Part shown: positions 1 to 59,857 of the stretch, piece after piece
How positions within the stretch are numbered: position 1 is the stretch's first letter
How the letters are laid out: the number at the start of each line of letters is the position of its first letter
From: a bacterium
GTDB lineage: Bacteria; Gemmatimonadota; Gemmatimonadetes; Gemmatimonadales; Gemmatimonadaceae
Direction of reading: 5' to 3'
Assembly (NCBI GenBank): GCA_021813725.1
Contig: JAKAJN010000005.1
Coordinates: 2,449-62,305 of the forward strand
DNA length: 59,857 bases
Translations under genes and position numbers: made by a program
The notes under the pieces: model-generated
Told to the model about the DNA's origin: nothing
Seen by the model: the letters and a program-made list of their open reading frames with translations, nothing else
Databases searched by the model: none

Positions 1-684
1 CACATCGAACGTCATCGTACCGAGCACATCGGCTGGTTGCGCGCCGCAGTACTTGGCGCCAACGATGGGCTGATCTCGACCAGCAGTCTGGTAGTGGGTG
101 TCGCGGCCGCTCAGACCGAGAGGGGACCGGTCCTGCTGGCAGCGACGGCAGGGCTCGTGGCGGGGGCGCTCAGCATGGCGGCCGGAGAATACGTCTCGGT
201 CAGCTCCCAGTCGGACACCGAGAACGCCGATCTCGCCCGTGAGCGAAACGAACTTGCGTCGATGCCGGAGCACGAACTTGCGGAGCTCACCGGCATCTAT
301 GTTTCGCGCGGTCTCACTCCCGAACTCGCCGGGCAAGTCGCCGAGCAACTGACGGCGCACGATGCGCTGGGGGCGCACGCGCGCGATGAGCTGGGCATCC
401 ATGAATTGACCCGCGCACGACCGATTCAGGCGGCGCTGAGTTCCGCGGCGGCATTTGCCGTTGGTGCGGCACCTCCGCTGCTTCTGGTCCTCGCGGTTCC
501 CCTGGCGCAGGTCACGCCGGTGGTGATGGGCGTGACACTCGTCCTGCTCGTCGCGCTCGGCGCACTCGCCGCGCGACTCGGCGGAGCGCCGATGCTGCGT
601 GGGGCCGCGCGCGTGGCGTTCTGGGGTGCGGTGGCGATGGCCGCGACCTCGCTGGTTGGCCGGCTGTTCGGCGCCGCCGGGTAA
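1..684 (+). CDS. VIT1/CCC1-family membrane transporter, 5' partial
   Basis: The reading frame is open from the first base, and the residues before the first possible start codon (HIERHRTEHIGW) already match the family's N-terminus, so the gene begins left of the window and probably lacks only a few residues. The visible 227 residues contain the VIT hallmark LGANDGLISTSSLVVGV, then GALSMAAGEYVSVSSQ, a soluble acidic loop (about residues 70-140) and two C-terminal hydrophobic segments. Members of this family export Fe2+ or Mn2+ from the cytosol; the acidic loop corresponds to the metal-binding region of plant VIT1. The substrate cannot be told from sequence. It converges on argG across a stem-loop. 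Confidence 0.9.
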   Translation, partial: HIERHRTEHIGWLRAAVLGANDGLISTSSLVVGVAAAQTERGPVLLAATAGLVAGALSMAAGEYVSVSSQSDTENADLARERNELASMPEHELAELTGIYVSRGLTPELAGQVAEQLTAHDALGAHARDELGIHELTRARPIQAALSSAAAFAVGAAPPLLLVLAVPLAQVTPVVMGVTLVLLVALGALAARLGGAPMLRGAARVAFWGAVAMAATSLVGRLFGAAG

Positions 685-700
685 GCGGGCGACAACGACA

Positions 701-728
701 ACGCGCCCCGGATTTCGTCGAGGCGCGT
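701..728. terminator. stem-loop between VIT gene and argG
   Basis: ACGCGCC at 701-707 pairs with GGCGCGT at 722-728. It lies between two convergent genes. Read on the minus strand it is followed by a T/G-rich stretch (TTGTCGTTGT), fitting a terminator for argG. Confidence 0.5.
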
Positions 729-750
729 GCGCTATCAGGTGGGTGCGGAC

Positions 751-2222
<1,472 letters not shown>

Positions 2223-2280
2223 GTGCTACTGTCCGGCGGCAACAGGTCGCCGAAACCACACGGATTCAAGGAGGTCCCCC

Positions 2281-2733
2281 ATGCGTGGATTCCCGGCTGA
2301 AAGCGCAATACCCGATCGCGGCATCGCCCAGCGCTGGCGCGACGCGACACCCTGGCTGCAGGGAATTCTGCGCATGGTCGCCGCCTTCCTGTTCATGCAG
2401 CCGGGCACGATGAAACTGTTTGGGTTCCCGATGCCCATGCCACCCGGCATGGAGCTGCACCTGTTCTCGCAGATCGGTCTCGCCGGAATTCTTGAAGTCT
2501 TCGGCGGCGCGCTGATGCTCGTCGGGCTCTTCACGCGTCCGGTGGCCTTTGTCCTCTCCGGCGAGATGGCTGTGGCGTACTTCCAGGCCCACGCACGGCA
2601 TGGCTTCTGGACGCTCACGAACGGTGGCACCGACGCTGTGTTCTACTGCTTCCTGTGGCTCTTCTTCTCGGCCGCCGGAGCGGGGAACCTCAGTCTCGAC
2701 GCTCGACGCGCTGCGCGACACACGACAACTTGA
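2281..2733 (+). CDS. DoxX family membrane protein
   Basis: A 150-residue protein with four hydrophobic segments and the DoxX pattern: ILRMVAAFLFMQPGTMKLFG near the N-terminus, GLAGILEVFGGALMLVGLFTRP in the second and third segments, then the conserved HGFWTLTNGGTDAVFYCFLWLFF. DoxX proteins are inner-membrane proteins linked to thiosulfate oxidation or to redox and detoxification functions; this member's role is unknown. The ATG follows a near-ideal ribosome binding site, AAGGAGGT. The stop is followed after 4 nt by the metallo-hydrolase gene, so the two are likely co-transcribed and translationally linked. Confidence 0.88.
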   Translation: MRGFPAESAIPDRGIAQRWRDATPWLQGILRMVAAFLFMQPGTMKLFGFPMPMPPGMELHLFSQIGLAGILEVFGGALMLVGLFTRPVAFVLSGEMAVAYFQAHARHGFWTLTNGGTDAVFYCFLWLFFSAAGAGNLSLDARRAARHTTT

Positions 2734-2737
2734 GGAG

Positions 2738-3337
2738 ATGGCAGCGCGTCTCTCCATCGTCAACATCGGCTATCGTTCCACCAACTTCTGGGTGGTAAGC
2801 GCTGGTCGATCACGCCTGCTGGTCGATCTGGGTTGGCCGGGAATGTTCGATGCCCTGACGACCAATCTCGCGCGCATGGACATCCCCCTGCGCGAGATCA
2901 CGCACGGCGTGGCCACGCACTACCACATGGATCACGCCGGCGCAGCCCAGGATCTCAAGAATTCAGGGATGCGCCTGCTCGTCGCCGAGGAGCAGGTGGC
3001 GGCCATCGCGCCGATGGCGCGACACATGAAACCGACGGACCGCTACACGCCAATCGTATCTGCCGGCAACGTCGTGGTGTCGTGTGCAGAGAGCCGCGCC
3101 GTGCTGGACTCGCTCGGCATCGGCGGACAGTTCGTGCACACGCCAGGGCACTCGGACGACAGCATCAGCGTGCTGCTCGACGGTGGAGAAGTGTTCACGG
3201 GCGACCTGACGTGGCCGGCGTTCGCGACCGAGGAGACGATGCAGCAGGTGCTCGCGAGCTGGGCGCAGCTGCGCGCGATCGGGGCACGCACCGTGTATGC
3301 CGGACATGGTGCCGTCCGCCCGATGCCAGCCGCATAG
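2738..3337 (+). CDS. MBL-fold metallo-hydrolase
   Basis: A 199-residue metallo-beta-lactamase-fold protein. The zinc-binding motif HYHMDHA is at residues 61-67 (H61, H63, D65, H66), the second His in HTPGHSDD, the bridging Asp in VFTGDLTW, and the last ligand probably in YAGHG. Such enzymes hydrolyse thioesters, lactones or phosphodiesters; the substrate here is unknown. The frame is open upstream into doxX, but the ATG at 2738 has GAGGAG (overlapping the doxX stop) and starts exactly at the family N-terminus (RLSIVNIGYRSTNFWVV). The short form, without extra domains, is usual for small MBL hydrolases. Confidence 0.87.
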   Translation: MAARLSIVNIGYRSTNFWVVSAGRSRLLVDLGWPGMFDALTTNLARMDIPLREITHGVATHYHMDHAGAAQDLKNSGMRLLVAEEQVAAIAPMARHMKPTDRYTPIVSAGNVVVSCAESRAVLDSLGIGGQFVHTPGHSDDSISVLLDGGEVFTGDLTWPAFATEETMQQVLASWAQLRAIGARTVYAGHGAVRPMPAA

Positions 3338-3366
3338 GCCTGGCGCGAGCCACTACTACAGCCCGA

Positions 3367-3903
3367 TCACCGTGTGGGGTTCGAGGGGGCGCGGTAGATC
3401 GTGACCGCCGTGTCGCCATACTCGTAGCGGCGCCCGCCGGTGGGGAGCACGTGCGTCGCGGCATGCTCGGCGACGAAGACGCGCGCGAAAAGCGTCGCCC
3501 GCCAACTCTCGATCACGCGGTCGAGCATGCGCGATTCGTACGGGGGGTCGCAGAAGCAGATGTCATACGCGCCGAACGTCGTGAGCGCCGCGGCGAATGG
3601 TAGCGCATCGCGCTTGAAGATTCGCGTGCGCTCACGCGCGCGTAGGGCGGCGACGTTGGCCTTGAGCGCGTGCAGGCTGGCCGGGCGCGTCTCCACGAAG
3701 TCGGCGCGCCGCGCGCCGCGCGAGAGTGCCTCGAGGCCCAGCGCCCCCGTGCCGGCAAAGAGGTCGAGTACACTGGCATCCGTGAGATCGCCCTTGAGCA
3801 GATCCAGGATTGCTGCGCGCACCTTCTCGGCGGTGGGGTGCACGCGAAAGTCGCGTGGCGACGTCAAGTCGCGACCGGCCCACTTGCCGCCGACAATCCT
3901 CAC
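3367..3903 (-). CDS. rsmD: 16S rRNA (guanine(966)-N2)-methyltransferase
   Basis: A 178-residue Rossmann-fold S-adenosylmethionine methyltransferase. MRIVGGKWAGRDL at the N-terminus and HPTAEKVRAAILDLL are RsmD hallmarks. The SAM-binding motif I is DLFAGTGALGLEALSRGA (47-64) and the catalytic motif is CDPPY (118-122). It methylates G966 of 16S rRNA in the 30S subunit. It starts at a GTG overlapping the stop codon of the upstream serine hydrolase by 4 nt, so translation is probably coupled. In many genomes rsmD is followed by coaD, which is absent here. Confidence 0.93.
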   Translation of the reverse strand: MRIVGGKWAGRDLTSPRDFRVHPTAEKVRAAILDLLKGDLTDASVLDLFAGTGALGLEALSRGARRADFVETRPASLHALKANVAALRARERTRIFKRDALPFAAALTTFGAYDICFCDPPYESRMLDRVIESWRATLFARVFVAEHAATHVLPTGGRRYEYGDTAVTIYRAPSNPTR

Positions 3904-5651
3904 GGGCGGGCGAGCGTCACAGGGCCGCCCGGCGTCGCGGCAACGGCGACGCCACCCGCGAACGTCAGTCGGAGACTGGCTCCGCCGCGGGGGTCGAAGG
4001 TGCGGTACTCGCCACCCTTCGACGGAACGAGTTCCACCGCCGAAAACGGCCGTGCCCCCAAGTCCTCGATGCGCCGGCTTCGGTTGAAGGTGTAGATGTT
4101 GGTTGCGCCACCGCGCTCGAAGTTGAGTCGCACGGTGGTGCGAAGGCCTCCTTCGGGGCCGCGCAGCGAGCCAACCACCTCGGCCGACCGAAAGGCGCCG
4201 AGCCGTTCGCGGCGCCCGGTCATCAGGTCGGCCTCCTGGCGCGCCACTTCGGCGGAGTCGGGGCCGCCCTCTCCGATCGCGGCGAGCAGGGGGCCGATGT
4301 TGCCGGCCACCAACCCCTGCACGATGCCCAACGCGCGTGCGTTCGCCTCGGCGGCTCCCGGTGGTGATGTTGTGTCACCGTTCACCAGCAGGCCGTATGC
4401 CTGCTGCCCCACCGCCTCGGCCATCAACCGGCCATTTGCCACGCGCAACGTGAGGCGACTGCCGTCGGCCAGTCGATACTCGCCCGCCGCGGCCGCCAGG
4501 GCCTGCGGTGTGACCGTGACCCGTTCCGGTGGAAGTTCGTACGCGTCGCCGAACGCGATGCGTGTGAGCACGCGCACTGCCTGCGTTGCCGTGAGCTCGG
4601 CGACGGTGGAGGTCACGAAGAGCGTGACGCTGTCGTCCACGAAGCGCAGGAACTCGGCGACGTATACGCCGTTGCCGCCGTTGTGCGTGATCAACCGCGT
4701 GCCGCGCCGCGTCTTCATCACCGCCCAGCCGTAGGCGTACTGCGACGCGCTGTCGGGTCCCTCGTACACGTAGCCGGTTGTGAACTTGCGGCGGCTCGAG
4801 TCGGTGAGCACGCGCGCGTCGTTGAGTGCGGCGTCCCAGCGCGCCATGTCGCCGAGTGTCGTGTGCAGGCCGCCGTTTCCGCGCAGCGCCCAATACGGTG
4901 CGTCAGCGGGAGCGATGCGGTCCACGATGGTTCCCCAGTCGCGGCCGTTCTGGTAGCCGTGCGCGATGCGCTCCGCCGGCCAATGCGGCGCCTTGTAGCC
5001 CGTGGCGTCCATGCCTGCCGGGCGCAGCACCAGCTCGCGCAGCGCCGACTCGTAGTCGGTTCCGGTGACGATTTCCACAATCGCAGCCAGCAGCGAATAG
5101 CCCGCATTGGAGTAGAAGTGGATGCGTCCGGGCGGATTGCGAAGCGGGGCGGCGAACATGCGTTGCACGTATTCGTCGCGCGTGGTCGGCTCGTAGTCGG
5201 TGGGTGAAAAGTCCGACTTGAAACCGGCCGTGTGGGTGAGCAGCTGGTGCAGCGTGATGCTACGCTTGTCTGCTGGCGCGTCCGGGAAGAAGCGTGCGAG
5301 CGAATCGGTGGTGCGCAGGCGGCCCTGCTCCTCAAGCCGCAGGATGGCGGCCGCCGTGAACTGCTTGGTGATGGAGCCCAGGTTGTAGACGGTCGCGGTG
5401 TCAGCCACGAGGCCCGCGGCGCGGTTGGCCATTCCGTAGCTGCGTTCCACGACAACGCGGCCATGGCGCGTCAGCAGCACGCCGCCAGTGTAGCCCAGAT
5501 TCTCAAGGCGCATCATGTACTCGTCAACACGCGCCGCCGCATCAGCGTCGGTTGGCGAGGTCCCCTGTGCCAATGCGCCTGAAGCGACGCCGAGGACGGT
5601 GCCGGCGACAGTCAGGCCGGCGAACAGGCGGAGACGGGTGCGCATGCGCAT
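3900..5651 (-). CDS. exported serine hydrolase (beta-lactamase/class C family) with C-terminal extension
   Basis: A 583-residue protein with an N-terminal signal sequence ending near ASGALAQG. The class C serine hydrolase fold is shown by SITK at 93-96 (nucleophile S93, K96), YSN at 180-182 and HNG at 323-325, which replaces KTG. The motif LHQLLTHTAGF is also typical. After about residue 380 there is a second, beta-rich domain like those following beta-lactamase folds in esterases or peptidases. It probably hydrolyses peptides or esters in the periplasm; antibiotic resistance should not be assumed. A second ATG at 5645 is possible. TAATAT at 5654-5659 could be a -10 for a nearly leaderless transcript. 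Confidence 0.88.
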   Translation of the reverse strand: MRMRTRLRLFAGLTVAGTVLGVASGALAQGTSPTDADAAARVDEYMMRLENLGYTGGVLLTRHGRVVVERSYGMANRAAGLVADTATVYNLGSITKQFTAAAILRLEEQGRLRTTDSLARFFPDAPADKRSITLHQLLTHTAGFKSDFSPTDYEPTTRDEYVQRMFAAPLRNPPGRIHFYSNAGYSLLAAIVEIVTGTDYESALRELVLRPAGMDATGYKAPHWPAERIAHGYQNGRDWGTIVDRIAPADAPYWALRGNGGLHTTLGDMARWDAALNDARVLTDSSRRKFTTGYVYEGPDSASQYAYGWAVMKTRRGTRLITHNGGNGVYVAEFLRFVDDSVTLFVTSTVAELTATQAVRVLTRIAFGDAYELPPERVTVTPQALAAAAGEYRLADGSRLTLRVANGRLMAEAVGQQAYGLLVNGDTTSPPGAAEANARALGIVQGLVAGNIGPLLAAIGEGGPDSAEVARQEADLMTGRRERLGAFRSAEVVGSLRGPEGGLRTTVRLNFERGGATNIYTFNRSRRIEDLGARPFSAVELVPSKGGEYRTFDPRGGASLRLTFAGGVAVAATPGGPVTLARP

Positions 5652-5794
5652 GGATATTAGTCAGAATCAGGCGGCCTAGCGTTGCCGCCACGGGCGCACT
5701 CTGGCGATTCGGCCCGTGGCAGCGCTTCTTAGGAACGTCGCAAGCGGGCCTCGCCTTCGTGCGCCCGCCCGTCTCGCACTACTCCGGAGCTGCC

Positions 5795-6250
5795 ATGCGT
5801 CCCTTTATTCCCGTCCTTCTCGCCGCTGCCCTCGGCGGCTGCACGATGCACGTCCAGCGGTCGTCGGCGCCGCAGGCCGCACCGACCATCGAGACCGGCG
5901 CAACATCGGGCGCGCTGGCCCAAGTCTACTATTGGCGTGCGAAGCCGGGAAAGTTCGACGAATACTCGCGATACATTCGCGAATTCGCCGAGCCCATCGA
6001 TCACGAGGCCGGCCGACGCGGCGCGTTTGTGAGCGTCACCACCTACGTGGCGCATGACACCGCGAGCGCCTGGACGCACATGCGCGTCTTCGTCTTGCGC
6101 GACAGCGCGCAACTGCGTGCGCTCGGCGGTGCGCTCGACAGCGCGGGCCTGCGGCTCGAACCCGACAGCGTCAAACGGCGCCTCCGCGGCGAGTACTCTG
6201 CCTCGCTGCGCGACCGCGTCGGCGCCGTGACGGTCGAGATTCTGCGGTAG
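5795..6250 (+). CDS. predicted lipoprotein, unknown function
   Basis: A 151-residue protein with a short hydrophobic N-terminus and a lipobox, LAAALGGC, so it is predicted to be lipidated and anchored. The mature part (QVYYWRAKPGKFDEYSRYIREFAEPIDHEAGRRG is its opening region, residues about 42-75, summarised) resembles small dimeric alpha/beta-barrel or monooxygenase-like folds, but I cannot assign a family. The open frame extends upstream to 5552, antisense to the serine hydrolase start; the ATG at 5795 is chosen because it gives the signal sequence. It converges on the DinB gene with a 5-bp gap. Confidence 0.72.
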   Translation: MRPFIPVLLAAALGGCTMHVQRSSAPQAAPTIETGATSGALAQVYYWRAKPGKFDEYSRYIREFAEPIDHEAGRRGAFVSVTTYVAHDTASAWTHMRVFVLRDSAQLRALGGALDSAGLRLEPDSVKRRLRGEYSASLRDRVGAVTVEILR

Positions 6251-6255
6251 CGCCC

Positions 6256-6717
6256 TCAGCGCTCGTAGAATGCGGGCGGCGCGATGCCAAGCGCGCGCAG
6301 ATAGACGTACCCCTGCCCGCGGTGGTGAATCTCGTTGTCAATGACGTACAACAGCAGCGAGTATCCCGTGCCGGGGTACTCGCCGAACGCCACCATCTGC
6401 TCGGCGAACTTGGCGGGGGCGATCTTCGGCCAGGCGGCATCGAGGAGTGCCGTGTCCTTGTCCCACTGCGCCAGCACCGCATCCTTTGAATCGTGCGCGG
6501 CCAGCGCGAAGCTCTTCCACTCACCGCTCACAAGGCCGTTGACCATCGGCATGGTCATCGACAGGAACTCCCGCGCCAGATCGCCGAACGGACGCATGCC
6601 ACCGATGGAAAACGTGAACAGCTGCTCAGCCGGAAACGCGTCAATGACGCGGCGCGTCAGGCGACGGTGACCCTGCCAGTGAGCGAGCAAGGCGTCGGCG
6701 GTCATGAAGACGGACAT
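6256..6717 (-). CDS. DinB family protein
   Basis: A 153-residue four-helix-bundle protein. It opens with ADALLAHWQGHRRLTRRVIDAFP and has FSIGGMRPFGDLAREFLSM in helix 2 and a late metal-ligand region, NEIHHRGQGYVYLR, with the two consecutive histidines typical of DinB/YfiT-like proteins. DinB-fold proteins are thiol-dependent metal enzymes (bacillithiol or mycothiol transferases in some phyla), but the substrate is unknown here. The ATG has AAGGAG at good spacing. It is divergent from the ABC transporter. Confidence 0.85.
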   Translation of the reverse strand: MSVFMTADALLAHWQGHRRLTRRVIDAFPAEQLFTFSIGGMRPFGDLAREFLSMTMPMVNGLVSGEWKSFALAAHDSKDAVLAQWDKDTALLDAAWPKIAPAKFAEQMVAFGEYPGTGYSLLLYVIDNEIHHRGQGYVYLRALGIAPPAFYER

Positions 6718-6864
6718 GGGGGCTCCTTCCGATGAATGAGACTTCGGTGTTTATTCGGGCTCACCAAGCTACGTATTCCTCTTCATCCTGGCAAGCCACA
6801 CGCTGTCGAAGGGCCGACCGGCTTGCGTCCTCCACGCCGTCGTCGCATTGGTCTCCGACCCCCC

Positions 6865-8787
6865 ATGACGCCCTCCCAGCCCGAGCGTAACCCCCCGCAT
6901 TCGTCGCGCGCCCGATTCCGGGCGTTCGTCGCGGACTATCAAGCGCGCCGCATCGACGAGACGCTGGATGGCGGTCGCGATCGAAAGTCCGGCGAGCCGT
7001 CCAGACCGGCCCAGCGACGCCAGTACGTGCGCGAGTACCTGCGCTGGCTCAAGCCACATGGCTGGGCCGTGGGTGCGCTCTTTGCACTTGCCCTGACTGC
7101 AGCCGGCCTGCAAATGGTCGAGCCGTTGTTCATGCGCTTCATCGTGGACAAGGTGCTGCTCGCGGCGGGCCTGACCGCGACGGAACGCGCCGCCCGCCTT
7201 CACTCGGCCGGCGCACTCTTTCTCGCCCTGATCATCGCGTCCAATCTGCTGGGCGCGTTGAAGGATTACCGCCAACGGCTGGTGAACGTCACGGTCATGC
7301 TCTCGTTGCGGCGCGCGCTCTTCGAGCGGTTGCTGCACTTGCCGCTGCCGCGCCTGTGGGACATGAAGACCGGCGGCATCCTCAGCCGTATCAGCGGCGA
7401 TGTGGACACGACCACGGGCATGCTGCAACTGGCCATCGTGTCACCGGCGGTCTCGTTCATCCGCCTGCTCGTGGCGGTGGCCATCCTGCTTGCGCTCAAC
7501 TGGCGACTCGCGCTCACGGCGCTGGCCATTCTACCGGGGATCGTCCTCATCAGCTTCATCTCGGCCAAGCGCATTCGCCCCATCTATCGTTCGTTGCGCA
7601 AGGACGCCGAGGCGGTGGACGGGCGCGTCGGCGAGACGTTCGGCGGCATCCGCGTGGTGCGGGCCTTCCGGCGCGAGATGCACGAACTGCTGGACTACAT
7701 GCGCGGGCGCCACACGATCTTGCGCAAGGAGATGTTTGCGCAGCGGCGCGAGATGGTCATCTGGACGTCGTGGGGACTGCTGTTGGGGATGGTGAACGTC
7801 GTGATCCTCTGGTATGGCGGCGTGCTGCAGCTTCAGGGGCGCGCGTCCATCGGCGACATCATGGCCTTCCAGTGGTACACGTTCCTGTTGCTCAACCCTG
7901 TCTGGCAGTTGGTCAACTCCTTCTCCGAGCTGCAACGGTCGCTCGCCGCGATGGAGCGGGTGTTCGAGCTGCTGGCGCTGGAAAATGACAAGCCCGACCG
8001 GCCGGGAGCGGTGGACGCACCGCGCGACGTGCGCGAGTTGCGTCTCGACGCGGTGGAGTTCGAGTACCGCGAAGGACGCCCCGTCGTTCGCGACTTCAGC
8101 GTCACGGTACCGGGCGGGAGCGTGGTGGCGCTCGTTGGCCGCAGTGGCGCGGGCAAGACGACAGTCACGGACCTGGTGGCGCGCTTCCACGATCCATCCA
8201 AGGGAAGGATTCTCCTGAACGGCACCGACCTGCGCGACTACAAGCTCGCCAGCTACCGCGACCTGCTGGCCATCGTGCAACAGGACGTCTTTCTGTTCGA
8301 CGGCTCGGTGCGCGACAACATTGCGTACGGCCGCCACGACGCCACGGACGGAGAGGTGCTGGCGGCGGCACACCGCGCAAACGCGCACGAGTTCATCGAG
8401 CGGCTCCCGGACGGGTACGACACCTTCATCGGCGAACGCGGTGTGAAGCTGTCGGGCGGCCAGCAACAGCGGCTGGCGATCGCGCGCGCCATCCTCGCCG
8501 AGCCGCAGATCCTGATTCTCGACGAAGCCACGAGCAATCTCGACACCGAGAGCGAGCAGCTGATTCAGGCCTCGATGGCATCGCTGTTCGCCGGACGCAC
8601 GACCTTTGTGATTGCGCACCGACTGTCCACGGTGCGACGCGCCGACCGGATCCTGCTGATGGAGGACGGCCGTGTCGTCGAGCAAGGGACACACGACGCG
8701 CTGATGGCCGCGCAGGGGACGTACTGGCAGATGGTACAGCGGCAGATGGCCGGCGCCGGCCACGGCGAGGACGAACTGCTGGCCTGA
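6865..8787 (+). CDS. ABC exporter, fused membrane and ATPase domains
   Basis: About 640 residues: an N-terminal cytosolic arm, a six-helix transmembrane domain (about 65-360), then the nucleotide-binding domain. The NBD carries Walker A GRSGAGKTT (near 425), signature LSGGQQQR (near 528), Walker B ILILDEATSNLD and the switch histidine in IAHRLSTV. This is the MsbA/LmrA-like half-transporter layout, acting as a homodimer or heterodimer in lipid or drug export; the substrate is unknown. The frame is open to 6736, but that part is R/P-rich and the ATG at 6865 starts a more typical N-terminus. The ribosome binding site is weak. No partner half-transporter is adjacent. Confidence 0.9.
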   Translation: MTPSQPERNPPHSSRARFRAFVADYQARRIDETLDGGRDRKSGEPSRPAQRRQYVREYLRWLKPHGWAVGALFALALTAAGLQMVEPLFMRFIVDKVLLAAGLTATERAARLHSAGALFLALIIASNLLGALKDYRQRLVNVTVMLSLRRALFERLLHLPLPRLWDMKTGGILSRISGDVDTTTGMLQLAIVSPAVSFIRLLVAVAILLALNWRLALTALAILPGIVLISFISAKRIRPIYRSLRKDAEAVDGRVGETFGGIRVVRAFRREMHELLDYMRGRHTILRKEMFAQRREMVIWTSWGLLLGMVNVVILWYGGVLQLQGRASIGDIMAFQWYTFLLLNPVWQLVNSFSELQRSLAAMERVFELLALENDKPDRPGAVDAPRDVRELRLDAVEFEYREGRPVVRDFSVTVPGGSVVALVGRSGAGKTTVTDLVARFHDPSKGRILLNGTDLRDYKLASYRDLLAIVQQDVFLFDGSVRDNIAYGRHDATDGEVLAAAHRANAHEFIERLPDGYDTFIGERGVKLSGGQQQRLAIARAILAEPQILILDEATSNLDTESEQLIQASMASLFAGRTTFVIAHRLSTVRRADRILLMEDGRVVEQGTHDALMAAQGTYWQMVQRQMAGAGHGEDELLA

Positions 8788-8801
8788 CCCGCGTCGGTGC
8801 G

Positions 8802-9518
8802 CTACGCGATGGGCTCCGGTTCCAGCACGCGCTCGACAATGCGCCCCTTGACGACGCTCACGTGGTAGCACTTGGCGCCGGGCTTGGCCGAGACCACTCG
8901 CTTGAGTTCGGTGCCCTCGAAGTAGAGCCCCGCCTCGTTGTCGCAGGCATAGCCGGGCTTGAGCTCGCCGCTCTTGATCAGCTTGTGGTACAGGGGCCGC
9001 CGCCCAGGCTCGGCGTCGTAGTGCGGCGAATGACTGCCCGGGAGAAAGCCGAGGCAATTCACGATCGAGAGCGCTTTGGGGCGGGAGTCGGTGGTCCCGG
9101 CCTCGAACCAACAGAGCGAGCCGGCGCTCGCGCCGCCGAGCACAATGCCGCGGTCCCACGCTTCGCGCAGTACCACATCAATGCCCTGCGCGCGCCAGAT
9201 GGCCTGCTGGTTGAGCGTATTGCCCCCCGACGCCAGAATCGCATCGGCCGAGAGCAGCACCTCATCCCACCCCTTGGTCTGGGTGAGACTTTCGATGAAC
9301 ACGTCTTGCACAAACGGCTCGACCGCGAGCGGCGCGCACCAGTTGAAGAAGTTGAGCTTCGCCTCCAGTCGGTCGCCGATGGCGCTCGGCAGGTAGCAGA
9401 TCCGCGGCCGCGGTTTGCCGGTGAGTTCGGCCATGTAGCGAATGAACGACGTCGTGAAGCCGCCGCCGGCAATCAGGATCTTGCGAACGGGGCGCTTGGC
9501 TTTGGACTGGACGGGCAT
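8802..9518 (-). CDS. peptidase E / class I glutamine amidotransferase-like protein (S51 family)
   Basis: A 238-residue protein. KILIAGGGFTTS at the start and the nucleophile elbow GGASAGSLCWFEAGTTDS (about residues 126-143) are like peptidase E (Asp-dipeptidase) and cyanophycinase relatives, where Ser in GxSAG is catalytic. GFLPGSHSPHYD supplies the conserved histidines downstream. It is likely a cytosolic serine peptidase acting on Asp-X dipeptides, but relatives with unknown substrates are common. It converges on the ABC exporter with a 14-bp gap and is divergent from the acylase. Confidence 0.8.
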   Translation of the reverse strand: MPVQSKAKRPVRKILIAGGGFTTSFIRYMAELTGKPRPRICYLPSAIGDRLEAKLNFFNWCAPLAVEPFVQDVFIESLTQTKGWDEVLLSADAILASGGNTLNQQAIWRAQGIDVVLREAWDRGIVLGGASAGSLCWFEAGTTDSRPKALSIVNCLGFLPGSHSPHYDAEPGRRPLYHKLIKSGELKPGYACDNEAGLYFEGTELKRVVSAKPGAKCYHVSVVKGRIVERVLEPEPIA

Positions 9519-9736
9519 GTGACTCCGGGCCGGCGGTGGCGCGCAACGCCCAGGCCAGGCGCGGCGTTCCTGTGGGGAAGGTGTGGTCCCCAGCCGCCAG
9601 GATCAATGGCATCTCATTGCGTGGCACTGCACGGGACGATCGCATCTATTATAGTGGCGTCACACCTCCGTCATTACCGCAGTACCCGTCACGTACCGCG
9701 CCAAGTCTCACCTCGAATCCACCGCAGGATGCTGCC

Positions 9737-11941
9737 ATGAAGAAGCTGCTGCTTGCCGCCACCCTCGCCGTTGCCCTCCCGTTGTCGGCGCAATCACGGT
9801 CCGACATCCGGCGTTGGGAGCGTCAGGCCCAGGCGATCACCATCACGCGCGATGACTGGGGCATCGCGCACGTGAAGGGCAAAACCGATGCCGACGCCGT
9901 CTTCGGCGTCATCTATGCCCAGGCGGAGGACGACTTCAACCGCGTGGAGGTGAACTACCTCAATGGCATCGGCCGGCTCGCCGAGGCGGACGGCGAGGCG
10001 GAAATCTGGCGCGACCTGCGGATGCGGATGTTCATCGACTCCACCGACCTCAAGGCGCAATACGCGACGAGCCCAGAGTGGCTGAAGAAGCTGATGAACG
10101 CCTGGGCTGACGGCCTGAACTACTTTCTGCACACGCACAAGGCGGTGAAGCCAAAGGTCCTGACGCGCTTCGAGCCGTGGATGGCGCTCTCTTTCACCGA
10201 AGGCAGCATTGGCGGCGACATCTCGTCGATCGGCCTGCGCGGCATCGAGCAGTTCTACGGTGCACGCGGCGGGGCCGCCCCCGCGCGAAACGAGCTCGAG
10301 AATACGGCCAGAATCGATGCCGAAGAAACCGAGGCACGGTTCGCCGTGCCGATGGGGTCGAACGGCGCAGCCATCGCCCCCGCGAACACCCGGAACGGCC
10401 ACGCCCTGCTCCTCATCAACCCGCACACCTCGCACTACTTCCGTGAGGAGGCGCAGATGACGAGCGACGAGGGGCTCAACGCGTACGGCGCCATCACGTG
10501 GGGGCAGTTCTTCATCTACCAGGGGTTCAATGCCACCGCCGGCTGGATGCACACGTCGAGCAATGCCGACGTCGTGGATGAGTACGCAGAGACGGTGTCG
10601 ACGGCCGGTGACGGATTCACCTACGCGTACGCGAATGGCAGCCGGCCGGTGACGGCCAAGCGCGTGACCATTCGATACAAGACGCCGGAGGGACTGAAAG
10701 CACGCGACTTCACCCTGTATTTCACGCATCACGGTCCCGTGGTCCGCGAGGCAGACGGCAAGTGGATCACGGTGCGTCTGATGAACGAACCGGTGAAGGC
10801 GCTGACGCAGTCGTACACGCGCACCAAGGCACGCAACTTCAAGGAATACCGTGCGACGATGGAACTGCACACGAATTCCTCGAACAACACGATCTACGCC
10901 GACGCCGAGGGGAACATCGCCTACCTGCACGCCAATTTCGTTCCGAAGCGCGACCCGCAGTTCGACTGGTCGCGCCCCGTGGACGGAAGCGATCCGCGCA
11001 CGGAATGGGGTGCGCTCTGGGGCGTGGAGGAAAGTCCGTTCCTGCTGAACCCGCCCAACGGCTGGCTGTACAACACCAACAACTGGCCGTACACGGCGGC
11101 CGGGCCGTACAGCCCGAAGAAGAGCGACTACCCGGCGTACATGAACCCCGGTGGCGAGAATCCGCGCGGGGTGCACGCCATCGCGGTGCTATCGGGCAAG
11201 ACGGACTTCACCCTGGGGTCGCTGCGCGACGCGGCGTACGACAGCTACATGCCCACTTTCGCCACGCTGATACCGCGGCTCGTGGGCGCATGGGATGACT
11301 TGGCCTACTCGGAGCCGATCAAGGGGCAGCTCGCCGAGCAGATCGCCCTGCTGCGCACGTGGGATTATCGGTGGGGGGTCGCGTCGGTACCCACGTCGCT
11401 CGCCGTCTACTGGGCTGAGGAGCTGTGGCGAATGCCTCGCACCAGCGGGCCGGCAGACCCGTATGAGTATGTCGCCACCCGCATTCCCCCCGACCAGTTG
11501 CTGCAGGCGCTGACGCGGGTGAGCGACCGGCTGACGGCGGACTTCGGAACCTGGAAGACGCCGTGGGGTGAGATCAACCGCTTCCAGCGGCTGGTGCCGG
11601 ACATCACGCCGCGCTTCGACGACAATGCGCCCAGCGTCCCCGTCGGATTCGCGTCTGCGCGGTGGGGGTCGCTGGCCTCCTACGACATGCGGGCTTCGCG
11701 CACGACCAAGAGACTGTATGGCACGTATGGCAACAGCTTCGTCGCCGTCGTCGAATTCGGCGACAGCGTGCGGGCACGTGCAGTGATGGCCGGCGGCCTG
11801 AGTGCCGATCCGGCGTCGAAGCACTTTGCCGATCAGGCGAAGAACTACGCCGACGGCAACCTGCGCGAGGTGTATTTCTACCCGAGCCAATTGCAGGGTC
11901 ACGCCGAGCGGACGTACCGCCCGGGCGAAAGGAAGGACTGA
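9737..11941 (+). CDS. penicillin acylase family Ntn hydrolase, exported
   Basis: A 734-residue precursor with signal peptide MKKLLLAATLAVALPLSAQ. Family S45 features: early ITITRDDWGIAHVKG and DAVFGVIYAQAEDDF, and the autoprocessing site before GSNGAAIAP, where S208 would become the N-terminal nucleophile of the beta chain. INPHTSHYF and the oxyanion/substrate region WGQFFIYQGFN follow. Homologues hydrolyse amide bonds of penicillins or acyl-homoserine lactones, so quorum quenching is possible but unproven. The frame extends to 9536, but the signal peptide fixes the ATG at 9737. TATTATAGT at 9647-9655 could hold a -10. It is the first gene of the exported-protein run. Confidence 0.9.
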   Translation: MKKLLLAATLAVALPLSAQSRSDIRRWERQAQAITITRDDWGIAHVKGKTDADAVFGVIYAQAEDDFNRVEVNYLNGIGRLAEADGEAEIWRDLRMRMFIDSTDLKAQYATSPEWLKKLMNAWADGLNYFLHTHKAVKPKVLTRFEPWMALSFTEGSIGGDISSIGLRGIEQFYGARGGAAPARNELENTARIDAEETEARFAVPMGSNGAAIAPANTRNGHALLLINPHTSHYFREEAQMTSDEGLNAYGAITWGQFFIYQGFNATAGWMHTSSNADVVDEYAETVSTAGDGFTYAYANGSRPVTAKRVTIRYKTPEGLKARDFTLYFTHHGPVVREADGKWITVRLMNEPVKALTQSYTRTKARNFKEYRATMELHTNSSNNTIYADAEGNIAYLHANFVPKRDPQFDWSRPVDGSDPRTEWGALWGVEESPFLLNPPNGWLYNTNNWPYTAAGPYSPKKSDYPAYMNPGGENPRGVHAIAVLSGKTDFTLGSLRDAAYDSYMPTFATLIPRLVGAWDDLAYSEPIKGQLAEQIALLRTWDYRWGVASVPTSLAVYWAEELWRMPRTSGPADPYEYVATRIPPDQLLQALTRVSDRLTADFGTWKTPWGEINRFQRLVPDITPRFDDNAPSVPVGFASARWGSLASYDMRASRTTKRLYGTYGNSFVAVVEFGDSVRARAVMAGGLSADPASKHFADQAKNYADGNLREVYFYPSQLQGHAERTYRPGERKD

Positions 11942-11946
11942 TCCCG

Positions 11947-14900
11947 ATGGGGCGTCGGCACTGGGCCGGCGCCCTTCTCGCGTACCATCTCCAGGTGACT
12001 TCCGTGCGCACACGTCTGACGAACCGATTCCTGCTGGTCGCGCTGTCGTGCGCGTTCCTCGCTGACCTCGCGCCGGCACAGGCGCCTACGCCAGCGGCGG
12101 CGATGCGATGGCGGCAGATCGGACCCAATCGTGCCGGCCGCGGCCGCAGCGCCGTGGGCGTGCCAAGCCAGCCGAACGTGGCCTACGTCGGCTTTGACAA
12201 TGGCGGCGTTTGGCGCTCCACCGATTACGGCAACAACTGGGAGCCGATCTTCGACAAGGAAGGAACCGGCTCAATTGGCGCCATCGCCGTGGCGCCGTCG
12301 AATCCGAACGTGATCTACGTCGGCACCGGGGCGGGAATCATCCGCCCCGACCTGGCCACCGGGCTCGGCGTGTACAAGACCACGGACGCGGGGAAGACGT
12401 GGCAGCATCTCGGGCTGTTCGACAGTCAGATGATCGCGTACATCGACGTGGATCCGCGCAATCCGGACCGCTTCTTCGTGTCAGTGCTCGGCCATCCGTA
12501 CGGGCCCAATGCCGAGCGTGGGGTGTTCCGTTCCACCGACGGCGGCAAGACATTCGAGAAGGTGCTGTACAAGGACGAGTACACCAGCGCCAACGACGTG
12601 CGCATCGATCCGTCCGATCCCAACATCGTCTACGCCACGCTCTGGCAGCAGCAGCAGACGTTCTATGAAGGGCAGACCTTCGGCGGCGGCGGCAACGGGA
12701 TCTTCAAGTCCACCGATGGCGGCACGACGTGGAAGCACCTGACCGACGGACTTCCCGAGAGCGTGCTGCAGGCCAACATCGCCATCGCGCCCAGCAACCC
12801 GTCGCTCGTCTACGCGATGGTTGCACCGGCGATGCCCGACGGGGCGTCGGGGCCGGTGAGCTTCTACAAGTCCGCCGACCGCGGTGAGCACTGGCAGCTG
12901 GCAATCAATGGCCCCGACGGCACACCGCGCCGTACCCCGGACCCGCGTCCACTTGGCCGCATCGGCGGCGGTGACCTGCCGCCAGTCGTGGTGGATCCGA
13001 AGAATGAGAACGTGGTCTACAGCGCGTCCACGGTGATGTGGCGCACCGAGGATGGCGGGCTCAACTGGTCGGCGGTGCGCGGCGCGCCAGGGGGTGACGA
13101 CTACCAGCGCATCTGGATCAACCCCAACGACCCGAATATCCTCATCGCCATCGCCGACCAAGGGGCAGTCATCTCGGCCAATCGCGGCGTCTCGTGGAGC
13201 AATTGGTACACGCAGAACACGGCGGCGATGTTCCACGTGAACGCCGACAACGCCTTCCCGTATCGCCTCTGCGCCGGCCAGCAGGACAGCGGCTCGGCGT
13301 GCGTGGACAGCCGCTCGCTGGACGGGATGATCACGTTCCGCGACTGGACGCCAGTGAACACGCAGGAGTACGGCGTCGTCGCCCCCGATCCACGCGATCC
13401 GGATCTCGTCTTCGGCAGCGCGCGGCAGGGCGTGTCGCGGTGGGACCGCCGCACGCACCAGACCACGCAGGTGGGTCCCGACATGTCGGCGCGCGGCCCG
13501 AACGGCGAGACGTTCAACCGCAACGTGCGCACGATGCCACTGATCTTCTCCCCGGTGAATGCCGACCTGCTGTTCTACGCCTCGAACGCGGTCTGGCGGA
13601 CGACGGATCGCGGCATGACGTGGAAGCGCATCAGCCCGGACCTCACGCGACAGACGTGGGAGGTGCCGGCGAGCGCGGGCAAGTATGCGAGCGGCGTGAA
13701 GCCGGCGGCGCTGGGCGCCATCACGGCCCTTGCCCCGTCGTATCGAGACGCGAACGTGCTGTGGGCGGGCACGGACGACGGGCAGGTGCAGGTGACGATG
13801 GACGGCGGCACGACGTGGACGAATGTCACGCCGGCGGGGATCAAGCCATGGACGCGCATCTACAACATGGAAGCGGGACGCCACGACCGGCTGACGGCGT
13901 ACATCGCCGCCAACACGATGCGCATTGACGACTTCCGGCCACATTTCTGGAAGACGCACGATGGCGGCAAGACGTGGACGGAGATCAGCAGCGGACTCAG
14001 CAGCGATTATCCGGCCAACTCCATTCGCGAAGACTCGCGCGTGAAGGGGCTGCTCTACGGCGCGACCGACGCGCAGGTCTGGGTGTCGTATGACGACGGC
14101 GCGCAGTGGCAGTCGTTGCGCAACAACATGCCGGCCATCTCGGTGCGCGACATCAAGGTGAAGGACGACAGCATCTGCCAGTGCGCCGACCTGGTGGCCG
14201 GCACGCATGGACGCGGCTTCTGGATCCTCGACAACTTGACGCCGATCCGGCAGGCCGCCGAGGAGGCGCGCGCAGCCGCGAACCACACGGCATATCTCGT
14301 CAAGCCGCTGCCGGCATTTCGCATCCGCTTCGGCACCAATGAACCGACGCCACTGCCTCCGGAAGTACCCGCCGGCGAGAATCCGCCGAACGGCGCAATC
14401 CTCGACTACTTCCTCCCGCACCAGGCGGGCGACGTCACGCTGGAGGTGCTCGACGCCAAGGGAATCGTCGTGCGCCGCTATTCGAGCAAGGATCCGTTGC
14501 TCAGCCCGCACCCGGCACTCGACCGTGCGGCGTACGACAAGATCTGTCAGCAAAACGTCGCGGCCACCTTCTGCGGATTGCCGCTCTACTGGCCGGCACC
14601 GCCTGACGTGTTCGGCACGTCGGTGGGAATGCATCGCGTGACGTGGGACATGCGCCTGCAACCGCCGCCGGTGGATGACATCTCGGCAGCAGGCGACGTG
14701 GACGCCACGGGCGCCGTGGCCGGGCGCGCGTGGCTCGGGGAGACTGCGCCGTGGGCGCCGCCCGGCCCCTACACGGTGCGGCTCACCGTGGACGGTGCGT
14801 CCACCACGCAGCCGATCACCGTGAAGCTCGATCCGCGAGTGAAGATCACAACCGCAGGGTTAACCCAGCTGAGCACGTTGTCGCGCGACATGTGGGACGG

Positions 14901-15297
14901 CGCCAACACCGTCCGTGCAGTGCTGGCCGATGCCCGCGCGCTGTCGGCGAAATTGATGAACGAGTCTGGCGCCGATGCCGCGGCACTCAAGGCGGCGCTC
15001 GACTCCATTGCGCCGCCGCCGGTGCGTGGCCGCGGCGGCCGTGGTTTTGGCGGCCGCTTTGGCGCGCCCGCCGGTCCGCCGACTCTGGTGAGCGTCGGCG
15101 GTGCGTTGCTGGGGGCCGCGATGGCGATGCAGGATGCCGAGGTTGCGCCGACCGCACGCCAAGTGGCGGCATGCACGGCTGCCCGCCGGCAGCTCAGCGA
15201 CGTGATGACCCGATGGACGGCGCTCAAGACGACGCGGCTCGCGGCCGTGAATGCTCGACGCAAGGCGGCCGGCCAGCCGGAGATCACCCTTCGATGA
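11947..15297 (+). CDS. large exported Asp-box (BNR/VPS10-sortilin-like) beta-propeller protein
   Basis: A 1116-residue protein with a signal region (LLVALSCAFLADLAPAQA). At least ten Asp-box turns are visible: STDYGNNW, TTDAGKTW, STDGGKTF, STDGGTTW, SADRGEHW, TEDGGLNW, TTDRGMTW, TMDGGTTW, THDGGKTW and SYDDGAQW. This indicates one or two sialidase/sortilin-like propellers over residues 60-760. The C-terminal third has a beta-sandwich region and a Gly/Arg-rich linker (RGRGGRGFGGRFG). Such proteins are common in Gemmatimonadota and Bacteroidota and may bind or cleave extracellular glycans or peptides; no catalytic activity is claimed. ATG 11947 has GGAAGGA; GTG 11995 is an alternative. It lies 5 nt after the acylase. 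Confidence 0.87.
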   Translation: MGRRHWAGALLAYHLQVTSVRTRLTNRFLLVALSCAFLADLAPAQAPTPAAAMRWRQIGPNRAGRGRSAVGVPSQPNVAYVGFDNGGVWRSTDYGNNWEPIFDKEGTGSIGAIAVAPSNPNVIYVGTGAGIIRPDLATGLGVYKTTDAGKTWQHLGLFDSQMIAYIDVDPRNPDRFFVSVLGHPYGPNAERGVFRSTDGGKTFEKVLYKDEYTSANDVRIDPSDPNIVYATLWQQQQTFYEGQTFGGGGNGIFKSTDGGTTWKHLTDGLPESVLQANIAIAPSNPSLVYAMVAPAMPDGASGPVSFYKSADRGEHWQLAINGPDGTPRRTPDPRPLGRIGGGDLPPVVVDPKNENVVYSASTVMWRTEDGGLNWSAVRGAPGGDDYQRIWINPNDPNILIAIADQGAVISANRGVSWSNWYTQNTAAMFHVNADNAFPYRLCAGQQDSGSACVDSRSLDGMITFRDWTPVNTQEYGVVAPDPRDPDLVFGSARQGVSRWDRRTHQTTQVGPDMSARGPNGETFNRNVRTMPLIFSPVNADLLFYASNAVWRTTDRGMTWKRISPDLTRQTWEVPASAGKYASGVKPAALGAITALAPSYRDANVLWAGTDDGQVQVTMDGGTTWTNVTPAGIKPWTRIYNMEAGRHDRLTAYIAANTMRIDDFRPHFWKTHDGGKTWTEISSGLSSDYPANSIREDSRVKGLLYGATDAQVWVSYDDGAQWQSLRNNMPAISVRDIKVKDDSICQCADLVAGTHGRGFWILDNLTPIRQAAEEARAAANHTAYLVKPLPAFRIRFGTNEPTPLPPEVPAGENPPNGAILDYFLPHQAGDVTLEVLDAKGIVVRRYSSKDPLLSPHPALDRAAYDKICQQNVAATFCGLPLYWPAPPDVFGTSVGMHRVTWDMRLQPPPVDDISAAGDVDATGAVAGRAWLGETAPWAPPGPYTVRLTVDGASTTQPITVKLDPRVKITTAGLTQLSTLSRDMWDGANTVRAVLADARALSAKLMNESGADAAALKAALDSIAPPPVRGRGGRGFGGRFGAPAGPPTLVSVGGALLGAAMAMQDAEVAPTARQVAACTAARRQLSDVMTRWTALKTTRLAAVNARRKAAGQPEITLR

Positions 15298-15896
15298 CCG
15301 GCGCCGAATGGGTCGCGCGTGGCATCCGCCACGCACGCATCGTCGCGGTTCGCGTTGCTGCCGTCTCCTGTATCGCCGCGCGCGCTGCGGCGCAGACGCC
15401 GGCTGCTCCGGACGTCGCCTTCATGCAGGGAATGATCCACCACCACGCCCAAGCGGTGGAGATGGTGGCGCTGATCGCGGCGCGTTCAACGGATGTGGTC
15501 CTGCGCTCGTTGGGCGAGCGGATAGACGTCTCGCAGCGCGACGAGATTGCGATGATGCAGCAATGGCTGCACCAGCACGGACAGGAGGCGCCGGATCCGC
15601 TGCCGCACATCGGGATGGACATGGGTGGACACACCATGCCCGCGATGCCCGGCATGCTCACCGCGGCGCAGATGACGGCGCTCAAGGCGGCGCGCGGCCG
15701 GGCCTTCGACCGGCTGTTTCTCGAGGGCATGATCCAGCACCACGAAGGGGCGCTCGAGATGGTGCGCGTGCTTTTCGCCACTACCGGAGCAGCCCAGAGC
15801 ACTGCCATCTTCCGTTTCGCGTCTGATGTCGATGCCGACCAGCGCGCTGAGATCGCCCGCATGCGTGCGATGCTGGCCACCCTGTCACCGAAGTAG
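15294..15896 (+). CDS. DUF305 family exported protein
   Basis: A 200-residue protein with a signal-like N-terminus (VAVRVAAVSCIAARAAAQ). It has the two DUF305 helical repeats: FMQGMIHHHAQAVEMVALI and FLEGMIQHHEGALEMVRVL, each with histidine pairs plus Met- and His-rich linkers (HIGMDMGGHTMPAMPGM). These repeats form four-helix bundles and the His/Met content suggests copper or other metal binding. The function is unknown. Its ATG overlaps the sortilin-like gene's stop (ATGA), so translation is coupled. Confidence 0.87.
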   Translation: MTGAEWVARGIRHARIVAVRVAAVSCIAARAAAQTPAAPDVAFMQGMIHHHAQAVEMVALIAARSTDVVLRSLGERIDVSQRDEIAMMQQWLHQHGQEAPDPLPHIGMDMGGHTMPAMPGMLTAAQMTALKAARGRAFDRLFLEGMIQHHEGALEMVRVLFATTGAAQSTAIFRFASDVDADQRAEIARMRAMLATLSPK

Positions 15897-15924
15897 ACGC
15901 TCGCCTTCTCCAACCGAGGTACGA

Positions 15925-17685
15925 ATGCCCCCCGTTTCGTCGTCCCGTGCCACGCGCACGGTTGCGCTCGCGTTGAGCGTGTTCGTCGTCGCCGCGCGCG
16001 CGTTCGCGCAAGGCGCCAGCACCACCGATCCCCGCGCCACCCTCAAGGCCGGCTGGAAGGACGCCGGCGAAGCGTCGTGGAACCTGCAGGTCGTCTCCTC
16101 GACGTGGAAGCCCGAGGCGATGTACGACGCGAAAAACCTCGGCAACTTCTCGTTCATGAACTCGGATCTTGCCTTCGCGGGCAAGCACGTGTTCCAGGGG
16201 AACTTCAACGGGTTTCAGATCTGGGACGCGTCGGACCTGAAGCACCTGAAGCTCACGACGCTATATCCCTGCCCGGGCGGTCAAGGCGACCTGTCCGTCT
16301 GGGGCAACCTCCTGTTCATGTCGGTGGAAGAGACGCGTGGGCGCGTGGACTGCGCTTCCGGCGGCGTGAAGGACACGGTCAGTGCCGAGCGGTTCCGCGG
16401 CATCCGCATCTTCGACATCACGGACATCGAACACCCGAAGGTCATCACGCAGGTGCAGACCTGCCGCGGCTCGCACACGCATACGCTGGTCGAGGACCCG
16501 AAAGACAAGGGGGTCGTCTACATCTACGTGCAGGGGACGAGCGTCGTCCGCTCGCCGAGCGAGATGGCGGGGTGCTCAGGCGCGATGCCGGACAAGGATC
16601 CCAACACGTCGCTCTTCCGCATCGAGATCATTCGCGTGCCGCTCGCGCATCCGGCGGAGGCGAAGATCGTGAACGCGCCGCGCATCTTTGCCGACTCGGC
16701 GGGCGCCATTGCCGGGCTGTGGAAGGGGGGCGAGCACGGCGCTGGCACGCAGGCGACGGCGCGCACCGACCAGTGCCACGACATTACCGTCTATCCGGCC
16801 ATCGGCCTGGCCGCCGGCGCCTGCTCGGGGAACGGCATCATCCTCGACATCAAGGATCCGGCAAACCCGCAGCGCATTGCCGAGGTGATGGATCCGAACT
16901 TCGCCTACTGGCATTCGGCGAACTTCAGCAACGACGGAAGCAAGGTGCTCTTCACCGACGAGTGGGGCGGTGGTGTGGCACCGCGCTGCCGGGCCAGCGA
17001 CAAGCTGACGTGGGGCGCTGACGCGATCTTCACCCTGCAGGACCGCGCGCTGGCACTGTCGGGCTACTACAAGCTACCGGTGGCACAGACGAATACCGAG
17101 AACTGCGTGGCGCACAACGGCGCGATCATCCCCGTACCGGGACGCGACATCATGGTGCAGGGATGGTACCAGGGCGGCGTGTCGGTCTTCGACTTCACGG
17201 ATCCGGCGCACGTGCAGGAAATCGCGTATTTCGACCGCGGCCCGCTGAACGCCGACACGCTCCACATTGGCGGTTCATGGTCGGCGTATTGGCACAACGG
17301 CTACATCTGGAGCTCGGAAATCGCGCGCGGACTCGACATCCTCGAACTGACCCCGAGCGCACTGCTCACCGCCAACGAGATTGCCGCCGCGCAGCTCGTG
17401 CAGCACGACGTGAACAACCCGCAGAACCAGATGCAGAACACTTGGCCGGCGCAGCCAGTGGTGGCGCGCGCCTACCTCGATCAGCTGGTGCGCGGCCACG
17501 GACTCGACGCGGCACGAGCCACCGCGATCGGCGCCGCGCTCGACGCGGCCGAGGCGGCGTCCGGCGCTGCCCGTCAGGGTGCGTATGCCGCGCTCGCCAA
17601 GGCGCTCGTCGCCGACGAGAAGGGCGCGGCCGATCCGGCGCGCGTCAAGGCGCTGGCGGAAGTCGTCGGGGCGATGGCAAAGTAG
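15925..17685 (+). CDS. exported LVIVD-repeat protein
   Basis: A 586-residue protein with signal peptide (ALALSVFVVAARAFAQ). LVIVD-type beta-propeller blades are seen as GFQIWDASD, GIRIFDITDIEHP, GVSVFDFTDPAHV and GLDILELT, with several conserved His and Cys residues (QTCRGSHTHTL, DQCHDITVYP, NCVAHNGAIIP) that may hold disulfides or metals. LVIVD proteins are extracellular or surface proteins of unknown role. The C-terminal 100 residues are Ala-rich helices. It starts at an ATG preceded by GAGGT, 28 nt after the DUF305 gene. Confidence 0.85.
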   Translation: MPPVSSSRATRTVALALSVFVVAARAFAQGASTTDPRATLKAGWKDAGEASWNLQVVSSTWKPEAMYDAKNLGNFSFMNSDLAFAGKHVFQGNFNGFQIWDASDLKHLKLTTLYPCPGGQGDLSVWGNLLFMSVEETRGRVDCASGGVKDTVSAERFRGIRIFDITDIEHPKVITQVQTCRGSHTHTLVEDPKDKGVVYIYVQGTSVVRSPSEMAGCSGAMPDKDPNTSLFRIEIIRVPLAHPAEAKIVNAPRIFADSAGAIAGLWKGGEHGAGTQATARTDQCHDITVYPAIGLAAGACSGNGIILDIKDPANPQRIAEVMDPNFAYWHSANFSNDGSKVLFTDEWGGGVAPRCRASDKLTWGADAIFTLQDRALALSGYYKLPVAQTNTENCVAHNGAIIPVPGRDIMVQGWYQGGVSVFDFTDPAHVQEIAYFDRGPLNADTLHIGGSWSAYWHNGYIWSSEIARGLDILELTPSALLTANEIAAAQLVQHDVNNPQNQMQNTWPAQPVVARAYLDQLVRGHGLDAARATAIGAALDAAEAASGAARQGAYAALAKALVADEKGAADPARVKALAEVVGAMAK

Positions 17686-17729
17686 ATGATGCGGATGGTG
17701 CTGCTTTCCACCTGAACACGGGAGATGCG

Positions 17730-18182
17730 ATGCCGTACGCTGGCCTCGTTCGTCGTGCAGTGGTCGTCGTGCTGGCGTTACTGGCGCTGGTCCGTGCCGG
17801 GATGGCGCAGGATCCAACGGCGGCCGCGCTCATCAAGCTCGAGAATGCATGGGGTGCGGCAAGCATCAATCGCGATGGGGACGCCGTCGGCCGCCTGCTG
17901 GCCGATGGATTCCTGTCGTTCACCGAGAAGGGTACGGTGAACACCAAGGCGAAGCTGGTCGCGAGTATCAAGGCCGACACGACGCATTACGTGTCGGGCG
18001 CGAACAGCAAGTATCAGGTGAAGGCACACGGCAACACGGCAGTGATCATCGGGGTCTGGACCGTGACCACGAAGTCCGCGACGGGCAACGTCACGAGATC
18101 GTTCGCGTGGACCGACACTTGGATGAAACAGGGCGACGGCACCTGGCTCTGCGTCGCTTCGCAGGCAACACCGGTGATGTAG
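17730..18182 (+). CDS. exported DUF4440/SnoaL-like protein
   Basis: A 150-residue protein with a signal peptide (VVVVLALLALVRAGMAQ). The mature part has the NTF2-like pattern ALIKLENAWGAASINRDGDAVGRLLADGF, then FTEKGTV and a terminal WTDTWMKQGDGTWLCVASQ. DUF4440 domains form a cone-shaped pocket that binds or turns over small molecules; no specific function can be given. GGAG precedes the ATG. It is the last gene of the exported-protein run and is followed by a strong stem-loop. Confidence 0.85.
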   Translation: MPYAGLVRRAVVVVLALLALVRAGMAQDPTAAALIKLENAWGAASINRDGDAVGRLLADGFLSFTEKGTVNTKAKLVASIKADTTHYVSGANSKYQVKAHGNTAVIIGVWTVTTKSATGNVTRSFAWTDTWMKQGDGTWLCVASQATPVM

Positions 18183-18200
18183 CCGTGTGTCGGGTGTGCA

Positions 18201-18240
18201 CGAGGGCCTTGCCGGTCGAAACGGACTGGCGAGGCCCTCG
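18201..18240. terminator. long stem-loop terminator between convergent genes
   Basis: CGAGGGCCT at 18201-18209 pairs exactly with AGGCCCTCG at 18232-18240. The stem continues inward with G-T wobbles to a GAAA-containing loop, about 17 bp in all. It separates the end of the DUF4440 gene from the end of the aminotransferase and is followed by CGTTTG on the plus strand. Confidence 0.75.
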
Positions 18241-18252
18241 CGTTTGCTGCGC

Positions 18253-19500
18253 TCAGCTCGCGATCGTCCGCAGCGCCTTCACAAAGGCATCGAGCTCGGC
18301 GGTGGTCGTGTACACCTGCGGTGTCACGCGCACCCCGCGCACGCCGGCGCCGTCGATGGCCACGGTCCAGATGCGATGCCGATCAAAGAGCGTCTGCATC
18401 AGCTCCGATGGCGTGACGCCGTCGATTCCCACATTCGCGATGGCGCACGACCGCGCGAGGTCGGCCGGCGTGTTCATCACGACGCGCGGCTGACCCCGCA
18501 CCCGGTCGCTCCAGTACCGCTGCAGGTACCGCAGGCGCGCCTCCTTGCGAGCGCTGCCGATCAGGGTGTGGAAGGCGAGCGCGTTCTCGATGGCCAGATC
18601 GGTGTGGCAGGGATGCGTGCCGGTGTGATTGAGCTTGGTGATGTCGTCGTCGGGCGCGGGGTCGCCATACAGCGGCCACAGCGCGGCGATGCGTTCTTTC
18701 TTTACGTACAGGAGTCCGGCGCCGAGCGGCACGGACAGCCACTTGTGAAGCGACGCGCCGTAATAGTCGCAGTGCAGGTCGGGGATCTTGAACTCGAGAT
18801 GCGCGAACGCGTGTGCGCCGTCCACCATCACCGGCACGCCGCGTGCGTGCGCCATGTCGCAGATTTTCTGCACGGGCAGTACGTGCCCTGTGATGTTGAT
18901 CATGTGGCAGATCATCAGCAGGCGCGTCTTCGGCGTGATGGCGTTGGCGTAGCACTGCACCACCTCGTCGTCGCTCTTCGGATCGAGCGGTACATCCACG
19001 AGCCGGTTCACCATCCCGTGGCGTCGCGCCATCAGCTTGAACTGGCCGAGCATCGCGCCGTAGTCCTGGTTGGCCATCACGGCCTCGTCGCCGGGCTTCC
19101 AGTCGAAGCCGGCGATCACCGTGTCGAGCGACTCGGTGGTGTTGCGCGTGATGATCAGCTCCGCCGGCGAGCAGCCGGCAAACTCGGCCAGCCGGGTGCG
19201 CACGCGCAGCTTGTCCTGGTCCTTGACCGTGCGCATGTAGCGTGAGCCGAGCAAGTTTACGTGCCGCACGTGGCCGATGAACCCGTCGAGCAGTTCCTCC
19301 GGCTGGAAGCAGTAGTAGCCGTTCTCGAGGTTGATGTAGTCGGGGTTCAGGCGGAACTTGGTGCGCACCGCCGCCCAGAACGGCTCGTCCTCGGCGAGCT
19401 GCGCTGCCGGCACGGCGGCGTACTGCGCCAGCAGTTCCGGGCCGAAGGCCAGCCCTGCCGTAACGCCACCCATCGTGCGCAAAAACTCGCGTTTGTTCAT
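18253..19500 (-). CDS. class V aminotransferase-fold PLP enzyme (isopenicillin N epimerase-like), exported
   Basis: A 415-residue fold-type I PLP enzyme. N-terminal NKREFLRTMGGVTAGLAFG looks like a Tat-type leader (though without a twin Arg), so export is possible. TRNTTESLDTVIAGF binds the cofactor phosphate, VDGAH (226-230) supplies the Asp that pairs with the pyridine N, and K253 in GASLHKWLSVPLGAG is the Schiff-base lysine. Relatives act as epimerases, desulfurases or lyases; the substrate is unknown. GAGGAG precedes the ATG. A candidate promoter upstream is CTGACC, 18 nt, TAAAAT. Confidence 0.87.
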   Translation of the reverse strand: MNKREFLRTMGGVTAGLAFGPELLAQYAAVPAAQLAEDEPFWAAVRTKFRLNPDYINLENGYYCFQPEELLDGFIGHVRHVNLLGSRYMRTVKDQDKLRVRTRLAEFAGCSPAELIITRNTTESLDTVIAGFDWKPGDEAVMANQDYGAMLGQFKLMARRHGMVNRLVDVPLDPKSDDEVVQCYANAITPKTRLLMICHMINITGHVLPVQKICDMAHARGVPVMVDGAHAFAHLEFKIPDLHCDYYGASLHKWLSVPLGAGLLYVKKERIAALWPLYGDPAPDDDITKLNHTGTHPCHTDLAIENALAFHTLIGSARKEARLRYLQRYWSDRVRGQPRVVMNTPADLARSCAIANVGIDGVTPSELMQTLFDRHRIWTVAIDGAGVRGVRVTPQVYTTTAELDAFVKALRTIAS

Positions 19501-19643
19501 GTGCTGTCTCCTCGAACCAGCGGATCACCGACCGGCGGACTGGATGTTTCGATCGTGGGACGACGGTATACTAGATTTTAGCCCCCGGCACCGCTGACGG
19601 TCAGCTGGCGCCCTCACGTCCCAAGACGAGGAGTGGAGCAACC
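19501..19643. promoter_or_regulatory. divergent promoter region
   Basis: The region lies between the divergent aminotransferase and TPR genes. It contains an AT-rich core in otherwise GC-rich DNA: TATACT at 19567-19572 on the plus strand (a good -10 match) and TAAAAT on the minus strand with CTGACC 18 nt upstream. Exact start sites cannot be fixed by eye. Confidence 0.4.
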
Positions 19644-20534
19644 ATGCGCAACCCCCGTGTCGTGAATCAAGTGATGGTCGTCGCGCTGGCCCTCGCTCCG
19701 CTGACGCTCTCCAGCCAGGATGCCTCACGCCCTCAACAGCGGCCGTCGCCGCGCGCCGACAGTACGCGCACGGCCAACGGGATGGACGTGGACGGCCAGA
19801 CGGTCAAGGCGCGCGAGATTTTCGCCGCACTCATCGCCAGCGCCCCCACGCCGGCGGCGAAGGCGGCCACGCAGCGCGCGATGGCCATGTCCTATGCCTT
19901 CGACGGCGACTGCGCGAACACGGTGAAGTACGAGGAGATGGTGATCGCCTACTGGAAGACGCGCGAAGCCGAAGAGCCGCAGAACGCCTTCTACCAGCAG
20001 GGCGAAATGGCCAATGAAGCGGCGCGCGTCTGCATCGACGCCGGTGAGCTGGCCACCGCCGAGCAGTACTACCGGCTTGGCAGCGAGTTGGGGAACAAGG
20101 AGCCGGCGCCGCGCACGCATCCGCAGAGTCTCTGGGACTTCCGCCTCGAGCACGCCCTGGCGCGCCTCGCCGCACGCCGCGGCGACCGTTCAGGCGCAGC
20201 GCAACACGTTGCAGCCGCGCGGCGGGCGCTGGATTCCGACACGGCGATGGCTCGCCAGCAGGAGCGGTTCTTCCCATACCTCACGGGATACGTTGCGCTG
20301 TACACCAGCGATCTCCCGACCGCCGAGGCGGACCTGGGCAAGGCCCTCGCGACGCGCGGCAACGAACGCGACCCCTTCATGCATGCCCTGTTGGGCATGA
20401 CGTATGAGAAGCAGGGGAAAGCCGCCCGGGCGAAGGAGATGTACCAGAAGGCATTCGAGCTCGCGGCCGGTGCGCACAATCCGCCCGCGGCCTTCTCGCG
20501 TCACTTCGCTCGCCAAAAGCTCGCGGCGCCGTGA
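19644..20534 (+). CDS. exported tetratricopeptide-repeat protein
   Basis: A 296-residue helical protein with a signal-like N-terminus (VVALALAPLTLSSQD). The body shows degenerate TPR units: AFYQQGEMANEAARVCIDAGELATAEQYYRLG, LEHALARLAARRGD and FMHALLGMTYEKQGKAARAKEMYQKAFELA, where the last is closest to consensus. TPRs mediate protein-protein contacts; partners are unknown. GAGGAG lies upstream of the ATG. A GC-rich stem-loop follows the stop. Confidence 0.75.
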   Translation: MRNPRVVNQVMVVALALAPLTLSSQDASRPQQRPSPRADSTRTANGMDVDGQTVKAREIFAALIASAPTPAAKAATQRAMAMSYAFDGDCANTVKYEEMVIAYWKTREAEEPQNAFYQQGEMANEAARVCIDAGELATAEQYYRLGSELGNKEPAPRTHPQSLWDFRLEHALARLAARRGDRSGAAQHVAAARRALDSDTAMARQQERFFPYLTGYVALYTSDLPTAEADLGKALATRGNERDPFMHALLGMTYEKQGKAARAKEMYQKAFELAAGAHNPPAAFSRHFARQKLAAP

Positions 20535-20537
20535 CGC

Positions 20538-20557
20538 GGCCGCGCCAACGCGCGGCC
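20538..20557. terminator. GC-rich stem-loop after the TPR gene
   Basis: A perfect 8-bp stem, GGCCGCGC at 20538-20545 and GCGCGGCC at 20550-20557, with loop CAAC. It has no T-run. Its core is nearly identical to the argG leader hairpin read on the minus strand. Confidence 0.45.
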
Positions 20558-20626
20558 ACGTGAACCGCTTGGCGGCACAGGGGTATTGTGGTAATTCACA
20601 TACTTCTTGCTTTGTCGAGGCCCCTC

Positions 20627-21619
20627 ATGCGCCCCCTCCTCTGGGCGGTGATTCTCGCCGCCGCCTGCGGCTCGCCGTCTCCCTCGCACGACACCACGCC
20701 GCCAGCCAAGGCGGCGCCGTTGACCCCTCCCGCCGAGATGTCGCACGGTGAGGCGCCGGTGGGTGCAGCGACAACCAAGCCCGATCGAGCGGCGGATGCG
20801 CCGCCCCGCGCCAGGGGGCGGCGGCATCGCATTCGAATGACTGCCGTGGCCGCGCGGCACGAAGTCTCGCCCGGCGTCTGGTATGACGCGTGGACCTTCG
20901 ATTCCATCGTCCCCGGCCCGGTGCTTCGCGCCACGGTGGGCGACACGATCGACTTCACGCTGGTGAACGGCGCCGACATGCCGCACTCGATGGATTTTCA
21001 CGCCGCCGAAATCGCGCCCAATCGGGCGTATCGCAACGTGATGCCCAGGGACAGCGTGCAGTTCACGTTCGTGCCGCGCGTCCCCGGCGCGTTCATGTAT
21101 CACTGCGGCACCGCCCCCGTGGCGGCGCACATCGCCAACGGCATGTATGGCGCGCTGATCATCGACCCCGCCGCGCCGCGCCCCGCGGCGCAGGAATACG
21201 TCTTCGTGCAGAGCGAGTACTATATGGGGGCGGGGCAGGGCAAGGACTCGGTGCACGCGCTCGACTGGCAGAAGCTGCTTGGTGCCTCCCCCGACTTCGT
21301 GACGTTCAACGGCGTGGCATCGCGCTACGCGACGCACCCGATTCCGGTGAAGGCGCGCACGCCCATCCGCCTGTATGTCGTGAATGCCGGCCCCAACCGG
21401 TTCAGCGCGTTCCACGTCGTGGGCGCCATCTTTGATCGCATCTACGTGGACGCGTTCGGCTCGCCATTGCGTGGGGTGCAGACGTACAATGTACCAGTTG
21501 GGGGCGGCGCCATCTTCGAATTGGAACTCGCCGAACCCGGCCAGTATCCGTTCGTGTCCCACGCCTTCGCGGACGCCACGAAGGGGGCGATGGGGGTGCT
21601 GCAGGCGATGTCGCGCTGA
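20627..21619 (+). CDS. nirK: copper nitrite reductase-like (NirK-type) two-cupredoxin lipoprotein
   Basis: A 330-residue protein with a lipobox (VILAAAC, C14) and two cupredoxin domains. All NirK copper ligands can be placed: type 1 H120, C160, H168, M173; type 2 H125, H159, H312; catalytic D123 and H263. HSMDFH, YHCGTAPVAAHIANGMYG (one residue shorter between C and H than Alcaligenes NirK, as in Nitrosomonas-type enzymes) and FVSHAF are the key stretches. The expected activity is NO2- to NO reduction at the membrane or periplasm. A related multicopper oxidase is the alternative. No nor, nos or other denitrification gene is nearby. The GTG at 20588 is a less likely start. Confidence 0.7.
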   Translation: MRPLLWAVILAAACGSPSPSHDTTPPAKAAPLTPPAEMSHGEAPVGAATTKPDRAADAPPRARGRRHRIRMTAVAARHEVSPGVWYDAWTFDSIVPGPVLRATVGDTIDFTLVNGADMPHSMDFHAAEIAPNRAYRNVMPRDSVQFTFVPRVPGAFMYHCGTAPVAAHIANGMYGALIIDPAAPRPAAQEYVFVQSEYYMGAGQGKDSVHALDWQKLLGASPDFVTFNGVASRYATHPIPVKARTPIRLYVVNAGPNRFSAFHVVGAIFDRIYVDAFGSPLRGVQTYNVPVGGGAIFELELAEPGQYPFVSHAFADATKGAMGVLQAMSR

Positions 21620-21655
21620 GGTGGCGCCGGCTAGGCGGCGATACGGGAGAGGCAG

Positions 21656-22147
21656 ATGCGCTATGTGATGCGGCAAAAGCTGCTGGCGTGGGGAAACGAC
21701 TTCACCATCCGCGATGAGACCGGCAGCGATGTGTACGCCGTGGATGGCCGGGCAATCAGCGTCGGGAACAAGGCGTCCATCCACGACATGGACGGAAACG
21801 AAGTGGCGTTCATCAGCCAGAAGTTTCTGTCGCTGGTGCCCACCTACGAGATCACATGCGGCGGGGTGCTCGTCGCGGTTGTCAAGCGCGACCTGTTCAA
21901 GTTCTTCCACCATACCTTCACCGTGGATGTGCCGGGGCCCGATGATCTCGTGGCAGTGGGCGACCTGATGGACCACGAGTACGCTTTCACGCGCGGCGAG
22001 ACCCCCGTGGCGCACGTTTCGAAGCAGTGGTTCACGATTGCTGACACCTATGGCGTCGATGTCGGCCCGGGCGAGGATCCGGTGGTGATCCTCGCCATCG
22101 CCGTCGTCGTGGACTTGGTCTGCCACGACCATCGCAAGCGACGCTGA
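21656..22147 (+). CDS. LURP-one-related family protein
   Basis: A 163-residue, beta-strand-rich protein with the LURP-one/Tubby-like pattern: YVMRQKLLAWGNDFTIRDETG, VYAVDGRAISVGNKASIHDMDGNEVAFISQK, then YEITCGG and HEYAFTRGETPVAHVSKQWFTIADTYGVDV. It ends in the hydrophobic helix VVILAIAVVVDLV, typical of this family (compare phospholipid scramblase-like barrels). The function in bacteria is unknown. It starts 36 nt after the NirK-like gene, with GGGAGAGG ahead of the ATG, so it may be co-transcribed. Confidence 0.88.
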   Translation: MRYVMRQKLLAWGNDFTIRDETGSDVYAVDGRAISVGNKASIHDMDGNEVAFISQKFLSLVPTYEITCGGVLVAVVKRDLFKFFHHTFTVDVPGPDDLVAVGDLMDHEYAFTRGETPVAHVSKQWFTIADTYGVDVGPGEDPVVILAIAVVVDLVCHDHRKRR

Positions 22148-22189
22148 TGGCCACCTGGTGTGCGGGCGGCATATATTCCCGGCTTGCTC

Positions 22190-22987
22190 ATGACGCCCCC
22201 CGCTCTCCGACACTTTGCCCGATACGTTGCCCTCGGCGATAGCTCCACCGAGGGACTCGACGATCCGGATGGCCGCGGCGGCTACCGCGGCTGGGCGAAC
22301 CGCCTCGCGGCCCACGTGGCCGCCGCGCAGCCGGGCGGACTGCTCTACGCGAACCTCGCCGTTCGCGGCCGCAAGACGCGGGAAGTGCGAAAGGAGCAGT
22401 TGAATCCCGCGCTGGCGATGCACCCCGAACTGGTCACGGTCTTCTCCGGTGTCAATGACATTGTGCTCCGGCGGTGTGACGTGGCCGCTGTCGCACGCGA
22501 ACTCGAGCGGATGATGAGCGCCTTCGCCGACACCGGCGCCACGGTGCTGACCATCACAATGCCCGATCTCAGCGGAGTGGCACCCATCGCCCGGCTCGTG
22601 CGCGACCGCCTGCTGGCCCTGAATGAGCGGGTGCGCGAAGGTTGCGTCCGGGCGGGGGCGACCTGCGTGGATCTCGCGAAGGCACCCGTCACAGGCGACC
22701 TGCGACTGTGGAGTGAGGATCGGCTGCACGCCAACAGTGCGGGGCACGCACGCATCGCCGCCGCGCTGGCGCATGCCTTGCAGCTGCCCGGCCATGATGC
22801 GTCGTGGGCGGATCCGCTGCCACCTGCGCCGCGCGTGTCGGTGGTCGGACGCCTGGGGAGCGAACTACGCTGGACGGGCGAACACCTTGTACCGTGGCTC
22901 TGGCGGCACGCGCGTGGTATCTCATCTGGGGACGATCGCGCCGCCAAGCGGCCGACGCTCGAATCGGTCGACGCCGACAACATCTGA
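22190..22987 (+). CDS. SGNH/GDSL hydrolase
   Basis: A 265-residue SGNH hydrolase. Block I is YVALGDSSTEG (catalytic S18), block II glycine in LAVRGRKT, block III SGVNDI, and block V DRLHANSAGH with the catalytic Asp and His. This fits a cytosolic lipase, esterase or acyl hydrolase. No signal peptide is seen. The ATG at 22190 places block I at residues 12-22, as usual; an upstream ATG at 22160 would add ten residues. Confidence 0.9.
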   Translation: MTPPALRHFARYVALGDSSTEGLDDPDGRGGYRGWANRLAAHVAAAQPGGLLYANLAVRGRKTREVRKEQLNPALAMHPELVTVFSGVNDIVLRRCDVAAVARELERMMSAFADTGATVLTITMPDLSGVAPIARLVRDRLLALNERVREGCVRAGATCVDLAKAPVTGDLRLWSEDRLHANSAGHARIAAALAHALQLPGHDASWADPLPPAPRVSVVGRLGSELRWTGEHLVPWLWRHARGISSGDDRAAKRPTLESVDADNI

Positions 22988-23005
22988 CAGCGGATGGGAG
23001 GGGCG

Positions 23006-23461
23006 ATGGCGCGCGGCGCAGTGCAGGACCCCAACTTCGAATTCCGTGTGCGTGAGAGCTTTGCGCGCCAGACGTTCATGGAGACGCTGGGGGCGACGCT
23101 GGTGCTGGTGGCACCGGGAGAAGTGCGCATCGCGCTTCCCTTCAACGCGCGGCTCACCCAGCAGCACGATTTCCTGCACGCCGGCGTGGTGACGTCGGTG
23201 CTCGACAGCGCGTGCGGGTATGCCGCGCTCACGCTGATGGACCCCAACGCCGGGGTGATGAGTGTCGAGTTCAAGGTGAACTTGCTCGCTCCGGCAGCCG
23301 GCAATCGGTTCGTGGCCGTGGGACGCGTGGTGCGTGCCGGACGCACGCTCACCGCCTGTCAGGGCGAACTGCGGGCGGTCCAGGACGAGGGGGAAGTTGT
23401 CGTCGCCATCATGCAGGGGACGATGATGGCCATTCGCGACCGCGCGGGGATCACCGACTAG
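23006..23461 (+). CDS. PaaI-like hotdog thioesterase
   Basis: About 151 residues with a single hotdog domain. VRESFARQTFMETLGATL opens it, the active-site helix region is QQHDFLHAGVVTSVLDSACGYAA, and the strand motif is SVEFKVNLLAPA. PaaI-type enzymes hydrolyse acyl-CoA thioesters. I chose the ATG at 23006 because GGGAGGGG lies directly upstream; an in-frame ATG at 22994 has no ribosome binding site but cannot be excluded. It lies 18 nt after the SGNH hydrolase gene and is probably co-transcribed with it. Confidence 0.87.
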   Translation: MARGAVQDPNFEFRVRESFARQTFMETLGATLVLVAPGEVRIALPFNARLTQQHDFLHAGVVTSVLDSACGYAALTLMDPNAGVMSVEFKVNLLAPAAGNRFVAVGRVVRAGRTLTACQGELRAVQDEGEVVVAIMQGTMMAIRDRAGITD

Positions 23462-23614
23462 CACCAGTCATGCGCGTTCTGCTCACGGCGCGCTCGCGCC
23501 CGGCGGTGGTACGCGGGCCTCGTGCCGATCTGCTTTCGCTTTCTTGTGGTGTTCGTCGAGGAGCCAATCCTGTGTCATCGCTTCGGCGAGGCGTACGTGG
23601 GCCATAGACGACGC

Positions 23615-23646
23615 GTCCCGCGCTGGCTCGGACGCCGGCGCGGGAC
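23615..23646. terminator. stem-loop after the amidohydrolase gene
   Basis: GTCCCGCGC at 23615-23623 pairs with GCGCGGGAC at 23638-23646, a 9-bp stem, between the convergent thioesterase and amidohydrolase genes. There is no T-run on either side. The rest of the 204-bp gap (23462-23665) shows no convincing gene. Confidence 0.4.
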
Positions 23647-23665
23647 ACAACCGTCGTGAGCGGGG

Positions 23666-25645
23666 CTACGGGTCGAGGTGCGCGCCGCACCCATCGCCGT
23701 CGTCGCCCTCCCTCGCGCCATTGCTCCTGATGCCGTTGCGCGCGTTCACGGCCTGCAGCAGGTCGCTGATCTTGTAGTATCTCCCGCCGCGGACAACAAC
23801 CTCGAGCTTCTGCAGGTCGCTGATGCGCTCGGCGGGCCGGCCGCCGATCACGAGAAGATCGGCTACCTTGCCGGGGACAATGCTCCCGTACTCGGCGTCG
23901 TCCTTCATCACGCGCGCCGCATCAATAGTCGCAATCTGCAAGATCCTGGCTCGCGGAATGCCCGCGCGTTCATACATCTCGAGTTCACGCCGGTACGTGA
24001 CCCCCGACGCGTTGTCAGTGCCGGCGACAAGTGGCACGCCTGCCGCATAGAGGCGTCGGATGAGCTGCATGTACGCCGAATCGGCTCGCTCCTGATTGGC
24101 AGAGCCGCCGGCGCCAACCAGCGCGCCGCCACCGCCGATCCACAAGTTGAACGTTCCGTCAATCACTGTCTTGTGTGCGGCAAGCAACGCAATGAGCGAC
24201 GTCATCGCCGTCGAATTGACATCGATCGTTGGCGCGACAGCGGTGGCCACCTGCGAGTACGCGCGCATCTGCGGCAGGTAGAGCGAGTCCTGGAAGAAGT
24301 TCGAGAAGAAGAACGCCGCGTGCTGCACCTCGTCGTATCCGAGTGCCACGGCGGCTTCCATCGTCAGGCCGCGTGGAATGTGCCCGCTCAGCCGCATCCC
24401 GCGCCGGTGTGCCTCGTCGGCGATCACCGGGACGAGATCGGGGTGCACCAGGTTGTACAGCTTGATCTGCTTGTAGCCCAGCGAGTCGTAGCGGGCCACC
24501 CAGGCACGTGCTTCCGCTTCAGTGCTCACCAGTACTTCGCTGGGCCCTGCCCAACGGAGCGGTCCTTCCATGAATCCGCCGAGGATGATCCGTGGCGTCG
24601 CAAGCTTGCCCGCACGCTCGCGGTCGCGCTGCGACACGGCGACGTCGAGGTCCGACGCCAGGTCGCGTGCAGTGGTGAGTCCCTGCGCGAGCTGCATTAC
24701 GCCCAGGGCCGACTGGTTCGCCACCATCAGGTGCGTGTGCATCTCCCACATCCCGGGCATCACCGTCTTGCCCGTCGCGTCAATGACCATGGCGCCGCCG
24801 GGAACCGGCGTCGTCGCGGCCGGCCCGACGGCGACAATGCGATCGCCGCGCAGCACGACGGTCTGGTTCGGTACCATCGCGCCGTGCTCACTGTCGAACA
24901 GGTCGCCGTTTTTTATGACAAGCGCACCCGGCACGTGCGTCACCACCTTCTTCGCCATCGCTTCGCCGGCCGCGTTGCGCCACTTGAGTTCGATGGCGCG
25001 AAAGGCCGGGAGGAACCGCTGCACATCAGGGCGCACGGTGATGAACCACTGCACATCGGTCGCGAGCAACGCGCCGCGTTCGTCGAGCCAGGTGCCGGTC
25101 GGTGTCGGAGCGCCGTTGCGATACACCATCACGAGCCGGGCGCGAAGCCGCCGAGGACCGGCGCGCAGGGTGGTATCGGCAATCAGCTCGGCCCGGGCGG
25201 CGCCGCCGCCGACAATCGGCGCGGCACGCCCGGGCTGGGCGAGCAGGAACTTCGCGAGCGCTGCCTGCTCCCACGGCGTACCGCCGCGCGCGCCGAGATA
25301 AGCCGTCGGATTGCGCTTCACGGCGCTGCGAGGTGCGCCGTTGGTGAGACCAAACCAGACGGAATCAGCGCCGACCTCGACGGCGTCGTTCGGGGCGCCC
25401 GCGCTGCCATCGGCGAGCACGGGCCGTCGTTCGGCGCGAAGCAGCGCGCCCGCGCGGTCGAACCGATAGCGCATCTCGATCCGTGTGCCGCGATTGCGGT
25501 CGGTGAAGACCCAGCGCACAATGGCCGAGTCGGCCGTGCGGACCACGACGAGGTCGCCGGCCTCACGGCCGTGATTGGAGACCACCCACCGCGACGTGTC
25601 GGTGGGAGCGACGAAACCGGCGAGGAACAGCAGCGGCAGGAGCAT
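23666..25645 (-). CDS. exported amidohydrolase-family protein with N-terminal extra domain
   Basis: A 659-residue protein with a short signal sequence (LLPLLFLAGFVAP). Residues about 20-240 form a beta-rich domain without a family I recognise. The amidohydrolase part begins at VIKNGDLFDSEHG, with metal site MPGMWEMHTHLM (HxH), a likely bridging Lys in KQIKLYN, further ligands in LSGHIPRG and DEVQHAAF, and Asp in AGTDNASG. This is the imidazolonepropionase/prolidase-like branch, typically acting on cyclic amides or dipeptides. The substrate is unknown. A 660-residue open frame lies antisense to it and is a GC-bias shadow. Confidence 0.88.
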   Translation of the reverse strand: MLLPLLFLAGFVAPTDTSRWVVSNHGREAGDLVVVRTADSAIVRWVFTDRNRGTRIEMRYRFDRAGALLRAERRPVLADGSAGAPNDAVEVGADSVWFGLTNGAPRSAVKRNPTAYLGARGGTPWEQAALAKFLLAQPGRAAPIVGGGAARAELIADTTLRAGPRRLRARLVMVYRNGAPTPTGTWLDERGALLATDVQWFITVRPDVQRFLPAFRAIELKWRNAAGEAMAKKVVTHVPGALVIKNGDLFDSEHGAMVPNQTVVLRGDRIVAVGPAATTPVPGGAMVIDATGKTVMPGMWEMHTHLMVANQSALGVMQLAQGLTTARDLASDLDVAVSQRDRERAGKLATPRIILGGFMEGPLRWAGPSEVLVSTEAEARAWVARYDSLGYKQIKLYNLVHPDLVPVIADEAHRRGMRLSGHIPRGLTMEAAVALGYDEVQHAAFFFSNFFQDSLYLPQMRAYSQVATAVAPTIDVNSTAMTSLIALLAAHKTVIDGTFNLWIGGGGALVGAGGSANQERADSAYMQLIRRLYAAGVPLVAGTDNASGVTYRRELEMYERAGIPRARILQIATIDAARVMKDDAEYGSIVPGKVADLLVIGGRPAERISDLQKLEVVVRGGRYYKISDLLQAVNARNGIRSNGAREGDDGDGCGAHLDP

Positions 25646-25781
25646 GGCGGAGGCGGCTAGAGAAGGGCGGGCACAGTCTCAATAATGCGTACGCGGCCGG
25701 ATTCGGCGAGGGGGAGACTGGCGCCGCGGCGTTCCTCACCCGAAAATCTCCCCGTCCCCCTCTTCCGTCTGTGAGCCCGCG

Positions 25782-26189
25782 ATGAGCCGAAAACTGATCA
25801 GCAGTGCGTCCACCTTCGAAAAAGCCATCGGATACTCGCGAGCCGTCGTGGACGGACGCTGGGTCTTCGTCTCGGGGACGACCGGGTTCGACTACAACAC
25901 GATGACCATCAGCGATGACGTGGTGGTGCAGGCCGATCGCTGCTTCCAGAACATCCAGCGCGCGCTGGCCGACGCAAAGTGTCGACTGAGTGATGTGGTG
26001 CGCGTCACTTACATCGTGCCGGATCGAGACGACTTTCCCAAGACGTGGCCGGTGCTGCAGCGCTACCTTGGCGACATTCGCCCGGCGGCGACGATGATGG
26101 TGGCCGGGCTGTCCGATCCGCGTATGAAGATCGAGATCCAGGTGACGGCCAGGCGCCAGAAGCGCGCGAAGAACGGCCGCGACGAGTAA
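25782..26189 (+). CDS. Rid family (YjgF/UK114) protein, non-RidA type
   Basis: A 135-residue chorismate-mutase-like-fold protein. GRWVFVSGTTGFDYNT, VVQADRCFQNIQRALADAKCRLSDVVRVTYIV and KIEIQVTARR show the family. At the position where RidA has the imine-binding arginine (PAR), this protein has PAA, so it probably does not deaminate 2-aminoacrylate as RidA does. It fits the Rid4-Rid7 type, whose roles are mostly unknown. The ATG follows the amidohydrolase divergently; there is no clear ribosome binding site. Confidence 0.87.
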   Translation: MSRKLISSASTFEKAIGYSRAVVDGRWVFVSGTTGFDYNTMTISDDVVVQADRCFQNIQRALADAKCRLSDVVRVTYIVPDRDDFPKTWPVLQRYLGDIRPAATMMVAGLSDPRMKIEIQVTARRQKRAKNGRDE

Positions 26190-26431
26190 CGAGCCGCTGC
26201 TCGCGCGGCGCGCGTACCGCCTGTCCTGCGTGCCCCATCGTCGGTCGGGGAATGTCCGGCGCTCCACCGCCGGTTTCTCTGACAGTTCTTCGCACCGAAT
26301 GGGAGGCGAAAGGGGTCACGTCTCCGTGCGACGCGTGCCATTTTTGAGTAGCACGCATCACACATGCGACTGCCGCGCGGCACGCTCGTTCCGGCGTCGC
26401 TCGCGCCCCAGCCCTGCCGAGGATATGCCCC
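26190..26431. other. 242-bp intergenic leader with a possible 31-codon ORF
   Basis: This is unassigned sequence upstream of the class III aminotransferase. A short ORF starts at the ATG at 26252 and ends at the TGA at 26347 (starts MSGAPPPV, ends PCDACHF), followed by TTTTTGAGTAGC and several short GC stems. It could be a leader or an untranslated region. I recognise no riboswitch. Confidence 0.25.
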
Positions 26432-27766
26432 ATGACTGCCATAGGCACCAAGCCCCCGCGCATCATCACCGAACTTCCCGGCCCGAAGGCCAAGGCCATC
26501 ATCGCGCGCGACGCCGAGGTGGTATCGCCGTCGTATCCGCGTGGCGTGCCGTTCGTCATGGACCACGGCAAGGGCGCCGACGCGTGGGACGTGGACGGCA
26601 ACCGCTTCCTCGACTTCTGTGGTGGCATCGCCGTCTGCAACACGGGGCATGCCCACCCGAAGGTCGTGCAGGCGATCAAGGATGCCGCCGACGACTTCCT
26701 GCACATCTCGAGCGATTTCTGGCATGAAAAGTGGGTGCGCCTCGCCGAGAAGATCGCGTCGCTCAAGCCGATGGGCAACGAGCCCGTGATGAGCTTCATG
26801 TGCCAGAGTGGCGCCGAGTCGGTGGAGGGTGCGCTGAAGCTGGCGCGCTATGTCACCGGGCGGACGCGCTTTATCGGCTTCCTCGGCGGATTCCACGGAC
26901 GCACGATGGGCGCACTGGCGTTCACGGCAAGCAAGTACACGCAGCAGTCCGGGTTCTTCCCGACGATGCCCGGCGTCACGCACGTGCCGTATCCCAACCG
27001 CTTCCGTCCGCTGTTCACCGGCCAGGACCAGGGGAAGGCGGTGCTCGACTACATCGAGAACCAACTCTTCCAGAACAACGTGCCACCCAAGGACGTGGCG
27101 GCCATCCTGATCGAACCGATTCAGGGAGAGGGCGGCTACATCGTGCCGCCTGACGGCTTCCTCGCCGGCTTGCGCGCGCTCTGCGACAAGCACGGCATTC
27201 TGCTCATCTTTGATGAAGTGCAGGCCGGGATCGGACGCACGGGCAAGATGTTCGCGTCGCAGCACTGGGGTGTCGTCCCCGACATCATGACGCTCGCCAA
27301 GGGGCTGGGCTCGGGCATTCCGGTGGGAATGGTGGTCGCCAAGAAGGCCATCATGGCACAGTGGAAGAAGGGAGCGCACGGCAACACCTACGGCGGCAAT
27401 CCGATTGCTGCCGCCGCGGCGCTTGCCACGCTCGAGCTCGTCGAACATGGCCTCATGCAGAACGCCGCCACCGTCGGCGCGTACTTCATGGAGCGCCTGA
27501 AGGAACTGCAGGGGCGGCATGCGTGCATCGGCGAAGTGCGCGGCAAGGGGTTGATGATCGGCTGCGAATACGTGGAGTCCGACGGTTCGCCGGCGCACGA
27601 TTTGTCCGAGCGCATCATCGAACGGGCGTACCACCACGGGTTGCTGCTCCTGCCGTGCGGGTTGAGCACCGTGCGCTTCATGCCGCCGTTGCTCATCACC
27701 ACGGCCGACGTGGACGAGGCCATCGAAATGCTGGATGCGGCAATTGGCGAGGCGCGGGACGCCTAG
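26432..27766 (+). CDS. class III aminotransferase (ornithine/GABA/acetylornithine type)
   Basis: A 444-residue PLP enzyme. WDVDGNRFLDFCGGIAVCNTGHAHP opens the core, CQSGAESVEGALKLAR binds phosphate, FHGRTMGALAFT stacks the ring, FDEVQAGIGRTGKMFA contains D261, and K290 in LAKGLGSGIP is the Schiff-base lysine. The sequence is close to the acetylornithine/4-aminobutyrate aminotransferase group with an N-terminal extension (PRIITELPGPKA), as in archaeal-type ornithine/lysine-racemase-like members. The true substrate is uncertain. GAGGA precedes the ATG. A strong stem-loop follows, and the APC permease comes next. Confidence 0.9.
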   Translation: MTAIGTKPPRIITELPGPKAKAIIARDAEVVSPSYPRGVPFVMDHGKGADAWDVDGNRFLDFCGGIAVCNTGHAHPKVVQAIKDAADDFLHISSDFWHEKWVRLAEKIASLKPMGNEPVMSFMCQSGAESVEGALKLARYVTGRTRFIGFLGGFHGRTMGALAFTASKYTQQSGFFPTMPGVTHVPYPNRFRPLFTGQDQGKAVLDYIENQLFQNNVPPKDVAAILIEPIQGEGGYIVPPDGFLAGLRALCDKHGILLIFDEVQAGIGRTGKMFASQHWGVVPDIMTLAKGLGSGIPVGMVVAKKAIMAQWKKGAHGNTYGGNPIAAAAALATLELVEHGLMQNAATVGAYFMERLKELQGRHACIGEVRGKGLMIGCEYVESDGSPAHDLSERIIERAYHHGLLLLPCGLSTVRFMPPLLITTADVDEAIEMLDAAIGEARDA

Positions 27767-27776
27767 CGAAACAGGC

Positions 27777-27803
27777 AAGGCCCCGGGATCTTCCCGGGGC
27801 CTT
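27777..27803. terminator. perfect 12-bp stem-loop terminator
   Basis: AAGGCCCCGGGA at 27777-27788 and TCCCGGGGCCTT at 27792-27803 pair perfectly around a 3-nt loop, 11 nt after the aminotransferase stop. The T-run is weak (CTTCGTCTT). It probably separates the aminotransferase transcript from the permease. Confidence 0.75.
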
Positions 27804-27829
27804 CGTCTTGCCCCCCATCTCCGACGCCC

Positions 27830-29155
27830 GTGACCATCACCCCTCCAGCTCCCGCCGCGCGTCGCCAGTTTGGATTCTGGATGGCGACGGCGCTGGTCAT
27901 CGGCAACATCATCGGCTCGGCCATCTTCATGCTCCCCGCCGCAATCGCCCCGTACGGGTGGAACGCCGTCGCGGCGTGGGGGATCACGTTCGTTGGTGCA
28001 CTGAGCCTCGCATGGGTGCTGTCCGCGCTGGCGCGCAGCCTCCCGGATGTGGGCGGCAGCTACGGTTTCATGAAGCGCGGGGTCGGCGAGGGCGCGGCGT
28101 TCGTTGGCGCGTGGGGGTACATCGTCTCCGTCTGGGCGGCAAACGCCGGCATCACCATCGCGGGCATCAGCTACCTGACGCGCCTCCTGCCGTGGCTGGA
28201 ACGCACGCCGGGCGCCGCGTCCACGGCGGCGCTGGCGACCATTTGGCTCTTCGCGTGGGTTAACCTCCGCGGCCTGCGGAGCGCCGGCGGAATGCAGAGC
28301 GCGACAACCATCATCAAGCTGCTGCCATTCGTCGCCGTCATCGGACTCGCGTTCTGGCGCATCGCATCGCTTGGCGCGGCCGCGCTCCCGCCCATTTCGG
28401 AGACGTCGTTCTCCGTGTCCGGTGCATCGGGGGCGGTGGGCCTTACGCTGTTTGCCATGCTGGGACTGGAAAGCGCGGCCATCCCCGCGGATGTGGTGGA
28501 GGACCCGGAGCGCAACGTGCCGCGCGCGACGATGGTGGGCACGAGTCTGAGCGCAATCGTCACGCTCGTGGCCACCTGTTCCGTGGCGCTGATGCTCCCG
28601 CTCTCCGTGGTCTCGACGTCCAACGCCCCGGTGTCCGATTTCATCGCAACGGCGTTCGGCTCCGCCGCAGGGACCCTGGTCGCGCTCTGCGCAGTGATCA
28701 GCTGCCTCGGCTGTCTCAACGGATGGTTGCTGCTCAGCGGCGAACTCCCCGCCTCGATGGCACGGGCGGGCGCGCTGCCCGCCTGGTTCGCGTTGCCCAA
28801 CGGGCACGCGGCGCCGTCGCGCGGCATCGTACTCGGCGCGATCGTCTCATCGGCGCTGACATTGCTCGCCTACACGCGCGTGGGCGTGGCGGCGTACAAC
28901 TTTGCCACGCTCATCGCCACCGCGACCAACTTGGTGCTGTACCTGCTGTGCGTGGTCGCCGTCGCGCGTTTCATGCGCGACGGACGGGTGCCGCGCTCCC
29001 GCTCGCTCGTGGCCGCGACGGCCTTGGCGTTCGCCTTCGTGTTGTGGGCGTTCTACAGCTCGGGGGCCGAGTCGCTCGCGTGGGGCGGCGCGCTCACCGC
29101 GGCGGGGTGGCCCATCTACCGGCTCGCACGGCGCGCGGCCACCACAGCCGTGTGA
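27830..29155 (+). CDS. APC-superfamily amino acid permease (AdiC/YjeH-like)
   Basis: A 441-residue inner-membrane protein with about 12 hydrophobic segments. The first helix carries the substrate-carboxylate-binding glycine motif NIIGSAIFMLP. GGSYGFMKRGVGEGAAFVGAWGYI and MLGLESAAIPADVVEDPERNVPRA are strongly like basic amino acid/polyamine antiporters. It is likely an amino acid importer or exchanger. The GTG start is chosen since the frame begins there, just after the terminator. No decarboxylase of the AdiC acid-resistance type is adjacent; the preceding class III aminotransferase may share its substrate. Confidence 0.88.
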   Translation: MTITPPAPAARRQFGFWMATALVIGNIIGSAIFMLPAAIAPYGWNAVAAWGITFVGALSLAWVLSALARSLPDVGGSYGFMKRGVGEGAAFVGAWGYIVSVWAANAGITIAGISYLTRLLPWLERTPGAASTAALATIWLFAWVNLRGLRSAGGMQSATTIIKLLPFVAVIGLAFWRIASLGAAALPPISETSFSVSGASGAVGLTLFAMLGLESAAIPADVVEDPERNVPRATMVGTSLSAIVTLVATCSVALMLPLSVVSTSNAPVSDFIATAFGSAAGTLVALCAVISCLGCLNGWLLLSGELPASMARAGALPAWFALPNGHAAPSRGIVLGAIVSSALTLLAYTRVGVAAYNFATLIATATNLVLYLLCVVAVARFMRDGRVPRSRSLVAATALAFAFVLWAFYSSGAESLAWGGALTAAGWPIYRLARRAATTAV

Positions 29156-29172
29156 CAGCATGGCGGGTCGGC

Positions 29173-30711
29173 TTAGCGCCGCCGCCCGCCCAGCAGGGAA
29201 CCGAGCACACCGCGCACGAGCGTGCGAGAAATCGCGGTGCCGGTGCTGCGCGCCGCGCTCTTCGCCATCAAGTCGAGCAACCCGTCACGACGCCCGCCGC
29301 GCGGGCCGGTGCTGCCGAACAGCAGGGCGCCGACACCGCCGAGTACGGCACCCACGGCGCCCGCTCCCGCGGCGCCTGCCGCCGCCGGCGCGGCACTGCC
29401 TGCACCGGGTGGCTGGGGTGCGGTCGCCTGGGACGCCGCCGCGCGCGCCTGCAGCAGCTCGAACGCCGACTCGCGGTCCACTGCCTTCTCGTACACGCCG
29501 GCCACCACGGAGCGCTCGATGAGCGTCGCACGCTCCGCTGGGGTGATCGGCCCGATTTGCGAACCTGGCGCGAGCATCCACGCGCGTTCGGTGATGCCGG
29601 GAGTGCCCTTGGCATCCAGCAGCGACACAAGCGCCTCGCCAACGCCCAGTTCCAGAATCGCCTTCTCGATGTCGAGCGCGGGGTTGGCGCGCATCGTCTC
29701 GGCGGTGGTGCGCACCGCCTTCTGGTCGCGCGGCGTGAACGCGCGCAGTGCGTGCTGCACGCGATTGCCCAGCTGGCCCAGCACTTTGTCCGGAATGTCC
29801 GCCGGATTCTGCGTCACGAAGTAGACGCCGACGCCCTTGGAACGGATGAGCCGCACGACCAACTCGACCTTCTCGAGCAGCGCCGTGGGCGCGTCGGCGA
29901 ACAGCAGGTGTGCCTCGTCGAAGAAGAAGACGAGTTTCGGCTTCTCCGGATCTCCGCACTCGGGCAGGTTCTCGTACAGCTCCGACAGCAGCCAGAGCAG
30001 GAACGCGGCATAGAGCCGCGGGCTGTTCATCAGCTTGTCGGCGGCCAGTACATTCACCACGCCGCGACCATCCACGGTCTGCAGCAGGTCGTCGATGTTC
30101 AGCATCGGCTCGCCGAAGAACCGCTCGCCGCCCTGCTCCTCGATCTGCAGCAAGCCGCGTTGAATGGCGCCGATGCTCGCCGTCGAGACGTTGCCGTACT
30201 GCGTCTTGATCTGCGCCGCGTTGTCGCCGACGAACTGCAGGATCGCACGCAGGTCCTTGAGGTCGAGCAGCAACAGGCCGTGGTCGTCGGCGATCTTGAA
30301 CGCCATGGCCAGCACTCCCTCCTGCGTGTCGTTGAGGTTGAGCAGGCGGGCAAGCAGCAGCGGTCCCATGTCCGAGATCGTCGCCCGGATCGGATGTCCC
30401 TGCTCACCGAACACATCCCACATCGTCACCGGACATCCGCCCCACACGGGCTGCGGCAGTCGCAGTTTCTCGAGGCGCGCCGTCAGCTTCTCGCTTGGCT
30501 GGCCCGTCTTCGCGATGCCACTCAGGTCGCCCTTCACGTCGGCGACGAAGACAGGGACACCGATGACGGAAAAGCGTTCGGCCAGCACCTGCAGGGTGAT
30601 GGTCTTTCCCGTCCCTGTCGCGCCGGTGATGCAGCCGTGGCGGTTGGCGAGGGCCGGAAGCAGCGCCAGGTCGGCGCTGGCGCACTTGGCGATGACGAGA
30701 GGTTCGGGCAT
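29173..30711 (-). CDS. HerA-like ATPase (DUF853/YjgR type)
   Basis: A 512-residue protein with HerA/FtsK-type P-loop ATPase core. Walker A is [12 protein letters not shown] (about 29-40) and Walker [33 protein letters not shown] is the sensor/arginine-finger region. [10 protein letters not shown] and the following block are specific to the DUF853 family. The C-terminus has a low-complexity Ala/Gly tract (about 440-480) before a short helix rich in Arg. The function is uncertain; HerA relatives move DNA. The frame runs upstream to 30912, but ATG 30711 gives the family N-terminus ([22 protein letters not shown]). It follows the sulfatase by 32 nt. Confidence 0.88.
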
Positions 30712-30743
30712 AGGAGAATAGTGAGCGGTACGGCGAAAATCCG

Positions 30744-32192
30744 CTATCGGGCGGGCGGTGCCGGGTGCGCCACCCGCATGTCCGCGCTGTCGCGAATTGC
30801 CGTGAGGCGCTGCGCCACGGCCGGCTGAAGGGCCGCGAGATCCACCAGTTCTCCCGGATCTGCCGTCACATTGAAGAGCCGCAGCGTGTCGCGCACCCAG
30901 ACGCCCTTCCATCCGCCGAACAGCACCGCCGACTGGTTGCGATCAGGCGAGAACCAGACGAAGACATCGCGGTTCTTCACCACCCCCTTGCCAATGAGCG
31001 CCGGCAGGAGTGACCGCCCATCGATGCCCTTCGGCTCCGGAATTCCGGCTGCGGCGGCGACGGTTGCGTGCACGTCGGTGAAGTCGGCGCGCACCGCTGA
31101 CGCGCTTCCCGGTTTGATCTTCCCCGGCCACACCACGATTCCCGGGACGCGCAGGCCGCCCTCGAACAGGTCGCCCTTGAATCCGCGGAAGCCCATCGTG
31201 CCGTTGAACCAGCGGCCAATCTGGTCGGTGCTTCCGTCAGCTGCGCCGCGCAGCATCGTCGCCCCGTTGTCCGACAGGAAGATGATCATCGTGCGCTTGG
31301 CGACGTCGAGTGAGTCAAGCAGGGCGCGCAGGTGGCCCAGATCCTGGTCGAGCCGCCAGACCTGCGCGGCGTAGCTCTTCTTCGCCATCGGCCAGGGCTT
31401 GTCGGCGTATGGCCCCAGCGAGGTGACCTCGTATCCGCCGTCTTCCTGGCCGCGCGCCCCTTCGCCATTGATGTGCGGCAGCGTCGTGGCCCAGTAGAGG
31501 AAGAACGGCTTCTTCGCGTTCGCGCGGATCCAGGAGAAGGCCTTCGCGCCAATCATGTCAGGCGCATACGCCACGCGCGTGGTGGCGCGTCCGGTCCCCA
31601 TCGGTCCGGCGTTCGGCACGACATTGCCGGTCTTCACCGAGTCTTCGTTGCTGATCAGATACTCGGGGAAATAGTTGTGCGCGTGCCGCTGGTCGCGAAA
31701 ACCGAAGAATGCGTCAAAACCCTGCGCGTTGGGCCAGCTCTCGCGCTCACTGTCCCAGCTCAGCCCCCACTTGCCGAACAGCCCCGTTGTGTATCCCTTG
31801 GCCTTCAAGCGCTTGGCGAGCGTCACGTCGCTGGTGCGCAGATAGTCGTTGTCGTTATCGTCGAGTCGGCAATGGCCATTGTGCAGCGCCGTCATCAGCG
31901 AACAGCGCGCCGGACCGCAGACGGCGGCGCTCGAACGCACTTCGGACAGCGCCATCCCATCCCGCGCCAGTTGGTCGATGTTTGGCGTCCGCAACTCCGT
32001 CTGGCCCCACGGTCCGATTTCGCCGATGCCGAGGTCGTCGGCGAGGAAGATCACGATGTTCGGCGGTGGTTCGGCCGGGCGTGCGGGCGCAGCGCGCCGC
32101 GCCGGCGCACGTGTGGTGCGTTGGGCGCTCGTCCCCGCAGGAAGACATCCCAACACGGCAACCGCGATAAGCAGCAGGGGCTTGCGAGTCAT
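30744..32192 (-). CDS. exported sulfatase (arylsulfatase A-like)
   Basis: A 482-residue protein with signal peptide ([20 protein letters not shown]; the cysteine also allows lipidation). Calcium site D52-D53 lies in [11 protein letters not shown]. The formylglycine motif is C92-G-P-A-R96, matching CxPxR, so activation by a formylglycine-generating enzyme is expected; none is in the window. [31 protein letters not shown] and [13 protein letters not shown] are family blocks. It removes sulfate esters from aryl or polysaccharide substrates in the periplasm. The long upstream open frame (to 32870) is antisense to the phosphatase gene; ATG 32192 has GGAG. Confidence 0.9.
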
Positions 32193-32348
32193 GCGGCATC
32201 TCCAGGCGTGAATCACGGCCCGCGCCATCGCGCGGGCGATGCCACGGGGTTGCGCGACGCAACGCGCGCCGCCGAGAGGCAAAAAGCGCGCGCGGACGCT
32301 ATCGTATGCAAGGACGTCAATTACCCCCCAGCGGTTACTGGAGTTGCG

Positions 32349-32927
32349 ATGACAGCGTTGAAACCGGGCTTGCTCGCCCTCGCCGCGGTGCTCTGCCTGC
32401 CGTCGGTGTCGCGCGCGCAGGGCGGCGCATCGGGCGACAAACTCGTGTTCATCGTGCGTCACGCGGAGAAGGCGAGCGCTACCGATCCCGATCCGTCGTT
32501 GAGCACCGAAGGCCAGGCGCGCGCGGCGGCCCTCGCGGTCGCCTTGCGCGATGCGGCCATCACCGACGCGCTGGTGACGCCGCGCAAGCGCACCATTGAG
32601 ACGGCCGCCGGCGTTGTCGCCGCACGTCAGCTCACCGCGCACGTCGTCGGTTTCGGCGCAAGCGGCGAGGCGCACGCGGCGGCGGTGGCCGACGCAGTGC
32701 GCGCCGCGAAGGGAAATGCCGTACTGGTGGTCGGCCACAGCAATACGGTGCATCGCATCATCGCCGCGCTCGGCGGACCGCAACTGCCGGAACTGTGCGA
32801 CCCGCAGTACGATGGACTCTACATCGTGCATCTTCCGGCACGTGGCGCGCCGTCGCTGGTTCGGGCGCATTTCGGCGCGAGCGATCCGCCGAATGCCGCC
32901 ACCTGCGTCGCGAACTCCATGCGGTAG
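32349..32927 (+). CDS. exported histidine phosphatase family protein
   Basis: A 192-residue protein with signal peptide (LLALAAVLCLPSVSRAQ). The phosphohistidine motif is VFIVRHAEKAS (RHxE), followed by LSTEGQARAAALA, the SRKRTIET-like block TPRKRTIETA, and the second His in VVGHSNTVHRI. This is the small SixA/phosphoglycerate-mutase-like branch, probably a periplasmic phosphatase. The substrate is unknown. It is divergent from the sulfatase, and the carbonic anhydrase follows by 57 nt. Confidence 0.88.
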   Translation: MTALKPGLLALAAVLCLPSVSRAQGGASGDKLVFIVRHAEKASATDPDPSLSTEGQARAAALAVALRDAAITDALVTPRKRTIETAAGVVAARQLTAHVVGFGASGEAHAAAVADAVRAAKGNAVLVVGHSNTVHRIIAALGGPQLPELCDPQYDGLYIVHLPARGAPSLVRAHFGASDPPNAATCVANSMR

Positions 32928-32984
32928 ACGTTTCGCCTCCCTCGCCGTTCCCCGCCGTCGTCCCTACGCCTCAGCATCCCTCCC

Positions 32985-33617
32985 GTGCCTCTCACGACAC
33001 TCTTCGAAAACAACCGCCGTTGGGCGGAGCGCATCGCCGCGGCGCACCCGGGCTTCTTCTCGGAGCTGCTGGAGCAGCAGTCGCCCGAGTACCTGTGGAT
33101 CGGCTGCTCCGACAGCCGCGTGCCGGCCAACGAGATCGTCGGCCTGGCCCCGGGCGAACTGTTCGTCCATCGCAACGTCGCCAACGTCGTGGTGCACACC
33201 GATCTCAATTGTCTTTCGGTGCTGCAGTACGCCGTGGACGCGCTGAAGGTGAAGCACGTCATCGTCTGCGGACACTACGGCTGCGGCGGCGTCCGCGCGG
33301 CACTCGACGACGCACGGATGGGGCTCATCGACAACTGGCTGCGCCACGTGCAGGACGTGCAGCAGAAGTACGACCACGTGCTGCCGGTCGGCGATGCGCA
33401 CGCGCGCCTGCACCGGCTGTGCGAGCTGAACGTGGTGGAGCAGGTGCGCAACGTGTGCGAGACGACGATCCTGCGCGACGCGTGGGCGCGCGGCCAGGCC
33501 GTGACGGTACACGGATGGATCTATGGCCTAAGCGACGGCCGCTTGAAGGACCTCGGACTCGTGGCCCGTTCGTGGGCGGAGTGTGAGGCGCAGGTCGCGG
33601 CGGTGACCCGCGCCTAG
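32985..33617 (+). CDS. can: beta-carbonic anhydrase
   Basis: A 210-residue cytosolic zinc enzyme converting CO2 and water to bicarbonate. Zinc ligands are C41 (in GCSDSRVPANE), H97 and C100 (in GHYGCGG). D43 and R45 form the catalytic dyad. LFVHRNVANVV and NWLRHVQDVQ are typical of the Can-type clade. It starts at a GTG, the first residue matching the family N-terminus (TTLFENNRRWAE). Its stop overlaps the end of the convergent desaturase gene by 4 bp. Confidence 0.92.
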   Translation: MPLTTLFENNRRWAERIAAAHPGFFSELLEQQSPEYLWIGCSDSRVPANEIVGLAPGELFVHRNVANVVVHTDLNCLSVLQYAVDALKVKHVIVCGHYGCGGVRAALDDARMGLIDNWLRHVQDVQQKYDHVLPVGDAHARLHRLCELNVVEQVRNVCETTILRDAWARGQAVTVHGWIYGLSDGRLKDLGLVARSWAECEAQVAAVTRA

Positions 33618-34657
33618 CCGCGCCGCGCGCGCCACCGCCGGCGCGCCTCACCAAAGCTCACCAGCTTGCGCTGCTCCTCATCGAAGAGCGCCAGCCGCAG
33701 CACCTTCACCGCATCCGGCATCCGCAGCACCGGAGCCAACTCGAACATCGGGTGCGAGTTGTGCGCGGCCTCGAGCTTGTAGTTGGGCACCTTCGGTGCC
33801 AGATGATGCACGTGGTGCAGGCCGATGTTGCCGGTGAACCACTGCATCACGCGCGGCAACTTGAGGTACGAACTGCCCCGAATCGCCGCGTTGGCGTAGT
33901 CCCACTCCTCGTGCTCGGCCCAGTACGCATCCTCAAACTGGTGCTGCGCGAAGAAGAGCCAGATGCCGCCGAGCAGCGAGAGGTAATACGCTGGCAGGTA
34001 CGTCGTCACGAGCGTCTTGGTGCCGAGCACCATGACCAGGATGGCAATGAGGCCGATCACCGAAATGTTGGTGAGCAGCACGCTCATCAGTTCATCACGC
34101 GCCGCTCCCTTGCGCAGCGAGGGAAAGCGCTGGTGCAGGAAGAAGTAGACCGGGCCGACCGTCAGCAAGAAGGCCGGCATCCGCGAGAGACGATACGTCA
34201 GGCGTCCCATCCATCCCTTCGCGAAGTACTCCGCCATCGTCAGGGTGTAGATGTCGCCAATGCCACGGCGATCGAGGTCGCCCGACGACGCGTGGTGCAG
34301 CGCGTGCTCACGGCGCCACTTGGCATAGGGCATGAAGGTCAGGAAGCCCGTCAGCACCCCGACGATGTCATTGGCGCGCCGGCTCGTGAAGAACGAACCG
34401 TGCCCACAGTCATGCATGATGATGAACGTCCGCGTGAGCAACCCGGCCGTCGGCAGCGAAAGCCCCAGTGTCAGCAGGTATGACACCTTGCGTGCCCAGT
34501 ACAGCGCCACGAGCGCTCCGAGCAGCAGCGCGACCGTCGTCACCAGCTGGAAGACCGAGGCCCTCCGCGACGCCTGCGCGTACGGGGCGACGAGCGACCT
34601 CCAATTCTTCGGCACTTGCGCCGAAGCGGTACTGGCGGCGGGAACGGCTGTGGCCAT
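33614..34657 (-). CDS. fatty acid desaturase (acyl-lipid omega type)
   Basis: A 347-residue membrane protein. The three di-iron histidine boxes are HDCGH (82-86), HALHH (118-122) and HHVHH (281-285), spaced as in DesA/FAD2-like desaturases, with hydrophobic hairpins between them and two more in the middle. It introduces a double bond into membrane acyl chains. ATG 34657 has AGGAG at 9 nt; the frame continues to 34750, but that stretch is not family-like. The electron donor is not encoded nearby. An AT-rich stretch just upstream (ATCTTTAAAG) may hold its promoter. Confidence 0.9.
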   Translation of the reverse strand: MATAVPAASTASAQVPKNWRSLVAPYAQASRRASVFQLVTTVALLLGALVALYWARKVSYLLTLGLSLPTAGLLTRTFIIMHDCGHGSFFTSRRANDIVGVLTGFLTFMPYAKWRREHALHHASSGDLDRRGIGDIYTLTMAEYFAKGWMGRLTYRLSRMPAFLLTVGPVYFFLHQRFPSLRKGAARDELMSVLLTNISVIGLIAILVMVLGTKTLVTTYLPAYYLSLLGGIWLFFAQHQFEDAYWAEHEEWDYANAAIRGSSYLKLPRVMQWFTGNIGLHHVHHLAPKVPNYKLEAAHNSHPMFELAPVLRMPDAVKVLRLALFDEEQRKLVSFGEARRRWRARRG

Positions 34658-34769
34658 GCGGCTATTCTCCTGGAAATCGGTCACAAACTTTAAAGATAGC
34701 CGAACCATGTCGGGTTCACCACCGATATGTTGTAGGCAATTGTCTGACATTCGGCTTCCGCCGGCAAGA

Positions 34770-34806
34770 CAAAGGCCCGGCAGGCATCGCGCCCGCCGGG
34801 CCCTTG
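34770..34806 (-). terminator. rho-independent terminator after the FecR-fusion gene
   Basis: A 16-bp imperfect stem (34770-34785 with 34791-34806) around a 5-nt loop. Read on the minus strand it ends in CCTTTGTCTTG. It lies 14 nt past the stop of the FecR-type gene and ahead of the desaturase. Confidence 0.8.
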
Positions 34807-34819
34807 TCGGCGTGAGCCG

Positions 34820-36079
34820 CTACCGCTTCTTCGCCTTCACGTTGGCGGCGTTGTCCACCAGCGAGGCCTTGCCATCGGTCACCAGCGTCACCTTCACGGC
34901 GCCACCATCCTCAAGCGCCTTGATCGCCACCTTCGCCGAATCGAGCGAGGCGCTCATCGACACCGGCCGGTCGAGGAACGACGTGTCCTTCGGTACGATA
35001 TCGATGCCGTACCACTTCTTCATCTCGGCGAGCACGCGGCGCAGCGGCTGGTTGTGCGCGTCGAAGTTGCCGCCTATCCATCCGAACGCGAACTCCGCGC
35101 GATTGGCGTCGAGGTCCATGAACGTCCCGTTGTTCAGGACGAGCAGTGTTGCGCCCGCGGCCAGCGGCTGTTCGATCTTGCCGGCGCGCACGGTCAGGGT
35201 GCCCTTCACCGCCTTCAGCAGCGCGGCGTTGCTGTCCTCGGGGAACGACCGCCCGATGAACTCGGCGTCGTTGGCGTACACCCACGCGTTGCCAACCTTG
35301 ACCAGCAGCGGGGAGTCGAGCTTGGGCGCCTTGATGTCCGCCACGCCCAGGATCTGCATCGCGCGTGCATCGAGCGGATAGCTGGCGGTGTACTTCACGA
35401 ACGTCGAGGTCCCCATGTGCACCACCACGCTGTCTTCCATCGTCACGCTGCCGCGTTGGCCGTCCTTCGTGCGCATGGACTTGGCGTCATCCTTGTTCAG
35501 CAGCTGCTGCGCCTTGGTCCCCTCGGCGCCCTTGTTGAAGTACCAGAGGGGCAGACCAGCGGCGGCAGCCAGCAGGATGACGATGATGGCGTAGGTGCCG
35601 GTGCGCTTCTTGCCGGCCACCTTCTTCATGTGCGCCGCGGCCTCGTGCCGGCTCTGCTCGGCGCGCTGCTTGGCCACGGCCGACGGATCGGCATGCGCCG
35701 CGTGGAGCACGCCCGTGACCTTGGTCCACCACTGTTCGAGCGAATCGACCGGCGTCGGTTCGTGCGTCTTGGCGTGGTTGCCGCCCATATGGTGCGCGGC
35801 CGTGCGGCGGCGCAGTTCGTGCGCGGCTTCGCCGCCGATCGCCGCATGCAGCAGCGCCTGCAGTTGGTCGGGCGACTCGATCTTCGCGCGGCGGTCCCAG
35901 ATGTCGAGGAAGGCGCTCGCCGCCACCTTCTGCGCGCCGCCGGGGTCGTCGAGCTTCTCGTTCGCTTCCTGCGTAAAGGCTTCGAAGTTCGCGCGGAAGA
36001 TCTGTTCCAGCGCGGTCTCCTTGCCGGCCTTGAAGTCAGCGAAGAGCTCAGGGCTGATCGGGGCAAGGGATGCAGGCAT
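34820..36079 (-). CDS. membrane protein with sigma-70 region 2-like N-terminus, FecR domain and STN-like C-terminus
   Basis: A 419-residue protein. Residues 8-95 resemble ECF sigma region 2 (ELFADFKAGKETALEQIF, then AASAFLDIWDRRAKIES, ending HELRRRTAAHH), although no region 4 is present. One transmembrane helix lies at 161-180. Residues 204-335 follow the FecR pattern (DGQRGSVTMEDSVVVHMGTST, then a GTLTVRAGKIEQPLAAGA block and FGWIGGNFDAHNQPL). Residues 338-410 look like an STN/secretin N-domain (RRVLAEMKKWYGIDIVP). FecR proteins relay signals to ECF sigma factors, so this may be a self-contained sensor. ATG 36079 has AGGAGG; the longer open frame upstream is antisense. Confidence 0.75.
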   Translation of the reverse strand: MPASLAPISPELFADFKAGKETALEQIFRANFEAFTQEANEKLDDPGGAQKVAASAFLDIWDRRAKIESPDQLQALLHAAIGGEAAHELRRRTAAHHMGGNHAKTHEPTPVDSLEQWWTKVTGVLHAAHADPSAVAKQRAEQSRHEAAAHMKKVAGKKRTGTYAIIVILLAAAAGLPLWYFNKGAEGTKAQQLLNKDDAKSMRTKDGQRGSVTMEDSVVVHMGTSTFVKYTASYPLDARAMQILGVADIKAPKLDSPLLVKVGNAWVYANDAEFIGRSFPEDSNAALLKAVKGTLTVRAGKIEQPLAAGATLLVLNNGTFMDLDANRAEFAFGWIGGNFDAHNQPLRRVLAEMKKWYGIDIVPKDTSFLDRPVSMSASLDSAKVAIKALEDGGAVKVTLVTDGKASLVDNAANVKAKKR

Positions 36080-36233
36080 TACAGCCTCCTGATGGATTTG
36101 ATAGGTGCGTGTGCGACGCAATCCACAGCAGGGGGGCGGGCCGGCACTGGCAGCCGGGTACATCCGTAAGGCACGCCCGTGACGGCTCGCACCGGGCGGA
36201 GTACCTTCATCGCAACCGCACTCGAGGTGAGCG

Positions 36234-36626
36234 ATGTTTCCAACGGCGCCACTGCTGCTTCTCGCCGCTGTCGTACTCCCACAAACAAAGTGGCAAGAAA
36301 TTGGCAGGACGTCCACAGGGAATTCCGTGTTTCTTGACGGAAAATCTGTCCGGAAAGCCCCTGACGGCATCGTGACGGCACGGCTGCGCGTCACGTACGC
36401 GCCGCCGCTGGACACGCCCAAGGGCAAGGTGACGAGTTCGCGCGCGGTCGCGATGTTCGACTGTGCCAAGGGGCTCGTGGCCACCAAGGAGAGCGTCCTC
36501 TTCCTCAACGAGGCCAAGGGCGTCGTATTCAGCCAGCGGACAATTGCCAAGCCGGGGTTCGGTCCCGCGCTCACCAGCACGTTCGCCGATGTGGCGCTCA
36601 AGCATCTCTGCGCTCGCAAACCTTGA
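36234..36626 (+). CDS. surface-adhesin protein E-like exported protein
   Basis: A 130-residue protein with signal sequence (FPTAPLLLLAAVVLP). It shows WQEIGRTSTGNSVFLDGKSVRK, a central strand block ending AVAMFDCAKG and a final VALKHLCARK. The paired cysteines and the W..ig...g..vflD pattern match surface-adhesin protein E-like domains, usually annotated as hypothetical. The function is unknown. GAGGTGA precedes the ATG. It is divergent from the FecR fusion and followed after 11 nt by the creatininase gene. Confidence 0.72.
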   Translation: MFPTAPLLLLAAVVLPQTKWQEIGRTSTGNSVFLDGKSVRKAPDGIVTARLRVTYAPPLDTPKGKVTSSRAVAMFDCAKGLVATKESVLFLNEAKGVVFSQRTIAKPGFGPALTSTFADVALKHLCARKP

Positions 36627-36637
36627 CCTGATTCGCC

Positions 36638-37402
36638 ATGTCCAGCCTGCCATCCGTCCTCGCCACGACCCACTGGCCCGTCGTGGCCGGCGCCCGCTAT
36701 GAAGTGGCGGTCCTGCCGTGGGGGGCAACGGAGCCGCACAACCGGCACCTCCCGTACGCCACCGACAATGTGGAAGCCGACGGCATCGCGGCCGCGGCGG
36801 CGGAGCGCGCCAATGCGCGCGGCGCCCGCGTCGTCGTGCTCCCTGCCGTTCCGTTCGGCGTGCAGACGGGACAGCTCGACCTGCCGCTGGCGATCAACCT
36901 GAATCCGAGCACCCAGGCCCGCGTGCTCGCCGACGTCGTGGCCTCCGTCGAGCGCGCCGCAATCCGGAAATTCGTCCTGTTCAACGGACATGGCGGCAAC
37001 GACTTCAAGCAAATGATGCGCGAGCTGCAGCCCACCACACCGGTCTTCCTCTGCTCGCTTAACTGGTGGCAGGTGGTGGACGGTCGCGCCTTCTTCGACG
37101 AACCGGGCGATCACGCCGGCGAACTTGAGACGAGCGTGATGCTCCACCTGCGCCCGGACACCGTGCGCCCGCTTTCGGAAGCGGGGGACGGCGCCGAGAA
37201 GAAGCCCGACATGACCGGGTTCCGCGAACGGTGGGTCTGGACGCAGCGTCCGTGGACGAAGGTGAGCGCCGACACCGGAATCGGCGATCCCCGCGCGGCA
37301 AGCGCCGACAAGGGGGCGCGGTATGTGGATGCCGTGGCCGACCGCATTGCGCAGTTCTTCGTGGAGCTGTCGCAGGGCGATCCCGCCTCGATGTACAAGT
37401 GA
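36638..37402 (+). CDS. creatininase family amidohydrolase
   Basis: A 254-residue protein with the creatininase metal site: E32 and H34 in GATEPHNRHLP, D43 in YATDN, H118 in FNGHGGND and E162/E164 in DHAGELETS. These bind two divalent ions. Members hydrolyse cyclic amides or lactams, or act in cofactor maturation (MftE-like). The substrate here is unknown. The stop overlaps the next gene's GTG (GTGA), so they are translationally coupled. Confidence 0.9.
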   Translation: MSSLPSVLATTHWPVVAGARYEVAVLPWGATEPHNRHLPYATDNVEADGIAAAAAERANARGARVVVLPAVPFGVQTGQLDLPLAINLNPSTQARVLADVVASVERAAIRKFVLFNGHGGNDFKQMMRELQPTTPVFLCSLNWWQVVDGRAFFDEPGDHAGELETSVMLHLRPDTVRPLSEAGDGAEKKPDMTGFRERWVWTQRPWTKVSADTGIGDPRAASADKGARYVDAVADRIAQFFVELSQGDPASMYK

Positions 37403-38049
37403 CGCGCCTTGCCGTCGCGTTGCTCGCCGTGGCGGCGTGCGGCGAGCCGCGCGCTGGATCCAAGCTCCCCGGCGCGCCGGCCTCTGCGGTCCCGGTGTAT
37501 ATGAAGGGCGCACTATTTGTCGGGGCCGACAGCACGCTGCGGTTCGTCGCCTGCGGCACGACCGTCGAACGCGCGCTCACCACTGCGCCGGATGCACGTC
37601 TCGCTGAAGCGGTGACGGCCGTAAATGGCGCGCTGCGCGATTCACTGTTCGTCGAGGTGATGGCCGACACCGCGCGCGACGAGATGGTGGCGCGCGAAGC
37701 GCTCTTTGCCACGTCGCTCTCCGACGGCGCACGCTGCGACCGGCCGCGCGAGCCGTTCGCGTGGGTGGCGGTCGGCGTCGAGCCGTTCTGGCGAGTGACC
37801 TATGACAGTGCCCAGCTCGTGCTCGAGCGCGCCGAGCCGCCGCGGGAGGTCGTGTTCGATGCGCAGGATCCTGTAGTGCGTGGCACATTGACGACGATCA
37901 TAGGCACCCGCACCTTGGGCAAGGTGCACGAACTCAAGCTGGGACTCCTCCGCGAGTCCTGCCGCGACGGGATGAGCGATGCCTGGTATCCGTACCGCGC
38001 CGAAGTGCGCGCCGGCGACGTCGCGCTGGCGGGATGCGCAAGACGATGA
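37399..38049 (+). CDS. lipoprotein with COG3650-like C-terminal domain
   Basis: A 216-residue protein starting at a GTG overlapping the creatininase stop, with lipobox LLAVAACG. The C-terminal half has VAVGVEPFWRVTYDS and CRDGMSDAWYPYRAEVRAGDVALAGCA, closely matching the conserved pattern (EPFW, then CxDGMSDxxYPxxAxV and GCA) of the COG3650 uncharacterised-lipoprotein domain. The N-terminal part may be NlpE-like (FVGADSTLRFVACGTTVER). The function is unknown; an envelope role is likely. Confidence 0.75.
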   Translation: MTRLAVALLAVAACGEPRAGSKLPGAPASAVPVYMKGALFVGADSTLRFVACGTTVERALTTAPDARLAEAVTAVNGALRDSLFVEVMADTARDEMVAREALFATSLSDGARCDRPREPFAWVAVGVEPFWRVTYDSAQLVLERAEPPREVVFDAQDPVVRGTLTTIIGTRTLGKVHELKLGLLRESCRDGMSDAWYPYRAEVRAGDVALAGCARR

Positions 38050-38939
38050 CGCACCTCCTCCGTGCACTCCGACTCAGCGCGCTGGTGCCAATCGCGCTCG
38101 TCGCGCAGGACACCACCGCCACCAAGGCGGCATTGATCGCCGCTGATCGCGAAGCCGCGGCGAACGAGATGGCGTGGAGCGCCACACTCGCGCCGCGGGC
38201 CACGGTGCTGCTGCCCGGACAGGAGATCCTGCATGGGCGCGCCGCATTTGCACCGCATCTGACGCGGTTGGCGTGGGGCCGTACACCGGCCTGGACGCCG
38301 GTGCATGCGGCGGTCGCCGCGAACGGCGGCTTCGGTTGCACCACGGGCGTGCTTCACCTCGTTGCCACCGACAGCACGCAACCGTCAACCGGCCGCTACC
38401 TCGCCTGCTGGCGGCGCACGCGCAATGCGCAGTGGCGCATCATCGCCTGGTCGGCCGCCCTCGCTCCGCCCGCGGTGAAGACGCTGCCGGACAGCCTTGG
38501 CAATCCGCCGGGTTCCACGGGTGTGCGCGCCGGGCGTGGCGCGCGGCCCGCGCGCGCGATGGCCGATGCCGATCGCGCTTTTGGCCGTTTCAGCGCCGAC
38601 TCGGGCGGTCCGGCCGGCGCGTTCTCGCGCTGGATTGCCGCCGACGGGATGATGCTGGGCGCGCGCGCGGTGCCGGCGCAGGGCCCCGCCGATGCACGTG
38701 CGGCGTTCGCGGCGTTTCCCCCGACCGGGCGGTTTGAATGGGCGCCGGTGGACTCCCTGACCGTGGCGGCCCGCGACGGCAGTCTTGGCTTTACCATCGG
38801 TGAGGCGCGCATCGCTCCGACGCCGGAGTCGGTGTCGTATTCCAAGTACCTCACGGTGTGGCGGCGTGAACGCGACGGCAGTTACCGGTGGATCTTCGAC
38901 ACCGGTTCTGATCGGCCCGTGCCGCACGTGCCCCGTTAG
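38034..38939 (+). CDS. exported protein with two tandem NTF2-like/DUF4440 domains
   Basis: A 301-residue protein with signal region (LLRALRLSALVPIALVAQ). Two similar units are visible: residues about 25-145 (ADREAAANEMAWSATLAPRAT ... WRRTRNAQWRIIAWS) and about 165-295 (ADADRAFGRFSADSGGPAGAF ... WRRERDGSYRWIFDTG). Each ends in the W-x-R-x-x-x-G/A-x-W signature of SnoaL-like folds. The function is unknown. ATG 38034 overlaps the preceding gene by 16 nt; ATG 38046 is an alternative. It probably belongs to the same operon. Confidence 0.8.
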   Translation: MRKTMTHLLRALRLSALVPIALVAQDTTATKAALIAADREAAANEMAWSATLAPRATVLLPGQEILHGRAAFAPHLTRLAWGRTPAWTPVHAAVAANGGFGCTTGVLHLVATDSTQPSTGRYLACWRRTRNAQWRIIAWSAALAPPAVKTLPDSLGNPPGSTGVRAGRGARPARAMADADRAFGRFSADSGGPAGAFSRWIAADGMMLGARAVPAQGPADARAAFAAFPPTGRFEWAPVDSLTVAARDGSLGFTIGEARIAPTPESVSYSKYLTVWRRERDGSYRWIFDTGSDRPVPHVPR

Positions 38940-38949
38940 ATTCCCGACC

Positions 38950-40407
38950 ATGTTGCCCGACGCATTGCGTGCCGCCGTTGATGCTGATCGCACGCGCGAC
39001 GCGGGATCGCACTTTGTGGATCTCGTGGCGCGGTACTTCGCCGAAACCGGCTATGGCGAATCAGCGGTCTCGCCCACTGCGGGACATCCCGAGCGCCGCC
39101 CCGAGTTTGATGAGCCGATGCCGACGGACGGACGTCCGCTGACGGACATCGTCCGCCGCATCGAAGCCGAGTTTCTCGCCAGCGCCAACCGACTGTCGCA
39201 TCCGATGTACATGGGGCACCAGGTGGCCGCGCCCATTCCGGCCGCCGTCTGGACGGAGGTGGTGATTGCGGCGCTCAACAACTCGATCGCGGTCTCGGAG
39301 ATGTCGCCGACCGGAACGGCCATCGAGGAGCGGGTGATCCGCTGGATGTGCGACCTGGCCGGATACGGTGCCCACTCTGGCGGCACGCTGACGTCGGGTG
39401 GACTCGAGGCAACGCACACGGCGCTGCTTGCCGCCCGTGCCGCCATCGAACCGGAATCGTGGCGGCGTGGCATTGTGGGGACGCCGCCGGTGATCGTGTG
39501 CGGCGAGCATGCGCACTACGCCATTGCGCGCGCCGCCGGTGAACTGGGGCTCGGCACCGACAGCGTACGCACCGTGCCGAGTGCGGACTGGAGGATGGAT
39601 GCGTCGGCGCTCCCGGCGACGCTCGATGCCCTTCGGGCCGAAGGGCGGCGCGTGATGGCGGTCGTGGCTACGGCGGGCTACACCGCCACCGGCGGATTCG
39701 ACGACATCGAGGCGATCGGCGCGGTGTGCGAGGCGCGCGGCCTCTGGCTGCACGTGGATGGCGCGCACGGCGCGTCGGCGCTCTTCTCGCCGGCCCACGC
39801 TGCGCGCGTGCGCGGCATCGCGCGGGCACGCACCATTGCCTGGGACCCGCACAAGATGATGCTCGTGCCACTCGCCGCCGGGGCGCTGCTGGCCCGCGAC
39901 GAACGCGATCTCTCCGCGGCCTTCGAACAGCAGGCACCGTACCTGTTTCACGGTATGGATGGCACGCGCAGCCCCGACCAGGGGACGCGATCGTTCATGT
40001 GCTCGCGGCGCGCCGACGCGTTGAAGGTCTGGGTGGCACTGCAGCGCCATGGGTCGGTGGGCCTGGGCGAGATGTATGCGCATCTCTGCGGGCTGGCCAC
40101 GACGCTGCACGCGTTGATCGCGCAGCGCGCCGACTTTGTGGCGCTCCACGTGCCGGAAAGCAACATCCTCTGCTTTCGCTGGCTCCCGCCCGACGTGGAT
40201 GACGAACCGACCGTGGACTGGCTGAACCTGCAGCTGCGCGAGCGCTACAACGCGTCCGGCCGCGGCTGGATCACGACGACGGTGCTCGGTGGGCGACGCG
40301 TGCTCCGCGTGACACTGATGAACGTGCGCACACAGGACCAGCACCTGAGCGCGCTGCTTGAGGGCCTGGCGGCGGTCGGCGCGGGGCTGATTGACGAACC
40401 GGCGTAG
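38950..40407 (+). CDS. PLP-dependent group II decarboxylase family protein
   Basis: A 485-residue PLP enzyme. HPMYMGHQVAAPIPAAVWTE and TSGGLEATHTALLAAR are cofactor-site blocks, D270 lies in LHVDGAHGAS, and K302 in WDPHKMMLVPL is the Schiff-base lysine. The arrangement matches aromatic-L-amino-acid/glutamate decarboxylases and the related aminotransferase-like subfamily. The substrate is undecided. The frame is open to 38785 inside the preceding gene, but ATG 38950, 10 nt after its stop, fits the family length. Confidence 0.88.
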   Translation: MLPDALRAAVDADRTRDAGSHFVDLVARYFAETGYGESAVSPTAGHPERRPEFDEPMPTDGRPLTDIVRRIEAEFLASANRLSHPMYMGHQVAAPIPAAVWTEVVIAALNNSIAVSEMSPTGTAIEERVIRWMCDLAGYGAHSGGTLTSGGLEATHTALLAARAAIEPESWRRGIVGTPPVIVCGEHAHYAIARAAGELGLGTDSVRTVPSADWRMDASALPATLDALRAEGRRVMAVVATAGYTATGGFDDIEAIGAVCEARGLWLHVDGAHGASALFSPAHAARVRGIARARTIAWDPHKMMLVPLAAGALLARDERDLSAAFEQQAPYLFHGMDGTRSPDQGTRSFMCSRRADALKVWVALQRHGSVGLGEMYAHLCGLATTLHALIAQRADFVALHVPESNILCFRWLPPDVDDEPTVDWLNLQLRERYNASGRGWITTTVLGGRRVLRVTLMNVRTQDQHLSALLEGLAAVGAGLIDEPA

Positions 40408-40453
40408 CCGGGCGGCGCGCGCTCCCTCTGGCGGAAACGGGTGGAAACGAATA

Positions 40454-40469
40454 ATCTTAGTACTAAGAT
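40454..40469. promoter_or_regulatory. perfect 16-bp palindrome at the marR start codon (autoregulatory operator)
   Basis: ATCTTAGTACTAAGAT is a perfect palindrome whose last two bases are the A and T of the marR ATG. A TAATCT hexamer at 40452-40457 could be the -10 of a leaderless transcript. A near copy lies at 41020-41035 in the yceI promoter. This is the form expected of a MarR dimer site. Confidence 0.75.
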
Positions 40470-40965
40470 GACAACCACAGCGACGGCCCCCCAGGCCACC
40501 AGACGCAAGGCGCCCGAGCCGGCCACCGCCACCGCCCTCAAGCTGTTTGTGGTGCTGGCCCGGGCACAGCGCGCCATCACCGAACGGATCAACGCGAGTC
40601 TCGTCGAGAAGGGTCTCACCGAGGCCGAGTTCGCGATTCTCGAGGCCCTCTACCACAAAGGGCCGCTCCTGCTCGGCGAAGTGCAGCGGAAAATCCTCGT
40701 GTCCAGCGGGGGCATCACCTTCCTGGTGGACCGGCTCGCCGAACGCGGCCTGGTGGAGCGCCAGATGTGTCCGTCCGACCGGCGGGCGCGGTATGCGGCG
40801 CTGACCAAGAAGGGCGAGGCACTAATCGGGCAGATCTTCCCGGCGCACGCCGAGGCGATCCGCGAGGCGATGTCGGGACTGTCGCGCGCCGAGCAGAAGC
40901 AGGCCACCGAATTGCTGAAGCAGCTGGGCCTGGCGGCGGCGATAAGGAAACCGGCGGCCGAGTAG
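40468..40965 (+). CDS. MarR family transcriptional regulator
   Basis: About 165 residues with a winged helix: LTEAEFAILEALYHKGPLLLGEVQRKILVSSGGITFLVDRLAERGLVERQMCPSDRRARYAALTKKGEAL is the DNA-binding core in outline (recognition helix near SSGGITFLVDRL, wing at DRRARYAAL). The long C-terminal helix gives the dimer interface. I chose ATG 40468; it has no ribosome binding site and its first bases lie in the palindrome, suggesting leaderless expression. GTG 40441 is the alternative. It likely represses itself and yceI. MarR-YceI pairs are common and often respond to quinones or organic stress. Confidence 0.87.
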   Translation: MTTTATAPQATRRKAPEPATATALKLFVVLARAQRAITERINASLVEKGLTEAEFAILEALYHKGPLLLGEVQRKILVSSGGITFLVDRLAERGLVERQMCPSDRRARYAALTKKGEALIGQIFPAHAEAIREAMSGLSRAEQKQATELLKQLGLAAAIRKPAAE

Positions 40966-40992
40966 GCCGGCGCCGGAGGACCGAGGGGGGGG

Positions 40993-41021
40993 TTGACGCG
41001 CCCATCGTTTGGTGATATTAT
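40993..41021 (+). promoter_or_regulatory. sigma-70-type promoter of the yceI gene
   Basis: TTGACG at 40993-40998 and TATTAT at 41016-41021 are separated by exactly 17 nt, the best promoter match in the window. The MarR-type half-palindrome starts inside the -10 element, so bound repressor would block RNA polymerase. Confidence 0.75.
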
Positions 41022-41035
41022 CTCAGTAGTAAGAT
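41020..41035. promoter_or_regulatory. MarR-type operator overlapping the yceI -10
   Basis: ATCTCAGTAGTAAGAT differs from the perfect palindrome at marR at only two positions (ATCTTAGTACTAAGAT). It covers the end of the -10 element and the likely start site. Confidence 0.7.
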
Positions 41036-41099
41036 GTTCAATAGTGAACTAATACGGGCCTCGGCCCGGCACCCCATCAGTGTTCAAGGAGACGGCACC

Positions 41100-41633
41100 A
41101 TGCAGTGGCAACTCGACGCAACCCATACGCAGGTCGGTTTTTCGGTCAAGCACATGGCCATCTCCACCGTCCGCGGCCGCTTCACGAAGTTCGACGGCGC
41201 CGGAGAGACCGATGCGAACGGCAAGATCACCAGCGCGACGTTCACCATCGACGCCGCGAGCATTGACACCAATCAGGAGCAGCGCGACGGCCACCTGCGT
41301 TCGGCGGACTTCTTCGACGTCGCGGAGCACCCGACGCTCTCGTTCCGGTCCACCGAGGTCCGGCAGAACGGAGAGGACATCACCATCACCGGCGACTTCA
41401 CGATGCACGGCGTCACGAAGCCGGTGACGCTGAAGGGCGAGACGACGCCGGTCGTCAAGGATCCGTGGGGGATGACGCGCACCGCGCTCACCCTACAGGG
41501 AACGCTGAGTCGCAAGGATTGGGGGCTGACGTGGAACCAGGCACTCGAGTTCGGCGGACTGATGGTGAGCGACGAGGTGAAATTGTCGCTCGAACTCGAG
41601 GCGGTGGCGGCAGCCGAGTCCAAGGCGGCGTAA
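41100..41633 (+). CDS. YceI family protein
   Basis: A 177-residue lipocalin-like protein. WQLDATHTQVGFSVKHMAISTVRGRF is the signature start, followed by DTNQEQRDGHLRSADFFDVAEHPTLSFRST, TGDFTMHGVTKPVTL and the end WNQALEFGGLMVSDEVKLSLELEA. YceI proteins bind isoprenoid lipids, such as ubiquinone precursors, in the barrel. No signal peptide is present, so this is a cytosolic form. AAGGAG lies 8 nt before the ATG. It is likely derepressed when MarR is inactivated. Confidence 0.93.
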   Translation: MQWQLDATHTQVGFSVKHMAISTVRGRFTKFDGAGETDANGKITSATFTIDAASIDTNQEQRDGHLRSADFFDVAEHPTLSFRSTEVRQNGEDITITGDFTMHGVTKPVTLKGETTPVVKDPWGMTRTALTLQGTLSRKDWGLTWNQALEFGGLMVSDEVKLSLELEAVAAAESKAA

Positions 41634-41642
41634 CGACAACGT

Positions 41643-41813
41643 CTCACCACGGCGACGCGGAGGACACGGAGATACACGGAGAACTACAACGACAAGACTT
41701 CTTGGAACGACAGCGCGCCACGCAGGGCTTGTCGTGGCGAGCGCAGTTCGCCCAAGCAGTCGTCGTTGTAGGTCTCCGTGTAACCTCCGTGTCCTCCGTG
41801 CCTCCGTGGTGAG
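41643..41813. repeat. long imperfect inverted repeat (about 50-nt arms) with inner hairpin
   Basis: The left arm at 41643-41693 and the right arm at 41762-41813 are near-identical when one is reverse-complemented. They share CTCACCACGG, AGGACACGGAG, TACACGGAGA and TACAACGAC, with a few mismatches and one 1-nt gap. Each arm holds the iterated unit (A)CACGGAG. The centre holds a smaller inverted repeat (GCGCGCCACG near 41713 and CGTGGCGAGCGC near 41733). There is no coding potential. The 259-bp gap between yceI and the amidohydrolase is mostly this element. It resembles dispersed palindromic repeats (REP/MITE-like) carrying CACGGAG units. Confidence 0.8.
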
Positions 41814-41892
41814 CCTTTGCAGTTGGAGTTGCCAGCTACCGCAACCGGAACCGCGTGTGTAGCGTAAGGCGGCCCTCACCCTGGAACCGCCA

Positions 41893-43395
41893 ATGCCTTC
41901 ACCCTGCCGCACGGCCCTCGCCGTCCTGCTCCTCGCCGCCGCCCCCCTCGTTGCGCAGACGACAGGCGTCACCTCGGGCCAGAAGCTGCCACGTCTCGTC
42001 ATCCGCAACGCGACGATGGTGGACGGCAACGGCACCCCGGCCCGCGGCCCGGTGGACATCGTCATCGAGAACGGCCGTATCGCCGACGTCGTGACGCTCG
42101 ACCCGGTGGCCCTGCGCCGCGGCGAAGGGCGCCGTCCGGCGGGCAATGTGCAGATTGACGCCACCGGCAAGTTCGTGTTGCCGGGGCTCATCAACGCGCA
42201 CACCCACATGCAGAGCAACCGCTCGGGGCAATCACTGGGCGGTTTCGAGTACTACCTGCTGCTGCAGCTCGCCAACGGCGTCACGACGCTCCGCGAAGTC
42301 GGGGCGGAAAATGAAGCGCAGAGCGTGCGGATGCGCGATCAGCAGGCGCGCGGCGAACTGGTGGGCCCGCGCATGCTTATCTATCCGATGTTCCTGAACG
42401 GCAAGGTCCGCACCCCCGTCGATGCCCGTGAACGCGTGCGCGAGATGAAGAAGCTCGGCGTGGACGGCATCAAGATCGTCGGCGTCGAGCGCGACATCAT
42501 GCAGGCAATGGAGGACGAGGCGCACACCCTCGGCCTCCCCGTGGCCCACCACGTCGGTGTCGAGGAGACGAATGCCTGGGACGACATCGCCTTCGGCACG
42601 CGCTCCATCGAGCACTGGTACGGCATTCCCGACGCGGCCATCCGCGATGGGCGACAGCACTTCCCGAGCGACTACAACTACCTGGATGAGACGGACCGGT
42701 TCCGGTGGGCCGGGCGGCTCTGGCGCGAAGCCGACCCGGCGCGACTCGACACCGTGCTCGCCGCGATGGTCAAAGCGAATGTCGCGTGGGTGCCCACGCT
42801 CGACATCTACGAGGCGAGCCGTGACCTGCAGCGGGCGCAGACGCAGCCGTGGTTCAGGGAGTACCTGCATCCGTCGCTCGCCAACTACTTCAAGCCCGAC
42901 CCGGCCAATCACGGTTCGTATTTCATCGGGTGGAGCAGCACCGACGAGACGTACTGGAAGGAGAACTACCGCATCTGGATGGCGGCGCTGCGGAGCTTCG
43001 AGCGCAAGGGCGGTACGATCGGCTGCGGCGACGACGCGGGCTTCATCTACCAGATGTACGGCTACGGCCTGATTCGCGAGATGGAGCTGCATCAGGAGGC
43101 GGGCTTCCAACCGCTCAAGGTCATTCAGCACTGCACCGGCAACAACGCCAGGATCCTCGGCCTCGAGAACGATATCGGGCGGATCCGCGCGGGATGGAAG
43201 GCCGACCTGATCATCGTGGACGGCAATCCGCTCGAAGACCTCAAGACGCTCTATCCCACGAACCAGGTGCAGCTGCGCGACGGCAAGGAAGTGCGTGCCG
43301 GGCTCGAATGGACCATCGCCGGTGGCACACCGTACCACGTGCCGACGCTGACGGCGCGCATCAAGCAGATCGTCGATTCGGCCAAGGGGCGCTGA
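41893..43395 (+). CDS. exported amidohydrolase-family protein
   Basis: A 500-residue protein with signal peptide (ALAVLLLAAAPLVAQ). The metal site is GLINAHTHMQ (HxH), with a likely bridging Lys in GVDGIKIVG, further ligands in AHHVGVEE and SIEHWYG, and the late Asp in GCGDDAGF. ENDIGRIRAGWKADLIIVDGNPLEDL is the standard end of the composite beta domain. Family members act on cyclic amides, dipeptides or lactones; the substrate is unknown. It resembles the 23.7-kb amidohydrolase without that protein's extra domain. Confidence 0.88.
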   Translation: MPSPCRTALAVLLLAAAPLVAQTTGVTSGQKLPRLVIRNATMVDGNGTPARGPVDIVIENGRIADVVTLDPVALRRGEGRRPAGNVQIDATGKFVLPGLINAHTHMQSNRSGQSLGGFEYYLLLQLANGVTTLREVGAENEAQSVRMRDQQARGELVGPRMLIYPMFLNGKVRTPVDARERVREMKKLGVDGIKIVGVERDIMQAMEDEAHTLGLPVAHHVGVEETNAWDDIAFGTRSIEHWYGIPDAAIRDGRQHFPSDYNYLDETDRFRWAGRLWREADPARLDTVLAAMVKANVAWVPTLDIYEASRDLQRAQTQPWFREYLHPSLANYFKPDPANHGSYFIGWSSTDETYWKENYRIWMAALRSFERKGGTIGCGDDAGFIYQMYGYGLIREMELHQEAGFQPLKVIQHCTGNNARILGLENDIGRIRAGWKADLIIVDGNPLEDLKTLYPTNQVQLRDGKEVRAGLEWTIAGGTPYHVPTLTARIKQIVDSAKGR

Positions 43396-43640
43396 CACGG
43401 CCGCTTGCGGGTGGTGAATTTGTTGTGCGGGAACGAGAGGAGCAGGAGGTTGCTGTCGGCTGCGGCGACATACCCCGACAGCGAAAGCAACTGGCGTGCC
43501 GTCCACACCGGCAAACGGTGGCGCGTTGTAGAGGAGGCGGATGGCGCACGCTGGTCGAAATCATTAGTAGTAGGGACGGCCGGTGCGGCGAATGCCGTGC
43601 CGGCCGCCGCGCTGTCCGCTCCAACTCGAGGTGCCCCCCG
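43396..43640. other. intergenic region with a 12-bp hairpin
   Basis: GGCCGGTGCGGC at 43578-43589 and GCCGTGCCGGCC at 43594-43605 form a stem with two wobble pairs around GAAT, 36 nt before the VOC gene. The rest has no convincing gene; a 79-codon frame (43405-43644) overlaps the VOC start and lacks family features. Confidence 0.4.
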
Positions 43641-44018
43641 ATGACCGCCATGCTCGGTCCGCTCGCGCAGGTCGCCGTCACCTTCAAGGACGTGCCGCGC
43701 GCCGTCACCTGGTACCGTGATGTGCTTGGCCTTTCGCTGCTGTTCGAGACCGGCGGCATGGCGTTCTTCGCGATGGGCGACGTGCGCCTGATGATGACGA
43801 CGGCGGAGAAGCCGGAGTTCGACCATCCCGCGTCGGTGCTCTACTTTCGGGTGCACGACATCAGCGCGGCGTTCCTGGCACTCGAGGCACGCGGCGCGAC
43901 GTTCGAAGACAAGCCGCACCTCGTCGGAAAGATGGGGAGCACGGAGATCTGGATGTTCTTCGTGCGCGATCCCGAACAGCACCTGCTCGGCATCACCGAG
44001 GAGCGCGCCGGTACCTAG
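43641..44018 (+). CDS. VOC family (glyoxalase-like) protein
   Basis: A 125-residue single VOC domain made of two beta-alpha-beta-beta-beta units. VAVTFKDVPRAVTWYRDVLGLSLLFETGGMAFFAMGD is the first unit in outline, and FVRDPEQHLLGITEE is the second-unit end with a likely metal Glu. Function ranges from dioxygenase to antibiotic-binding protein; undecided. ATG 43641 is the family start. The stop overlaps the convergent kinase gene's end by 4 bp. Confidence 0.88.
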   Translation: MTAMLGPLAQVAVTFKDVPRAVTWYRDVLGLSLLFETGGMAFFAMGDVRLMMTTAEKPEFDHPASVLYFRVHDISAAFLALEARGATFEDKPHLVGKMGSTEIWMFFVRDPEQHLLGITEERAGT

Positions 44019-45943
44019 CCCAGTTCAGCGAGCTGCTCCTGGAGAATGGCGGCGCTGGCCGGGCGATCCGCGGCGGACTTGGAGAGGAGCCGCATGACGA
44101 GTGCGGAGAGTGCTGGGGGCACGTCGGCGTTCCGTGAGACCGGTGGCGTGGGCTCCGCTGTCAGTACGCGCGCAATCAGCGCCACCGCGCTGGGGGCGGA
44201 GAACGGCGCCTCGCCGGTGAGGCACTCGTACATCACCACGCCCAGCGAGTACAGATCGGCGCGCGGGTCAATCTCTTCGCCGACGAGCTGCTCGGGCGAC
44301 ATGTACGCGGGCGTTCCCACCACCATTCCGGTCTGCGTGCGAGTGGAGGTCGCCTCGGCGAGACGCGCGATGCCGAAGTCCATCACCTTCAGCACGCCGT
44401 CGCCATCAATGAGCGCGTTCTCGGGCTTGATGTCGCGGTGGATCACGCCCGCATCGTGCGCGACTGACAGCGCCTCCGCGAACTGCCGCGCGACGGCCAG
44501 CGTACTGGCCACGCCGAGTCGGCCGCGCGTCGTCAGCAGCTCGCGCACGGTGAGCCCCTGCACAAGTTCCATCGTTACGAACAGGTGCCCGTCGGCGTCG
44601 CCGAGGTCATGCGTGCGCACCACGTTGCGGTGGGAAATGCGCCGCGCCAGGCGAATCTCGCTCTTGAGCCGCTCGGCGAGCACGGCGTCCGATGTCACCA
44701 GTTCGCGCCGGATTGTCTTGACCGCCACGTCTTCGTTGAGCTCGCGGTCGCGCGCGCGATACACGACGCCCATACCGCCGGTCCCAAGCACGCTGACCAC
44801 ATCGTAGCGTCCGGCGAGTACTGTCCCCGGTGGGAACGCGCCATCGGCCGTCTCCCGCTCCTGGAGCGCCTCGAATTCGTTCGTGGCGAGCGTCACGTCC
44901 GACTGCAATTCGCGCAGCTGCGCGCGCAGTCGCGACTCGCGGGCCCGCACGCCGGCCGCCATCGCGTCGAACACTCGCGCCAGCCGCCCCAGCTCGTCGT
45001 CGCGCCCGGTCACGCCGGCGAGCGTGCCGGCCACGTAGGCGCCCGATTCCACCGCGCTGGCTGCCTCGATCACGCGCGACACCTGCCTCAGGTAGTCGGC
45101 TTCTCGGTCGTGCCAACGCTTCTTCTCGAGCGACGCGCCGATGCGCGCGCGCAACAGCACCGGGTCGAATGGCTTGGTCAGATAGTCCTCGGCACCGTGC
45201 TCGATGCACCGCACCACGCTGGCGAGATCATCGAGCGCCGAAATCATGATCACCGGAATGCTCCGCGTCGCCGCGTCGCTCTTGATGCGCTCGAGCACCG
45301 CGAAACCATCCATGCCCGGCATCAAGACGTCGAGGAGCACGAGGTCGAACGCCCCCTGCGCAACGAGGGCGAGTGCCGCCTCTCCCGAATCGGCGCTGGC
45401 GGTATCGTATCCTTCGCGCCCCAAGCGGCGCGCAAGGACCGCGCGATTCTCCTCGACGTCGTCGACGATCAGGATGCGTCCCTTCGCATCGGCGCGTGGC
45501 ACTGGAAGTTCGGCGGCGCTTCCGGCGCTTGGCGTGGTTCGCATCGCGTCACGCCGCTCCGCGAGCGCCGACGGCACCGGCACTGCGGTCAATCGGCCGA
45601 CCGCCTGCGCGATGCGCTGCACGTCGGTGGCGAATTGGGCGTCGCGCTCGCCGACAAGCAGTTGCTCGGTCACGGCAAGCATCTTCGCCTGCGGCGCGAT
45701 GAGCGCGGTCAGCAGTTGCGACAGGTCATCGAGCGTGGCCACACCGGTTGGCGGAAGCGCGGCGTTGATGGCGCCAAGCACCTCATGCGCCACGGCGATG
45801 ATGTCGTCAATGCACAGGGCGTCCGCCGATCCGTCGGGCGCGTCCTCGCGCAGCATCTCGGCGTACCCGAGGATGTGGTTGACCGGCGTGCGCAACTCGT
45901 GGCGCAGTTCCGACGCCGCCTTCGGGTCAAGCGGCGTGATCAT
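44015..45943 (-). CDS. HisKA-receiver-HAMP-like-Ser/Thr kinase chimera
   Basis: A 642-residue cytosolic protein. Residues 8-60 are a HisKA-type helix with intact H-box (RHELRTPVNHI, H15), but no HATPase domain follows. Residues 155-272 are a receiver with acidic pocket D161/D162, phospho-acceptor D205 and K257. About 292-345 is the HAMP-like linker seen in receiver-cyclase proteins (DDELGRLARVFDAMAAGVRARES). Residues 380-640 are a complete Ser/Thr kinase: GTGGMGVVY, K409, HRDIKPEN (D504), DFG (D522), SPE. It is the last gene of a three-gene operon; ATGA overlap with the receiver gene upstream. It probably converts phosphorelay input to Ser/Thr phosphorylation. Confidence 0.9.
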   Translation of the reverse strand: MITPLDPKAASELRHELRTPVNHILGYAEMLREDAPDGSADALCIDDIIAVAHEVLGAINAALPPTGVATLDDLSQLLTALIAPQAKMLAVTEQLLVGERDAQFATDVQRIAQAVGRLTAVPVPSALAERRDAMRTTPSAGSAAELPVPRADAKGRILIVDDVEENRAVLARRLGREGYDTASADSGEAALALVAQGAFDLVLLDVLMPGMDGFAVLERIKSDAATRSIPVIMISALDDLASVVRCIEHGAEDYLTKPFDPVLLRARIGASLEKKRWHDREADYLRQVSRVIEAASAVESGAYVAGTLAGVTGRDDELGRLARVFDAMAAGVRARESRLRAQLRELQSDVTLATNEFEALQERETADGAFPPGTVLAGRYDVVSVLGTGGMGVVYRARDRELNEDVAVKTIRRELVTSDAVLAERLKSEIRLARRISHRNVVRTHDLGDADGHLFVTMELVQGLTVRELLTTRGRLGVASTLAVARQFAEALSVAHDAGVIHRDIKPENALIDGDGVLKVMDFGIARLAEATSTRTQTGMVVGTPAYMSPEQLVGEEIDPRADLYSLGVVMYECLTGEAPFSAPSAVALIARVLTAEPTPPVSRNADVPPALSALVMRLLSKSAADRPASAAILQEQLAELG

Positions 45944-46311
45944 GCGGGCGGCGCGCCCAAGGCAGTCATCTTGCCGAGCAGGCGCTCCAGGTCCACCGGC
46001 TTGGTGTCGTAGTCGTTACACCCCGCCTCGATGGCCTTGTCGCGGTCGCCCGACATGGCGTGGGCGGTGAGAGCGATGATCGGCATCTGCCCTGCGTCGC
46101 CGCCGGCGCGAATGCGGCGCGTTGCTTCCCACCCGTCGATCTCGGGAAGGCTCATGTCCATCAGCACGAGGTCCCATCCGCCTTCGAGCGCCCGCGACAC
46201 GCCATCGAGACCGTCCACCGCGAGTTCGACGGTATAGCCGCGACGCTGGAGTCGGCGCGACAGCATGTCGCGGTTCATTTCGTTGTCTTCAACCAGGAGG
46301 ATGCGCGGCAT
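45940..46311 (-). CDS. stand-alone response regulator receiver
   Basis: A 123-residue single receiver domain (CheY/Spo0F-like). ILLVEDNEMNRDML carries the acidic pair, D52 in LVLMDMSLPEIDG is the phospho-acceptor, ALTAHA holds the conserved Thr, and TKPVD the Lys. No output domain is present, so it likely acts as a shuttle in the phosphorelay between the hybrid kinase upstream and the HisKA/receiver kinase downstream. It overlaps the kinase gene by 4 nt and starts 8 nt after the hybrid kinase stop. Confidence 0.92.
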   Translation of the reverse strand: MPRILLVEDNEMNRDMLSRRLQRRGYTVELAVDGLDGVSRALEGGWDLVLMDMSLPEIDGWEATRRIRAGGDAGQMPIIALTAHAMSGDRDKAIEAGCNDYDTKPVDLERLLGKMTALGAPPA

Positions 46312-46319
46312 GGCGACGG

Positions 46320-49253
46320 TCAGGCTGGGGGCGGGAGCGCAGGACGGCGCCGCATCAGCAGGCGGATATCACGCGCGAGGTCGAGTTGCGAATAGGTGCC
46401 CTTGGTGAGCACGTCGCTGACGTGGCCGTTGAGGCGCTGGCGTTCCTCGCGCGACACGTCCTTGGCGGTCACGACGATCACCGGGATCTGTCGCCAGGCC
46501 TCGACCTGGCGCAGTTCGGTGATGAACGTCGCGCCATCCATCACCGGCATCATCAGGTCGAGGAGAATCAGCGACGGCGTGACCCCCGCCATCTGCTCCA
46601 ACGCCACGCGTCCGTTCTCCGCTTCGACGACCGTCCACCCCTCGCGCATGAAGCCGCGCGCCAGGGTGTGCCGCGTGGCGGCATCGTCCTCGACGATCAG
46701 CACGGTCCCCGTGGCGGCGGCCTGGTGCCGGCGCAGGATGCGGCGCAGTTGGGCGCGGTCAATCGGCTTCGTCACGTATTCCGTGGCGCCGAGCGCGAGG
46801 GCGAGCTGCTGCTCGTGGAGGACGGACAGCATGATCACCGGCACGTCGGCAAGCGTGTCGTCGCCGCGAATGCGGCGAAGCACTTCCCACCCGTCCATTC
46901 CCGGCATCAGCACGTCGAGCGTAATGGCGTCAGGGCGCACGGTGCGCGCCAGTGCGAGTCCCGCGTTGCCGTCGGCGGCTTCCTCCACACGGAAGCCATC
47001 CACGGCGAGCGCATTGCGCAGCAGTCGGCGCGCGTCCGGGTCATCGTCGATCACGAGCACCGTCCCCGCGGAGCCATCGCCTTGCTTGGGGGTCGTGGCT
47101 AACGATGCGGTTGACGACACGCGACGCGCGAGGTCCACGCGCGCTGGAATGCGCAGCGTGAAGGTGGAACCCACGCCGGAGCTGCTGGCGACCTCCACGC
47201 CGCCTCCCATCATCTCGCTGAAACGGCGCGTGAGCGCGAGCCCAAGCCCCGTGCCGCCATATCGCCGCGAGGTCGACGCCTCGGCCTGACTGAATGACTC
47301 GAAGAGGCGGGCCACCTGTTCCGGTGTCATCCCGATGCCCGAGTCACTGACGGCAAACGACAGGTCGTCGCCGTGCGCGCCAGGCACGCGCCGAACGGCG
47401 AGCGTGATGTCCCCGCGCTCCGTGAACTTGCAGGCGTTGGAAAGCAGGTTCAGCAGCGTCTGCCGCACCTTCACCAGATCGGCGTGCATGTCGCCGAGCG
47501 CATCGTCGCGACGCACGGCGAGCCGGTTGTCGTTCTTGGCGACCATCGGCTGGATGGTAGTTGCCACTTCGTCGAGCATTGCGTTGACGTCGAACGTCTC
47601 GAGGTAGAGTTCCATCTTGCCCGCCTCGATCTTCGACAGGTCGAGCACATCGTTGATGAGGCTCAGCAGGTGCTTGCCCGCGGTGTGGATCTTTCCCAGG
47701 TCAGCGACGAAGCTCTCGAGCCCCGCGTCCTGCGCTTCCTCCTGCAGCATCTCGCTGTAGCCGATGATGGCGTTGAGCGGCGTGCGCAGTTCGTGGCTCA
47801 TGTTGGCGAGGAACTGGCTCTTGGCCCGATTGGCGCCTTCGGCTTCGCGCCGCGCCTCAGTCAACTCGCTGATGTCGTGGTACATCCCCATCAGCGCCAC
47901 GCGCGACTGGTCGGCGATGACCGGCACGCCGAGGATCTCGACATCCACGAACGTGCCATCCTTACGGCGGCGGCGGCCGATCCCCTTTACCGGGCGGTCC
48001 ACCGCGTCGCGGCTATACTGCTCGGCTTCGTGCAGCGTGTTCGGGTCGGTGATGATTTCGTCGAGGATGTGTCCGCGGGCCTCGTCGAGTGTGTACTGAA
48101 ACAGCTCCTCGAACGCCGGATTGCACCCCGCCACGCGGTAGTCCGTGTCGAGCTGGACGATGGCGACGGGGCTGTTGTTGAGCAGGGAACGGAAGAACTC
48201 GCGTTGGCGCGCCGCTTCTTCGTAGAGGCGTGCTCCTTCGATGGCGATGGCCGCCTGCGGCGTGAAGAGATTGAGCAGGCGCAGGTCGTCGGCGCCAAAC
48301 TCGCGCTTCGGGTCGGCGTCCACAATGGCAATGGCGCCCACCAGGCGATTGCCCACGAGGAGCGGCGCGGCGACGACCGATTTCACCGAGACGGTCGCGT
48401 ACTTGGCCGACTGGCCCAACCAGGCGTGATAGTCCGGAATGATGAGTGGTTCGTGCGTGGTGGCGACGAGCCCCATGGCCCCTTCGCCGATCTTCAACCG
48501 AATGCCCGTCGTGTCGGAGCCCACGTTGTAGCTCGCGACGACTTCCAGTTCCTCCTTGTCGCGGTCGAAGATGGCGAGTTCGCCACCCGTGACGCCGAGC
48601 AAGGCGACGGTGCGTTCGACGGTGGCCTGCAAGGTCTTGGGGAGTTCACGCTGGGTGAGCAAATCGGCCATCGATGCGATCACCGCCTGCTGTTCATCGG
48701 CGCGCCGGCCCTGCGTGACGATGAGCCGCGCACGGGCGATGGCGATGCTCGCCTGGTTGGCAGCGGCGGTGAGAATCTCGAAATCCGAGTCGTTGAACGC
48801 CTGCGGCTTGGTGCTCTCGACGGCGAGCACCCCGATGACGCGTCCATCAATGATGAGCGGCACGTCCACTTCGGAACCGCTGTTGAGCGTCGGCTCGTAA
48901 TTCGACTCGCGGCGCACCGCCGGCGTGTAATGCAGCTTCCCGTCGAGCAGGGCGCGTTCGCTGATGCCGTGGCCGGGCGGCAACCGAAACCCCGGCTGGG
49001 CCGCCTTCCATCCGACGGAGGCGACCATCACGCGGTCGCCCGTCTTGTCGTCCACGAGGAAGACGCCGAGGAAGTTGTACCCCAGCGCTTCGTCACGCAG
49101 GCCGGTGACAACCGACTCGCAGATCTGTTGTTCGTCGGTGGCGGCGGCAATGGCCGAGCTGAGGCGCAGCAACGCCGACTGGCGGCGCGCGGCGCGACGC
49201 ATCGCGGCGGACGAAGACAACGGCTGCTTCTTCGCGGGGGGCTTGGTCGCCAT
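46320..49253 (-). CDS. hybrid sensor histidine kinase GAF-GAF-PAS-HisKA-HATPase-REC-REC
   Basis: A 977-residue protein with no membrane segment. GAF 1 is at about 35-178, GAF 2 about 200-345, PAS about 350-470, HisKA with H487 ([14 protein letters not shown]) about 475-545, HATPase about 590-705 (N box [23 protein letters not shown]), receiver 1 about 730-845 (D780), receiver 2 about 850-970 (D899). The GAF and PAS domains suggest sensing of cytosolic small ligands or redox state. It starts the operon and would feed phosphoryl groups to the lone receiver and the Ser/Thr kinase chimera. ATG 49253 is preceded by GGAGGGGG-type purines. Confidence 0.93.
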
Positions 49254-49412
49254 CGGAGGGGGCCGAAGGGGTCCGACTAAGGCAGCGTCTATAGTACGGT
49301 GCCCCGGCAGGTGGCGATAGCACCCCCGGCGAGCATAGCTTGTGAGGTTCGTTCGACGACCGACGGCGGTTGTCGCCGACGGCGTGGTGGTCTCCCCCGA
49401 CCGGAGGTGTTG

Positions 49413-49973
49413 ATGACCGGTTTGACCGCGTTGTGGCTTCCGATCCTGCTGTCAGCAGTGTTCGTGTTCATCGTCAGTTCGGTGATTCACATGGTGACGC
49501 CCTGGCACAAGGGCGAGTACCCGCGGCTTCCCAACGAGGACGCGTTTCGTGCGGCGGTGGGGCCGATGAACATCCCGCCGGGCGAGTACATGTTCCCGCG
49601 CTGCGACACGATGGACGAAATGAAGACCCCCGAGTTCAAGGCGAAGATTGCGAAGGGGCCCGTCGGGACGATTACCGTGCGCCCGAACGGCGAAATGGGA
49701 ATGGGGCGTCAGCTCACGCTCTGGTTCATCTACGCGCTGGTGGTGAGCGTCTTTGCCGGCTACATCACTGGGCGCGCGAACCCCGTGGGAACGCACTACC
49801 TGACGATCTTCCGCTTCGCCGGGGCGACGGCCTTCTGCGGCTACGCGCTCGCGCTGTGGCAGCAGCACATCTGGTACTGGAAGTCATTCCGCGCAACGTT
49901 CACCGCGACGATTGACGGATTGCTCTACGCGTGCGTGACAGCGGGGACCTTTGGATGGCTGTGGCCGCGATGA
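49413..49973 (+). CDS. small integral membrane protein, unknown function
   Basis: A 186-residue protein with three or four hydrophobic segments ([72 protein letters not shown]). Between helices 1 and 2 a soluble loop has [16 protein letters not shown] and [11 protein letters not shown] recognise no named family; similar hypothetical proteins occur in Acidobacteriota and Gemmatimonadota. GGAGG lies upstream of ATG 49413. The stop overlaps the next gene's ATG. Confidence 0.78.
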
Positions 49974-51178
49974 TTCGACGAGTGATCCTGTTCGTTGGGA
50001 TGACGGCGGCGGTCGCCGGGGCGCAGGGGCGTCCCGGCGGGCCGCCGGGGACCGCGGGTGGTGTGACGATCAAGGACGGCGAGGAGTGTCCGCCGGGAAT
50101 GACAGAGGTGCGGCCGCGCAATTGTCGCGCGCCGGAGCTGCCGGTCCCTTCCATTCTCGACTATCGCCCGCGATCGACGCTCGTGACGGCCGAGCATCTG
50201 GTGCCGAAGGCCAAGTATCCCGTGATCGATTTTCACGGGCATCCCAACGCGCAAATGCAGAGCCTGCCGGCATTGGAGCAGATGGGGGCGGAGATGGACG
50301 CGCTCAACATCGGGCTGATGCTGACGGCAAACAACACGAGTGGCGAGGCGCTCAAGCGGCAGTCGGCGCTCGTGGCGTCTGATGCGAAGATGAAGGATCG
50401 AGTGCGGATTCTGGCCGGCGTGGACTTTCGCAATGTCGGCCCCGGGTGGGCAGCGAATGCGGTGGCGCAGCTCGACGCGGATATTGCGGCGGGGGCGGTG
50501 GGCATCGGCGAGATCGGCAAGGGGCTGGGGCTGTCCATCAAAAAGGCCGACGGTACTCGACTCCGCATCGACGATCCCGAGCTGGATCCCGTCTGGGATG
50601 AAGCCGCGCGCCTCAAGATCCCTGTGTTCATTCACACGGCGGATCCGCAGGAGTTCTGGGACGAGATTGACTACACGAACGAGCGGTGGTTGGAACTCGC
50701 GTTGTTTCCCGGACGGCGGTATCCCAAGGAGCAGTTTCCGTCGTTCGAGCAGTTGATGACGGAGCGGGACAATCTCTTCAAACGGCATCCCAGGACGACG
50801 TTTGTCGCGGCGCATCTGGGGTGGCACGCGAACGATCTGGGGCGTCTGGGTCGGATGTTCGACGAGATGCCCAACGTGTACGCCGAGGTCGGGGCGGTGT
50901 TGTACGACATTGGTCGTCAGCCGCACGGCGCGCACGACTTTTTCGTGAAGTACCAGGATCGGCTGCTGTTTGGGAAGGACAGTTATCAGCCCGAGGAGTA
51001 TCCGTATTACTGGCGCGTGTTCGAGACGCGCGACGAATACTTCGATTACTACCGGCACTATCACGCCTTCTGGAAGCTGTACGGCATCTACCTGCCCGAC
51101 AGCGTATTGAAGAAGGTCTACTACCAGAACGCGCTGCGGATCACGCCGAAGCTGCCGCAGGACGGGTGGCCGAAGTAG
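49970..51178 (+). CDS. exported amidohydrolase_2-type hydrolase
   Basis: A 402-residue protein with signal region (RRVILFVGMTAAVAGAQG). It has the metal site VIDFHGHPNAQ (HxH), a ligand region VFIHTADPQEFWDE, FVAAHLGWHAND and the final Asp in LLFGKDSYQPEEYP. These are the amidohydrolase_2/ACMSD-like landmarks, so decarboxylase or hydrolase chemistry is expected; the substrate is unknown. ATG 49970 overlaps the membrane-protein stop (ATGA); ATG 49955 is the alternative start. The pair is likely an operon. Confidence 0.85.
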   Translation: MIRRVILFVGMTAAVAGAQGRPGGPPGTAGGVTIKDGEECPPGMTEVRPRNCRAPELPVPSILDYRPRSTLVTAEHLVPKAKYPVIDFHGHPNAQMQSLPALEQMGAEMDALNIGLMLTANNTSGEALKRQSALVASDAKMKDRVRILAGVDFRNVGPGWAANAVAQLDADIAAGAVGIGEIGKGLGLSIKKADGTRLRIDDPELDPVWDEAARLKIPVFIHTADPQEFWDEIDYTNERWLELALFPGRRYPKEQFPSFEQLMTERDNLFKRHPRTTFVAAHLGWHANDLGRLGRMFDEMPNVYAEVGAVLYDIGRQPHGAHDFFVKYQDRLLFGKDSYQPEEYPYYWRVFETRDEYFDYYRHYHAFWKLYGIYLPDSVLKKVYYQNALRITPKLPQDGWPK

Positions 51179-51240
51179 GTCGTGCCCGGACACGTGGCTC
51201 TTTGCCGACTGTCATCCGGTTGAGACGCGAGAGGAAAGTC

Positions 51241-51870
51241 ATGAGCAAGGTATTCGTCAACATCGGCCTCAGCCTCGATGGCTACATGGCTCCGGACGGG
51301 ATGACCATGGAGAATCCCGGGTACAAGAACTGGGGTGCGAAGTGGGGTGCGCTGATGGCGTGGATCATCAATCAGCAGTACTTCCGCAACAACCTCAAGC
51401 TCGGACCCGGGGGAGAGACCGGCCCGGTCAACGACCTGCTGCGCGACACCACGGAGCGCATCGGCGCCAACATCATGGGCAAACGCATGTTCGACCAAGG
51501 CGAACGCGCCTGGCCGGAGGAGGCTCCATTTCACACACCGGTCTATGTCCTGACCAATGAAAAACGCGAACCTTGGATGCGCCCTGGTGGAACGACCTTC
51601 TACTTCATCAACGACGGGCCGGAGCCCGCACTGGCGCTCGCTCGGGAGTCTGCCGGCAGTCGCGATGTTCGGATCGCGGGTGGCGCCGATGTGATCCAGC
51701 AGTACCTGAACCTGGGTGTCGTCGACGAGTTGGAAATCGCGTTGGCGCCGGTGCTGTTCGGCAGCGGGCGGCGTCTCTTCGAAAACATTCGCGAACCCGG
51801 GCCGCAGTTTCGCATCGACAAGGTTCTCGATGGTCCCACCGCCACGCACGTGCGCTATGTGCGTCGGTGA
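51241..51870 (+). CDS. RibD-C/dihydrofolate reductase-like protein
   Basis: A 209-residue protein of the RibD C-terminal/DHFR-like family. KVFVNIGLSLDGYMAPDG is the nucleotide-binding start, IMGKRMFDQGE and PVYVLTNEKRE follow, and DVRIAGGADVIQQYLNLGVVDELEIALAPVLFGSGRRLFE is the conserved C-terminal block in outline. It probably reduces a pterin- or flavin-like substrate with NADPH. The longer upstream frame overlaps the amidohydrolase; ATG 51241 has GAGAGGAAA. It is the first of three paralogues here. Confidence 0.9.
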   Translation: MSKVFVNIGLSLDGYMAPDGMTMENPGYKNWGAKWGALMAWIINQQYFRNNLKLGPGGETGPVNDLLRDTTERIGANIMGKRMFDQGERAWPEEAPFHTPVYVLTNEKREPWMRPGGTTFYFINDGPEPALALARESAGSRDVRIAGGADVIQQYLNLGVVDELEIALAPVLFGSGRRLFENIREPGPQFRIDKVLDGPTATHVRYVRR

Positions 51871-51879
51871 GGACGGCGC

Positions 51880-51975
51880 GACAACCAGTTGAAGCTGACG
51901 GGCTTGCCCGCGCGCGACCACACCGATCTCGTCACCGCAGCGGTGGCGTTGATTCGCGCTCAGTCTGTTTCCTGA
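51880..51975 (+). other. 32-codon open stretch in frame with the RibD-like gene, possible gene remnant
   Basis: Immediately after the RibD-like stop, in the same frame, lies a protein-like stretch (DNQLKLTGLPARDHTDLVTA ...) ending in TGA at 51973-51975. It has no start codon or ribosome binding site and may be the tail of a lost gene, or chance in high-GC DNA. The rest of the 143-bp gap holds nothing clear. Confidence 0.25.
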
Positions 51976-52013
51976 CCGGTGCTGGATGACAGGTATCCTT
52001 CGACGAGACCTCG

Positions 52014-52445
52014 ATGCCCGATATCTTCCACACCTTCCCCGTTAGCGCCTCGGCGGCGCGCCTGTTCCAGGCGGTCAGCACACCCGCCGACCTTGATCAG
52101 TGGTGGACCGCCCGCTCACTCGGCCAGCCCGCCTTCGGCGCCGAATACGAGCTCTGGTTCGGACCCGAGTACGACTGGCGAGCGACCGTCAGTCGCTGCG
52201 AGCCCGATACTGCATTCGAACTCACGATAACGCGCGCAGACGGACACTGGCTCGGGACACGAGTGGGCTTTCAGTTCGAGGCGAAGGGCCTCGCCGCTGA
52301 GGTTCGATTCCATCACACCGGGTGGCCGGCGGACACGGAGCATTACCGCGTCTCCAGTTACTGCTGGGCGATGTATCTCCGCATACTCAGGCGGTATCTC
52401 GAGCGCGGGGAGCTCATCCCATACGAGCAACGATTGGAAGTATAG
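52014..52445 (+). CDS. SRPBCC domain-containing protein (AHSA1-like)
   Basis: A 143-residue single START-like domain. It opens FHTFPVSASAARLFQAVSTPADLDQWWT, the typical strand-helix start with the WW motif, and ends with a long helix, YCWAMYLRILRRYLERGE. These proteins bind hydrophobic ligands; the function is unknown. ATG 52014 follows GACGAGACC. It lies in a run of small co-directional genes. Confidence 0.87.
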   Translation: MPDIFHTFPVSASAARLFQAVSTPADLDQWWTARSLGQPAFGAEYELWFGPEYDWRATVSRCEPDTAFELTITRADGHWLGTRVGFQFEAKGLAAEVRFHHTGWPADTEHYRVSSYCWAMYLRILRRYLERGELIPYEQRLEV

Positions 52446-52567
52446 GTATGCTGAGCGCGCGGTCGACTTGGCTCGGCGCACGAAACCGGCGGGCGCCCTT
52501 TCCGCGAACGCCAGCGAATTGATCCGACGCAAGCGAGCGTCGCTGCGTCAGCCCCCTAGGAGCCATC

Positions 52568-53029
52568 ATGGCGGTCACGCGCATGGACAACGTCGGCGTC
52601 GTCGTGGAAGACCTCGACGCCGCCGTTGCGTTCTTCACCGAACTCGGCCTCGAACTTGAAGGGCGTGCTCCGGTCGAAGGGGACTGGGCGGACGGCGTCA
52701 CCGGATTGCGCGGTATGCGCGTCGAGATTGCGATGATGCGCACACCCGACGGGCACAGCCGACTCGAACTCTCCCGCTTTCTCGCGCCACCGGTGGCTGC
52801 TGATCACCGCGGCGCCCCGGTGAACGCGCTCGGTTACCTCCGCGTCATGTTCACTGTGGATGACATCGACGAGACGCTCGCCCGACTCGGCGAGCGCGCT
52901 TCGCTCATCGACCGAGTGGTCCAGTATGGGGACCTGTATCGACTCTGCTATATCCGGGGCCCCGAAGGAATTCTCCTCGGACTCGCCGAACAACTCGGCC
53001 AGCAGGCGTCTCGAACGAACCCCCTGTAG
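52568..53029 (+). CDS. VOC family (glyoxalase-like) protein
   Basis: A 153-residue VOC protein. MDNVGVVVEDLDAAVAFFTELGLELEG and RVEIAMMRTPDGHSRLELSRF form the first unit; VNALGYLRVMFTVDDIDETLARLG and YIRGPEGILLGLAEQLG the second, with a likely metal-binding Glu near ELSRF. Lactoylglutathione lyase and dioxygenase relatives exist; undecided. AGGAG lies 6 nt before the ATG. Confidence 0.9.
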   Translation: MAVTRMDNVGVVVEDLDAAVAFFTELGLELEGRAPVEGDWADGVTGLRGMRVEIAMMRTPDGHSRLELSRFLAPPVAADHRGAPVNALGYLRVMFTVDDIDETLARLGERASLIDRVVQYGDLYRLCYIRGPEGILLGLAEQLGQQASRTNPL

Positions 53030-53057
53030 CATCTCAGGGCGCGCCACGGAGGATACC

Positions 53058-53534
53058 GTGAAGGCAAGACCGAAGGGCCAGACGCTTGCTCCTGCGGCAG
53101 AGCTTCAATCTTTCATCGGCAGACTTGGGCCCAAGGATCAGAAGCTCTTTCGATCAGTGCGGACTGCGATACGGAGGTGGTTCCCGAGCGCCAACGAACT
53201 GGCGTACGACTACAAGACCTCGATCGTCATCGCCTATTCGCCGACGAATCGAGGGATCGATGGCATCGTGTCGATTGCCGCGCGTCCCGACGGCGTGCGC
53301 CTGTATTTCGCGCACGGACCAGAGTTATCCGATCCGAAGAGACTCTTGCTAGGATCGGCAAAGCAGACCCGCTACATCTCCGTGGACACGGTCCGCCGGC
53401 TCGCCCGCCCGGACGTGAAGGCGCTGCTGGCCGCGGCGGTTGAACAGGCGAGCGTGCCGTTGCCATCCAAGGGGAAGGGTCGCCTCCTCATTCGGGGGAG
53501 TGCGGCCAAGAGGAAAACGCGCGGCGCAACCTAA
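53058..53534 (+). CDS. DUF1801-like protein
   Basis: A 158-residue protein. After LAPAAELQSFIGRLGPKDQKLFRSVRTAIRRWFPSANELAYDYKTS comes IVIAYSPTNRGIDGIVSIAARPDGVRLYF (outlined), matching the DUF1801/YdhG-like fold (helix, then antiparallel strands with YxxK). The end is Lys/Arg-rich. It starts at a GTG with GGAGG upstream, since no ATG fits. The function is unknown; relatives are often seen near VOC and SRPBCC genes, as here. Confidence 0.8.
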   Translation: MKARPKGQTLAPAAELQSFIGRLGPKDQKLFRSVRTAIRRWFPSANELAYDYKTSIVIAYSPTNRGIDGIVSIAARPDGVRLYFAHGPELSDPKRLLLGSAKQTRYISVDTVRRLARPDVKALLAAAVEQASVPLPSKGKGRLLIRGSAAKRKTRGAT

Positions 53535-53619
53535 TCTGGCGCACCTGCAGGAACCACAACCTATTAGAGGGCAGTCGCACGATGCCTCTCGGCTGAACTC
53601 ACCACTGCTCGGAGCTTCA

Positions 53620-54105
53620 ATGCGGATCCTCCGTGATGTGCTCGCAGCCACCATCGCGATGAGCGCCGTCGCGTGCGCTGGCCCCAAGGTTGACATCGCT
53701 GCTGAAACGGCGGCCCTAGATGCGCGGAGCAAGGGCGTGTCGGCAGCCGAGGCGGCCAAAGATCGGGAAGGGGCTCTCTCATACTGGGAGGCCGACGCCA
53801 TCATGCAGCCCGCCGGGATGCCTCAACTCCAGGGGCGCGACGCCATCTCTGCGGTCTATCGCACGTTCATGGACTCGAGCGGCCTGAAGTCGTTCGAAGG
53901 AAGGTCTTCGGGATTCACGATTGCCCAGTCGGGCGACCTGGCATACGAGACCGGCGTCAATCGAATGACGTTCAGCACCCCGAAGGGAGACGTCCTAGAC
54001 GTCGGCAAGTACATCGCCGTCTGGAGAAAGACCGATGGCACATGGTACATCGCCGCGTTGAGCTTCACGAGTGATGCGCCGGCGCCCGTCTCCGCGCCAA
54101 AGTAG
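53620..54105 (+). CDS. DUF4440/SgcJ-like lipoprotein
   Basis: A 161-residue protein with lipobox (AMSAVAC). The mature region has ALDARSKGVSAAEAAKDREGALSYWEADAIMQPAGMP, LQGRDAISAVYRTFMDS and the final AVWRKTDGTWYIAALSF, which is the NTF2-like signature. It is an envelope-anchored small-molecule-binding or enzyme fold of unknown role. It parallels the DUF4440 protein at 17.7 kb. Confidence 0.87.
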   Translation: MRILRDVLAATIAMSAVACAGPKVDIAAETAALDARSKGVSAAEAAKDREGALSYWEADAIMQPAGMPQLQGRDAISAVYRTFMDSSGLKSFEGRSSGFTIAQSGDLAYETGVNRMTFSTPKGDVLDVGKYIAVWRKTDGTWYIAALSFTSDAPAPVSAPK

Positions 54106-54121
54106 TTCGCCGTGGCGGTGA

Positions 54122-54376
54122 GGTCTAGTCGTCACGGCGGCTATCGCACGCAGGTGGGCGTGCTGGTTCTCGTGGCTGCTGGCGGGCGATGACGGAATCC
54201 TGCTCGAACTTGTCGCAACCGTTTGATTCGGTGGGGGCGAGACAAGGCACGATGTTCTCGACCTCGTCGCCGACGATCCGAACGCACGCGTCCCGTTTTC
54301 GCCAGGGGAGTACAGCTTGATCGGCAGATTCGATACCCTCACGAGCGCGCCGATGCGACTGAGGATCCTGCCGTGA
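54122..54376 (+). pseudogene. degraded reading frame overlapping the GNAT start
   Basis: One frame reads protein-like on both sides of an in-frame TGA at 54224-54226: GDDGILLELVATV before it and FGGGETRHDVLDLVADDPNA after it, continuing to a TGA at 54374-54376. That last stop overlaps the GTG of the GNAT gene (GTGA), the layout of a coupled gene pair. There is no start codon right after the internal stop. I cannot name the family. A TGG-to-TGA change in a former gene is the simplest reading; chance is possible. Confidence 0.35.
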
Positions 54377-54942
54377 GGCGCGGATCTGTCCTTCACCTCG
54401 TTCGACCAGCCCCGACATTTGTCCCGAGTTATGTCGCGGCGTTGCAGCGCGGCTGGTCGCCGGACAACACGCGTGCCACGGCGGCGGCGGAAGAGCTTGC
54501 CGAGCTGCGGGAGAACGAAGCGTCGTTCCTGGCCGGAATGGAGGATCGTGAGGCCAAGGGTCCGCCGGTGAAGATGCCCGACGGTTCGTTCGTCCCTCGA
54601 CTGCCGGGCATTCGCCGCTGGCTGTGGGACGGCGAGTTCGCCGGCAGCATCGGCTTCCGCTGGCAACCCGGCAGCACCGCGTTGCCGCCGTACTGTCTCG
54701 GACACATTGGCTATGCCGTCGTGCCGTGGAAGGCCGGACGCGGCTACGCGACCGAAGCCCTGCGCCTGATCCTCCCCGAAGCCAAGGCGTTGAAAATGCC
54801 CTTTGTCGAGATCACCACCGACCCGTCAAACATCGCGTCGCAGCGAGTCATCGAGCACAATGGCGGGGTGCTTCACGAGGAGTTCACCACGCCGGTCCAG
54901 CACGGAACCACACGTGCGTTGCGCTACCGGATCTTCCTGTAG
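54373..54942 (+). CDS. GNAT family N-acetyltransferase
   Basis: About 189 residues. VPRLPGIRRWLWDGEFAGSIGFRW leads to the acetyl-CoA motif A HIGYAVVPWKAGRGYATEALRLILPEAK (V-P-x-x-x-x-x-G-x-A), and motif B EITTDPSNIASQRVIEHNGG. RimJ/RimL-like. The target is unknown. The start is uncertain: I chose GTG 54373, overlapping the degraded frame; the open frame reaches 54223. The N-terminal stretch (LVRPAPTFVPSYVAALQRGW) matches GNAT relatives. Confidence 0.87.
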   Translation: MRRGSVLHLVRPAPTFVPSYVAALQRGWSPDNTRATAAAEELAELRENEASFLAGMEDREAKGPPVKMPDGSFVPRLPGIRRWLWDGEFAGSIGFRWQPGSTALPPYCLGHIGYAVVPWKAGRGYATEALRLILPEAKALKMPFVEITTDPSNIASQRVIEHNGGVLHEEFTTPVQHGTTRALRYRIFL

Positions 54943-55281
54943 CGACGCCCAAGTGGCGCGTCCGCGACAGGCCCTCGAACCGGCGACGGCCTTCAATAGG
55001 CAAGGCCCCTCCGCAGGGCCGCGCGGATGCGTTGTCCCCACGTCGCCATCGTCACCTCCCCGGGCTCACTCGGGCGCGCCGCTGGCGGGCCGGATCTCGG
55101 ATGCCATACACTTTGTCATATCAAGTGCGCGTCAGGAACGTCGCGGTCAACAACGCCGATCCGCCGACGAACTGGAGTGCTGAGTGCGAAGCGGCGGCCC
55201 AAGTGTCATGGCGCCAGCTCGCGACTGCCTTGCATCTTCTGGAGCATCACGCCGGCTCCACCCGCCGAAAGGAGCATCTCC
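54943..55281. other. 339-bp region without a supported gene
   Basis: The stretch between the GNAT and RibD-like genes has open frames in several phases but none with family features or a good ribosome binding site. A small stem (GGCCC/GGGCC near 55006-55022) is present. It may hold promoter sequence for the downstream gene or degraded coding DNA. Confidence 0.5.
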
Positions 55282-55878
55282 ATGTCGAAGGTCATTGCCA
55301 TCATGTCCATGTCGCTCGACGGCTTTGTCGCTGATCGCCATGATGGTGTGGGCGACGTCTTCGACTGGTACTTCAACTCGGGGGACGTCGCGTTCAGCAC
55401 CGGTGGCGCGGATCCAATGACGTTCAAGGTGTCCGCGCCGAGCGCCGCCCATCTACGTGGACTCTGGTCCGAACTCGGCGCCGTGCTCACCGGGCGACGG
55501 ACGTTCGAAGTCGCGCACGGCTGGGACGGCAATCATGCGTGGGGGCCGGCCTTTGTGCTGACCCACCAGACGCCCGAAGGATGGCCGCGTCCCGATTCGA
55601 CAGTTCAGTTCGTGACCGACGGCATCGAAAGTGCGGTGCGGCGGGCCAAGGCCGCCGCGGGCACGAAGAACGTCGGCGTCCACGGCGCCGACACCATCCA
55701 GCAGTTGTTGAACGCCGGACTGCTCGACGAGATCCACGTGGACGTCGCGGCGTGCCTGCTTGGATCGGGCGTTCGGCTCTTCGAGCAGCTCGCGGGCACG
55801 CCAATTATTCTTGGCAATCCGACGGTGGTTGCGGGCGTCGGAGTCACTCACCTGCGCTACGCGGTACGCCGCGCGTAG
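55282..55878 (+). CDS. RibD-C/dihydrofolate reductase-like protein
   Basis: A 198-residue protein with KVIAIMSMSLDGFVADRHDGVGDVFDWYF at the start, LGAVLTGRRTFEVAHGWDG, FVLTHQTPEGW, and the C-terminal block NVGVHGADTIQQLLNAGLLDEIHVDVAACLLGSGVRLFE in outline. NADPH-dependent reductase fold; substrate unknown. AGGAG lies 8 nt before the ATG. The open frame upstream (to 55027) lacks family sequence. It is followed after 15 nt by another paralogue. Confidence 0.9.
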   Translation: MSKVIAIMSMSLDGFVADRHDGVGDVFDWYFNSGDVAFSTGGADPMTFKVSAPSAAHLRGLWSELGAVLTGRRTFEVAHGWDGNHAWGPAFVLTHQTPEGWPRPDSTVQFVTDGIESAVRRAKAAAGTKNVGVHGADTIQQLLNAGLLDEIHVDVAACLLGSGVRLFEQLAGTPIILGNPTVVAGVGVTHLRYAVRRA

Positions 55879-55893
55879 CCGACACCACCTCCC

Positions 55894-56463
55894 ATGCGCC
55901 CCCTACGCTACTCCATCAACGTCACGCTCGACGGTTGCTGCGATCATCGCGCCATCATCCCCGACGAAGACCTGCATCATCACGCCACCGAGTTTCTTGC
56001 ACAGGCCGATGCCCTGCTGTTTGGCCGCGTGACGTACGAGTTGATGGAAGCGGGTTGGCGACATCCCGCACCACCCGGGGCGCGGCCAGCGTGGATGGAG
56101 CCGTTCGCGCAGACCATCGACAGGGCGAAGAAGTACGTGGTATCCAGCACGCTGCCCCGCGTCGACTGGAACGCGGAGCTCGTGCGCGGCGATCTCGCGA
56201 CGGCCGTGCGGCAGCTCAAGGAGATGCCCGGCCGGGGAGTGGCGGTGGGTGGTGTGACGCTGCCGCGGGCATTGGCCGAGCTGGGGCTCATCGACGAGTA
56301 CGAGATCATCGTGCATCCGAGGATCGCGGGCCACGGGCCGAAGCTGTTCGCCGGTCTCTCGAAGCCGATTGACTTGAAGCTCGTGAGCCAACTGGAACTC
56401 CGCTCCGGTGCGGTGGCGATGCGATATGAGGTCCTGAGGTTTGTCGAGGCGCAGGACCCCTGA
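55894..56463 (+). CDS. RibD-C/dihydrofolate reductase-like protein
   Basis: A 189-residue member. LRYSINVTLDGCCDHRAIIPDEDLHHHATEFL, ADALLFGRVTYELMEAGW, KKYVVSSTLPRVDWNAELV and GVAVGGVTLPRALAELGLIDEYEIIVHPRIAGHGPKLF (outlined) are typical of the dihydrofolate reductase-like branch found beside AHSA1 and ArsR genes. The function is unknown; co-transcription with the preceding paralogue is likely. Confidence 0.9.
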   Translation: MRPLRYSINVTLDGCCDHRAIIPDEDLHHHATEFLAQADALLFGRVTYELMEAGWRHPAPPGARPAWMEPFAQTIDRAKKYVVSSTLPRVDWNAELVRGDLATAVRQLKEMPGRGVAVGGVTLPRALAELGLIDEYEIIVHPRIAGHGPKLFAGLSKPIDLKLVSQLELRSGAVAMRYEVLRFVEAQDP

Positions 56464-56549
56464 CGATCACCCAACGCCCCCACTGACCTCGCACTCGCCG
56501 ACCGACTGATCGTCGCCCCCCCCCTTGCGCCCCGGGATCATATTGCATA

Positions 56550-56573
56550 ACGTACAACCGAATGGTTGTACGT
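56550..56573. promoter_or_regulatory. perfect inverted repeat overlapping the arsR-family start codon
   Basis: ACGTACAACC at 56550-56559 and GGTTGTACGT at 56564-56573 are perfect inverted repeats around GAAT; the ATG (56562-56564) lies in the centre. CATAAC at 56546-56551 could be a -10 for a leaderless transcript. This form suits a dimeric ArsR autorepressor. Confidence 0.7.
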
Positions 56574-56915
56574 ACTCACCTCTCGAATGCGGCGCTCGAC
56601 CGCCTCTTCCACGCCCTCGCGGACACGACCCGGCGCGACATCGTCACGCGCCTCCTCGGTGGCGAGGACGCTTCCGTCTCCACCCTCGCGGCGCGCTACG
56701 ACATGTCGTTCGCCGCCGTACAGAAGCATGTCGCCGTTCTCGAGGAGGCAGGTCTCGTGACCAAGCGCCCGCAGGGCCGCGAACGCATCGTCCGCGGAAA
56801 TCCGAAGCAGCTCGCCCACGCGCGAGCGCTACTGCAACAGCTGGAGCAGCTCTGGATCGCCCGCTTCAGCCAGCTCGACGCCATCCTCGCCGAGCCCCGT
56901 CCCCCACAGGAGTGA
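56562..56915 (+). CDS. ArsR-family HTH transcriptional regulator
   Basis: A 117-residue winged-helix protein. LDRLFHALADTTRRDIVTRLLGGEDASVSTLAARYDMSFAAVQKHVAVLEEAGLVTKRPQGRERIV is the core in outline, with recognition helix SFAAVQKHVAVLEEA and wing at RPQGRERIV. No metal-binding Cys pair is present, so this is the AHSA1-linked type rather than a metal sensor. There is no ribosome binding site before the ATG, so leaderless translation is likely. The next gene follows after 3 nt. Confidence 0.92.
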   Translation: MVVRTHLSNAALDRLFHALADTTRRDIVTRLLGGEDASVSTLAARYDMSFAAVQKHVAVLEEAGLVTKRPQGRERIVRGNPKQLAHARALLQQLEQLWIARFSQLDAILAEPRPPQE

Positions 56916-56918
56916 CCG

Positions 56919-57896
56919 ATGCCAATCACGAGTGTTACGTCCGATCCGGAAGCCCTCACCCTCACCGTGGTCGCTGACTATCCCGTCAGTGTCGAACGAC
57001 TATGGGAGGCGTACGTCGACCCGCGACAGCTCGAGCGCTTCTGGGGTCCCGTCGAGTATCCAGCCACGTTTCTGCAGCACGATATGGCCGTGGGCGGCGA
57101 GTCGCACTACTACATGACCGGACCCGACGGCACCAAGCACCACGGCTGGTGGCGCTGCCTCGCGATTGAACCACATCGCCGCCTGGAGTTCGAGGATGGG
57201 TTCGCCAACGGCGATGCCAGCAAGAACGACGGCATGCCCATCATGCGAATGGTCTTCGATTTCGCGTCCACCAAGACCGGCTCGCGTTTCACCGGAGTCA
57301 CCTATTTCCCGAGCGTGGCCGAGATGGAGCAGATGGTGCAGATGGGGATGATGGAGGGCATGCGCTCGGCGATGAGTCAACTCGACCCGCTGCTCGCCGA
57401 TCTCTCCGCGTTCGCTGCCTCCCGCGGCACCGAGGCGCAACTCCTCAACGACACGCAGGTGCGCGTGAGTCGCGTGATCCGCGGCACCGTCGAGCAGGTG
57501 TGGCGTGCGCACCATGAGGCGGCGCAGGTGAAGCGCTGGCTCCTCGGCCCGGACGGCTGGACGATGCCGGTGTGCGAGGTCGCGACGACGGTTGGCGGCA
57601 AGTACCGCTACGAGTGGGAGAAGGACGACAAGTCCCAGCGGTTCGGCTTCGAGGGTGAATTGCTCGAGCGCATCGCTCCGTATCGCGTGGTGACCTCCGA
57701 GCAGATGATCGGTGTGCCGGGCCCGGCGACCCGCAACGAGCTGACGCTCACCACGCTCCCCGGTGGCACGTTGCTGTCGCTCGTCATTACGTATCCGAGC
57801 AAGGAGGTGCGCGACATGATTCTCGGCACGGGAATGACCAAGGGGATGGAGGCCAGCTATGCGCGGCTCGAGCGCGAGGTGCTGAAGGCGGCGTAA
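56919..57896 (+). CDS. protein with two SRPBCC/AHSA1 domains
   Basis: A 325-residue protein with duplicated START-like folds: residues about 8-150 (VVADYPVSVERLWEAYVDPRQLERFWGP, then the YYMTGPDGTKHHGWW sheet) and about 180-322 (RVSRVIRGTVEQVWRAHHEAAQVKRWLLGPDGWTMP). AHSA1-type proteins bind hydrophobic ligands; fusions of two occur in Gemmatimonadota. It starts 3 nt after the ArsR gene, so the pair is probably one transcript under the operator at 56550-56573. Confidence 0.9.
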   Translation: MPITSVTSDPEALTLTVVADYPVSVERLWEAYVDPRQLERFWGPVEYPATFLQHDMAVGGESHYYMTGPDGTKHHGWWRCLAIEPHRRLEFEDGFANGDASKNDGMPIMRMVFDFASTKTGSRFTGVTYFPSVAEMEQMVQMGMMEGMRSAMSQLDPLLADLSAFAASRGTEAQLLNDTQVRVSRVIRGTVEQVWRAHHEAAQVKRWLLGPDGWTMPVCEVATTVGGKYRYEWEKDDKSQRFGFEGELLERIAPYRVVTSEQMIGVPGPATRNELTLTTLPGGTLLSLVITYPSKEVRDMILGTGMTKGMEASYARLEREVLKAA

Positions 57897-57908
57897 CACG
57901 ATCTGGGC

Positions 57909-57951
57909 ATGACCCGAGGCGGCGCAGCGTTGAGCTGCGCCGCCTGTCATG
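57909..57951 (+). terminator. strong stem-loop terminator after the AHSA1 gene
   Basis: AGGCGGCGCAGC at 57917-57928 pairs perfectly with GCTGCGCCGCCT at 57934-57945 around GTTGA. CATGAC and GTCATG extend it outward past a CCG bulge. There is no T-run. It lies 13 nt after the AHSA1 gene's stop. Confidence 0.7.
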
Positions 57952-58070
57952 TCGGACCGCGTCTGACAGACGGACGCAACGGCGGGAGATAGCGTGCGAT
58001 GATCGCTCGCCGTACACGCACGCGGCGCCCCCTACCCACCCGTTCGCCCGTAGCGAAGGACACTCGAGCC

Positions 58071-58631
58071 ATGGCCCTCTGGAAGGAACCGACGCCCCCC
58101 AAGAAAACCGCGACCACCACCATGCCTGACAACCCAAGCGCGGCGGCCTTGCCCGCCGAGCCCGTTCGCTCCGAGTACACCCCACGCGTCGAGGTGCCGA
58201 CTCCCGTGTTGACCCCCGCCATTGAGACGCCGCGCCCCGTTGCTGTGCGCGACGCGCGCCAGGCACGCGAGTCGCTGATTGCTGAGGAGATCGTGATCGA
58301 AGGGAAGATCGAAGGAGCCGGCCACGTGCGGATCGCCGGACGATTCAAGGGCGACGTGCACGTGCAGGGCAACCTCGCCATCGAGGATGGTGCCAAGCTC
58401 ACGGGCGGCGTGCGCGCCGACACCGTGACGTTGGGCGGTGAACTTGAGGGGAACATCGACTCGGCGACGCGCGTGGAACTGTTGGCAACGGGCGTGCTCA
58501 CTGGCGACGTGAAGGCCGGGTCGCTGACCGTGGCCGCTGGCTCGCGGATGCGCGGTCAGGTGGAGTTCGGTTGGGATGATCGGGCCACGCCGGTGCGGAG
58601 TGTGGGCAAGGCCGGCAGCGCCTCCGCGTGA
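58071..58631 (+). CDS. bactofilin (polymer-forming cytoskeletal protein)
   Basis: A 186-residue protein with a disordered Pro/Ala-rich N-terminus (to about 62), then a right-handed beta-helix: SLIAEEIVIEGKIEGAGHVRIAGRFKGDVHVQGNLAIEDGAKLTGGVRADTVTLGGELEGNIDSATRVELLATGVLTGDVKAGSLTV in outline, repeating about every 17-18 residues. Bactofilins polymerise into filaments or patches under the membrane and organise cell-shape and protein scaffolds. I chose ATG 58071 for its GAAGGA and the family N-terminus; an upstream ATG at 57999 would add 24 Arg-rich residues. Confidence 0.9.
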   Translation: MALWKEPTPPKKTATTTMPDNPSAAALPAEPVRSEYTPRVEVPTPVLTPAIETPRPVAVRDARQARESLIAEEIVIEGKIEGAGHVRIAGRFKGDVHVQGNLAIEDGAKLTGGVRADTVTLGGELEGNIDSATRVELLATGVLTGDVKAGSLTVAAGSRMRGQVEFGWDDRATPVRSVGKAGSASA

Positions 58632-58966
58632 GCACGGTGCGTGACGCGCCGGGTGCGACGCGCACCTGCCCACACTGCCGGGCGACGATTCTCGCAAGCG
58701 CGACGGTCTGTCCCGGGTGCCATCACCATGTGCGGGCCGGTACCCGGGTCACGGCCGGTCCGCCGCGGCTGACGGTGCACCCGTTCACGGTGGAGGGGCA
58801 CGTGCAGATGTCTGCCGGCGCAGCCGCCTGGGAATACGCGGTCGTGCTGAGCATCCGCAACGATGGCGGCGAGGAAATTGGCCGCCAGGTCGTGGGCGTG
58901 GGAGCGATGAAAGGGAGCGAAGGGCGTACGTTCACGCTCGATATCGAGGTGTACGTGCCGGTGTAG
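58628..58966 (+). CDS. zinc-ribbon protein of unknown function
   Basis: A 112-residue protein starting at a GTG overlapping the bactofilin stop (GTGA). The N-terminus has a zinc ribbon, TCPHCRATILASATVCPGCHHHV (CPHC and CPGC, about residues 13-35). The rest is beta-strand-like, with WEYAVVLSIRNDGGEEIGRQVVGVGAMKGSEGRTF resembling an Ig/fibronectin-like fold. Translational coupling suggests it works with the bactofilin. No named family is recognised. Confidence 0.82.
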   Translation: MSTVRDAPGATRTCPHCRATILASATVCPGCHHHVRAGTRVTAGPPRLTVHPFTVEGHVQMSAGAAAWEYAVVLSIRNDGGEEIGRQVVGVGAMKGSEGRTFTLDIEVYVPV

Positions 58967-59026
58967 GGGGGCGGGTGCGAGAAGCGAGCGCGTGTCCCGA
59001 CACGACAAGGAGCTCGCCGGGTCGTT

Positions 59027-59857
59027 CTAGCTGTCGAGCACGGCGCGGACGCGACGGGCCAACCGACCCGCGCTGAACGGTTTCTCCAGGAAGTAGACGT
59101 GGTCGTGATCGAGCCCCTGTTGCAGCACGACCTCTTCCGCGTGACCGGAGATGAAGAGGACGCGCAGGTCGGGGCGGGCCTCGGTCAAGATGTCGGCAAG
59201 CTCGCGGCCGTTCAGTCCCGGCAAGACCAGGTCAGTCACGAGCAAGTCGGCATGCGCACTAGGGCGCAGAGCCCACTCGATCGCGTCGGGCGCGTCGGAG
59301 AAGGCGGCGACGTGGTACCCGAAGTCCGCCAGAACATTCCGGATGATCGTTCGCACCTGGACATCGTCCTCCACCAGCAGCACCGATTCCGTCCCACGTG
59401 GGGCCACGGAGGGCGACGACGCCTCCTCGGCTGACGCGGCGGAACTGGCGCAGGGCAGGAAGACGCGGAAGGTCGTACCGCGGCCGACAACGCTGTCGAC
59501 ACGGATGTAACCGCCGCAGGAGCTGACGATGCCGTGAACCGTGGCGAGCCCGAGCCCCGTGCCGCGACCTCCTTCCTTGGTCGTGAAGAAGGGCTCGAAG
59601 ATCCGAGCCTTCGTTGTCTCGTCCATGCCGGCGCCCGTGTCCGTCACCTCGAGCACGAGGTACAGCGGTGCACCGGCCGGGGCGCTCGAATCGGGTTCGT
59701 CCGCGGCACCGGCCTCATTGCGCGTCTCGATGCGCAGCTCGCCGCCCTGCGGCATGGCATCACGCGCGTTAACGGCGAGATTCACAATGACCTGCTCCAT
59801 CTGCACGGGATCGGCCACGACGATGTCGTCGACCGCCTGCGTCGAGACTTTCAAGTG
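59027..59857 (-). CDS. hybrid histidine kinase C-terminus (HATPase-receiver), partial
   Basis: The visible 276 residues begin at the window edge inside the protein: the N box VIVNLAVNARDAMP, DTGAGMDETTKARIFEPFFTTK and GRGTGLGLATVHGIV form the ATP-binding domain, then a receiver with ESVLLVEDDVQVRTII, phospho-acceptor D in LVTDLVLPGLNG, and EKPFS. It belongs to the NtrB/hybrid type with C-terminal receiver. The sensor part and HisKA lie right of the window. It converges on the zinc-ribbon gene. Confidence 0.93.
   Translation of the reverse strand, partial: HLKVSTQAVDDIVVADPVQMEQVIVNLAVNARDAMPQGGELRIETRNEAGAADEPDSSAPAGAPLYLVLEVTDTGAGMDETTKARIFEPFFTTKEGGRGTGLGLATVHGIVSSCGGYIRVDSVVGRGTTFRVFLPCASSAASAEEASSPSVAPRGTESVLLVEDDVQVRTIIRNVLADFGYHVAAFSDAPDAIEWALRPSAHADLLVTDLVLPGLNGRELADILTEARPDLRVLFISGHAEEVVLQQGLDHDHVYFLEKPFSAGRLARRVRAVLDS

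Follow-up and report, generated by a model that had tools for sequence, protein, structure and literature searches.

In the Spo0F-Spo0B-Spo0A phosphorelay a lone receiver is followed by a kinase-derived phosphotransferase of the DHp type and by a receiver with an output. In Spo0B each subunit of the homodimer contributes a single hairpin and a degenerate part that resembles an ATPase. The Hpt domain, which relays between receivers, is a four-helix bundle formed by one chain and carries a single active histidine. Two DHp hairpins in one chain are known from engineered monomeric EnvZ with its tandem A domains. In the MrrA-PhyK-PhyR system of Caulobacter, as described in the available text of PMC5964349, a HisKA2 protein acts as the phosphotransferase that takes phosphate from a single-domain receiver and passes it on to a response regulator. 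The term 'tandem' in the available part of PMC3899027 denotes DHp plus CA domains, and the word 'receiver' is absent from the available text of a survey of bacterial Ser/Thr kinases (PMC1262709). As general kinds, the phosphorelay, the DHp phosphotransferase and the receiver with an enzyme output are all established.

Here we describe a locus from a member of the Gemmatimonadaceae, located in a stretch of 59,857 nucleotides (assembly GCA_021813725.1, contig JAKAJN010000005.1) which was analysed as a whole and is referred to as the window. It encodes a hybrid histidine kinase, a lone receiver and a chimera that ends in a Ser/Thr kinase. Its parts would be the same as in Spo0F-Spo0B-Spo0A, except that one chain holds both hairpins and a protein kinase serves as the output. 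With MrrA-PhyK-PhyR, as far as the available text describes it, the locus would share a path from a lone receiver through a kinase-derived DHp phosphotransferase to a response regulator, whereas PhyK is a separate HisKA2 protein with ATP-binding motifs and the DHp part of the chimera is tandem, ATPase-free and fused to a receiver and a Ser/Thr kinase. The predicted one-chain bundle with one histidine would resemble Hpt (PF01627) and differs from it in its HisKA homology and internal repeat. It is like the engineered EnvZ in having two joined DHp hairpins, but the EnvZ construct is man-made and has an ATPase domain.

Results

The sequence-only reading of the window had described three tightly packed genes on the minus strand, and the open reading frames bear out both their coordinates and their spacing. 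The hybrid histidine kinase (46320..49253, 977 aa) has, according to its reading frame and Pfam, the architecture GAF-GAF-PAS-HisKA (H487)-HATPase_c-receiver (D780)-receiver (D899). After a gap of 8 nt follows the lone receiver (45940..46311, 123 aa; Pfam Response_reg) with D9, D52, T82 and K104, which overlaps by 4 nt with the chimera (44015..45943, 642 aa), assigned by reading frame, Pfam and AlphaFold as tandem DHp-receiver-HAMP-like/signalling helix-Ser/Thr kinase. All of the residues named in that reading (H487, D780, D899, D52, H15, D205, K409, D504 and D522) were found in the translations. A converging plus-strand ORF downstream of the chimera, glyoxalase-like as read by eye, has its end at 44018, which makes the chimera the probable last gene of the transcription unit. 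Upstream of the hybrid kinase a plus-strand ORF starts at 49299. A scan with ncbifam gave generic kinase and regulator names and nothing more specific. All parts of a His-Asp-His-Asp phosphorelay are encoded here with intact site residues, namely a kinase with HisKA and HATPase_c, a middle receiver, a second histidine and a final receiver. The hybrid kinase is the likely start of the relay and the lone receiver likely a Spo0F/MrrA-like carrier between kinase and chimera.

The chimera begins with a DHp hairpin (residues 7-62, 45758..45925, minus strand as are all its parts) with helices at 7-34 and 40-62, seen both by Pfam and in the AlphaFold model. H15 lies in the motif RHELRTP, and the Pfam HisKA match (residues 10-39) reaches 29.2 bits against a cut-off of 26.9, with an intact H-box. 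A second, degenerate DHp hairpin (residues 71-117, 45593..45733; helices 71-80/82-95 and 102-117) was recognized by hhalign, through relatives and by AlphaFold. It is followed by a linker (residues 118-155, 45479..45592) with low model confidence at 129-151, and by a receiver (residues 156-270, 45134..45478; Pfam Response_reg at 157-268) in which the alignment places D161/D162, D205, S235 and K257. In residues 271-372 (44828..45133) the last helix of the receiver extends to residue 300 as it passes into a HAMP-like element and then a long helix (residues 317-367). The Pfam HAMP match (residues 286-333) stays at 18.7 bits, below the cut-off of 25, and reaches 25.8 bits in one relative (L067). 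The PknB-like Ser/Thr kinase (residues 373-641, 44021..44827; Pfam Pkinase at 380-637, 179.5 bits) is complete, with catalytic Lys, Glu, HRD Asp and DFG Asp all there (K409, E429, D504, N509, D522) and an activation-loop T536, which we take to be the position of the PknB autophosphorylation threonine. The full-length AlphaFold model of the chimera also has the receiver helix running on into the HAMP-like and long helices; its pTM is 0.55, so domain placement is uninformative on the geometry between H15 and D205.

No HATPase match was found in the chimera by Pfam at E ≤ 1. The claim that it has no ATPase domain therefore holds, a hidden one is ruled out up to that threshold, and the protein does not class as a histidine kinase. 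Hpt (PF01627) is not among the Pfam matches of the chimera up to E 1, and the list of 11 Pfam families for this protein up to the same value includes no Spo0B family. The Hpt profile matches 7 other places in the same genome. On another contig of this genome an unfused trio of Hpt, receiver and Ser/Thr kinase genes is found (L158, 5549-8318), a separate hint of phosphorelays feeding Ser/Thr kinases in this organism.

The HisKA H-box helix that had been read at the N-terminus is real, as is H15; what had been missed is that residues 7-117 form two tandem two-helix hairpins, the second of which is without a histidine. When the profile of residues 8-66 was aligned with that of residues 67-124 by hhalign, the score was 30.9 (P 2.5e-6), and 32.7 in the other direction. 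None of 300 column shuffles was as good (best 23.3), 31 other windows of the chimera gave at most 13.4 and the reversed half 8.3, while circular shifts of the second half still scored 17 to 31, parts of the repeat being preserved in a local alignment. Counted from the shared proline (P84 vs P20), T79 stands where the histidine would be, and the LRTP of hairpin 1 corresponds mostly to LREP- or LRAP-like forms in hairpin 2; one orthologue (L040) has a histidine at the hairpin 2 position. In the window chimera Pfam detects the first helix only. A hairpin model trained on 93 hairpins taken from these same proteins gives the second hairpin of the window protein, searched by itself, an E of 2.7, which is not significant, so the tandem case rests on the profile. 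With the same model the second hairpin falls below E 0.01 in 6 of the 23 operon members (best 8.7e-6, L056), and in four relatives (L100, L104, L111, L119) Pfam itself places two HisKA matches before the receiver.

AlphaFold predicts the N-terminal part as a four-helix bundle in one chain (pLDDT 94.5, pTM 0.87). Foldseek with this bundle returned generic single-chain four-helix bundles, none at E ≤ 0.001, and neither DHp nor Hpt appeared by name among the 50 best rows of each fold search, which carries no weight either way. Helix moments are suggestive at most, since 21 to 261 of 2000 shuffles were as high for the four helices (422 for the linker). In view of the profile comparison, of relatives in which both copies are intact and of the model, we consider the N-terminal part a probable pseudo-dimer, within one chain, of the DHp domain of a histidine kinase, which would be Hpt-like in function.

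When 151 genomes of the order were searched, at least 24 (that of the window included) had a match reaching the N-terminal part, and in a phylum sample of 298 genomes at E ≤ 1e-95 there were 24 with a match, one of them outside the order but of the same class. The possibility that the Ser/Thr kinase chimera is a lone oddity is ruled out by these numbers. Flanks were compared for 24 homologous loci in 23 genomes, not counting that of the window. The three-gene order, proposed as something to be checked across genomes, recurs in 22 of these 24 loci, with the lone receiver (63-91% identity) directly upstream of the chimera and, within the compared stretches, one to three hybrid kinase homologues in a row upstream on the same strand. 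By eye, about half of the 22 have two or three consecutive hybrid kinases before a single lone receiver and chimera, as if several sensors served one output.

Loss of H15 or D205 among homologues had been set beforehand as a sign against the phosphorelay reading. Both are invariant in 23/23 operon members, that is the 22 loci and the window, as are R18, T19, P20, D161, D162, S235, K257, K409 and E429; D504, N509, D522 and T536 are invariant in the 22 members whose kinase is complete in the assembly. Together with the recurring gene order, this invariance puts the arrangement well beyond chance. The residue that follows the histidine has a role in autokinase activity. It is E or D in 21/23 members and N or H in two, which would be tolerable if no autokinase activity is needed. 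In alignment A1 (21 rows with identity to the window down to 44%; L052, L054, L060 and L061 left out) hairpin 1 has eleven invariant residues: R14, H15, R18, T19, P20, N22, G26, Y27, E29, E33 and D34. Over 22 orthologues mean identity is 16% for linker residues 125-154 and 32% for the second hairpin, and residues 286-345 are nearly as conserved as the receiver (64% vs 68%). The two loci without the neighbouring genes (L060 and L061), which were left out of the operon counts, encode diverged chimeras, the former keeping the histidine and losing LRTP, the latter without the first helix.

The search for relatives gave 79 proteins, of which L140 (a 15-aa frame) was left out of A2. Outputs among 78 relatives are Guanylate_cyc in 36, SpoIIE in 23, Pkinase in nine, HD_5 in four, a histidine kinase in three (L115, L137 and L144, where a second HisKA and HATPase_c stand behind the receiver) and a ParA-like domain in one; L075 is shortened by a stop and L123 ends after the linker. 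The layouts with a cyclase in the last position, mentioned in the sequence-only reading, do exist, in 36/78 relatives. A Ser/Thr kinase output had been called unusual, and it is indeed rarer (9/78), but the SpoIIE, HD, histidine kinase and ParA-like outputs had been missed. The nine Ser/Thr kinase forms are all from Gemmatimonadota, in a sample limited to 80 loci and ranked by likeness to the window, which favours this outcome. Relatives with other outputs (within L077-L145: cyclase, SpoIIE, HD, histidine kinase) share with the chimera a head of single or tandem DHp and receiver and often the same upstream genes; what sets them apart is the output, with a single hairpin in 22 and two histidines in 13 to 15.

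Two hairpins were found, by a lenient cut, in 49 of the 79 relatives, one in 22 and none in five (L121, L124, L126, L134 and L142, with the frame before the receiver taken as called); L085 has two heads, the contig end truncates L136 and the frame of L140 is broken. The five hairpin-less relatives indicate that the wider family can function without the bundle. Depending on the cut for the second hairpin, the tandem relatives number 49 (E < 10), 36 (E < 0.01) or 29 (E < 0.001). At these three cuts both histidines are present in 15, 13 and 13 relatives (among them, in the lenient set only, L081, which is out of register), the first only in 27, 16 and 9, and the second only in 7, 7 and 7. At none of the cuts does any tandem relative lack both. 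This zero is suggestive, not significant, because near relatives are included (5/7 of the second-only rows are Ruegeria).

Of the relatives with 450 bp or more of upstream sequence, 54/74 have a lone receiver like that of the window directly upstream; of those with at least 3 kb, 39/61 have a hybrid kinase upstream on the same strand. No lone receiver was found for the relatives from Nannocystis and other Polyangia (L077, L079, L083, L120) or for the Ruegeria ones. This context marks the trio as a module of general occurrence, though with exceptions, and not as an invention of Gemmatimonadota.

The head of the chimera has the look of a hybrid kinase whose ATPase was lost and whose DHp was doubled. 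This is indicated by relatives such as L104, where the second hairpin and the part behind it align with the HisKA of the window's hybrid kinase and on into the start of its ATPase region (43% identity over 129 residues); in L104, L096 and L123 hairpin 2 is followed by a stub that can be aligned with the beginning of the kinase's ATPase region. The HAMP-like linker proposed from the sequence is present; together with the receiver, however, it makes an older unit found also in the relatives L123 and L135, which have no Ser/Thr kinase. Residues 270-345 of the chimera are identical at 42/76 positions to an Anaerolineae protein (L123) without a kinase domain.

In its kinase domain the chimera is 60% (162/271) identical to L063, a membrane receptor kinase from the same genome, which unlike the chimera has a membrane sensor (TM, Cache-like by eye) and no phosphorelay head. 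Chimera and receptor kinases group together in the kinase tree (support 99), apart from 11 other kinases, the receptors falling weakly inside the chimeras. Inheritance of the HAMP-like linker with the kinase from a membrane receptor was considered and ruled out, the linker being closer to the receiver linker of L123 and L135 (17/53 identical residues to the HAMP of L063 vs 31/60 to L123).

On the receiver trees the output labels require 16 or 17 changes, the least possible number being 6, which indicates that outputs were probably swapped several times; well-supported branches alone force 2 or 3 changes for cyclase and SpoIIE. The kinase form makes one group with support 80 in the quick receiver tree and needs two changes in the careful one, where a single group was seen in 0% of 200 bootstrap trees. 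In the AU test the kinase form as one clade is not rejected (p 0.57), the held tree being 3.3 log units better. The receiver trees leave out L075, L068, L076, L062 and L085, and the careful tree and the AU test also L060 and L061; A3 and A4 do without L085, L136 and all rows with one hairpin or none, and A4 also without L075, L114 and L117.

Discussion

These comparisons support the proposal that an ATPase-less HisKA part is a putative Hpt-like feeder of its own receiver which would switch a Ser/Thr kinase. The reading that we prefer is as follows. The hybrid kinase, with its GAF and PAS domains, would autophosphorylate on H487, and the phosphate would pass to D52 of the lone receiver, either via D780/D899 or straight. 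D52 would then phosphorylate H15 in a monomeric one-chain bundle of two DHp hairpins, the first of which alone has kept its histidine, and H15 would hand the phosphate to D205 of the same chain. The phosphorylated D205 may alter the packing of the last helix of the receiver, which is continuous with the HAMP-like/signalling helix; this helix is expected to pair with that of a second copy, and the PknB-like kinase might thereby be turned on or off. The bundle would be an Hpt analogue whose ancestor, a histidine kinase, lost its ATPase and had its DHp hairpin doubled. Domains, residues, conservation, gene order, the duplication, the bundle model and the exchange of outputs come out of the computations, whereas the transfers and their order, the monomeric state, the pairing through the linker and the effect on the kinase are inferred; the reading as a whole we consider reasonably probable.

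The arrangement could also work by a more direct route, in which the hybrid kinase phosphorylates D205, the tandem DHp is a docking or phosphatase module that would just bind the receiver or strip it of phosphate, and the lone receiver a competing sink. A residue of the T19 type has a phosphatase role in HisKA DHp domains, and T19 is invariant in 23/23 operon members; moreover, in five Ruegeria relatives the kinase is followed by the chimera and a lone receiver was not found, and the five relatives without hairpins retain the receiver-output core. A mere docking bundle, however, would have no need of H15, whereas H15 is just as invariant as T19 and no tandem relative lacks both histidines, and in those 22 Gemmatimonadota loci where it occurs the lone receiver is well maintained. 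We regard this route as unlikely, although it deserves consideration.

His-Asp relays are generally reversible and the sequence sets no direction, so that the Ser/Thr kinase or small phosphodonors might load D205 and the DHp drain it to the lone receiver, with the kinase off. Such a reversal seems quite improbable with a complete hybrid kinase (HisKA, HATPase_c) in the operon and its homologues upstream in 22/24 loci, which argue for forward flow. We find it highly improbable that the N-terminal bundle has decayed to a relic that transfers no phosphate and leaves D205 and the kinase to act by themselves: the second copy is degenerate, and it and the linker diverge fast, but the eleven invariant residues of hairpin 1 include H15, and among the 24 loci decay is limited to the two without the operon.

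The preferred reading, with the bundle as the Hpt analogue, leads to a wider proposal, to which we give slightly better than even chances. A second, independent Hpt would have arisen when a DHp was duplicated within its chain after loss of the ATPase, the homodimer becoming a monomeric bundle free to drop one histidine. The head with its own lone receiver and hybrid kinase would be a plug-in whose outputs were repeatedly swapped (cyclase, SpoIIE phosphatase, HD, histidine kinase, ParA-like ATPase and, in Gemmatimonadota, Ser/Thr kinase), the last of these giving a direct conversion from His-Asp to Ser/Thr signalling. A literature search did not find a one-chain tandem DHp described as an Hpt analogue, nor, mostly at the level of titles, a three-gene output-swapping module; both are weak negatives from a search that covered little of the subscription literature. 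Within that search, an Hpt analogue made of a tandem DHp in a single chain is new, and so is a module that swaps outputs.

If this is true, the family would represent a route from a dimeric kinase domain to a one-chain phosphotransfer domain, with living intermediates that have two histidines or either one of them. The chimera would be a natural converter, in one protein, of the His-Asp code to the Ser/Thr code, and the comparison would give a name to a widespread three-gene signalling module.

Upstream of the chimera, the number of hybrid kinases varies between loci. Four of the fetched loci (L042, L044, L045 and L050) carry three tandem hybrid kinases followed by a single lone receiver and a single chimera, while several further chimera loci have two hybrid kinases upstream; these arrangements look as if several sensors converged on one chimera. 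Genome G015 contains a second, diverged copy of the chimera (L061, 6342-8054, minus strand), which lacks both the first helix and the operon neighbours. The Asp of its DFG motif is replaced by Gly, and this copy is perhaps a pseudokinase.

The DHp-receiver head is also found in other combinations among its wider relatives. In L115, L137 and L144 the output behind it is a complete second HisKA-HATPase_c, so that here the head is predicted to control a histidine kinase. One head protein stops after the HAMP-like linker (L123, 7881-9236, plus strand); downstream of it lie a large gene of ATPase-like type and another that is ParA-like. In L135 (450-2696, plus strand) the head and a ParA-like domain form one protein. 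A single frame in a Myxococcales relative (L085, 3624-6086, plus strand) has two DHp heads with 225 residues between them, an additional duplication.

Three plus-strand ORFs of the window, situated within 6 kb (50686-51870, 55027-55878 and 55894-56463), have by eye a dihydrofolate-reductase/RibD-type look.

Elsewhere in the window's own genome, on contig C225 (L158, 5549-8318, plus strand), consecutive and unfused genes encode an Hpt (131 aa), a receiver (158 aa, 4-nt overlap) and a Ser/Thr kinase (627 aa). By its gene content, this trio would be a second phosphorelay-to-kinase arrangement within the same genome.
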